Assembly (NCBI GenBank): GCA_015064285.1
Contig: SVSN01000005.1
Span: 46,780 to 85,615, forward strand
Reading direction: 5' to 3'
Source: Oscillospiraceae bacterium
GTDB taxonomy: Bacteria; Bacillota; Clostridia; Oscillospirales; CAG-272
Length of the DNA stretch: 38,836 nucleotides
Shown piece by piece: positions 1-38,836 of the stretch (positions are counted from its first letter, which is position 1; every line of letters starts with the position of its first letter). Position numbers and translations under genes: made by a program. The notes under the pieces are model-generated. The model saw only the letters and a list, made by a program, of their open reading frames with translations. It was not told where the DNA came from and searched no databases.

Positions 1-26
1 CAACAGGAATTTGTTGAAATACACAA

Positions 27-53
27 AACAGCTCCGCATAGCGCAGAACTGTT
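27..53 (-). terminator. Rho-independent terminator of the uvrA operon
   Basis: Read on the minus strand, this is an 11-bp stem (AACAGTTCTGC with GCGGAGCTGTT, two G-U wobbles) with a 5-base loop, followed by the T-rich tail TTTTGTGTATTT. It begins 12 bases after the uvrA stop codon, so uvrA is the last gene of its transcript. Confidence 0.75.
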
Positions 54-65
54 TGCAGATTATCT

Positions 66-2924
66 TTATTTGCTGTCCTCCCAGGGTTCCATCCCCAGCT
101 TTTCCCGGAGATAACGGCCCGTCCAGGAGTGTCGGCAGCAGGCCACTTCTTCCGGTGTGCCTTCCGCAATGACCGTGCCGCCCCGGTCGCCCCCTTCCGG
201 CCCCATGTCAATGATGTGGTCGGCGGTCTTGATGACGTCCAGGTTGTGCTCGATCACCACGATGGAGTTGCCCTGTTCCACCAGCCGTTCCAGTACCACG
301 ATCAGCTTTTCCACGTCGGCGGAATGCAGACCGGTGGTGGGTTCGTCCAGAATGTAGATGGTTCGTCCGGTCTGCCGCTTGGACAGCTCGGTAGCCAGCT
401 TGACCCGCTGTGCTTCCCCGCCGGACAGTGTGGTGGAGGACTGACCGATCTTGATATACCCCAGTCCCACATCGCAGAGCAGCTGCAGACGGGAAGCAAT
501 CCGGGGAATTTCCGAGAAGAAAACCACCCCTTCTTCCGCCGTCATATCCAGCACATCGGCAATGCTTTTGTCCTTGTACCTGACTTCCAGCGTTTCCCGG
601 TTGTACCGCTTGCCTTTGCAGACATCACAGTTCACATACACGTCCGCCAGAAAATGCATTTCGATTTTCTTGACACCGTCCCCTTCACAGGCTTCACAAC
701 GGCCGCCCTTTACATTGAAGGAGAACCGTCCCGGGCCGAAACCGCGGAGTTTGGCACCCGGCGTTTTGGCAAACAGATCCCGGATGTCGTTGAACAGTCC
801 TGTGTACGTGGCGGGATTGGAACGGGGCGTTCTGCCGATGGGGCTCTGGTCGATGGCAATGATCTTGTCCAGATGCTCTTCGCCGTCGATGCGGGTATGC
901 TCGCCCGGATAGGTGATTGCCCGGTTCAGGTCATGGGCCAGCCGCTGATACAGAATGGAGTTGATCAGGGAAGATTTGCCCGAACCGGAGACCCCGGTTA
1001 CGCAGACAAAACAGCCCAGCGGAATGGTCACATCAATATTTTTCAGGTTGTGTTCTCTGGCCCCCACAATGGTCAGCGTTTTGCCGTTGCCTGCCCGACG
1101 GACAGCAGGAACCGGAATGCTCCGTCTGCCGGAGAGATAGGCGCCGGTGAGAGAGTCCGGATTGTCCGCCACTTCCGCAGGGGTTCCGCAGGCGATGATC
1201 TGTCCGCCGTGGATGCCCGCCCCCGGCCCGATGTCGATCAGGTAGTCGGCGGAGAGCATGGTTTCTTCGTCATGCTCCACCACAATCACGGAGTTGCCCT
1301 GATCCCGGAGCATTTTCAGTGTGGCGATCAGCTTGGTGTTGTCTCTCTGGTGCAGACCGATGGAAGGTTCGTCCAGAATGTACAGCACCCCCGCAAGGGA
1401 AGAACCGATCTGGGTGGCCAGCCGGATCCGCTGTGCTTCACCGCCGGAAAGAGTACCCGCCTGCCGGGAAAGGGTAAGATATTCCAGTCCCACGCTGGCT
1501 AAGAAAGACAGACGGCTCCTCAGCTCTTTCAGAATTTCCCGGGCAATGGTCATTTCGGTTTCCGAGAAGGTCAGGGAGCTGACAAATGCCAGCGCTTCCG
1601 TTACGGAAAGGGAACACAGCTCATGGATATTCTTGCCGCCGATGGTCACGGAAGTGGCTTCCCTGTTCAGACGTGCGCCGTGACAGTGGGGACACTCTGT
1701 ATCGGTGAGAAACTGTTCGTAGTATTCGTGGTTGAAAGCCCCCGGCTGTGCCCGGTCGGAAACCATTTTCACAAGCCCTTCAAACCGCATGGTCTGCTGC
1801 TGTACCCGGTCTCCGAATACCCGGATCGCCGTAACCGGTTCCGGATATCCGTAGAGCAGTGCATCGAATGCTGCCTGCGGATAGTCTTTCACCGGAGTGG
1901 AGAGATCCACGCCGTAATGCTTCAGGACTTCATAGATCACCGGGCCGTTCCAGCTGTCCTCCGTCAGGGTTTTGAAGCCGTTGACGCAGATGGCGCCGGA
2001 ATCCAGGGAAAGGCTGTGGTCTCCGAGGATCTTGTCGGGAGAAACGGAACGCAGCACCCCCAGTCCCGCACATTCCGGACAGGCGCCGAAGGGGTTGTTG
2101 AAGGAGAACATACGCGGTTCCAGCTCCCCGAAGGAAATACCGTGCTCCACGCAGGCGTAATTGGTGGAAAACTCGACCACTTCGGCGTCTTCCTCTTTCT
2201 TATCCCGTTCCGCCAGCACCACATTCACAAATCCGTCGGATTCCCGCAGTGCCGTTTCCACAGAGTCGGAAATGCGTCCCCGGATGTCGCCCCGGATGAT
2301 GATACGGTCGATGACCAGCTCAATGTTATGCTTTTTGTTTTTGTCCAGTTCGATTTCTTCCGACAGATCGTAGACGATTCCGTCCACCCGGACCCGGACA
2401 AAACCGTTCTTGCGGGCATCGGCGAATACCTTTTCGTGACGTCCCTTTTTCCCTCTGACGACGGGGGAAGCGATGATCAGCCGCTGTCCTTCCGGGTACT
2501 CCAGAATCTTGTCAATGATGGTGTCCGTGGTGGTCTGACGGATTTCCCTGCCGCATACGGGACAGTGGGGTACCCCCAGCCGGGCGTAGAACAGACGCAG
2601 ATAGTCGTAGATCTCCGTAACGGTTCCCACAGTGGAGCGGGGGTTTTTGGAGGTGGTCTTCTGGTCAATGGAAATGGAGGGGGAGAGCCCTTCGATGGAG
2701 TCCACATCCGGCTTGTCCAGCTGACCGAGGAACATTCTGGCGTAGGAGGACAGGGATTCCACGAAACGCCGGTGGCCTTCCGCATGGAGGGTGTCAAAGG
2801 CCAGGGAGGATTTCCCGGAGCCGGAAAGCCCGGTCATGACCACCAGCTTGTCGCGGGGAATGGTCAGGTCGATGTTTTTCAGGTTGTTCATCCGCGCGCC
2901 GCGGATCACGATATTTTCAGGCAT
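66..2924 (-). CDS. uvrA: Excinuclease ABC subunit UvrA
   Basis: This is the damage-recognition ATPase of nucleotide-excision repair; it acts as a dimer in the cytoplasm and loads UvrB at distorted DNA. The 952-residue length is normal for UvrA. The sequence shows two ABC modules: a first Walker A GLSGSGKS at residues 32-39, a second GVSGSGKS in the C-terminal half, and two LSGGEAQR signatures. Zinc-finger cysteine pairs (CPVC, CPEC, CPHC and CEAC...CDVC) are all present. The ATG start has AAAGGA about 9 bases upstream. It lies 24 bases after the helicase gene and is the last gene of a four-gene operon, rather than sitting next to uvrB as is usual in Bacillota. No damage to the frame is seen. 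Confidence 0.98.
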
Positions 2925-2948
2925 TTGGTTGTCCTTTCATAACCGCAC

Positions 2949-5306
2949 TCAGTCTTCAAATCCCGGCGGTGTGGGAAGCTTGTCTGCCGTGTCCCCGTGC
3001 GCCTGCAGATACGCATCGCCGTAGGTGCGGCTGTTTGTGAACTGCGAGGGCGTCATCACATCGGTGTCGAAAGCGGACGGCATGTGTTTTTCCGACGCAA
3101 TCTGCCGGAGCCGGGGCACAAACTCGTCGCTGCGGAGCTTGTCGTCCCGGTAGGCTTTCCGCAGCAGGACAGAGGGAATGAACTCGTCGTATTTTTCATA
3201 GACCGGCGCTTCGTTTTCCCCGATCAGGGCAGCCAGATCCACCCCTTCTCTGTCCGCTTTGGCAGAGAGATCCCGGATCAGCGCATCCCCTGTGCCCCCT
3301 TCCAGCTTGAAGGTCATGTAGTAGCAGCCTTCGAATTCCAGACCTGTCAGGCGGAATTTCCCGGCGTTCTGTTTCAGATACCGGCGGAGGGTACGGAAGG
3401 AACGGGTACCCAGCCAGGGGAACAGCGCCCAGGTGGATCCGCCCAGACAGAGGATGGAATGCTCGGTCAGCCCCGTGTTTCTGGCGATATTCCGTGCCAC
3501 CCGGAGCCGGCGCAGGGCACCTTCCTTCAGATAGGGATATTCCGTGTCTTCTCTGAGCACCTGACGCATCCGTTCCAGAATCTTCGTGTGCACCTCACCG
3601 TAATCCCCGGGCCAGGCCACTTCCATCTTGCCCCGCACAGGTTTTACATAGATCAGGTGCCGGGGCAGATCCAGTTCTTCCACTTCCCAGACCCGTCCGG
3701 CCAGGGCAAAGCGATCCCCCACCGGCGGCGGAGAATTCAGCACCCCGATCTCATCGGATTCGCAGCGGACGGTATAGTCGTCGTTGTCCTTGAAGACGGC
3801 GTAGAACTTGAAGGAATTCACCAGCCGCTCGCCCTTCAGACCCAGGATCAGCTCTTTTTCTTCTGTCATTTCCAGCCAGTCGTTCCGGATCATGGAGAGC
3901 ATCAGGGTTTTGTAATCTTCCTTTTCGATATACTGGAAAGGCGGCAGAGTCAGTACCCGTTCTGCCAGATGGGCAGGGGAGAGTGCTCCGGCAGCCGCCA
4001 GAACGGACAAAGTCTGCTGGAAGAGCAGGCTCAGGGGCTGTTTCCGGATGTTCGGCGGCTCGATGAACCGTTCTTCGATATACAGCTGCACCACCGCGAT
4101 GGCCTTCAGCAGTTCCCAGGGGATCAGCTGGGGCAAGGGCGTGTTGGGCAGCGGATTTTCTTCCCGGAAGACCATCATCATCTCCGGCGGGTCTCCCCGT
4201 CTGCCGGACCGGCCCAGTCTCTGCAGGAAAGAGGAAACGGTGTTTGGCGAGCCCTGCTGGATCACCCGTTCCAAGCGGCCGATGTCAATGCCCAGTTCCA
4301 TGGTGACGGTGGCACAGACCACAGCCTGCACATCGTCGTCTTTCATTTTCAGTTCCGCGTCTTCCCGGATGGAAGCGGAAAGAAAACCGTGATGGATCAG
4401 AAATACGTCCGGTTCTCCCCGGTATTCGGCGATCTGCCGCAGGGTGGCGGTGATGTATTCCGTCTCTTCCCGGGAGTTGGAGAACACGATAGCTTTCCGG
4501 TCGTGGGTACAGTCGTAGATGTATTCATACCCCGGATCCAGTGAAATGGTGTCATTTCCGTGGGTCTCGGCGGTGGGCGTTTCGGCAACGTCCTTTTCCA
4601 CAATATAGAAATGTTCCATCCCCAGCCGCCAGCGGATCTTTGCCGGGGTGATTTCCGGCACCACCGTATCTCTGCCGCTGGAAGCACCCAGCCAGCCGGC
4701 TGCTCTGTCCATGTCTCCGATGGTGGCGGAAAGACCGATCCGGCGGGGAGACACACCGGTCCGTTCCCGCAGTCTTGCCAGCTGGCAGAGGATCTGGTTG
4801 CCCCGGTCGGTTCCGGTCAGGGTATGGATCTCGTCGATGATCACATAGCGCAGATCCCCGAAAATCCGGATCAGGTCGGAGTTCCGGTGGATCAGCATGC
4901 CTTCCAGGGATTCCGGCGTGATCTGCAGAATTCCCTGAGGGACTTTCATGACTTTGTTTTTATGGGAGGCCGCCACATCTCCGTGCCAGTGATACACCGG
5001 GATCCCTGTCTGGTCGCACAGCTCGGAAATTCTGCCGAACTGGTCGTTGATCAGGGATTTCAGCGGGGCAATGTAGATAGCGCCCACGGAGTTCGGCATA
5101 TCGTCGTAAAACTGGGACAGGATAGGGAAAAAGGCCGCTTCCGTCTTACCGGAGGCGGTCTGGGAGGGCAGCAGCAGATTGTTCTCTGTGTTGAAAATCA
5201 CATCCGCAGCCGCCACCTGGATTTCATTCAGATGATCCCAGCCGCGGCTGTAGATAAATTCCCGGATAAACGGGGAGTAAGCGTCAAATACATTCATGTC
5301 AGACAC
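2949..5306 (-). CDS. DEIH-box superfamily II helicase, Lhr/BrxHI-like
   Basis: This is a predicted ATP-dependent nucleic-acid translocase of 785 residues. Motifs seen in order are Q-T-A-S-G-K-T (Walker A, residues 49-55), PLKSL (Ib region, about 81), DEIH (158-161), SAT (193-195), an IVFSNSR segment (about 273) and [10 protein letters not shown] (motif VI, 362-371). The C-terminal about 400 residues follow the Lhr/BrxHI pattern with no recognisable nuclease motif. The GTG start at 5306 has a weak GAGAGA site; an ATG three codons later is possible. It follows the ATPase gene by 8 bases. BrxHI-type helicases are known next to BrxD ATPases in type 2 BREX, but no PglX, PglZ or methylase is present, so this is the TerB-associated version. 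Substrate and direction are unknown. Confidence 0.9.
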
Positions 5307-5314
5307 ACATTCTC

Positions 5315-6697
5315 TCAGAATTCCAGATCGTCTATGGTTATTTTGGCGGCGGAAGCAGAAGGTGCATCTCCGGCAGGCGTATCCGCGGGGGCATCGTCCG
5401 TATTGGCGGGGGCGGCTGCGGTATACTTCATGGTGCCGGTGATGTCTTCAAAGGTCTTGTCCGGATTGGCCAGCAGCAGATCCAGCAGGGTTACATAGTC
5501 CCGGATGATCTCACGGGGTGTCACCATGGTGTCGGCGCCGGCACGGGACAGGGAATCGGTAAGAAACGCCTGCATCTGTGCTCCGGTGATGGCCGGCTGG
5601 TATTTGTGATATTCTCCGTGGAGAGAGGTAAGCCGCATGACCAGCGCCAGCAGTTCACTGTCGGACAGCCGCTTCAGCCGCAGCACGGGAGAGAGCAGGC
5701 TCCGCAGACCTTCCGCACCGAACCGTCCGTCGGAAAGGCGGCTGCGCAGGGCTTCATAGCTGAACAGACCCCGGCGGGTGTCCTCCAGAAACTGGGGTGT
5801 GCCGCCGAACACGATCATCAGACCGGGCGCCCGTCCCTGCATGGTGTCGTTGAACATGGCCAGGATTTTTTCGTAGTTGTTTTCCCGGGAGAGCCGGTTG
5901 GAGATCTTGTACAGATTCACACATTCGTCAATGCAGACGCACAGTCCCCGATACCCTACAAGCCGGGCAAAAGCGGTGATCAGTTTCAGATGGTCGTACC
6001 AGTTGTCGTCATCGATGATGGAGAGGGATCTGATCCCCACGGCGGCACGGGCTTCCGTGCGGGTGTTGTATTCCCCCCGGAACCAGCGCAGACAGGCGGA
6101 CATTTTTCCTTCGTCCTCACAGCGGTAGGCATTGTAATACTCCCGCATAACGGTGGCAAAGTCAAATCCGCCCACGTCGGCTTCCAGGGCACGGACCGTC
6201 CGCATGATCTCCTTGCCGAAAGCGGCATCGTATGCGGGGGAATCCACTTCCATGCCGGCGTCCGCAAGGGTGTCCCGGATCTGGCTGAACCACCGGCTGA
6301 TGATCACCGGCAGCGCACCGCCGTCCGGCTGGGTCTTGCAGGCCAGATTCTTTACCAGTTCCCGGTAGGTGGCCAGTCCCGCACCGCCGCTGGCAGACAG
6401 TTTCCGTTCGGGAGAAAGGTCGCAGTCCGCAGTGAGAAAACCCTTGTCCATGGCGAATCCGCGGGTCAGCTGGATCAGAAAACTCTTCCCGGAACCGTAC
6501 CGGCCGATGATGAATTTACAGCTGCCCTCACCGTCCGCCACACGTTCCAGCGCACCTGTCAGGGCTTCGATCTCGTCCAGACGACCGATGGCAATGTACG
6601 GCGCACCGGAACGGGGAACCACCCCGGCAGACAAGGCGGAAAGAAGGGTCCCGAGGATCCGTCTGGGTACTTTTTTTACGTTTACGCTCTGCTCCAC
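5315..6697 (-). CDS. BrxD-like P-loop ATPase (DUF2791-type)
   Basis: The product is a 460-residue AAA-like ATPase, predicted to act with the adjacent helicase. Walker A is GRYGSGKS (65-72), Walker B is CVCIDE with Asp257-Glu258, and a sensor-like segment MIVFGGTPQF follows near 294-303. The IIGRYGSGKS and FGGTPQFLED signatures are characteristic of the BrxC/BrxD ATP-binding family. The C-terminal about 60 residues are Ala/Pro/Thr-rich and probably a flexible tail. The start is GTG at 6697 with GGGAGGA 10 bases upstream; the first 16 bases overlap the end of the TerB gene, which suggests translational coupling. In BREX the relative BrxD is paired with BrxHI; its biochemical role here is inference. 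Confidence 0.88.
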   Translation of the reverse strand: MEQSVNVKKVPRRILGTLLSALSAGVVPRSGAPYIAIGRLDEIEALTGALERVADGEGSCKFIIGRYGSGKSFLIQLTRGFAMDKGFLTADCDLSPERKLSASGGAGLATYRELVKNLACKTQPDGGALPVIISRWFSQIRDTLADAGMEVDSPAYDAAFGKEIMRTVRALEADVGGFDFATVMREYYNAYRCEDEGKMSACLRWFRGEYNTRTEARAAVGIRSLSIIDDDNWYDHLKLITAFARLVGYRGLCVCIDECVNLYKISNRLSRENNYEKILAMFNDTMQGRAPGLMIVFGGTPQFLEDTRRGLFSYEALRSRLSDGRFGAEGLRSLLSPVLRLKRLSDSELLALVMRLTSLHGEYHKYQPAITGAQMQAFLTDSLSRAGADTMVTPREIIRDYVTLLDLLLANPDKTFEDITGTMKYTAAAPANTDDAPADTPAGDAPSASAAKITIDDLEF

Positions 6698-8709
6698 GAT
6701 TCTGCGTCCTCCCTGTAGTCTTCAATCAGCTGATACCGGTTTCCATCCGCTTCGATGAGGATATCTCCCACCAGTTCCAGGAAAATTTCGTTGATCTGTT
6801 CGGCCATCCGTCCCGGGAAAAGCCCGTGATCCCGGCAGAAGGCGGAATATTGTCCCTCCAGCATGGCAGAGACCGCTTCCTTTTCCAGAGAATGGCGTTC
6901 TCCGGCAGGCAGGGTGGTCACTTCCGCAAAGGGATCTTCTTGATGATCCTGTGTAGTATCGACATGCTCCACAGTGTTTTTGGCGTCTTCCGTCCGGTTT
7001 TCTGAAAGATCCGTCACCGCCGCTGCGGTATGGGCCTGTTCCGGCAGAGCCTCTTCCCGGATTTCCGTGTTTTCCGTAAGAGCGTCGGAATCCAGCGCAC
7101 CTGCCACCGGAGCAGTTTCTTCGTCCGGCACATAGGGCAGCTCTTCCGCTGCATAGGCAGGACTGTTTTCCGCTTCCTCACCGGTGAGACGGCTGGTGTT
7201 GACCCAGGAATCCGCTTCGATCCGGTGTGCCGCGGAGAAATCAAAGCCGGTGGTCTCCGCTTCGTACAGCTTCAGATAGGCCTCTTCTTCCGCATCCGTT
7301 TTCTTCTTCACGGGCATCTCGTCCGGCCCGAAGCAGGCATCCACCAGGGCTTTGTCTTCGGCGCTGATTTCGCTGGCATTGAGCTTGGATTTGATCTTCA
7401 GCCGGTACCGCAGCTTGTTTTCCGCGTATTTGACGATCCCGGTGACAAAACGTCTGGTGTCGGGGGAACGGATGCAGGAGTTGAATGCCACGTCGATCCG
7501 GCGTTTGCCTTCGGTCTGGATGATAGCGCCGCAGAAAGAATCTCTGGTCAGCCGATACGTCCGGTCCAGTGCGAACATGCCCCGGTTGTCGGCATAAGCG
7601 GCTTCCAGTACCACGGTCAGTGCTTCCAGAATGCACCTGTCATATTGTTCCCGGTTTCCGCCGGTATAATAACGGCTTTTTTTATAATCGTAATCCGAAT
7701 AGGTTTCCAGTAGTACCCCTGCCAGCAGCGACAGAGCCCGTCCGGACAACCGGCCTCCGGGGGGACACATATTGTCCAGATAGAACTCCTTGAACTGGGC
7801 GCGCCGTACAATCTCCGCCAGAAAAGGCTCGATGGAACCGGGCAGCGGAACGTCATGGATCAGGGCATAATCCGGCACCCATTCGCACAGATAGGTGTCC
7901 AGCTTCTGGTAACTCCGGCGGTAATGGGCCCACAGCCGGCAGAGCTGTTCCATCCCTTCTGCGGGAGGAATGCACTCCGGCAGGTTGATGATCTCGAAAA
8001 TGTACAATAATATATAAGGAAAATCCGCTTCCAGAAATACGCCTGCTCTGGCGTTGTCCCGGAACCAGAGATAGAAAGCAAGCTGTCTGCTGTCCATCTG
8101 GGCGTACTGGGGAACAAAGGAGGCGTAAGGTACCGGCTCGCTGGGGGTACCCTGCTTGCTGTGGCTGATGGCAGCGTCTCTGGCGAACCCGGCATAGAAC
8201 GAGAAATCGTTGATCCAGCGGCGTACCGTAACCTGACGGATCAGCCAGCCGCTGCCCTCCCGTTCCGACACAACCTCTCCTGCGGAAGACCGTTTCGGCG
8301 GCGCGTCGATATCCCGGAACGTCTGAAAGGCATCTTTTTTGTCTTCTTCCCCGAAACCGAAGGTGCTGCCGTTTTCCTGTGCCTGCATCCGGCTCTGGAA
8401 CCCTCTGGACGTGGAATAGGTGGATGTTCTGTAGGTGCGGTCGGCAGGACGGACAGGCCGGGAGGAGGCAGGAGCCTTTGCAGGATCTCGGGGGGGGATT
8501 GCCTCCGTTTTCGGCGTGGCGTCGTCCTCCACAGACAGGGGAATGGTGTCCGTGGTGCGGCCGTCATAGGTGGGCGGACTGTAGGTTCTTTTGTGGATGG
8601 GCGGAAGATTCCAGAAATCCTCTTCCGGATCATGGGGGCTGGCAGAGGTATCCCGGGGGAGCGTTTCCGACTGATCCGGTTTCCCGTTCCGACGATCAAA
8701 ATCCTGCAT
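6682..8709 (-). CDS. TerB_N/TerB_C domain protein
   Basis: The first gene of the SOS-like operon encodes 675 residues. An N-terminal about 135-residue Pro/Thr/Arg-rich region looks disordered. It is followed by a TerB_N-type domain with the family pattern FVPQYAQMDSRQLAFYLWFR (about residues 200-220), then a helical middle. An acidic, low-complexity linker precedes a C-terminal TerB_C-like end with the RMAEQINEIFLELVGD segment (about 630). TerB-family domains were described in tellurite-resistance and related stress systems, and TerB_N/TerB_C proteins are known to be encoded beside helicase and ATPase genes in predicted DNA-processing or anti-phage modules. I chose the ATG at 8709 (GAGGTGG six bases upstream). 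The in-frame ATG at 8730 lies inside the putative LexA site and only about 9 bases after the predicted start of transcription. Molecular function is unknown. Confidence 0.85.
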   Translation of the reverse strand: MQDFDRRNGKPDQSETLPRDTSASPHDPEEDFWNLPPIHKRTYSPPTYDGRTTDTIPLSVEDDATPKTEAIPPRDPAKAPASSRPVRPADRTYRTSTYSTSRGFQSRMQAQENGSTFGFGEEDKKDAFQTFRDIDAPPKRSSAGEVVSEREGSGWLIRQVTVRRWINDFSFYAGFARDAAISHSKQGTPSEPVPYASFVPQYAQMDSRQLAFYLWFRDNARAGVFLEADFPYILLYIFEIINLPECIPPAEGMEQLCRLWAHYRRSYQKLDTYLCEWVPDYALIHDVPLPGSIEPFLAEIVRRAQFKEFYLDNMCPPGGRLSGRALSLLAGVLLETYSDYDYKKSRYYTGGNREQYDRCILEALTVVLEAAYADNRGMFALDRTYRLTRDSFCGAIIQTEGKRRIDVAFNSCIRSPDTRRFVTGIVKYAENKLRYRLKIKSKLNASEISAEDKALVDACFGPDEMPVKKKTDAEEEAYLKLYEAETTGFDFSAAHRIEADSWVNTSRLTGEEAENSPAYAAEELPYVPDEETAPVAGALDSDALTENTEIREEALPEQAHTAAAVTDLSENRTEDAKNTVEHVDTTQDHQEDPFAEVTTLPAGERHSLEKEAVSAMLEGQYSAFCRDHGLFPGRMAEQINEIFLELVGDILIEADGNRYQLIEDYREDAESWSRA

Positions 8710-8723
8710 TCGTACCACCTCGT

Positions 8724-8737
8724 TAAACATTCGTTCG
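8724..8737 (-). promoter_or_regulatory. Putative LexA/DinR (SOS) operator
   Basis: The minus strand reads CGAACGAATGTTTA. Against the Bacillus subtilis LexA consensus CGAACRNRYGTTYC it matches 13 of 14 positions, failing only at the last base. It sits 8 bases past the -10 hexamer, at about +2 to +15 of the predicted transcript, a position suited to repression. uvrA, a classical SOS gene, is in the operon downstream. Binding is inferred, not shown. Confidence 0.7.
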
Positions 8738-8745
8738 TATCCTTC

Positions 8746-8774
8746 ATTATACCATAGATACTATTTACTGTCAA
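8746..8774 (-). promoter_or_regulatory. Consensus sigma-A promoter of the TerB-ATPase-helicase-uvrA operon
   Basis: On the minus strand TTGACA (8774-8769), 17 bases, then TATAAT (8751-8746), with an extended -10 TGG just upstream. This is a perfect match to the housekeeping consensus, so strong expression would be expected unless repressed; the adjacent LexA-like site would explain how it is held down. Confidence 0.9.
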
Positions 8775-8830
8775 TGTGTTTTGATTAAAAAATTCTAATC
8801 TGAAAACAAGGAACAAATGTCCTGCAGGCA

Positions 8831-8859
8831 TTGCAATTCCCGGGGAAGAATGGTATAAT
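8831..8859 (+). promoter_or_regulatory. Sigma-A promoter of the membrane protein-RHH-yifB operon
   Basis: TTGCAA (8831-8836), 17 bases, TATAAT (8854-8859), with TGG before the -10. It diverges from the SOS-like promoter; the two -35 elements are 56 bases apart. The predicted transcript starts near 8866, after the in-frame codon at 8860, which supports the downstream start of the first gene. Confidence 0.85.
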
Positions 8860-8895
8860 ATGGATGTAAATACCAAGGAATCCGGAGGATATCCC

Positions 8896-10506
8896 ATGCA
8901 AAAGAATCGTATGTTGGGGACGCTTATCCCTGTTCTGCTGGCGGTTTTGGTGACAGGCATCGGGTATTATGTGACCCTGCCCCCCCTGAACCCCCATTCA
9001 TCCCAGTTCTGGACATTTTTCTTCTTTACGCTGGCAGTCATCGGCGGCGCCGGTCTGCTGATCTCTCTTGCCCACCGGAAGATTGTTGTGGTAAACCAGC
9101 ACATGAAGCTGCCCGTGTTCATCAAGGTTCTGCTTGTGATCGCCGGGATCGCGCTGGCGCTGCTGCTGATCTTTTCGATCGCTTCTTCTCAGCTGCTGCG
9201 TGCAGGCACCTACAGCTCCCTGATCACCGTAGAGCAGGGGGATTTTGCGGAAGATGTACCTCAGTCCGAATATGTCACCGATATTGCCCTGATGGACTCT
9301 GACTCCGCCCGGATCATCGGCGCCCGTACACTGGGTACCCTGTCGGATCTGGTGTCCCAGTATAATGTTTCCGACACCTATACCCAGATCGCCATGGAAG
9401 GAGTGCCCTTCAAGGTATCTCCTCTGGAACACGCTTCCTTCTTCAAATGGCTGCAGAACGGTTCCAAAGGGATTCCCGGGTATGTCAAGGTGGATCCTGT
9501 TGCCTTTGATGCGGAATTTGTCCGTCTGGAACAGTATATCACCATTTCCCCCTCCTGTTATCTGGGGGACGATCTGATGCGCGCCCTCCGTTTTGCCGCC
9601 CCCACCGCCATCTGGGGATCTGTCTATTTTGAAGTGGACGATCAGGGAAACCCCTTCTGGATTGCTTCCGTGCTGGAGCCCCAGGCAGGCTGGTTCGGCG
9701 CATATGATGTAACCGAAGTGGTTGTCATGGACGCATGCACCGGCGAAGCGCAGACCTATGCCCTGGGAGAAGTACCGGCATGGGTGGACATTGTGTTTAC
9801 CGGTTATCTGATCTGCGAGAAGTATGACTGGTACGGCATGCTGGGCGGCGGATATCTCAACTCCATTTTCAGCCAGACGGGCTGCGTGGTGACCACCGAC
9901 GACTTCGGCTACAAGATCATCGGCGATGATGTGTATGTGTTCACCGGCGTAACCTCCGTTTCCAATGACGAAGCCAATATCGGCTTTATCCTGGTCAACA
10001 GCCGGACAGGGGAATACACCTACTATGCCGTGCCCGGTGCGGAAGAATACTCTGCCATGGCAGCCGCCGAAGGTTCCGTACAGCAGTACCGGTACGAGGC
10101 TTCTTTCCCCACGCTGATCAACGTGAATGGAGAAGCCACCTATATTATGGTGCTCAAGGACGCTTCCGGGATCGTGAAGATGTATTCCATGGTCAACGTG
10201 GAAAACTATAACCTGGTGGTGACATCCGAAACCCAGAACGATGTGTTCCAGAAGTATAAGGCAAGACTGAGCCAGTCCGGGGTGAATGTGGATTCCGACA
10301 GCCTGGAAAGCCGCACCATTACGGTGGAAGAGATTCTGTATATCCCCAATAACGGCACCACAACCGTATATATCCGCTCCACGGACGGTAAGGTATACAA
10401 AATCGCCTTTGACGAATCGCTGCTGCTGACCACGGCCGGCGACAGACTGACGGTATACTATACCATTGAGGAACCCATCACCCAGCTTGTGAAGTTTGAA
10501 CAGTAA
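8896..10506 (+). CDS. Three-TM membrane protein with large extracytoplasmic domain, function unknown
   Basis: I do not recognise a function. The 536-residue product has three hydrophobic segments near residues 6-27, 37-57 and 74-96, then about 440 mostly polar residues predicted to lie outside the cell. These are rich in beta-type sequence with repeated Tyr/Val/Thr strands. Similar Clostridial proteins are, as I recall, sometimes auto-annotated as CvpA-like, but no CvpA motif is evident to me. The ATG at 8896 is preceded by CCGGAGGA at 6-7 bases; an earlier in-frame ATG at 8860 overlaps the promoter and has no ribosome site. The gene is first in an operon with the RHH protein and yifB, 11 bases before the next start. 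Confidence 0.75.
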   Translation: MQKNRMLGTLIPVLLAVLVTGIGYYVTLPPLNPHSSQFWTFFFFTLAVIGGAGLLISLAHRKIVVVNQHMKLPVFIKVLLVIAGIALALLLIFSIASSQLLRAGTYSSLITVEQGDFAEDVPQSEYVTDIALMDSDSARIIGARTLGTLSDLVSQYNVSDTYTQIAMEGVPFKVSPLEHASFFKWLQNGSKGIPGYVKVDPVAFDAEFVRLEQYITISPSCYLGDDLMRALRFAAPTAIWGSVYFEVDDQGNPFWIASVLEPQAGWFGAYDVTEVVVMDACTGEAQTYALGEVPAWVDIVFTGYLICEKYDWYGMLGGGYLNSIFSQTGCVVTTDDFGYKIIGDDVYVFTGVTSVSNDEANIGFILVNSRTGEYTYYAVPGAEEYSAMAAAEGSVQQYRYEASFPTLINVNGEATYIMVLKDASGIVKMYSMVNVENYNLVVTSETQNDVFQKYKARLSQSGVNVDSDSLESRTITVEEILYIPNNGTTTVYIRSTDGKVYKIAFDESLLLTTAGDRLTVYYTIEEPITQLVKFEQ

Positions 10507-10517
10507 AGGAATTTGCT

Positions 10518-10724
10518 ATGGCACAGAAAAACAAAGCCTCGTTCACCGCGAAAATTGACGAAGATCTGCTGAAAAAGTTTTACGCGGTAGCCGCTGCGGA
10601 AGGGCGCAGTCCCAACAACCATTTTCTGCACCTGCTCCGGACCAATGTGGCCTATTACGAACGGATCCACGGAAAGATCGACACCGCCGGCATCGAACTG
10701 CCTGCCGAAGAAGAGAAAGAATAA
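10518..10724 (+). CDS. Small ribbon-helix-helix (Arc-like) DNA-binding protein
   Basis: The product has 68 residues. The segment SFTAKIDEDLLKKFYAVAAA (residues 8-27) fits the beta strand and first helix of an Arc/MetJ-type ribbon-helix-helix fold. GRSPNNHFLHLLRTNVAYYE supplies the turn and second helix. The tail is acidic (EEEKE). Such proteins bind DNA as dimers, often as repressors or antitoxins. No toxin gene lies beside it; its neighbours are a membrane protein and yifB, so autoregulation of this operon is the simplest guess. AAAGGA lies 7 bases before the ATG. The fold call is from pattern only. Confidence 0.7.
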   Translation: MAQKNKASFTAKIDEDLLKKFYAVAAAEGRSPNNHFLHLLRTNVAYYERIHGKIDTAGIELPAEEEKE

Positions 10725-10735
10725 GAGGACGCTGT

Positions 10736-12331
10736 ATGCTTGCCATCACATATGCCGCTGCCCTGTATGGGATCGACGGGTTTCCGGTCACGGTGGAATG
10801 TACGGCGAAACGGGGACTGGCTTCCTTTGAGATCGTCGGTCTGCCGGATGCCGCCGTCAGGGAATCGGAAAAACGGATATTCACAGGGACAGCCAACTGC
10901 GGTTTTCCCCTGCCGGATATGGAAGCCGTGATCAATCTGGCTCCCGCTGACCGGAAAAAGGAAGGCACCGCACTGGAAATGGCAATTCTGTGCGCTCTGT
11001 ACAGTGCCTGCGGAATCCTGGGGGAAGGGACAGATCTGTCTTCCATGTGCTTTATCGGGGAGATTTCCTTTTCCGGGGAGATCCGGCCTGTCCGGGGTGT
11101 GCTGGGGATGACACTGGCTGCCATTGCGGCGGGAAAAACACAGATTTTTGTACCGGAAGCCAATATCCGGGAAGCTTCTGTGGCGGAAACGCCGGGTGTG
11201 TCTATCTACGGTGTGCCGGATATTCCCACCCTGCTGGCCCATCTCAACGGCAGCGAAACCATGACGCCCAGTTATGCGGATCCGTTTGCCCAGGTACAGA
11301 CGCCGGTGTTTTCCGAGGATTTTTCCCAGGTAAAAGGACAGTTCCGTGCCAAACGGGCGCTGGAGGCTGCCGCTGCCGGGGGACATAATATCCTGCTGAT
11401 CGGCCCGCCCGGCTCCGGAAAATCCATGCTGGCAAAAAGACTGCCCACCATCCTGCCGCCCATGAGCCGGGATGAAGCGCTGGAATCCACCAAGATCCAC
11501 TCCTGTGCCGGTATGCTGACGGATGAGATACCCTATATCCGGAACCGGGTTTTCCGCTCGCCCCATCATTCCCTCAGTACAGCCGCGCTGGTTGGCGGGG
11601 GCAGAATTCCTTCGCCGGGAGAGATTTCTCTGGCCCATAACGGTGTGCTGTTTCTGGATGAATTCCCGGAATTCCGGAAGGACGCCATGGAAGCACTCCG
11701 GCAGCCCCTGGAAGACCGGCAGGTAACCATCACCAGAGCCGCCGGACGGGTGACATATCCTTCCACTTTTATCATGGTGTGCGCCATGAATCCCTGTCCC
11801 TGCGGATATTTCGGCAGCCGGAGCGAAACCCACCCCTGTACCTGCACGAAAAAGGCGATCCACGGATATCTGGAAAAGATCAGCGGCCCCATGCTGGACC
11901 GGATCGATATCCAGATCGAAGTGCCGGCCCTGAGTTTTGCGGAGCTTTCGGAAACCAGACCGGGCGAGCCTTCTGTGGAGATCCGCCAGAGAGTGACCGC
12001 CGCCAGACAGCTGTCCCGCCGCAGATTCCGGGAAGCCGGGTTCGAACATGCCGACAGCCTGTGCAACGGGATTATGGAAACGGAAGCGCTGCGGACCTTC
12101 TGTGCCCTGGACGAATCCTGCACAAAAGTAATGGAAGATGTATTCCAGAAAATGCAGCTCTCCGGCAGAGCCTATGACCGGATCCTGCGTGTGGCCCGGA
12201 CCCTGGCAGATCTGGAAGCCGTAAACAGCGGTTCGGAAGAATCGGACGGCATACTGGGCGGCCCCATACGGAAGCATCATCTGCTGGAAGCGGTACAGAT
12301 GCGTACCCTGGACCGGAAATATTTCGGTTGA
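10736..12331 (+). CDS. comM: YifB/ComM family Mg-chelatase-like AAA+ ATPase
   Basis: The 531-residue length is typical. The N-terminal Lon-protease-like fold domain carries the family hallmark FEIVGLPDAAVRES (residues 31-44). The AAA+ core has Walker A GPPGSGKS (223-230), Walker B GVLFLDEFPEF (about 303-313) and the characteristic NPCPCGYFG cysteine motif. A helical C-terminal domain with SGRAYDRILRVARTIAD-like sequence closes it. In Gram-negative bacteria ComM is a hexameric helicase that promotes branch migration during natural transformation; the role in Clostridia is less certain. It starts 11 bases after the RHH gene and ends in front of a strong terminator. The symbol is given by family resemblance. 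Confidence 0.93.
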   Translation: MLAITYAAALYGIDGFPVTVECTAKRGLASFEIVGLPDAAVRESEKRIFTGTANCGFPLPDMEAVINLAPADRKKEGTALEMAILCALYSACGILGEGTDLSSMCFIGEISFSGEIRPVRGVLGMTLAAIAAGKTQIFVPEANIREASVAETPGVSIYGVPDIPTLLAHLNGSETMTPSYADPFAQVQTPVFSEDFSQVKGQFRAKRALEAAAAGGHNILLIGPPGSGKSMLAKRLPTILPPMSRDEALESTKIHSCAGMLTDEIPYIRNRVFRSPHHSLSTAALVGGGRIPSPGEISLAHNGVLFLDEFPEFRKDAMEALRQPLEDRQVTITRAAGRVTYPSTFIMVCAMNPCPCGYFGSRSETHPCTCTKKAIHGYLEKISGPMLDRIDIQIEVPALSFAELSETRPGEPSVEIRQRVTAARQLSRRRFREAGFEHADSLCNGIMETEALRTFCALDESCTKVMEDVFQKMQLSGRAYDRILRVARTLADLEAVNSGSEESDGILGGPIRKHHLLEAVQMRTLDRKYFG

Positions 12332-12347
12332 CCTCATACAGACAAAA

Positions 12348-12390
12348 ATATCCCCCGGTACGGAGAAATCCGTTGTCCGGGGGTATATTT
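12348..12390. terminator. Bidirectional terminator between yifB and the GH20 gene
   Basis: CCCCCGG (12352-12358) pairs with CCGGGGG (12377-12383), enclosing a second stem ACGGA-GAAA-TCCGT (12360-12373) with a GAAA tetraloop. A/T-rich flanks on both sides let it serve both convergent transcripts. Confidence 0.8.
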
Positions 12391-12411
12391 ATGCTTGTTT
12401 TCCGCCGGGGA

Positions 12412-14850
12412 TTACTTCACCAGTTCCACACAGTCCAGGCCGCAGAACACCAGTCCGGCGGCGGAGGTTTCTTCCTCACGGCAGACAACTTCGGAAATTT
12501 CCTTTTCCGGGTGGGGGTTGACCCATTCCAGCGCCATCAGCGTTACAGGCTCACCGTCTTCCGTATGGGTCTGCAGGATGGGGTCGGCAAACCATGTGCC
12601 CACATACCCCATGTGCCGGTAATACTGTTCGGGCAGCGGATCTCCGAAACGGTATTTCCAGCAGCGTACGTTTCCGTCGTATTCTACGGCAATCTCTTCC
12701 GTGGTGCCGTCTGCATACCGGACTTCATAGGTACCTACACGGGTCAACGGTTCCCAGACGATCCGTTTTTCACGGTACAGGGTGGTGTGGATAAAGCGCA
12801 GGGCATCTGTGGTTTCCCGGATGGGTATGACAACAGGTTCCCGCAGCAGACAGGGAGTCCGGTCGATTTGGGCGCAGGCTTCTATGAGGGCATGAGGCAC
12901 CCCTCCGGCGGTGACCGGCGTGCTTCTGGCCCAGTATCCCCGATGGAAGCCGTTCAGTCCTCTGATATTGTCACGGATTGTCATGATCCGGGGGTAGAGG
13001 ATCTTTGCATATACTTCGCGGCAGTCTTCACGGTAGGTGTCCGACCAGAGCATTTCTCCTGTGTACATCAGATCGTACAGCTTGCCCTTTTTCGCCAGTG
13101 TGTATTCGTCGATCCGGCACCAGGTGGATACCTGACCGCCGATCATCCGCTCTTTTTTAGCCCGGCTTTCATACCGGGGATAGTGGCTGGAATACAGATT
13201 GCCCATCACCACATCGTAACCGTAGGGCAGCAGATGGTCTTCCATGTCCAGATCGAAGTGGAAATACCAGATGAAGTCCAGCAGTACAATGTCCCGGGGC
13301 AGCCGTTCGATGGCAGGCCAGGTTTTATACCTTTCCGTGGGCTGCATCATGTCCGCCCAGATCATCATCCGCAGTCCCTTTTTGGCCAGATAATCGTGCA
13401 TGGCTGTCACGTGCATTTCGTACAGCACATCGTGGGGGACATCCTTGCACTTGGGACAGAGACCCACCTGATAGATTTCATCATGCCCCATGTGGACAAA
13501 ACGGGGAGGCTTCACTATATCCACGATTTCATCGATCAGATCGTAGATGATCTCGTAGCTTTTCGGGTTCTGGGGACAGTAGGAATGGTGGTAGTAGGTG
13601 CTCGGCGGCTGGTCGGTGTTCCGGGTGTCCATCTGCCGTTCGGTGACGGATTCATCGGTTTCCGCAATATCCGGGTGGGCATAGGTGATGTACTGCACAT
13701 GTCCGAAGGACTGCACTTCCGGGATCAGCTCGAAGCCCAGCTCTCTGGCGTATTCGCAGAACTCCCGTACTTCATCCTTTTCCAGCAGTTTGCCGCCGCT
13801 GTTCATGGAACCGTGAGGGAATTCGGGAATTTCTCCCGCCATGGATTTCCGGTTGCCTTCCAGCCATGCTTCGCTGATTTCCGGGTGGGAGTCAAACCGC
13901 ATGCCGCCGGCAAATTCCATGATCAGCTGGTTGTAGTGGTAGGGGATCAGAATGGTTTTCAGCAGTTTTTTCAGGAAGGGGATCTCTTCTCTCGGCGGCA
14001 GACCGAAGTGGAATCCCCGCATTTCCTTGTAGGGACGGTCTTCGATGCAGCAGCAGGGCACCCCGTCTGCAGTGGTCATTTCCAGCAGCCGTTCCACGCC
14101 GTACAGCAGCCCCAGTCTGTTGGATGCTTCCAGAGAGACGCCGTTTTCCGTAACCTTCAGCCGGTATCCGTCCGGAACGATTGTATCGGTATGGCTGATC
14201 CATACGGTTGTGGTGTTCAGATCCGGCACGGCAGGGGCAGGTACAGTCCGGCGCCAGGAGGCAGGAATGGTGTGGAACGCTTTGACTTCTTCCAGCCGTT
14301 CCTTGTAATAGGAAAGGGCAAATATGCTGTCCGGATGTCCGTCGTCTGCTGCGGGATCCAGTGCTTCCAGGGGCAGCTTGCCTTCTGTCCACTGTACGGC
14401 GGCAGGAGTGGGATACAGCACGGGTTCGTCAAATACCGCGCCGATCACTTCCGGTTCCTGCATTTCCAGATTGACCATGCCGGGGGTCATACGGACGATA
14501 AAGGTGTCCGAGACAGCCCCCACCGGAATTTCCACGGTTTTGCCGAAGTAACCGCCTTCCTTCGCACGATAGATCCCCACCGCTTTTTCTCCGTTTTCCA
14601 CAGGAATCAAAATCCGGGCGCAGGACAGGGCGGATGCACCTGCCAGTTCCAGCCGGATGGTGGATGCAAACACTTCCTTTTCAAAAGCGATCCGCAGATC
14701 CACACCGGTACCCATGGTTGCAGTCCAGTTCCAGCGGAAATTGCCGTTGGTCAGCTTTTCCGGCGGGAAGGAAATACGGCTTCCGGCACGCCAGGCGGTC
14801 GTTTCCCACGGCAGACCGGAGGAGGGTGTGTTCAGATGTCCCAGTTTCAT
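12412..14850 (-). CDS. GH20-family beta-N-acetylhexosaminidase-like enzyme
   Basis: This is a predicted cytoplasmic glycoside hydrolase of 812 residues without a signal peptide. The N-terminal about 270 residues look like beta-rich accessory domains. A (beta/alpha)8 catalytic domain follows, with MRGFHF (277-282) and the GH20 hallmark H-M-G-H-D-E, placing the catalytic pair at Asp457-Glu458. A C-terminal beta domain of about 200 residues ends it. GH20 enzymes use the substrate acetamido group in catalysis and remove terminal GlcNAc, GalNAc or related sugars. The ATG at 14850 is preceded by GAGGTGA seven bases upstream; the frame remains open upstream into the MATE gene but has no other good start. 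It probably shares a transcript with the MATE gene 73 bases before it. Exact substrate is unknown. Confidence 0.85.
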   Translation of the reverse strand: MKLGHLNTPSSGLPWETTAWRAGSRISFPPEKLTNGNFRWNWTATMGTGVDLRIAFEKEVFASTIRLELAGASALSCARILIPVENGEKAVGIYRAKEGGYFGKTVEIPVGAVSDTFIVRMTPGMVNLEMQEPEVIGAVFDEPVLYPTPAAVQWTEGKLPLEALDPAADDGHPDSIFALSYYKERLEEVKAFHTIPASWRRTVPAPAVPDLNTTTVWISHTDTIVPDGYRLKVTENGVSLEASNRLGLLYGVERLLEMTTADGVPCCCIEDRPYKEMRGFHFGLPPREEIPFLKKLLKTILIPYHYNQLIMEFAGGMRFDSHPEISEAWLEGNRKSMAGEIPEFPHGSMNSGGKLLEKDEVREFCEYARELGFELIPEVQSFGHVQYITYAHPDIAETDESVTERQMDTRNTDQPPSTYYHHSYCPQNPKSYEIIYDLIDEIVDIVKPPRFVHMGHDEIYQVGLCPKCKDVPHDVLYEMHVTAMHDYLAKKGLRMMIWADMMQPTERYKTWPAIERLPRDIVLLDFIWYFHFDLDMEDHLLPYGYDVVMGNLYSSHYPRYESRAKKERMIGGQVSTWCRIDEYTLAKKGKLYDLMYTGEMLWSDTYREDCREVYAKILYPRIMTIRDNIRGLNGFHRGYWARSTPVTAGGVPHALIEACAQIDRTPCLLREPVVIPIRETTDALRFIHTTLYREKRIVWEPLTRVGTYEVRYADGTTEEIAVEYDGNVRCWKYRFGDPLPEQYYRHMGYVGTWFADPILQTHTEDGEPVTLMALEWVNPHPEKEISEVVCREEETSAAGLVFCGLDCVELVK

Positions 14851-14923
14851 AATAATCACCTCGTATCTGGAAAATATGGAAAATGCAGGCAGCCCCGGAA
14901 ACGGAAATACCTGCATATATTGT

Positions 14924-16300
14924 TTACTGTTTGATGGCTTTGGTTTTCCACTTGCCTCCCGCATAGAAAATCGCAGTCAGCAGCGCACCGATGAGCCAGG
15001 AACAGAGCAGGGAGATCTGGATACAGATGCTCTGTCCGTGGGGCAGTTCCGGCGTGGTGGTCAGCCAGGAGATGCCGTAAGCGATGGGCACACGGATGGC
15101 TACAGTGGTGATCAGGGAGATCCACATGGGCGTCATGGTGTCCCCGGCACCGCGCATGATCCCGGAAAGACTCTGGGTCACGGCAACGGCGATATATCCC
15201 ACAGCCAGAATGGTCATAAGCCGGTAGCTCAGAGCCACAAGCTCCGCTGTTTCTGTGAAGATCCCCATCAGCCCTTTGCCGAACAGAAGGATGATCAGCG
15301 TGATTGCCGTGGAAGTACCCACCGCCATCAGCGTACCCTGTCTGGCACCCTTGGTAACACGGTCGTAAAGCCCTGCGCCCACATTCTGTCCCGCGTAGGT
15401 GGTCAGCGCCGTGCCGAAGGAGAAATTGGGCATCATGGCAAAGCCGTCCACGCGCATGACCACAACGTTGGCGGCAATAAACTGTTCACCGAACTGGTTG
15501 GTCAGAGACTGTACGATGATCATGGCGGAGGAGAAAATTGCCTGGGTCAGACCGGAAGGCAGACCGAGACGAACCAGCGTCTTCACATACTGTGCCCGGG
15601 GACGGAGATACTTCAGACGGAAATCAAAGAACTGCTGCATGCGGGACAGCTTGATCAGACAGAGAATAGAGGAAACAACCTGGGCGATAACGGTTGCCAG
15701 AGCCACACCGGCAACCCCCAGTCCCAGACCGGCGACAAAGTAAACGTCCAGGACAATATTGATAACGGTAGCCACCAGAAGATATACAAGTGCGGAAATG
15801 GAGTCGCCCATACCCCGGATGACCCCGCTGAGGATGTTGTAGTATCCCAGCCCCGCAATGCCCACCAGAGAAATGGTCAGATAATTGGTACACCAGTCCA
15901 GAATGGAGGGGGGCGTGTTCAGCATTACAAGAACCGGACGGATCAGCGGCGTGGCCACCAGAATCAGAAACAGACAGCATATGGCAGTGACCGTGATGCA
16001 GTTGCCGATGGTCTGGGACAGGCTTTCCCGGTTCCTTGCCCCGAAATACTGGGACACCATGATACTGGCCCCGGCGGAGATGCCGATGAACAGCACCAGC
16101 AGCATATTGATGATGGGTCCGGCACTGCCTACAGCGGACAGAGCAAGGTCTCCCACATATTTCCCGACAACAATGGTGTCTACCGTGTTGTACAGCTGCT
16201 GAGCGATATTCCCGATCAGCATGGGGAATGTGAACTGGAGAATACTTTTCCAGGGGGTGCCGACGGTCATGTCTGTGGGGGCAAATATACTTCTGGGCAC
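14924..16300 (-). CDS. MATE family multidrug/metabolite exporter
   Basis: This 458-residue membrane protein has about 12 hydrophobic helices in two similar halves, the first opening with FTFPMLIGNIAQQLYNTVDTIVVG. It contains the MATE-typical DTIVVGKYVG and GAGASIMVSQYFGA-like stretches. It is expected to be a Na+ or H+ coupled antiporter in the cytoplasmic membrane. The preferred start is GTG at 16300, with AGGAGA seven bases upstream. A longer TTG start at 16318 would put that ribosome site inside the gene. It has its own promoter and is followed by the GH20 gene, which may be only a transcriptional link. Substrate cannot be inferred. Confidence 0.92.
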   Translation of the reverse strand: MPRSIFAPTDMTVGTPWKSILQFTFPMLIGNIAQQLYNTVDTIVVGKYVGDLALSAVGSAGPIINMLLVLFIGISAGASIMVSQYFGARNRESLSQTIGNCITVTAICCLFLILVATPLIRPVLVMLNTPPSILDWCTNYLTISLVGIAGLGYYNILSGVIRGMGDSISALVYLLVATVINIVLDVYFVAGLGLGVAGVALATVIAQVVSSILCLIKLSRMQQFFDFRLKYLRPRAQYVKTLVRLGLPSGLTQAIFSSAMIIVQSLTNQFGEQFIAANVVVMRVDGFAMMPNFSFGTALTTYAGQNVGAGLYDRVTKGARQGTLMAVGTSTAITLIILLFGKGLMGIFTETAELVALSYRLMTILAVGYIAVAVTQSLSGIMRGAGDTMTPMWISLITTVAIRVPIAYGISWLTTTPELPHGQSICIQISLLCSWLIGALLTAIFYAGGKWKTKAIKQ

Positions 16301-16341
16301 GGTGTTGTCTCCTAACAATATGACAGATTTTTACATACAGC

Positions 16342-16370
16342 AGTATAACACAATCAGAAACCGATTGCAA
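16342..16370 (-). promoter_or_regulatory. Sigma-A promoter of the MATE-GH20 operon
   Basis: On the minus strand TTGCAA (16370-16365), 17 bases, TATACT (16347-16342). The leader to the GTG start is about 35 bases. Confidence 0.8.
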
Positions 16371-16456
16371 GAGGCGTGTATTTTTTCACCGGACTGAATT
16401 TCACATTTTTTTGCAGAATTCACAAAATATTGCTTTTTTCCGTCCGGCCTGTGCTA

Positions 16457-16462
16457 TATAAT
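16457..16462 (+). promoter_or_regulatory. Probable -10 element for the GH39-like gene
   Basis: TATAAT lies 61 bases before the ATG. No good -35 is seen at 16-18 bases (a TTGCTT is 21 bases away), so this promoter may need an activator. The 6-bp inverted halves AAACCG (16464-16469) and CGGTTT (16503-16508) flank the leader. Confidence 0.45.
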
Positions 16463-16522
16463 GAAACCGGAAGCTGCGGAAATTCTGTTTTCTGTGGAAA
16501 AACGGTTTGCAAAGGAGCATTT

Positions 16523-17806
16523 ATGGCACGGATACATATTGACTTTACAGAAAAAACAGGAAGCATCAAACCCATGCATGCGGTCAACAACGGTGTAGTA
16601 CTCGGCAGACAGAACAATTCCGAAACCTACAGGGCTGCCGGATTTCCCTATGCCCGGAACCATGACGCTTCTTACTGCGAAGAATACGGTGTGGAGCATT
16701 GTGTGGATATTACCGCCATCTTCCGGGATTTTGATGCCAATCCGTACCACCCGGATTCCTATGACTTTGCGGTGACGGATGCCTATCTGAAAGGTACCGT
16801 GGATGTGGGAACGAAGATTTTTTACCGTCTCGGCCAGCGGATCGAGCATACAGTGAAAAAATACAACATCTATCCCCCGAAGGATTTCGGAAAATGGGCG
16901 GTGATCTGCGAACATATCATCAGACACTATACCGAAGGTTGGGCGGACGGCTTCCACTGGGATATGCCATACTGGGAGATCTGGAACGAACCGGATGTGC
17001 AGCCCCAGTGCTGGGTAGGCTCCACGGCGGAATTCTGCGATTTCTTCTGCACTGTGTTTGCCCATCTGAAAAGCTGTTTTCCTCATCTGAAAATCGGCGG
17101 TCCGGCGCTGGGCGGTTCCTACAGCTTCTGGATGATGGACTACCTGCTGGCGATCCTGCAAAAGAGAAATCTGAAACTGGACTTCTTCTCCTGGCATCTG
17201 TACACCACCGATCCCCACAAGCTGACAGCGGACGCCGCGGAATTCCGCAGACGGCTGGATGCAGCAGGGCAGGCGCAGGCAGAGAGTATCCTGAACGAAT
17301 GGAACTATTGCGAGAGCTTTGACGGGGACGCCTTCACCCGCACGGTGGAGACCATCATCGGCATGAAAGGCGCTGCTTTTGACGCCGCATTCCTGTGTGA
17401 GGGACAGAAATCCTCTGTGGATATGCTGATGTATTACGATGCCCGGCCCTCCATCTTCAACGGGATCTTTGACTTTTACACCCTCCGTCCCATCAAAGGA
17501 TACTATGTTTTTGCCGGATGGAATGAACTGTATGCCCTGGGTACGGAAGTACTGACGGAAACGGACGATCCGGAACTGTATGCGGCGGCAGCCACGGACG
17601 GGAAAACCGACAGCGCCATGGTTGTGTACTTCACCAATGATCCGGCGGCAGAACCCAAAGCAGTACAGATTGACGCGGAAGGGCTGTTTGATGTGCATAT
17701 CCTGTCGGAAAGCGCAGACGACAGACGGACAGACACCCTTCTTTTCCCACAGACGATGACCATCGAACCCAATACGGTTCTGCGGCTGCGGAAGACTGAG
17801 ATATGA
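16523..17806 (+). CDS. GH39-like clan GH-A glycoside hydrolase
   Basis: This 427-residue cytoplasmic enzyme has no signal peptide. The (beta/alpha)8 fold is indicated by WEIWNEP with the acid/base Glu156 and by SILNEWNY with the likely nucleophile Glu259. This is the retaining pair of clan GH-A families such as GH39 (beta-xylosidase or alpha-iduronidase). A short C-terminal beta-rich domain follows residue about 340. ATG at 16523 has AAAGGAG six bases upstream; the open frame before it lacks another ribosome site. Its stop overlaps the next ATG (ATGA), so it is co-translated with the EEP-family gene. Substrate is not resolved; beta-xylosides are one possibility. Confidence 0.8.
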   Translation: MARIHIDFTEKTGSIKPMHAVNNGVVLGRQNNSETYRAAGFPYARNHDASYCEEYGVEHCVDITAIFRDFDANPYHPDSYDFAVTDAYLKGTVDVGTKIFYRLGQRIEHTVKKYNIYPPKDFGKWAVICEHIIRHYTEGWADGFHWDMPYWEIWNEPDVQPQCWVGSTAEFCDFFCTVFAHLKSCFPHLKIGGPALGGSYSFWMMDYLLAILQKRNLKLDFFSWHLYTTDPHKLTADAAEFRRRLDAAGQAQAESILNEWNYCESFDGDAFTRTVETIIGMKGAAFDAAFLCEGQKSSVDMLMYYDARPSIFNGIFDFYTLRPIKGYYVFAGWNELYALGTEVLTETDDPELYAAAATDGKTDSAMVVYFTNDPAAEPKAVQIDAEGLFDVHILSESADDRRTDTLLFPQTMTIEPNTVLRLRKTEI

Positions 17807-18844
17807 AACAGAAGTGGCTGACAGCCGTACTGGCGGCGGTATTGTTCTGCGGATGTGTCCCGGCACAGGCACAGTCTGCCGCAGAAACGGACGTATATGA
17901 GATCTCCATACTCAATTACAATGTGGCGGGGCTTCCGAAGCTGTTCGGCAACGAAGCGGAGGATGTGGAAGACAATCAGAAGAAAATCGGACAGATCCTG
18001 GCAGACAGAGGATATGATATCATTGCCGTGCAGGAGGATTTCGGGTACCATAAGGCGCTTGCTGCCGGACTGACGGGGTATCCGTATACCACCATCCATT
18101 CCGGCGGTGTTCCGGGCGGGGGACGGCATGAATGTGTGGTCAGAGTATCCCCTGTATAACGAAAACCGTACCCCATGGGACGCAGCATACGGCGTGATCG
18201 AAGACGGTGCGGACGAAATGACGCCCAAAGGAATCCTCTACACCGCAGTGGATCTGGGCGGCGGTATGGTGCTGGATCTGTACGATATCCATGCGGATGC
18301 ATACGGTGACGAAGGTTCCGCGGCAGCCAGGGAAGTGCAGTACCGGCAGCTGGCGGCGATGATCGCAGAACATTCCGAAGACCGTCCTGTGATCGTTACC
18401 GGGGATTTCAACATATCCCTGCGGCACGAAAACGACTGCGGCCTGTGGGAGAACTTCATGGAACCGCTGGGTCTGCGGGATGCCTGGATCGAACTGTACA
18501 ACGGCGGAGATTACACAGATTTTTCCGCCTGGACAGACTCCGGTGAAAAATGGGATTCCATTGAAAAATTCCTGTACCGCAGCGGCGGCGGGGTGGAGTT
18601 GACGGCACTTTCTTTTGCCTACGAGTATATCTGTGACGAAAACGGCGTGAGTCTGTCCGACCATCCGGCGGCCCATGCGGTGTTTTCCGCAGCCGCAGCG
18701 GAGGAATTTGCGCCGTATACCGGATCGCTGACCGTGCCGAGGGACAAATGGCTGCCCCGTTTTTTCCGGATATGCGGTGTGGTCTGGCAGGATATCGGAA
18801 AACTGTTCAGGCACATGGACGACCTGATTGCATATCTGCAGTAA
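17803..18844 (+). pseudogene. Frameshifted secreted endonuclease/exonuclease/phosphatase (EEP) family enzyme
   Basis: Two overlapping frames make one EEP-family protein of about 346 residues, resembling bacterial sphingomyelinase C-like phosphodiesterases. The first frame (17803-18159) has a signal peptide with likely cleavage after AQA at residue 24, then the LNYNVAGLP and VQEDF metal-site motifs. The second frame (to 18844) supplies GDGMNVWSEYPLY, the catalytic-type HADAYGD, VTGDFN and the terminal SDHPAAHAV. The switch falls in a G5 run at 18118-18122; removing one G joins the frames exactly within the conserved G-DG-N motif. A real 1-base insertion, a phase-variable tract or a sequence error are all possible. 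It overlaps the GH39-like stop by 4 bases. A restart could at most make the metal-site-lacking C-terminal part. Confidence 0.8.
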
Positions 18845-18918
18845 ACCGGCTGCCGGATATTGTACTTTCGGAAAGCAGGCTCCGTCATACACGGGATCGG
18901 ATCACAGAATTGCAAGGG

Positions 18919-18947
18919 CCTCTCCGGCAGATCGGGAGAGGTCTTTT
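18919..18947 (+). terminator. Terminator after the EEP-family gene
   Basis: CCTCTCC (18919-18925) pairs with GGAGAGG (18935-18941) across a 9-base loop, followed by TCTTTT. Confidence 0.75.
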
Positions 18948-18979
18948 GCTGTCATATGCCAAAATATTCCCGTACATTC

Positions 18980-19008
18980 TTGCGGTTCCCGGGAAAATGT
19001 GGTATAAT
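18980..19008 (+). promoter_or_regulatory. Sigma-A promoter of the ABC importer operon
   Basis: TTGCGG (18980-18985), 17 bases, TATAAT (19003-19008) with TGG before the -10. The leader to the first ATG is about 70 bases; no riboswitch fold was recognised in it. Confidence 0.8.
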
Positions 19009-19083
19009 CGGAGCAGAAGCGCGAACCTGACTTTGTACAGCAGGAAAAACGCCTGCGGAAGAAACACAAAGGAATGTGAGAAT

Positions 19084-20187
19084 ATGAAAGTTGTACTGCA
19101 GAATCTGACCAAAAAATTCCCGAACCGGAATAAAAAGGAACCCGGCGAAGTGATCGCTGTAAACGATTTCACTTTCGAGATACCGGACGGCAAGCTGATT
19201 GGTCTGCTGGGCCCTTCCGGCTGCGGCAAAAGTACCACACTGAACCTGATCTGCGGCCTGCAGAAGCCTACCTCCGGGAAAATTTTCTTCGGAGATGACG
19301 ATGTGACCGGACTGCCGCCGGAAAACCGGGGCGTGGGACTGGTGTTCCAGAATTATGCCCTGTATCCCCATCTGACTGTACGGCAGAATATTGTCTTCCC
19401 GCTGGAAAACCTGAAAGGGAAGGACAAGCTCACCAAAGAGCAGATGAACGAAAAAGCGCTGGAGATCGCAAAACTGGTGCAGATCGATCATCTGATGGAT
19501 CGTAAGCCCAGCGAATTGTCCGGCGGGCAGCAGCAGAGAGTGGCCATTGCCAGAGCGCTGGTGAAAATGCCCCGGGTACTGCTGCTGGACGAACCCCTGT
19601 CCAATCTGGACGCCCGTCTCCGTCTGCAGACACGGGAGGAGATCAAGCGGATCCAGAAGGAAACCGGGATCACCACCGTGTTTGTAACCCATGACCAGGA
19701 CGAAGCCATGAGCATTTCCGATATGATCGTGGTGATGAAGGACGGCGTGGTACAGCAGATCGGACAGCCGCAGGAAGTGTACGACAACCCCGTGAACCTG
19801 TTTGTGGCCAAGTTCCTGGGCACACCTCCCATCGGCGTATACCACGGAACCGTATCGGGCGAAAAGCTGCTGATCGACGGAACCTGTGTGCTGGATGTAC
19901 CCGGTGCGCCGGACGGGGAAGTATATGCTGCCATCCGTCCGGAAGGCTACATTCTCCGGGATGACGGCCCGCTGTGCTGCCGGATGAGCAATGTGGAGGT
20001 CATGGGCCGGGACATCAGCATTGTCTCCACCCATCCCGCCTGTGAAAACACGGCCATCCGTTCCATCATTTCTGCGGAAAACAGAGTGGCGGACGATGCC
20101 GAAACCGTACGGTTTGCCCTGAAACCGGCCAAGGTGTATCTGTTCGACAGAACCACCGAAGCGCGGATTCCTTTTGCGGCAGACTGA
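19084..20187 (+). CDS. Carbohydrate ABC importer ATPase (MalK/UgpC/MsmX type)
   Basis: This is the cytoplasmic energy subunit of the importer encoded downstream, 367 residues. Walker A GPSGCGKS (43-50), Q-loop VFQNYALYPHLTV (about 87-99), signature LSGGQQQR (145-152), Walker B LLLDEP (166-171) and the H-loop THDQDEA are intact. The C-terminal about 120 residues form the TOBE/MalK regulatory region seen in sugar importers. The ATG at 19084 has AAAGGA 10 bases upstream; the frame extends upstream only across the terminator and promoter. The first permease begins 13 bases after the stop. Confidence 0.95.
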   Translation: MKVVLQNLTKKFPNRNKKEPGEVIAVNDFTFEIPDGKLIGLLGPSGCGKSTTLNLICGLQKPTSGKIFFGDDDVTGLPPENRGVGLVFQNYALYPHLTVRQNIVFPLENLKGKDKLTKEQMNEKALEIAKLVQIDHLMDRKPSELSGGQQQRVAIARALVKMPRVLLLDEPLSNLDARLRLQTREEIKRIQKETGITTVFVTHDQDEAMSISDMIVVMKDGVVQQIGQPQEVYDNPVNLFVAKFLGTPPIGVYHGTVSGEKLLIDGTCVLDVPGAPDGEVYAAIRPEGYILRDDGPLCCRMSNVEVMGRDISIVSTHPACENTAIRSIISAENRVADDAETVRFALKPAKVYLFDRTTEARIPFAAD

Positions 20188-20200
20188 AGGAGGGACAACG

Positions 20201-21091
20201 ATGGATCAACAAAACCGGAAAGGCTGGCTGTACCTGATCCCGGCGATTCTGTTCCTGGGAATCTTTATGGTGTATCCGCTGATCGACGTATTCATTTATT
20301 CCGTTGAGGAAGGCTACAATTCCGCTTCCCAGACCTACGCAGGAGTGGGCGGTTACAATTACGGCTATGTCCTCAGAGACCCCTATTTCCTGCAGGCACT
20401 GAAGAATACCTTTATTCTGGTCATCATCACCGTGCCGCTGTCCACCGGGATTGCCCTGCTGATTTCCGTGGGACTTTCTTCCATTGAAAAACTGCGGCAT
20501 CTGTACCAGACCGTTTACTTCCTGCCGTACGTGACCAATACGCTGGCTGTGGGGCTGGTATTTATGATCCTGTTCAAGAAAACCGCCTATTCCGACGGGC
20601 TGGTGAATCTGATTATCACGATGTTCGGCGGCACGGCTGTGGATTTCATCGACGGACCCTACTGGGCCAAGATGTTCGTGCTGTGTTTCTATACCATCTG
20701 GGTGGTCATGCCCTTCAAGATCCTGATCCTGACCAGCGCTCTTTCTTCCGTGAATCAGGACTACTACAACGCCGCCCGGATCGACGGAACACCCAAGTGG
20801 CGTATTTTTACCAAAATCACCCTGCCCATGATCTCCCCCATGCTGTTTTATCTGATCATCACCGGCTTTATCGGTGCATTCAAAGCATACAGCGATGCGG
20901 TTGCCCTGTTCGGCACCAACCTGAACGCGGCGGAAATGAATACCATCGTGGGTTATGTATACGATATGCTCTACGGAGACAGCGGCGGATATCCGTCCTA
21001 TGCCTCTGCGGCGGCGATCATCCTGTTTGCCATCGTGCTGACGATCACGGTGATCAATCTGCTGGTCAGCCGGAAGCACGTGCATTACTGA
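20201..21091 (+). CDS. Sugar-type ABC permease, UgpA/MalF-like
   Basis: This 296-residue inner-membrane subunit has about six helices, the first at residues 6-28. The EAA loop that contacts the ATPase is seen as YNAARIDGTPKWRIFTKITLP. AAGGAGGG lies eight bases before the ATG. It pairs with the next gene as a permease heterodimer. The shortened N-terminus, without the extra MalF periplasmic loop, fits the UgpA/LacF class. Confidence 0.92.
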   Translation: MDQQNRKGWLYLIPAILFLGIFMVYPLIDVFIYSVEEGYNSASQTYAGVGGYNYGYVLRDPYFLQALKNTFILVIITVPLSTGIALLISVGLSSIEKLRHLYQTVYFLPYVTNTLAVGLVFMILFKKTAYSDGLVNLIITMFGGTAVDFIDGPYWAKMFVLCFYTIWVVMPFKILILTSALSSVNQDYYNAARIDGTPKWRIFTKITLPMISPMLFYLIITGFIGAFKAYSDAVALFGTNLNAAEMNTIVGYVYDMLYGDSGGYPSYASAAAIILFAIVLTITVINLLVSRKHVHY

Positions 21092-21108
21092 TCCGGAGGT
21101 GTAACTGT

Positions 21109-21984
21109 ATGAACAATCATCTGGATTACGAGAAAATCGAAAAAAGAGCGGCTGCAAAAAAACGGGTGCTCAACGGCGTGGTATATACCCTGCTGACCTT
21201 ATGGGGACTGATGGTGCTGTTTCCCTTTTACTGGATGGTGCTGACATCCGTGAAGAGTTACGGTTCCTACAATGCGGAATATATTCCGAAATTCTTCACC
21301 CTGACGCCCACCCTCCAGAATTATGCGGATGCCTTTACCGCGGTGCCGCTGGCGCAGTATTTCCTGAATACCATTCTCTTTACCGTTGTCACCACGGCTA
21401 TCATGCTGGTGGTGATCATCCCGGCCGCTTTCGCTTTTGCCCGGCTGCAGTTCCGGGGGAAGGATCTGGTGTTCACCCTGTTCCTGTCCCTGATGATGAT
21501 CCCCAATGAACTGGTCATCATTACCAATTATGTCACCATCACCAATCTGGATCTGCGGAATACCTTTATGGGGTTGATCCTGCCCTCCGTGGCATCGGTG
21601 TTCTATATTTATCTGCTGAAGGAAAACTTTGCCCAGATCCCGGATGAGCTGTACTGGGCAGCCAAGGTGGACGGAACTTCCGACTGGAAATACCTCTGGA
21701 AAGTGATGATCCCCATCTGCAGACCCACCCTGATCACCATCACCATCCTGAAAGTGATCGAATGCTGGAATTCCTATGTATGGCCCCGGCTGGTCACCGA
21801 CGATCCGGCGTATTATCTGGTTTCCAACGGGATCCAGGAGATCCGGGAAAACGGCTTCGGCAGAGAAAATATTCCTGCCATGATGGCGGCGGTCGTGGTG
21901 ATTTCCGTGCCGCTGGTGGTGCTGTTCCTGATCTTCCGGAAAAAGATCATGGAAGGCGTGGCGAGAGGAGGGACAAAAGGATGA
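21109..21984 (+). CDS. Sugar-type ABC permease, UgpE/MalG-like
   Basis: This 291-residue membrane protein carries the MalG-class start (helix at about 22-44, then YWMVLTSVK) and the EAA loop YWAAKVDGTSDWKYLWKVMIP. CGGAGGTG is placed nine bases before the ATG. Its stop overlaps the start of the binding-protein gene (ATGA), so the two are translationally coupled. Confidence 0.92.
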   Translation: MNNHLDYEKIEKRAAAKKRVLNGVVYTLLTLWGLMVLFPFYWMVLTSVKSYGSYNAEYIPKFFTLTPTLQNYADAFTAVPLAQYFLNTILFTVVTTAIMLVVIIPAAFAFARLQFRGKDLVFTLFLSLMMIPNELVIITNYVTITNLDLRNTFMGLILPSVASVFYIYLLKENFAQIPDELYWAAKVDGTSDWKYLWKVMIPICRPTLITITILKVIECWNSYVWPRLVTDDPAYYLVSNGIQEIRENGFGRENIPAMMAAVVVISVPLVVLFLIFRKKIMEGVARGGTKG

Positions 21985-23567
21985 AAAAACGGCTTGCTCT
22001 TTGCCTGATGCTGTGTCTGATCCTGCCGTTTCTGACTGCCTGTCACGGTTCCAGAGGACTGGATCCTTTTGTCATGCCGGATGCCTTTGATACCGTCGGA
22101 CAGTATGAGATCACCTTCTGGGCCAAGAACGACACCAACATGACCCAGGTGGAGATCTATCACAAAACCATCGCGGATTTTGAGGCGCTCTATCCCAACA
22201 TAACGGTGAATCTGCGGCTGTATACAGACTACGGCAAGATCTACAATGATGTAATTACCAACATTTCCACAAGAACCACACCCAATGTGTGCATCACCTA
22301 TCCCGACCACATTGCTACCTACATGACCGGAACAAATGTCATGGTGCCGCTGAATGATCTGATGACCCACGGGGCATATGGTCTGAACGGCAGCGAAATC
22401 CGTTTTGACGGCCCCGGACAGGATGAAATCGTGCCGAAATTCCTGGAGGAATGCTCCTTCGGCGGCGCTTACTACGCACTGCCCTATATGCGTTCCACGG
22501 AAGCATGCTATGTAAACAAAACCTATGTGGAAAAACTGGGTTTCACCCTGCCGGAAAAGCTCACCTGGGATTTTGTCTGGGAGGTTGCCGATGCGGCCGC
22601 TGCCAAGGATGAAGACGGAACCTATCTGGTCAACGGGCAGAAGGTAATGATCCCCTTTATCTATAAGTCCACGGACAACATGATGATCCAGATGCTCCGG
22701 CAGAAAGGGGCGGGGTATTCCACCTCGGAAGGGGAAGTGCTTCTGTTCAACGAAACCACGGAAGAGCTGCTGACAGAGATTGCGGATCATGTGAAGAAGG
22801 GTGCTTTCTCTACTTTCAAGCTTTCCGGGTATCCTGCCAACTTCCTGAACGCCGGACAGTGTATCTTCGGCATCGACTCCACAGCAGGCGCCACCTGGAT
22901 GGGTTCTGACGCGCCGCTGGTGGATATCAGTGAAGAAAACCTGGTGGATTTTGAAACCGTGGTGATGGAAATTCCCCAGTTTGATCCGGAAAATCCCGTG
23001 ATGATCTCCCAGGGCCCCTCCGTCTGTATCTTCAATAAAGAAGATCCTCAGGAGGTGCTGGCATCCTGGCTGTTCACCCAGTACCTGCTGACAAACGATG
23101 TGCAGATCGCCTACGCGCAGACGGAAGGCTATGTGCCCGTCACGCTGAAAGCCCAGCAGTCTGCGGCATATAAGGACTACCTGTCCAGAGCCGGAGAGGA
23201 CAACGATTTATACTACCAGATCAAAATGGACGCCACAAACCTGCTCCTTTCCCACATTGATGATACCTTTGTGACCCCTGTGTTCAACGGTTCTGCTTCC
23301 CTCAGAGATGCTGCCGGTGCGCTGATCGAAAATGTAAACAAGTCTGTGCGCCGGAATCAGACAGTAGATGAAGCGTATATGGAAAAGCTGCAGGCGGATA
23401 TAGTTTCTCTGTATCGTCTGAACAGAGGCGGTGCTGTTTCCGGCGGACTGCAGGAGCTGGGGGAAATGCCGGCTGCCTCGGTAGCACTGCTTTCCGCTAT
23501 GGCAGGTGTCTGGTGTCTCATCGGGCTGTATCTGCTCCGGGAGAAAATAAAAAAATCCGGAAAATAG
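21981..23567 (+). CDS. ABC importer solute-binding lipoprotein with an extra C-terminal membrane helix
   Basis: The 528-residue extracytoplasmic receptor belongs to the UgpB/MalE-like family 1 type. An N-terminal signal ends in the lipobox LTAC with Cys21 as the lipidated residue, and the mature part begins with a typical ITFWAKND strand. The protein is about 80-100 residues longer than many family members. It ends in a hydrophobic segment (about residues 500-520, ASVALLSAMAGVWCLIGLYL) followed by REKIKKSGK, which looks like a second membrane anchor with a cytoplasmic positive tail. AGGAGGG lies before the ATG. The receptor is the last gene of the importer operon, whereas it is commonly first. 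Ligand unknown; an oligosaccharide or glycerol-phosphodiester is plausible. Confidence 0.9.
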   Translation: MKKRLALCLMLCLILPFLTACHGSRGLDPFVMPDAFDTVGQYEITFWAKNDTNMTQVEIYHKTIADFEALYPNITVNLRLYTDYGKIYNDVITNISTRTTPNVCITYPDHIATYMTGTNVMVPLNDLMTHGAYGLNGSEIRFDGPGQDEIVPKFLEECSFGGAYYALPYMRSTEACYVNKTYVEKLGFTLPEKLTWDFVWEVADAAAAKDEDGTYLVNGQKVMIPFIYKSTDNMMIQMLRQKGAGYSTSEGEVLLFNETTEELLTEIADHVKKGAFSTFKLSGYPANFLNAGQCIFGIDSTAGATWMGSDAPLVDISEENLVDFETVVMEIPQFDPENPVMISQGPSVCIFNKEDPQEVLASWLFTQYLLTNDVQIAYAQTEGYVPVTLKAQQSAAYKDYLSRAGEDNDLYYQIKMDATNLLLSHIDDTFVTPVFNGSASLRDAAGALIENVNKSVRRNQTVDEAYMEKLQADIVSLYRLNRGGAVSGGLQELGEMPAASVALLSAMAGVWCLIGLYLLREKIKKSGK

Positions 23568-23577
23568 GCCGCAGGTC

Positions 23578-23605
23578 TTGACTTTGGACAGATTTGGAGT
23601 ATAAT
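23578..23605 (+). promoter_or_regulatory. Sigma-A promoter of the OB-fold-like lipoprotein gene
   Basis: TTGACT (23578-23583), 16 bases, TATAAT (23600-23605), just after the importer operon; no hairpin separates the two units, so read-through is possible. Confidence 0.8.
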
Positions 23606-23652
23606 AAAACTGTGTCAATCCCATTTTTATCTTATTAAAGGAGAACAAAAAA

Positions 23653-24369
23653 ATGAAGAAGATTTTAGCAATTCTGCTGACACTGACCTTTGTATTCGCG
23701 CTGACTTCCTGCGGCGGCGGTTTTGACCCCTCTGCCAAGAGCGAAGGTGTTATGACCTATGCCGAATACGATGCAGCCGCTCTGGACACCGAAGTGGTAA
23801 TCGAAGGTTTCGTACAGGCTACCCAGGGCTGGTGGTTCGACGAAAGCGTTGGCCACGGCAAGATCACTGCGTACCTGCAGGATCCCGACGGCGCTTACTT
23901 CGCATACGAACTGAACTGTGACGAAGAAACCGCTGCTAAGATGACCAAGGGTGCCAAGGTTAAGATTACCGGCTACAAGGGTGCATGGGAAGGCGAAGTG
24001 GAAATCATGGACGGTACTGTGGAAATCGGTGAAGGCACCTGGGTTGCTGAAGCTACCGATGTAACCGCTCTGCTGGCCAACGAAGCCGAACTGATCAAGC
24101 ATCAGAACAAGTTCGTATCCTTCAAGGGTCTGACCGTGGAAGCTATCGAATACAAGAACGGCGAACCCGGCGATGACATTTATGTAACCGTATCTCTGGA
24201 CGGTGCTTCCTACAGCTTCTGCGTGGAAAGCTACCTGACCGGTCCCGATTCCGAAGTATATGCAACCGTTGGTACTCTGGCTGCCGGCAATGTTGTTGAC
24301 ATTGAAGGTTTCCTGTACTGGTACCAGGGCGTGAACACCCACATCACCGGTGTTACCGTTGTTGGCTGA
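23653..24369 (+). CDS. Small lipoprotein with two OB-fold-like domains, function unknown
   Basis: The product has 238 residues with a signal peptide and lipobox LTSC (Cys20). Two beta-rich halves share the pattern of an OB-fold: a VVIEGFV or FVSFKGL strand, a middle D-G-x-Y/S-F strand pair, then a G-x-x-V-x-I-x-G strand (about residues 35-125 and 140-238). I do not recognise a catalytic site. The gene has a near-ideal AAAGGAG ribosome site. It also uses GCT, GTT and AAG codons more than its neighbours, as expected for a highly expressed product. It is monocistronic, with its own promoter and terminator. A role in cell-surface binding is a guess only. Confidence 0.8.
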   Translation: MKKILAILLTLTFVFALTSCGGGFDPSAKSEGVMTYAEYDAAALDTEVVIEGFVQATQGWWFDESVGHGKITAYLQDPDGAYFAYELNCDEETAAKMTKGAKVKITGYKGAWEGEVEIMDGTVEIGEGTWVAEATDVTALLANEAELIKHQNKFVSFKGLTVEAIEYKNGEPGDDIYVTVSLDGASYSFCVESYLTGPDSEVYATVGTLAAGNVVDIEGFLYWYQGVNTHITGVTVVG

Positions 24370-24404
24370 TTTCCGACAGACATAACAGACTGAACAGCGA
24401 AGGG

Positions 24405-24435
24405 CCTCCTGTGACTTTGTCATGGGAGGTCTTTT
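24405..24435 (+). terminator. Terminator of the OB-fold-like lipoprotein gene
   Basis: CCTCCTGTGAC and GTCATGGGAGG form an 11-bp stem with two G-U wobbles and a TTT loop, followed by TCTTTTT. Confidence 0.9.
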
Positions 24436-24487
24436 TGTGTCTGCCGCCGATTTTTTGCGATTTCCGTGAAAACTTTCTGCCGCCGGG

Positions 24488-24516
24488 TTGCAATGTGCAG
24501 ATAAATTCTGTATAAT
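24488..24516 (+). promoter_or_regulatory. Sigma-A promoter of the URO-D/corrinoid/CE15 operon
   Basis: TTGCAA (24488-24493), 17 bases, TATAAT (24511-24516). The leader is about 30 bases, too short for a cobalamin riboswitch. Confidence 0.85.
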
Positions 24517-24552
24517 GAAAGAAATGAAAAAACGATGCAAAAGGAGAAACAA

Positions 24553-25617
24553 ATGACCAGCCGCGAAAATTATCTTGCCATTGCCAGACGGCAGGGCTAC
24601 GAATATATGCCGGTGCATTTCAATATGTGCCCAAGCCTGCAGGAACGGTTTGAGCAGTACAGAAAAGAACACGATCTGTTCATTCCCGAAGGGCCTTCCC
24701 ATGTGGGCGCTCTGCCCATGATCTGTGCCGCTCCCGAAGAGTTTGAAAAATTCTACGAAGATAACCCCATCAAGGCAGGCGGTACCATAGACAAATGGGG
24801 CGTGGGGCATGAACCCGGCTCCAAGGCTGCCTTCCACATGACTTATATGCGTCATCCCATGGAGAATTTCGATTCTCTGGAACAGATCCAGTCCTATCCC
24901 TTCCCGGTGTTCACACCCGAAGGTGCAGACAGACAGAAGGCACAGGTGGAAGCTTATCACGCACAGGGTAAAGCGGTGCAGGGCGGTCTGAACTGTTCTC
25001 TGTGGGAGCAGGCCTGGTACCTGCGCGGCATGGAAAACCTGTTCTGCGACATGATGAGCGAAGACCCCATGGCGGAAGAACTGCTGGACAGAGTGACCGA
25101 TGTGGCTGTTGCCCAGATGGAAAGCCTGGCCAGAGCCGGTGTGGACTCCGTGTACTTCGGGGACGACATCGGGATGCAGCATACCATCATGATGAGCGAA
25201 GAGCTGTACGGCGAATGGCTGAAACCCAGACTGAAGCGGCTGATAGACGCAGGAAAGGCCATCAAGCCGGATCTGATCGTGATCTACCACTCCTGCGGTC
25301 ACGTAAACGAACTGATCCCCCAGCTGATGGAAGCCGGGATCGACGTGCTCAACCCCGTACAGCCGGAATGCATGGAATTCAAACAGATCCATGCGGAATA
25401 CGGCGACGTGCTGTCCTTCCACGGTACCATCGGCACCCAGAGCACCATGCCTTTCGGTACCCCCGAGGATGTACGGGAAATGGTATTCAAAAATCTGGAC
25501 ATCGCCGGGAAGAAGGGCGGCCTGTTCGTAGCGCCCACCCACCTGCTGGAACCGGACGTTCCGGTGGAAAACGTTGTTGCCTATATCAAAGCCTGCGCAG
25601 AATATACCAGCCGCTGA
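24553..25617 (+). CDS. URO-D family corrinoid-dependent methyltransferase-like protein
   Basis: This is a 354-residue TIM-barrel protein of the uroporphyrinogen-decarboxylase superfamily, cytoplasmic. Because the next gene encodes a corrinoid protein, it is probably a methyltransferase (MtaA/MtbA- or O-demethylase-like) rather than a haem enzyme. The zinc-type motif H246-S-C248 and a further Cys273 are present. The later family position, where many relatives have a Gly-Cys ligand, reads A-P-T-H here. GTIGTQSTMPFGTPE (291-305) fits the family. ATG at 24553 has AAGGAG six bases upstream. A paralogue at 36816, also 354 residues, is about two-thirds identical by eye. The methyl donor is unknown. 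Confidence 0.85.
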   Translation: MTSRENYLAIARRQGYEYMPVHFNMCPSLQERFEQYRKEHDLFIPEGPSHVGALPMICAAPEEFEKFYEDNPIKAGGTIDKWGVGHEPGSKAAFHMTYMRHPMENFDSLEQIQSYPFPVFTPEGADRQKAQVEAYHAQGKAVQGGLNCSLWEQAWYLRGMENLFCDMMSEDPMAEELLDRVTDVAVAQMESLARAGVDSVYFGDDIGMQHTIMMSEELYGEWLKPRLKRLIDAGKAIKPDLIVIYHSCGHVNELIPQLMEAGIDVLNPVQPECMEFKQIHAEYGDVLSFHGTIGTQSTMPFGTPEDVREMVFKNLDIAGKKGGLFVAPTHLLEPDVPVENVVAYIKACAEYTSR

Positions 25618-25644
25618 CGGCTTGAAAAAGAAAGGAATACAGTC

Positions 25645-26289
25645 ATGATCGATTTTGTAGAAATGAGCAAGATGGTGGAAACCGGTAAGGTAAAGGTTGT
25701 CAAGGAACTGGTTTCCAAAGCACTGGAAGAAGGCGCATCCGCTTCCGATATTCTGAACAAAGGGCTGCTGCCCGGTATGAATGCGGTGGGCGAAAAGTTC
25801 AAGAACAATGAAGTGTACATTCCCGAAGTGCTGATCTCCGCCAGAGCCCTGAACACCGGCGTGAACCTGCTGAAGCCTCTGCTGGCTGCCGGGGATGTGG
25901 AAAAGCCCGGTACTGCCGTAATCGGTACGGTACACGGCGACCTGCACGACATCGGCAAGAATCTGGTGAAGATGATGCTGGAATCCAAGGGCATCGAAGT
26001 GATCGACCTGGGCGTGGACGTGACTGCAGATCAGTTTATCTCCACTGCAAAGGAAAAGGGCGCACAGATTGTCTGCTGCTCCACCCTGCTGACCACCACC
26101 ATGCCGGAGATGGAAAACGTGGTAAAAGAAGCACAGGCACAGGGTATGCGGGAGGATCTGTTCATCATGATCGGCGGCGCTCCCACATCCGATGAATTCT
26201 GCAAAAAAATCGGTGCGGACTGCTATACCCAGGATGCTGCTTCTGCCGCAGACGCTGCCCTGGCATGGCTGAAGGAAAAGAACGCGTAA
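25645..26289 (+). CDS. Corrinoid (B12)-binding methyl carrier protein, MtaC/MtbC-like
   Basis: The 214-residue two-domain protein has an N-terminal helical cap (about 1-85) and a Rossmann-type B12 domain. The latter shows the cobalt-ligand signature D99-L-H101-D-I-G104, the CSTLLTTTM segment (145-153) and IGGAP (177-180). His101 would coordinate cobalt. It should shuttle a methyl group between two methyltransferases; one is encoded just upstream, but no MtrH-like second methyltransferase or RACo-type activator is in the window. The start is 27 bases after the URO-D gene with AAAGGAA upstream. Length and motifs are complete. Confidence 0.94.
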   Translation: MIDFVEMSKMVETGKVKVVKELVSKALEEGASASDILNKGLLPGMNAVGEKFKNNEVYIPEVLISARALNTGVNLLKPLLAAGDVEKPGTAVIGTVHGDLHDIGKNLVKMMLESKGIEVIDLGVDVTADQFISTAKEKGAQIVCCSTLLTTTMPEMENVVKEAQAQGMREDLFIMIGGAPTSDEFCKKIGADCYTQDAASAADAALAWLKEKNA

Positions 26290-26327
26290 GAGAACAACGG
26301 ATACATAATACAGCCGGGAGGTACGGT

Positions 26328-27461
26328 ATGAAAATCACATCCTATGAAGTGCTGGGAAAACTGCCGGATCTGTTCACGTTTGAAGACGGCAGAAAAGTTA
26401 CATCCATCGCGGACTGGCGGGAAAGACGGAAGGAAATCTATAAGGATGCCGTGGAGCTGCAGTACGGTCAGACACTGCCGGCACCGGAGATGCTGGAACT
26501 GGATCCACTCTGTGTTCCGGGTACCACAGGCCGGATGCAAATCTGGCGTCTGACTACCGGTACAAGAGCTAAACCCATCTCCTTTACCATGTATGCCCAC
26601 AAGCCTGCCGGAAACGGCCCGTGGCCTGTAGTGGTGGACGGCGACCTGTGCTACGGTTGTATGCAGGATCCGGAAATCGCAAAGAAATTTCTGGACAAAG
26701 GTATCATGCTGGTGACCTTCAACCGGTGCGAGATTGTGCCCGATATCCGGAATCCCAAGCGGACGGGGAACCTGTATGAAACATATGCCGAGCTGACCTT
26801 CGGCGCCCTGATGGCATGGGCATGGGGGTACAGCCGGGTACTGGACGCACTGGTGCAGCTGGGGTATGCGGATCTGTCCTGTGTTGCGTTCACCGGCCTT
26901 TCCAGAGGCGGTAAGACAGCGCTGCTGGCAGGCGTCATGGACGAACGGGCTACCATTGTGAATCCCGAAGCCACTTGTGCCGGCGGATCCAGCTGTTATC
27001 GGATCCATATGAGCGCCCTGCGGGAAGACGGATCGGAAGGACGGAGCGAAACCCTGAAGGATATCATCAATGCGTTTCCGGACTGGTTCAATCCTGCCCT
27101 GAAAGCCTATGAGGACTGCGAAGAAAAACTGCCCTTTGACGCCCACAGCCTGAAAGCGCTGATCGCCCCCCGGGTATTCTTTGACTGTCAGGCGAAAAGC
27201 GATATCTGGGCCGGGCCTGTGAATACCTACCAGACCAGCATTGCCGCCAGGGAAGCCTGGAAGCTGTACGGCAAGCCGGAGAATGTGCTCTGGTACTGGC
27301 GCAGCGGCGGACATGCCCACACACCGGAGGATTTCGACATGCTGATCGAAGTCATCGAACGGGAACGGAAAGGCACGCCCCTGTGTGACAAATTCCAGAA
27401 ACTGCCCTTCGACCCGCCGGAGCCGATCTACGACTGGTGCTGCCCGGAAATTACGGAATAA
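26328..27461 (+). CDS. CE15-like alpha/beta hydrolase (glucuronoyl esterase type)
   Basis: This 377-residue cytoplasmic alpha/beta hydrolase has no signal peptide. The nucleophile elbow GLSRGGK (190-196, Ser192) and the following NPEATCAGGSSCYR match the CE15 glucuronoyl esterase pattern. The C-terminal GGHAHTP segment supplies the likely His. CE15 enzymes cleave esters of (4-O-methyl)glucuronic acid in xylan-lignin linkages. Most known ones are secreted, so an intracellular member probably acts on imported fragments or a related ester. GGGAGGT lies eight bases before the ATG. It is third in the operon, 38 bases after the corrinoid gene, which is the basis for linking it to methyl-group metabolism. 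Confidence 0.78.
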   Translation: MKITSYEVLGKLPDLFTFEDGRKVTSIADWRERRKEIYKDAVELQYGQTLPAPEMLELDPLCVPGTTGRMQIWRLTTGTRAKPISFTMYAHKPAGNGPWPVVVDGDLCYGCMQDPEIAKKFLDKGIMLVTFNRCEIVPDIRNPKRTGNLYETYAELTFGALMAWAWGYSRVLDALVQLGYADLSCVAFTGLSRGGKTALLAGVMDERATIVNPEATCAGGSSCYRIHMSALREDGSEGRSETLKDIINAFPDWFNPALKAYEDCEEKLPFDAHSLKALIAPRVFFDCQAKSDIWAGPVNTYQTSIAAREAWKLYGKPENVLWYWRSGGHAHTPEDFDMLIEVIERERKGTPLCDKFQKLPFDPPEPIYDWCCPEITE

Positions 27462-27468
27462 ACAGAAC

Positions 27469-27506
27469 AAAACGGTATACCCCCACCGTGCGGGATATAC
27501 CGTTTT
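27469..27506. terminator. Bidirectional terminator between the CE15-like and nucleoside hydrolase genes
   Basis: AAAACGGTATA (27469-27479) pairs perfectly with TATACCGTTTT (27496-27506), 11 bp with flanking A and T tracts for both directions. Confidence 0.9.
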
Positions 27507-27524
27507 CTGTATGTCTGTCAGATG

Positions 27525-28403
27525 TTATCCGGTGATAATGGCATTCAGGATCTGCTCCAGTTCCCGTTCGTCGGCATAACGGACATATTTTGCACCGGTG
27601 CCTTCGGTGATCACAGCGGTAGCGTCGTCCCGGTAACGGATACAGCATTCGTCCGAGAGAATCCATTTGTCCAGTTCCGGTTCTATGGCATAATAAGCCG
27701 TTACCAGATCCCAGGAATTGCGCAGGAATTTGCCGTCCAGGTAGTGATAGTATGCCTTGCGTACCGGGTGGTCTTCCGGGCAGGCTTCCAGGGTAGCGCC
27801 GGTGATTACATGCTCACCCGCTTCAAAACCGCAGTAGATAATCGGAGCGCTGCACTTTTCGCTCATCAGCTGGGCGGCTTCCACATCGCAGGCAATGTTG
27901 TATTCCCCATGGCTGAAGTTTTCAAAATTCCCGCCCATGACGATCACCTGATCCACAGACTGTGCTACCAGTTCTTCCCCGGTGAGAGGGGAGATGTCGT
28001 CCCCGCCGGAGCGCAGCAGATCCTTCATGTTGTTCAGCGGCCCCACGAATACCATGGTCACGTTCCGGTTTTCCGCCAGCAGATGGCGCAGCAGGGGAAG
28101 CGCGGTTTCATAAGCCGGTGCCGGATGGCTTGCCAGATACATTTCGGATACGGGTGCGGTATACTTGGTCAGATCGGCAAGGAAACCCTGACGGTCGGTC
28201 TGCCCGATGGGAATCTGTACACCGAAATGATCGTTGATGGCGGCGATCACATTAACTCCCAGCAGGTCGGAGGTACAGTGAGTGATGCCAAGCAGGTTGA
28301 TTTTGCCTGCCTTGTGGTATGTATCCATGATGGCCAGTGCACCGCAGTCGTCGCAGTCCGGGCCGATGTCGGTATCGAATATGAATTTGCGGATTGTTTC
28401 CAT
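27525..28403 (-). CDS. Nucleoside hydrolase (IunH/RihA type)
   Basis: This is a predicted cytoplasmic ribohydrolase of 292 residues that cleaves nucleosides to base and ribose. The calcium-binding start DTDIGPDCDD (residues 9-18) is a variant of the DTDxGxDD family signature. FVGPLNN and VIVMGGNF in the middle match the family. Base preference is not readable. The ATG at 28403 has CGGAGGAAATT before it; the longer open frame has no comparable site. It is a single-gene unit, divergent from an XRE regulator that may control it. Confidence 0.88.
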   Translation of the reverse strand: METIRKFIFDTDIGPDCDDCGALAIMDTYHKAGKINLLGITHCTSDLLGVNVIAAINDHFGVQIPIGQTDRQGFLADLTKYTAPVSEMYLASHPAPAYETALPLLRHLLAENRNVTMVFVGPLNNMKDLLRSGGDDISPLTGEELVAQSVDQVIVMGGNFENFSHGEYNIACDVEAAQLMSEKCSAPIIYCGFEAGEHVITGATLEACPEDHPVRKAYYHYLDGKFLRNSWDLVTAYYAIEPELDKWILSDECCIRYRDDATAVITEGTGAKYVRYADERELEQILNAIITG

Positions 28404-28437
28404 AATTTCCTCCGGAATATTGGAATTGGTTGGTTCT

Positions 28438-28466
28438 ATTATACACGGTTCTGTTTCCGGTGGCAA
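28438..28466 (-). promoter_or_regulatory. Sigma-A promoter of the nucleoside hydrolase gene
   Basis: On the minus strand TTGCCA (28466-28461), 17 bases, TATAAT (28443-28438). Confidence 0.8.
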
Positions 28467-28563
28467 GAACCTGACGGAAAATAATGTGGAAAATTTTCCG
28501 GTGTGGGGCAAACCGGACTGGAAAAATCCAAACGGCGCTTGAGTTTTCCACAGGACGCGGTTA

Positions 28564-28592
28564 TTGACTTGCCTGGCGTGCGGGGGTATAAT
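28564..28592 (+). promoter_or_regulatory. Sigma-A promoter of the XRE regulator gene
   Basis: TTGACT (28564-28569), 17 bases, TATAAT (28587-28592). Between it and the opposite promoter lie about 97 bases with no clear palindrome. Confidence 0.8.
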
Positions 28593-28642
28593 ACAGGCAG
28601 GAAGTGCGCACAGTCCGAATTTCGGAAAGGAAATATACTTAT

Positions 28643-29848
28643 ATGGAACTGAAAATACCGGAAGTGATTCTGAAGAAAAGACGGGAGAAAAAACTGACCC
28701 AGGAAGAACTGGCAGCCGCCCTCGGTGTATCTGCTCAGGCGGTTTCCAACTGGGAGAGGGGCGGTTACCCGGATATCACTCTGCTGCCGAAAATTGCGGC
28801 ATTTTTTGAGATCACAGTGGATGAGCTGATCGGCAGCGACGCAGTGACAAGAGAAGAAGATATCCGCAGCTTTACCGACCGGTACTGGAGCAAAACCAGC
28901 AGCAGTTCGGAGGGCTGGATAAAAAGACTGACCCTGGCAAAGGAATATTACGAAAAATACCCGCAGGATTATCAGGTCATGAACTGTCTCGGACAGGCTA
29001 TTGTCAACAACATGGATGTACTGGCGGAAAATCACACTCTGCTCTGTGAGATTCATGAAAAGATCATGGAAGGCTGCACGGACGAGAGCTACCGCAGGGA
29101 TTCCATTCACTTTATGTGTTACGCCTGTACAGATGAGGAACTGGCAGACCGGATCGGAAAGAGTGAGCTGGACTGGTCGGAAGCTGTGGCCATCGGAGAA
29201 CTGGAGGAAGAACGGTTTCTCCTGCACAAACGGTATGAAGAATATTACAGCCAGCGGAACCGGAACGATCTGCAGATTTTCATGCAGTATCTTGGCAGAA
29301 ATAACATGAATTATTACCGTATGAGCAGCAGTATGAACGGGGAGCTGCCTGACGATGCTTTTGTGTACGCCGAACCGGAACGCACCGCCGCTTGGGAAAA
29401 GCACAAGATGCGTCTGCTGGAGAATTTTGATCCCACCGGCGGGAATGTGGTTCCGGAAGCGTGGTGCGGCTGCTATGCGGAGTTTTGTCTGAAAGCGGCA
29501 GGCGCGTCTATCGGCTGCGGCAGAACGGAGGAAGGCTTTGCCCTGTTGGAAAGTGCATTCCCTCTGTACGAACGGTGGCTGAACATCCCCGACGGAAAAA
29601 AGATGGAGGTAGGCTGTCCTGATGTTTTCGGCAGTGCCATGATCAACAAATGGGATGATTCTCACTGTATTTATATCTGGCAGGCTGACGGCAGTAAGAC
29701 ATGGACACCGTACCTGTGGCTGTTCTGGCAGCTGAAAGGGGATATCTGCCATGGTATGACCAAATGGCCATGGTTTGATACGGTGAAGGAAGATCCCCGG
29801 TACCGGGCACTGCTGGAACGGGCGAAAAAACTGGCGGAAATCGAATAA
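28643..29848 (+). CDS. XRE-family transcriptional regulator with large C-terminal domain
   Basis: The 401-residue protein has an N-terminal helix-turn-helix (residues 9-62: LTQEELAAALGVSAQAVSNWERGGYPDITLLP). This is the Cro/C1 type common in Clostridia, usually a repressor. The about 330-residue C-terminal part is helical, Tyr/Trp-rich and resembles the tetratricopeptide-like sensor regions of related regulators; no ligand is evident. The ATG at 28643 has AAAGGAAA about 10 bases upstream. Divergence from the nucleoside hydrolase suggests that gene, or autoregulation, as target. Confidence 0.85.
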   Translation: MELKIPEVILKKRREKKLTQEELAAALGVSAQAVSNWERGGYPDITLLPKIAAFFEITVDELIGSDAVTREEDIRSFTDRYWSKTSSSSEGWIKRLTLAKEYYEKYPQDYQVMNCLGQAIVNNMDVLAENHTLLCEIHEKIMEGCTDESYRRDSIHFMCYACTDEELADRIGKSELDWSEAVAIGELEEERFLLHKRYEEYYSQRNRNDLQIFMQYLGRNNMNYYRMSSSMNGELPDDAFVYAEPERTAAWEKHKMRLLENFDPTGGNVVPEAWCGCYAEFCLKAAGASIGCGRTEEGFALLESAFPLYERWLNIPDGKKMEVGCPDVFGSAMINKWDDSHCIYIWQADGSKTWTPYLWLFWQLKGDICHGMTKWPWFDTVKEDPRYRALLERAKKLAEIE

Positions 29849-29856
29849 CGCAAAAA

Positions 29857-29897
29857 GGGATCGTGCGTCTGCAGGGACATTCACGATCCCGTCTTTA
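29857..29897. terminator. Bidirectional terminator between the XRE and dsdA genes
   Basis: GGGATCGTG (29857-29865) pairs with CACGATCCC (29882-29890), 9 bp, with TCTTTATTT on one side and AAAAA on the other. Confidence 0.85.
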
Positions 29898-29898
29898 T

Positions 29899-31206
29899 TT
29901 ATAACACCGTTTCCCGGTATTGCTTCCGAATATCCTCCGGTACCAGACTGCCGCCGGTGGCCCAGACAATCTGTACGGCGTTTTCTAGTACCGCATCCGT
30001 CAGTCCGTTTTCCCGGCAGTATGCCGCTGTATCCGGATACCGCAGCAGTCCTGCAGGCCCGGCAAAAGCGGCGCAGGCGGAAGGCTCGATCTCCATTCCC
30101 TCAGATGCATACAGCAGCCGCAGGTATTTGTACAGCATACTGTCCTGTACAGTAAACACTCCGGCCAGATGCGGTGTCATGATCCGGGTGACAAAACCGG
30201 AAGGAGAAGCACAGGCCAGTCCGTCCGCTTCCGTTTTTCCGGAAAGACCGTAGTCCTGTACCCGGACATTTTCAAATTTCCGGGAGGCGATACCCAGCAG
30301 GACGGAAGGACATTCCACCGGCTCCGCAAAGAAACAGTGTACATTGTCTCCGAAAAGCTGCCGCAGACCATAGGCGATTCCCCCCGGTGCGCCGCCGACC
30401 CCTGCAGGAATATACACAAGCAGCGGATGGGTGCTGTCCACGGTAATGCCTTTGGCATTAAGCTGCTTCTGCAGACGATCTGCCGCCACAGCGTAGCCGA
30501 GAAACAGATCCATGGATTTTTCGTCATCCACAAAATAACTCATGGGGTCTTCGTCCGACAGCTTACGGCCCTGTGCTACGGCGGCGGAGTAATCCTCTGT
30601 ATATTCCAGTACCTCCACCCCGCGGGAACGGAGCAGATCCTTCTTCCACTGCCGGGCGTCCGCGGACATATGGACTTTCACCCGGAACCCCAGCGCTGCG
30701 CCCATGATCCCGATGGACATGCCCAGATTCCCTGTGGAACCCACCTGCACGGTGTACCGGCCAAAGAAATCCCGCATATCTGTCAGCTTTGTGTAATCAT
30801 CCCCGTAGGACAGGAGACCTGCAGCCAAAGCCAGATCTTCCGCATGCTTCAGAACTTCGTAGATCCCGCCCCGCGCTTTTACGGAACCGGCGATGGGCAG
30901 ATGGCTGTCCGGTTTCAGAAACAGTCTGCCGGGGATGGCAGAACCGGAGAGTGCCGCCAGCTTTTCCGCCATGCAGGGAATCTCCCGCAGATCGGATTCG
31001 ATGATGCCGCCGGCCGGTGCGGTTTCCGGAAAGACTTTGGCAAGAAACGGCGCAAAACGCTGCAGCCGTATCCCGGCATCCCGGATCTGTTCCGCCGGCA
31101 AGATCAGATCGCACAGGGGGCTGACAGCGGAAAACGGCAGTTTGTACGGATTGCACCAGGCGGTTTCCGTGTGGGACATTACCTGGGAAAAAGCGGTTTC
31201 AGACAT
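29899..31206 (-). CDS. dsdA: D-serine ammonia-lyase
   Basis: This PLP-dependent enzyme converts D-serine to pyruvate and ammonia, relieving D-serine toxicity or using it as carbon and nitrogen source; it is cytoplasmic. The 435-residue length is normal. The PLP lysine is Lys110 in AGSVKARGG. The phosphate-binding STGNLG and the IPAGVGGAPGG loop are intact. The start is ATG at 31206 with GAGGGA eight bases upstream. It lies 88 bases after the GH43 gene without a convincing promoter between, so the two are probably co-transcribed. No dsdC-type regulator or transporter is adjacent. Confidence 0.93.
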   Translation of the reverse strand: MSETAFSQVMSHTETAWCNPYKLPFSAVSPLCDLILPAEQIRDAGIRLQRFAPFLAKVFPETAPAGGIIESDLREIPCMAEKLAALSGSAIPGRLFLKPDSHLPIAGSVKARGGIYEVLKHAEDLALAAGLLSYGDDYTKLTDMRDFFGRYTVQVGSTGNLGMSIGIMGAALGFRVKVHMSADARQWKKDLLRSRGVEVLEYTEDYSAAVAQGRKLSDEDPMSYFVDDEKSMDLFLGYAVAADRLQKQLNAKGITVDSTHPLLVYIPAGVGGAPGGIAYGLRQLFGDNVHCFFAEPVECPSVLLGIASRKFENVRVQDYGLSGKTEADGLACASPSGFVTRIMTPHLAGVFTVQDSMLYKYLRLLYASEGMEIEPSACAAFAGPAGLLRYPDTAAYCRENGLTDAVLENAVQIVWATGGSLVPEDIRKQYRETVL

Positions 31207-31294
31207 AACAGATCCCTCAGAATTGTATTTTCCGGATTGCTGTGCCGCCTGTTGGTTCCGGAATCCGGCAGCGCAGGCATTGTTCAGGCAGGTT

Positions 31295-32257
31295 TTAGTC
31301 GATTTCCCCGGCGGGAGGGGTGAGATCCGTTTCACATCCCACAGGGATTCCCATCACAGGGTACCCGGTGTCGTCAAAATCCACTTTCTGCAGGTGGAAA
31401 TACCGGGGTGCGGCGGTGACGGTTTCGTTGTGTTCCTTCATACCGTGATAGGCGCACCACAGCTCGCTGCCGTCAGGGGACGTAAAGAAGGACGCATGCC
31501 CGGGGCCGTAAACCCCATTGCCGTAGGTGAACAGCGGCATGGGATATTTCTTCCAGGAAGAAGCTTCGCACAGATCCCCGCCGGTGTATTCCAGAACCCC
31601 CAGACAGTAGTGATCCGACCAGCAGCCGTTGCCGGAATAGAGTATGAACAGCCGGTTTCCATGCTTCACGAAGAACGCTCCTTCGTTGATGGCGGAAGTT
31701 CCGGTGTAGGGCGGTACCAGTTCCCAGTCGTATTCGGCTCTGGCGATCACAGCCGCTTTGTCCCCGAAGGTGTACGGGTTGACCAGTTCCCGGATTTCCA
31801 GCAGCTGCCCCCCGTCTACCCGGGAGTAACAGATGTACTGCTTTCCGTCCGTATGGGTGAATACCGTAGGATCGATGGAGAAAACGTCCGGCGAAGGCTT
31901 GCATTTGAACTGCCAGTCCCCGAAAGGATCGTCAGACAGGGCTTCCATGATGAACAGCCGCTTGGCGGAAGGCTGGGGCAGATACCGGCCGCTGGTGTAG
32001 ATGTACCATTTGCCGTTGGTACCCTTGTGCATTTCCGGTGCCCAGATGTCTCCCCAGATCCCGTCCCGTTCGCCGCTTGGGGTGTAGATCACTTTGGAAT
32101 CGCCGCCTTTTACGATATCCCCGGCATACCGGCTGCGGAACAGCTCCAGATGTCTTCCTCTGGTGAACAGCGCATAATAATATCCCGTGACAGGATCATA
32201 TGTCATAAACGGATCCGGTGCGTCAAAAGGGGAAACAGGATTGCGGAAGGTTTTCAT
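31295..32257 (-). CDS. GH43-family glycoside hydrolase
   Basis: This is an inverting five-bladed beta-propeller enzyme, 320 residues, with no signal peptide and therefore cytoplasmic. Likely catalytic residues are Asp15 (DAPDPFM) as base, Asp129 (SIDPTVF) as pKa modulator and Glu192 (INEGAFF) as acid. WAPEMH (72-77) is the GH43 landmark. The family includes alpha-L-arabinofuranosidases and beta-xylosidases; which one cannot be read here. GAGGTAC lies eight bases before the ATG. It is the first gene of a probable operon with dsdA, driven by a perfect consensus promoter. Confidence 0.9.
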   Translation of the reverse strand: MKTFRNPVSPFDAPDPFMTYDPVTGYYYALFTRGRHLELFRSRYAGDIVKGGDSKVIYTPSGERDGIWGDIWAPEMHKGTNGKWYIYTSGRYLPQPSAKRLFIMEALSDDPFGDWQFKCKPSPDVFSIDPTVFTHTDGKQYICYSRVDGGQLLEIRELVNPYTFGDKAAVIARAEYDWELVPPYTGTSAINEGAFFVKHGNRLFILYSGNGCWSDHYCLGVLEYTGGDLCEASSWKKYPMPLFTYGNGVYGPGHASFFTSPDGSELWCAYHGMKEHNETVTAAPRYFHLQKVDFDDTGYPVMGIPVGCETDLTPPAGEID

Positions 32258-32292
32258 AACAGTACCTCACTTTTTCGGCAGATGTTTTTTCC

Positions 32293-32321
32293 ATTATAGC
32301 AAATCTCTGCCGGGCTGTCAA
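32293..32321 (-). promoter_or_regulatory. Consensus sigma-A promoter of the GH43-dsdA unit
   Basis: On the minus strand TTGACA (32321-32316), 17 bases, TATAAT (32298-32293). Confidence 0.88.
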
Positions 32322-32349
32322 TGGAATCGGACAGAATCCCTAAAATCCG

Positions 32350-32378
32350 TTGACATGGTTTTCCTTTTCTGTTATAAT
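32350..32378 (+). promoter_or_regulatory. Consensus sigma-A promoter of the GH109-like gene and serine hydrolase
   Basis: TTGACA (32350-32355), 17 bases, TATAAT (32373-32378). The two divergent -35 elements are only 28 bases apart. Confidence 0.88.
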
Positions 32379-32424
32379 AGCACTATAAAAATCATTTTTC
32401 TTCTGCACCGAAGGAGGATATCCC

Positions 32425-33669
32425 ATGAGAACAATCAAAATGAGCATTATTGGTCTTGGCGGCCGCGGCACCTGGTGGCTTGGCGAACTGCTGAAGATGG
32501 ACGATGTGGAAATCACTGCCGTCTGTGACAAGCACGAAGACCGGATGGAAAGAGGCCGGGCTATGTGTGCCGAAAAATATGGCCGCGAAGTGTACGGTTC
32601 CGTGAACTGGAAGGATGTGGTCAGCCGGGACGATGGATCTGAGGCGGTATTCATCACCACCTACTGGAATGACCATGTGAAGATCGCTATTGCCGCTATG
32701 AAAGCCGGAAAGTATGCCGGATTTGAAGTGGGGCCCGCGCAGTCCATCCAGCAGTGCTGGGATCTGGTACGCACTTATGAAGAAACCGGCGTGCCCTGCA
32801 TGCTGATGGAAAACTGCTGCTACAACCGGGAAGAAATGACCGTGCTGAATATGATCAAGAAGGGTCTGTTCGGCGAGATCCTCCATTGTCAGGGCGGGTA
32901 TGAACATGACCTGCGGGCGGTAGCCGATTCCATGAAGCGGGACCACGAACGGGCATGGCATTATCTGCACCGGAATGCAGAACTGTATCCCACTCACGAG
33001 CTGGGACCCATCATGACCTATCTGGATATCAACCGCGGCAACCGGCTGCTGAGCCTGAACGCCATGGCAACCAAGTCCCGCGGGCTGAAGAAATACATAA
33101 ACGACAAATGCGGTCCCGATCATCCGCTGGCGGACGCCGATTTCAAGCTGGGGGATATCATCACAACCTCTATCCGCTGTGCAAACGGGGAAACCATCGT
33201 CCTGACCCACGATACCAGCTCTCCCAGACCCTATTCCAGAGGGGGCAGAGTCCAGGGTACCTGCGGTCTGTGGATGGAAGACATGCACGGACTCCACATC
33301 GAAGGCCGGACCCAGGGCGAAGTGTACGAACCCATGAGCAACTACTGGGAAGAATTCGAACATCCGCTGTGGAAGAAGACCAAGGCCACCGAATATACTG
33401 GCGGTCACGGCGGTATGGACTGGCTGGTAATGCGTGCATTCCTGGAAGCCGTTCGCCGGAAGATCCAGACGCCTATTGACGTATACGATTCCGCTACCAT
33501 GATGGCTGTGGCAATTCTGTCCGAGGAATCCATTTCCATGGGCAGCGCACCGGTTGCCATTCCTGATTTTACCGACGGGATGTGGCTGAAGAGAGAACCG
33601 GGCCCCAAGTCCATCTTCTCTCTGGCGGAAGTGGACGAAAATCTGTTTGAAGGGACTGTGGAGTTCTGA
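32425..33669 (+). CDS. GH109-like Gfo/Idh/MocA family protein
   Basis: The 414-residue protein has an N-terminal Rossmann domain with GLGGRG (10-15) for NAD(H). The middle shows MENCCYNREEM and YPTHELGP, hallmarks of GH109 enzymes. These hydrolyse alpha-N-acetylgalactosaminides by a transient NAD-dependent oxidation. There is no signal peptide or Tat motif, so an intracellular role on imported glycans is likely; a plain sugar dehydrogenase is the alternative. AAGGAGGA is seven bases before the ATG. The serine hydrolase gene follows after 15 bases. Confidence 0.85.
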   Translation: MRTIKMSIIGLGGRGTWWLGELLKMDDVEITAVCDKHEDRMERGRAMCAEKYGREVYGSVNWKDVVSRDDGSEAVFITTYWNDHVKIAIAAMKAGKYAGFEVGPAQSIQQCWDLVRTYEETGVPCMLMENCCYNREEMTVLNMIKKGLFGEILHCQGGYEHDLRAVADSMKRDHERAWHYLHRNAELYPTHELGPIMTYLDINRGNRLLSLNAMATKSRGLKKYINDKCGPDHPLADADFKLGDIITTSIRCANGETIVLTHDTSSPRPYSRGGRVQGTCGLWMEDMHGLHIEGRTQGEVYEPMSNYWEEFEHPLWKKTKATEYTGGHGGMDWLVMRAFLEAVRRKIQTPIDVYDSATMMAVAILSEESISMGSAPVAIPDFTDGMWLKREPGPKSIFSLAEVDENLFEGTVEF

Positions 33670-33684
33670 TCGGGGGAAAGCACC

Positions 33685-35097
33685 ATGACGAAATCCGATT
33701 TTTACGTAAATCCCCGGCTGTCAAAGAAGGCGCTGCAGAACTTTTTTGACAAGTTCCAGCCGGAAAAAAATGAGATCCATACCCTCCAGATCTATGATCA
33801 CGACAGTATGGTTCTGCGGATCGCTCCCGCACCGTATCACGCCGCCGACAAGAGAGAGATCTACTCCCTCTCCAAGAGTTTCTGCTCCACTGCGATCGGT
33901 TTTCTTTGCGACGAAGGAAAGCTGTCTGTGGAAGACAGGATCGTGGATCTGTTCCCGGACAAGCTGCCGGATACGGTATCCGAAAATCTGGCAAAAATGC
34001 GCCTGAAGCATGTTCTGTCCATGAACACCGGTCATAAAAGCTGCGTGATGTACCATATGGTGCGTTCCGAGGATGCACCGAGAGCGTTCCTGGCCCAGGA
34101 AGTGACCTATGAACCCGGAACACACTTTGCCTATAATACCGGTGCCACCTGCCTGCTGTCCTGTATCGTGGAACGGATTACCGGTATGAAGCTGCTGGAT
34201 TTTCTGACCTGGAAACTGTTTCTGCCTCTGGGTATATCCGATGTCCGCTGGAACCGGGTGCCGGACGGCAATAACGAAGGCGGCTGCGGGATCCATGTGA
34301 GCAGTGATGATATCGTCAAGCTGGGTCTGCTGTATCTCCACGGCGGTATGTGGAACGGCAAACGGCTGCTGTCCGAAGCCTGGGTGAAGGAAGCAACCTC
34401 TCCCATTTCCGACAATTCCTGCAACGGTACGCCGGACTGGTGCGCCGGGTACGGATACCAGTTCTGGGTCAACGCCAGAGAAGGCTTCCGGGGCGACGGC
34501 GCTTTCGGACAGCTCTGCTTTGTTCTGCCGGAAAGACAGCTTGTGTTCGCCGTGCAGACAGAGCTGGGGGACATGCAGGCGGAGATCGACGCACTGATGG
34601 AACTGGCGGATCACCTGTACGATGCGGACGACACAGCGGAACTGATCCTGCCTGTGTACGCCCCTGTTTCGTCCGACAGAAAGACCGCCGGAATCGAGAA
34701 TATCTTCTACAGACTGGACGAGAATCCCATGGGCTGGACGGGCGTGTATTTCGTATATGACGAAGCTGCCGCAGAAATGAAGGCTGTATTCTCCAATGGC
34801 ACGGATCAGTATCCTCTCTATGCCGGAAACGGTCATTTTGCCGAAAGTACCGTATGGGCGAAAAAGCTGAAACCCAAGCTGGTGGATCTGATGTCCACTC
34901 CGGATACAGAACGGTGCCGGATGGCTGCTTCCTATACGGCGGAAGAGGGAAAACTTACCTTTGCCATCCGGTATCTCAACTGTCCCCACCGGAATATCTA
35001 CACCTTTGCGGCGGACGGGGATCTGCTGCGGCTGCGGTTTGAATCCTGGGGCAAGCTGGATGCGGAAGCCGTGGAGCTGACCGGTCATAAACTCTGA
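33685..35097 (+). CDS. Class C beta-lactamase-like serine hydrolase
   Basis: The 470-residue protein lacks a signal peptide, so it is cytoplasmic and unlikely to be a true beta-lactamase. SxxK motif at Ser61-Lys64 (SLSKSF), Tyr150-Asn151 in AYNTGAT, and the family segments LSVEDRI and KHVLSMNTG are present. The C-terminal about 140 residues after position 330 form a beta-rich add-on domain. Related proteins are esterases or D-amino peptidases. It is translated 15 bases after the GH109-like gene, hinting at sugar de-esterification. The distant paralogue at 35800-36672 shares only the core. Confidence 0.85.
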   Translation: MTKSDFYVNPRLSKKALQNFFDKFQPEKNEIHTLQIYDHDSMVLRIAPAPYHAADKREIYSLSKSFCSTAIGFLCDEGKLSVEDRIVDLFPDKLPDTVSENLAKMRLKHVLSMNTGHKSCVMYHMVRSEDAPRAFLAQEVTYEPGTHFAYNTGATCLLSCIVERITGMKLLDFLTWKLFLPLGISDVRWNRVPDGNNEGGCGIHVSSDDIVKLGLLYLHGGMWNGKRLLSEAWVKEATSPISDNSCNGTPDWCAGYGYQFWVNAREGFRGDGAFGQLCFVLPERQLVFAVQTELGDMQAEIDALMELADHLYDADDTAELILPVYAPVSSDRKTAGIENIFYRLDENPMGWTGVYFVYDEAAAEMKAVFSNGTDQYPLYAGNGHFAESTVWAKKLKPKLVDLMSTPDTERCRMAASYTAEEGKLTFAIRYLNCPHRNIYTFAADGDLLRLRFESWGKLDAEAVELTGHKL

Positions 35098-35108
35098 AAA
35101 CCATAAGA

Positions 35109-35148
35109 AAAATGGCAGTCCCTGTATTTTACGGGGTACTGCCATTTT
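35109..35148. terminator. Bidirectional terminator between the two serine hydrolase units
   Basis: AAAATGGCAGT (35109-35119) pairs perfectly with ACTGCCATTTT (35138-35148), 11 bp, with A and T flanks for both convergent transcripts. Confidence 0.9.
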
Positions 35149-35152
35149 ATGT

Positions 35153-35803
35153 TTACTGTTTTTTATGCTTCCATAACCGGTCCAGTCCGTAGAACAGGTA
35201 GCCGATGGCCAGAAAGGCAATCAGGAGGATGAAGATCCAGCGAAGGAATCCGCCGATTCCCAGAGAGTCCATATCCAGAAAGAAATAGGGCCATACGTCC
35301 AGTCCCGGCTTTCCCTTGACAAAAGGTGCCCGGATCACAATATAGATCACATATAGCAGCGGCATAACCATACAAAGCAGGGGCTGATACCAGTGCATCG
35401 TACCGTGCTTGTAAAAGAGAACCCAGTGGAAAATAAACAGCAGGGGCAGAATACAGTGCATCAGCACATTGGAAAGGGAAGAGAAGTATTCCAGCGGCGT
35501 CTGATCGGCCAGCAGAATGTTGTATACCAGAAATGTCACCAGAATCAGAATCACGCAGAGAAAACTGAACCCGGGCATGGTGTCACAGTATCCTTCCTTG
35601 CCGCGGCTTACCTGCCGGTACGTCCTGAGGAGAGACACGAACATGACGCCTGCGCAGATGTAATTGCTCAGATTTGTATAGTACACATAAAAATTCCGGT
35701 TGAAATCCCGGTCAAAGAAACCGATGCTGCAGAGTATGCCGATACACGCCAGCACACAGTACACGGTTTCCATCACCAATTGCGGGATCCTGCGCGGAAT
35801 CAT
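35153..35803 (-). CDS. Pr6Pr-like six-helix membrane protein
   Basis: The 216-residue integral membrane protein has about six hydrophobic helices and the Y-Y-T-N-L-S-N motif (residues 41-47), seen in the Pr6Pr/FAR-17a-like family of small membrane proteins. The function of bacterial members is unknown to me. Its ATG overlaps the stop of the upstream serine hydrolase gene by 4 bases (ATGA), so they form an operon. A C-terminal WKHKKQ tail is basic. Confidence 0.8.
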   Translation of the reverse strand: MIPRRIPQLVMETVYCVLACIGILCSIGFFDRDFNRNFYVYYTNLSNYICAGVMFVSLLRTYRQVSRGKEGYCDTMPGFSFLCVILILVTFLVYNILLADQTPLEYFSSLSNVLMHCILPLLFIFHWVLFYKHGTMHWYQPLLCMVMPLLYVIYIVIRAPFVKGKPGLDVWPYFFLDMDSLGIGGFLRWIFILLIAFLAIGYLFYGLDRLWKHKKQ

Positions 35804-36672
35804 AAAATTCCCCCTTCATGACTGTGCGCCAGTACCCACTGTGCCACGACATCACTGTTGGCGCCATAGGCCTGCAGCGCTATCACCCGCCTGTCCTCCG
35901 GGATAACCATCAGACGCTGGCCGCACATACCGCCCTTGGCAAAACTGCGGTGGTCTGCATCCCATTCGAAAGCATATTCTCTTTCCAGCGCCAGATCCAC
36001 CCATTCTTCCGACAGGATCCGTTTGCCGGCATACATACCTTTGTCCAGATACAGCTGCCCCAGCTTGGCCATGTCTTCCGAGCCGATGTACAGACCGGTA
36101 GCTCCCATCGGATATCCCATGGGACAGCGGCTCCATGCCATTTCCTGGAATCCCAGCGGAAAGAACAGTTCTTTCCAGAGGAAGGTGTCCATAGGCATGC
36201 CGGCCAGTTTGGAGGCAATCCGGGACAGCAGATAAAACGCTCCGTCAGAATACATATAGTCGGTGCCGGGATCGTATACCAACGGGTAGGTCAGCATATA
36301 GTGCAGATAATCCCAGCCGAACTTGGCGGAAGGATTTACGTCAATGTCCAGAAATCCTACCGGCAGTCCCAGTCTGTGGGAAAGCGCCATGTCCACGGTC
36401 ACATCATGCCACCGGGGATCCATTCCGGAGACAGGCAGTTCCTCCTGCAGAATCCCACAGACTTTGTCCTCCGGTCTGACAAGTCCTCTGTCATACAGCA
36501 GACCGATGGCGGTCATGGTAAAGGACTTGGCAACGGAATAGGTATTCTGACAGGGGTTGGCTTCTGTGCTGTGGATGGTTTCCGATACGCCGTCTTTGAT
36601 CTGGGTGATGCGGATGATATCGAAAGGCTGTGTTTTTATATGGTCCACGCAGTTCTGTAAAAATTGGCTCAT
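35800..36672 (-). CDS. Class C beta-lactamase-like serine hydrolase, short form
   Basis: The 290-residue cytoplasmic protein has no signal peptide. The SxxK motif is Ser46-Lys49 (SVAKSF), and Tyr141 in YSDGA is the likely base; the third position is Asp instead of the usual Asn. GFQEMAW and the SEDMAKLGQLYLDKG segment are common in this family. The ATG at 36672 has GGAGG eight bases upstream; earlier in-frame starts (36705, 36687) overlap the -10 or lack a site. Substrate unknown. Confidence 0.85.
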   Translation of the reverse strand: MSQFLQNCVDHIKTQPFDIIRITQIKDGVSETIHSTEANPCQNTYSVAKSFTMTAIGLLYDRGLVRPEDKVCGILQEELPVSGMDPRWHDVTVDMALSHRLGLPVGFLDIDVNPSAKFGWDYLHYMLTYPLVYDPGTDYMYSDGAFYLLSRIASKLAGMPMDTFLWKELFFPLGFQEMAWSRCPMGYPMGATGLYIGSEDMAKLGQLYLDKGMYAGKRILSEEWVDLALEREYAFEWDADHRSFAKGGMCGQRLMVIPEDRRVIALQAYGANSDVVAQWVLAHSHEGGIL

Positions 36673-36703
36673 ATTGAAATCCTCCATGGTGTTTATTGGT
36701 ATC

Positions 36704-36732
36704 ATGATACACCATTACCGGAAAAAAATCAA
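36704..36732 (-). promoter_or_regulatory. Sigma-A promoter of the serine hydrolase-Pr6Pr operon
   Basis: On the minus strand TTGATT (36732-36727), 17 bases, TATCAT (36709-36704). Two in-frame start codons upstream of 36672 would fall at or before the predicted transcript start. Confidence 0.7.
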
Positions 36733-36750
36733 GAAATTTGTGGAATTTTA

Positions 36751-36779
36751 TCGACAGAAGATGGTTTTTGTGATATGAT
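36751..36779 (+). promoter_or_regulatory. Probable promoter of the second URO-D gene
   Basis: TCGACA (36751-36756), 17 bases, TATGAT (36774-36779). Weaker than the others here; GATAAT at 36777 is an alternative -10. Confidence 0.55.
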
Positions 36780-36815
36780 AATAGCAGACATTACGGCAAG
36801 CGGGAGGGAGCAAAG

Positions 36816-37880
36816 ATGACAAACCGTGAGAACTATATTTCCATTGCACGGCGTACAGGATACGAATATATGCCGGTTCAGTTCCATATGTGCCCCAGTC
36901 TGCAGGAGAAATACGAAGCTTGGCGCCGGGAAAACGATCTGACACTGCCGCTGGGGGAAAGAAATGTGGGGGATCTGCCTGCGGTCTGTGCGGACAGGGA
37001 AACCTTTCTGGCATATTATAAAGGGAAAGATTTCCGCCCCGGTACCCATATTGACGGCTGGGGTGTTGCCCATGAACCCGGTTCCGCTGCGGCGTACCAC
37101 ATGACCTATATGCACCATCCTATGGCGGATTTTGACTCTGTGGAACAGATTCTTGCCTATCCCATGCCGCAGTATCAGGCGGAAGGACTGGCTGAACAGA
37201 TCCGGCAGACAAAAGTAGTCCATGAGGAAGACTGTGCCGCTATCGGGCAGATGCAGTGTACCATCTGGGAGACAGCCTGGTATATGCGCGGGATGGAAAA
37301 TCTGCTGTGCGACATGATGAGCGAGGATCCCATGGCGGAGGTGCTGCTGGACAGAGTGACGGACATTGCTGTGCAGCGGGCAGTCAGTTATGCCAAAGCC
37401 GGTGCGGACGGGATCTTTCTCGGGGACGACATCGGGATGCAGCACACCATCATGATGGGCAAAGAGCTGTACGGCGAATGGCTGAAACCCCGGCTGAAGC
37501 GGGTGATCGATGCGGCGAAGGCTGTCAATCCGGAGCTGCTGATCTTCTACCATTCCTGCGGCCATGTGACGGAGCTGATCCCCCAGCTGATCGAAGCCGG
37601 TGTGGAAGTACTCAATCCCGTTCAGCCGGAATGTATGGATTTTGCAAAGATCCACGCCGAATACGGGGACCGGCTGTCTTTCCACGGCACCATCGGCACC
37701 CAGTCCGTCATGCCTTTCGGAACACCGGAAGAAGTGCGGAAGAAGGTGTTTGAAAACCTGGATATCGCCGGAAAAAAAGGCGGTCTGTATGCCTGCCCGA
37801 CCCATATGCTGGAACCGGAAGTACCGCTGGAAAATGTGATTGCCTATATCAGAGCCTGTATGGAATACCGGAACCGATAA
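36816..37880 (+). CDS. URO-D family methyltransferase-like protein, second copy
   Basis: This paralogue of the 24553 gene has the same length (354 residues), about two-thirds identical by eye, with the same TIM-barrel motifs. It keeps H-S-C (246-248), Cys273 and GTIGTQSVMPFGTPE. The late family position reads A-C-P-T-H rather than the A-P-T-H of the other copy, adding a cysteine beside the putative metal site. GGGAGGGAG lies before the ATG. No corrinoid gene follows; instead a protein of unknown function begins 31 bases later. It may share the corrinoid carrier at 25645 or act on a different methyl donor. Confidence 0.85.
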   Translation: MTNRENYISIARRTGYEYMPVQFHMCPSLQEKYEAWRRENDLTLPLGERNVGDLPAVCADRETFLAYYKGKDFRPGTHIDGWGVAHEPGSAAAYHMTYMHHPMADFDSVEQILAYPMPQYQAEGLAEQIRQTKVVHEEDCAAIGQMQCTIWETAWYMRGMENLLCDMMSEDPMAEVLLDRVTDIAVQRAVSYAKAGADGIFLGDDIGMQHTIMMGKELYGEWLKPRLKRVIDAAKAVNPELLIFYHSCGHVTELIPQLIEAGVEVLNPVQPECMDFAKIHAEYGDRLSFHGTIGTQSVMPFGTPEEVRKKVFENLDIAGKKGGLYACPTHMLEPEVPLENVIAYIRACMEYRNR

Positions 37881-37911
37881 AAATAATTTTACTTAGAATG
37901 AGGGAAAAACT

Positions 37912-38697
37912 ATGTTGAAACGGGATGCTCTCTGGCTGTGGGGACAGGATGCCGGTTCCCACCACGCTACACTGAACAACTGCTGGCATCTGCCCGGCGA
38001 AAACCGCATGGAGCCCATGGAAGGTTCTCTGTATCTTGGGATACCCAACATCTGCCGGGTAGCCATGGGCAACAAACCGGAACCGCCATTCCATGAGGAA
38101 GCGGAAAAAATCAAGGATGCGCCGAAGGTGGTCTGGTCCATCATCGGAGACGGGGGATCCCAGCGTACCAATACCGGAGAAACGGATCTGTCCGCCGTGA
38201 TCGAGGTAGCCAAAGCCTATCCCAATATCGTGGGCGGGATCATGGACGATTTCTTCAGCGATGCCCGGATGAAAGTGTATACCCCCGATGTGATTGCGGA
38301 CTGTGCGGCCGGACTCCATGATGCCGGTCTGGCGTTGTGGACTGTGCTGTATACCCACGAACTGCACAAACCCATTGCCGCCCACCTGGCCCACTGCGAT
38401 GTGCTGACCTTCTGGACATGGCATGCGGCCGATCTGCCTGCCCTGGAAGAGAATTTCACCCGGCTGGAAGGGATTCTGGCAGAACCGCGGCCCATTTATC
38501 AGGGGATCTATTTCTATGATTACGGTACCGGAAAACCCATGCCCATGGATCTGATGAAACTCCAGCTGGAAACCGGTCTGCGGCTGTACGAATCCGGCCG
38601 GAGCAGCGGTATGGTGTTCTGCTCCAACTGCATCGCGGATATAGGACTGGAAACCGTGGAATATACCCGCCGGTGGCTGGAGGAACACTGCGGCTGA
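37912..38697 (+). CDS. Unknown protein, possible TIM-barrel enzyme
   Basis: I do not recognise this 261-residue soluble protein. Alternating segments of the type VVWSIIGDG, IVGGIMDDFFS, LALWTVLYTHEL, VLTFWTWHA, PIYQGIYFYDYG and GMVFCSN look like barrel strands. Paired acidic residues at strand ends (Asp-Asp in GGIMDDFF, Asp in YFYDYG) could be catalytic, so a glycosidase-like barrel is possible but unproven. AGGGAAAAA precedes the ATG. It is 31 bases after the second URO-D gene and probably co-transcribed, so it may supply or process that enzyme's substrate. Aromatic-rich sequence would fit sugar binding. Confidence 0.75.
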   Translation: MLKRDALWLWGQDAGSHHATLNNCWHLPGENRMEPMEGSLYLGIPNICRVAMGNKPEPPFHEEAEKIKDAPKVVWSIIGDGGSQRTNTGETDLSAVIEVAKAYPNIVGGIMDDFFSDARMKVYTPDVIADCAAGLHDAGLALWTVLYTHELHKPIAAHLAHCDVLTFWTWHAADLPALEENFTRLEGILAEPRPIYQGIYFYDYGTGKPMPMDLMKLQLETGLRLYESGRSSGMVFCSNCIADIGLETVEYTRRWLEEHCG

Positions 38698-38836
38698 CCA
38701 CGACATACAAAAAGGGCTTGTCGCACTAACACCCCCAATAAACAAAACGACCGGGTTGTCCGAAAAGGATAGCCCGGTCGCTGCTTTCGTGGTATAATAG
38801 AGTCGACCAAAACCCAACCAGAAAGCAGGTATAGTA
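38698..38836 (+). mobile_element. Possible left end of an insertion sequence
   Basis: The tract starts with GGGCTTGTCGCACTAAC (38713-38729), which resembles the terminal repeats of IS1182-like elements as I remember them. It then has a strong hairpin, and TGGTATAAT (38790-38798) reading off the edge of the window. No transposase is in view, so this is tentative; it could simply be the leader of the next gene. Confidence 0.35.
38748..38780 (+). other. Strong hairpin, 14-bp stem
   Basis: CGACCGGGTTGTCC (38748-38761) pairs with GGATAGCCCGGTCG (38767-38780), with two G-U wobbles and a GAAAA loop. Only a weak T run (CTTT) follows, so it is a poor terminator. It may be a terminator for the upstream gene, or a structural or insulating element of a mobile element. 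Confidence 0.6.

Follow-up and report, generated by a model that had tools for sequence, protein, structure and literature searches.

The genes sngA, sngB, sngC, and uvrA, which follow one another on the minus strand of the window (the whole stretch of 38,836 nucleotides that was analyzed), probably form a LexA-repressed SOS operon, a reading to which we assign a probability of roughly 85%. The three sng genes make up the anti-phage system Shango. In this group of gut Clostridia, the operon that they form with uvrA appears to be switched on by DNA damage, since the repressor site of the cell's DNA damage genes is also found in its promoter.

Gene content of the operon

The first gene, sngA (positions 6682 to 8709), codes for a TerB_N/TerB_C protein recognized by Pfam and by PADLOC (SngA, 6.6e-44), and it is followed by a BrxC/BrxD-type ATPase (sngB, 5315 to 6697; PADLOC SngB, 4.8e-155), a DEAD/DEAH helicase (sngC, 2949 to 5306; PADLOC SngC, 5.1e-238), and uvrA (66 to 2924), which scored 1,475 bits with the NCBIfam UvrA model NF001503 (cutoff of 1,147). 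The sngB gene overlaps the end of sngA, sngC begins 8 nt past sngB, and uvrA starts 24 nt past the sngC stop codon. SngA, SngB, and SngC are all present, adjacent, on one strand, and in the expected order; given the three PADLOC matches and the full UvrA, the operon is therefore Shango plus uvrA. The preliminary description, made from the sequence alone, had listed a TerB_N/TerB_C protein, an ATPase, a helicase, and uvrA, and these assignments stand, but the cassette is the described system Shango, and the BrxD and Lhr models stayed below their cutoffs (156.5 bits with NF033438 for BREX BrxD, cutoff of 350; 23.6 bits with WH_Lhr, cutoff of 27). A ligase-associated helicase was also rejected as the identity of SngC (TIGR04121, 221.2 bits, cutoff of 850).

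By sequence, the closest relative of SngC with a solved structure is YprA (MrfA) of Bacillus subtilis, a mitomycin repair helicase (PDB 6znp; E value of 2.3e-28), with a match that spans residues 14 to 380 of 785. Among solved structures, no relative was found for SngA, and the best match of SngB reached just 0.018. A search for phage-borne Shango found SngB in none of 50,697 phage records. Identity between the window and other members of the genus ranged from 35 to 77% for SngA, 63 to 97% for SngB, 77 to 97% for SngC, and 75 to 96% for UvrA; the divergence of SngA would fit the part of the system that meets changing phage targets, although this is only a hint. The divergent neighbor of the operon (8896 to 10506) had no Pfam or NCBIfam match, yet many genus members have a homologue of it close to the operon, often behind uvrA instead.

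The sngA promoter and the SOS motif of the genome

Read on the minus strand, the sngA promoter has a -35 element TTGACA (8769 to 8774), a 17-nt spacer, and a -10 element TATAAT (8746 to 8751), followed after 8 nt by the candidate LexA-type operator CGAACGAATGTTTA (8724 to 8737), a sequence resembling a ribosome-binding site, GAGGTGG (8715 to 8721), and the ATG at 8709. The LexA consensus of B. subtilis is CGAACRNRYGTTYC, with which the sngA site agrees at 13 of 14 positions; against CGAAC-N4-GTTCG, it has two mismatches. Both the sigma-A promoter and this Bacillus-type box on the same strand had been noted in the preliminary description, whose coordinates proved exact. The list of open reading frames opens sngA at 8730 because an in-frame ATG falls within the LexA-type box.

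The lexA, recA, dinB, and uvrB promoters of the same genome carry sites of the GAAC-N4-GTT type: AGAACAAGTGTTTA overlaps the -35 element of lexA, CGAAATTATGTTCG lies 9 nt past the TATAAT of recA, AGAACCATTGTTCG and AGAACCGTTGTTCG are located within the spacers of the dinB promoters, and uvrB has a weaker one, AGAACAAATGTACC (score of 10.6). A palindromic matrix was built from genus sites, 17 of lexA (out of 18 lexA promoters, G003 being left out), 17 of recA, and 2 of dinB, with no sngA site included, and it gave scores of 12.4 for the sngA site, 13.0 for recA, 14.1 for lexA, and 16.9 for dinB. Comparison with the genome's own SOS motif, which had been suggested as a check, thus puts sngA near recA, and the operator in the sngA promoter matches that motif. 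As the sngA and recA boxes are found 8 and 9 nt past the -10 element, respectively, the former is nearly at the recA position. The LexA of this genome reads without interruption and has the Ala-Gly pair as well as the usual Ser and Lys, presumably in the roles known from LexA generally.

The assembly, a draft of 3.2 Mb, consists of 134 contigs, with 73% completeness and 4% contamination. A second copy of the operon, 82 to 88% identical, is present on contig C102, where the identical 14-mer operator is found behind a promoter spacer that has diverged, and there are two dinB loci with similar flanks. Because both the Shango-uvrA loci (C102 and C113) and the dinB loci (C121 and C37) are duplicated with flanks that are alike, the bin behind this assembly (G000) seems to mix two related strains. 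Another LexA-like site, the weaker GGAACAAATGTCCT (window positions 8810 to 8823, score of 10.6), sits between the two promoters that drive sngA and the gene at 8896 to 10506 in opposite directions; it is retained in the C102 copy and in G013 and is absent from G014.

Motif frequency and genomic context

Across the whole window, we found 19 CGAAC-N4-GTTCG sites with up to two mismatches, versus 17.7 expected, and genome-wide matches to CGAACRNRYGTTYS with up to one mismatch numbered 38, versus 65 for the reversed control. The sngA site ranked third in the window by matrix score, behind two sites (33636 and 12222) that both lie within long open reading frames. With counts at chance level, we dropped them as evidence for a LexA site, and the perfect promoter was likewise dropped as a mark of special status, since the genome has 154 perfect TTGACA-17-TATAAT promoters. 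The evidential weight for the sngA site is in its position and conservation rather than in the motif count.

Among 85 promoter-like sites of this genome, with the box sought within -40 to +20 of the end of the -10 element, scores of at least 12 were found only at sngA (twice), dinB (twice), two prophage-like genes, and a gene for an AAA ATPase, which makes the combination of promoter and box rare; this set counts duplicates, comes from DNA picked partly by the motif, and is without the recA and lexA promoters, which have different -35 boxes. When 30 loci were chosen purely as perfect promoters (32 matches), one had a site of at least 12 just downstream of the -10 element. On the minus strand of L292, near 1586, a P-loop gene that is AAA-ATPase-like by eye has AGAACATTTATTCG just past its -10 element. 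The prophage-like genes, L001/L032 (contig C114) and L303 (contig C14), have two LexA-type sites each, inside promoters.

The nearest matches to the sngA site elsewhere in the genome are at these prophage-like genes (CGAACGAATGTTTG in L001/L032 and two sites in L303), as could also be explained if another repressor with a LexA-like operator, for instance a phage-type repressor, bound the sngA site. We consider this very unlikely: the prophage sites may well be LexA targets too, the sngA site shares the motif found at lexA, recA, and dinB, and within the genus the presence of the site tracks lexA (see below). Coincidence, i.e., a common promoter whose start region happens to resemble the motif, would agree with the chance-level counts and with the frequency of perfect promoters, but it appears extremely improbable considering that the box keeps the same offset from the -10 element in 11 genus genomes, that the 14-mer is identical behind the diverged spacer of the C102 copy, and that the site recurs in the same place outside the genus.

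Conservation within the genus and apparent loss of lexA

SngA was found in all 25 genus genomes, and the sngA promoter was readable in 24 of them (G005 was left out). A site scoring at least 10 at +8 to +10 was present in 11 of the 17 genomes with lexA and in none of the 7 without a detected lexA (Fisher test, 0.005, uncorrected for kinship); the threshold of 10 was chosen after the scores had been seen, and at 12 the figures are 10 of 17 and 0 of 7. With this distribution and the alike sites of lexA, recA, dinB, and uvrB in the same genome, the SOS-type control predicted for sngABC-uvrA in the preliminary description can be considered well supported at the sequence level. Conservation in relatives, which had been named as a further test, was borne out just in part, since 6 of the 17 genomes with lexA (G001, G003, G012, G016, G018, and G022) have no good sngA site, so that such control can be absent despite LexA. 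Half-sites are found where the full box is missing, CGAACGAATGCAAT in G003 and G022 and TACGAA in G002, G010, G011, and G019, and these leftovers look like operator decay.

LexA scored above the cutoff in 18 of the 25 genomes, and a quick tree of RecA, UvrB, and SngB places the seven others in two clades (G002, G010, G011, and G019; G009, G020, and G021). The recA site was present in 17 of the 18 genomes with lexA (the exception being G016) and in none of the six lexA-less genomes having recA (no recA was found in G010). In both clades where lexA is missing, the recA and sngA sites are missing too; lexA was apparently lost in the two. As there are only two loss events, the association carries no formal significance (the sign test was not significant), and as the drafts are 66 to 94% complete, lexA could be overlooked in single genomes.

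Distribution outside the genus

Elsewhere in the family, SngA was found in 44 of 64 genomes, and the promoter search recovered 38 of the 44 sngA promoters (6 were not found). The operator is rare among these, with sites of at least 12 in 1 of 19 genomes with lexA and 1 of 19 without, and no association between box and lexA was seen across the family, where 33 genomes with E values of ≤7.3e-11 were taken as having lexA and weaker matches (e.g., G084) as lacking it. In 20 of 29 genomes of the family, the motif stands ahead of lexA itself, so its rarity at sngA is not due to a different motif. Among 87 distinct sngA promoters from outside the genus, 5 (L152, L192, L209, G047, and G084) have a site of at least 12 in the same place, compared to a mean of 0.06 and a maximum of 1 in 1,000 rounds of shuffled controls; this set pools the family and the named contigs and includes L151, the boxless promoter of genus member G020. 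The other 82 promoters score below 12, and SOS control as a general trait of Shango was accordingly rejected. No convincing box was found in the Klebsiella and Roseobacter plasmid copies of Shango.

Beyond the family, 397 further genomes sampled from the phylum yielded SngB in 22. We scanned 24 upstream regions, 20 from these 22 genomes (without G198 and G374) and 4 from plasmid copies, and found the consensus site with up to one mismatch in 6 of them (shuffled mean of 0.17, with none of 200 rounds reaching 6). Three of the six share one genus, which leaves four lineages, and in that genus the site is located 10 nt past TATAAT; in G509 and in a Paenibacillus cellulositrophicus plasmid, it falls within the spacer of a promoter, at a distance of 320 and 161 nt, respectively, from the assumed start downstream. 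All six genes behind these sites are SngA by PADLOC. With the matrix, the same 24 upstream regions gave 2 sites versus a mean of 0.46, which is not significant (P = 0.075). A Burkholderia contaminans plasmid (L381) was left out of the scan, since its annotation shows no TerB gene immediately upstream; at 3625 to 8077, genes resembling those for SngB and a helicase are present, and the place expected for sngA is taken by a 765-nt hypothetical gene.

Linkage with uvrA

Among the 21 copies retrieved from the genus, 15 have uvrA behind Shango, five reach the end of the contig before it, and in G016 uvrA is on a separate contig. Of the 80 named contigs, 13 have uvrA, 11 of which read as genus members, the remaining two being L152 and L160; in G047, from another genus, gene distances also fit a Shango-uvrA operon. 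This arrangement, with uvrA so close to sngC, raises the question of whether the LexA site serves uvrA, with Shango merely carried along between an SOS promoter and that gene. Genes of excision repair are textbook members of the SOS regulon, and uvrB has a site of at least 12 in 4 of the 19 genus genomes scanned. However, a scan of 24 upstream regions of uvrA itself, from 24 genomes of the genus and the family, found none that reached 12 (best score of 11.0), and SOS control of uvrA independent of Shango is thus unsupported. Sites also precede sngA with no uvrA behind in L192, L209, and the Paenibacillus plasmid, as well as in G084, whose uvrA is on another contig, so the sngA site is not simply a relic of uvrA control. 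We regard control directed at uvrA alone as unlikely and favor LexA repression of the operon as a whole.

Proposed model of damage-dependent expression

Under LexA repression of sngABC-uvrA, a LexA dimer would occupy CGAACGAATGTTTA, which spans about +2 to +15 counted from the predicted transcription start, and block RNA polymerase at the consensus promoter. Single-stranded DNA arising from damage or from phage DNA replication would lead to RecA filaments and these to self-cleavage of LexA, after which SngA, SngB, SngC, and UvrA would be made together, presumably from a single transcript. Healthy cells would hence contain little Shango, and its level, together with that of UvrA, would go up upon damage or infection.

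Such control would link a poorly understood defense system to the general DNA damage alarm and to excision repair. If true, Shango levels should vary with DNA damage, with the induction of prophages, and with drugs that damage DNA, and the natural behavior of the system would escape tests run from constitutive promoters. The two clades without LexA that have nevertheless kept the genes offer a natural comparison. A more speculative reading, which we find rather doubtful, is that Shango and UvrA are one SOS-inducible genome integrity unit, in which SngABC would recognize damaged or foreign DNA structures and work with UvrA; a defense system would then have turned into a core damage module, as its presence throughout the genus might suggest, and LexA control would have arisen or been kept in several Bacillota lineages.

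Comparison with known systems

We found no report of LexA control of Shango, or of Shango with uvrA, in the open-licence literature, supplements aside; in PMC13216270, the two terms occur without connection. Both features seem undescribed. The preliminary description knew of no account of the arrangement; within that literature, this seems to apply to the LexA control and the operon with uvrA but not to the cassette, which is the described Shango. Shango is reported to inhibit several Pseudomonas phages, and protection was shown for the Shango of Pseudomonas aeruginosa PA14 (PMC10250203). It had been suggested that LexA binding would make the cassette part of the damage response rather than of constitutive phage defense, an opposition that does not follow for a system described as anti-phage. 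Moreover, damage-responsive immune operons under other regulators are already in print (PMC13373217), so LexA control does not exclude the presumed defensive role of Shango in this host.

The Shango of PMC10250203 shares with the operon described here three adjacent genes for a TerB-like protein, an ATPase, and a helicase, all matched here by PADLOC; the differences are the fourth gene, uvrA, and the LexA-type operator in the promoter. Shango is also present in 25 of 25 genus genomes here, compared to its patchy occurrence in 22 of 397 other genomes of the phylum. Although YprA (MrfA) is the best solved relative of SngC, that match is partial, and SngC has been grouped with BrxHI, DruE, and DpdJ (PMC12278908). 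In CapW/BrxR, CapH+CapP, and CapK+CapS, transcription of immune operons is likewise tied to DNA damage, but by dedicated regulators encoded beside the operon (PMC13373217), whereas the sngA promoter carries a site of the type bound by LexA, a global repressor. A search for LexA sites in gut bacteria led to the proposal that LexA controls hsdS, a type I restriction gene, which similarly placed a defense gene in a Gram-positive gut SOS regulon; hsdS belongs to a different system, and TerB and Shango are not named in the relevant passages of PMC3998124. In its control, the operon resembles the Gram-positive LexA-controlled SOS operons (recA, lexA, dinB, and uvrB), with which sngABC-uvrA shares the type of operator and, past the -10 element, a position near that of recA, while the gene set under its putative control is a defense system.
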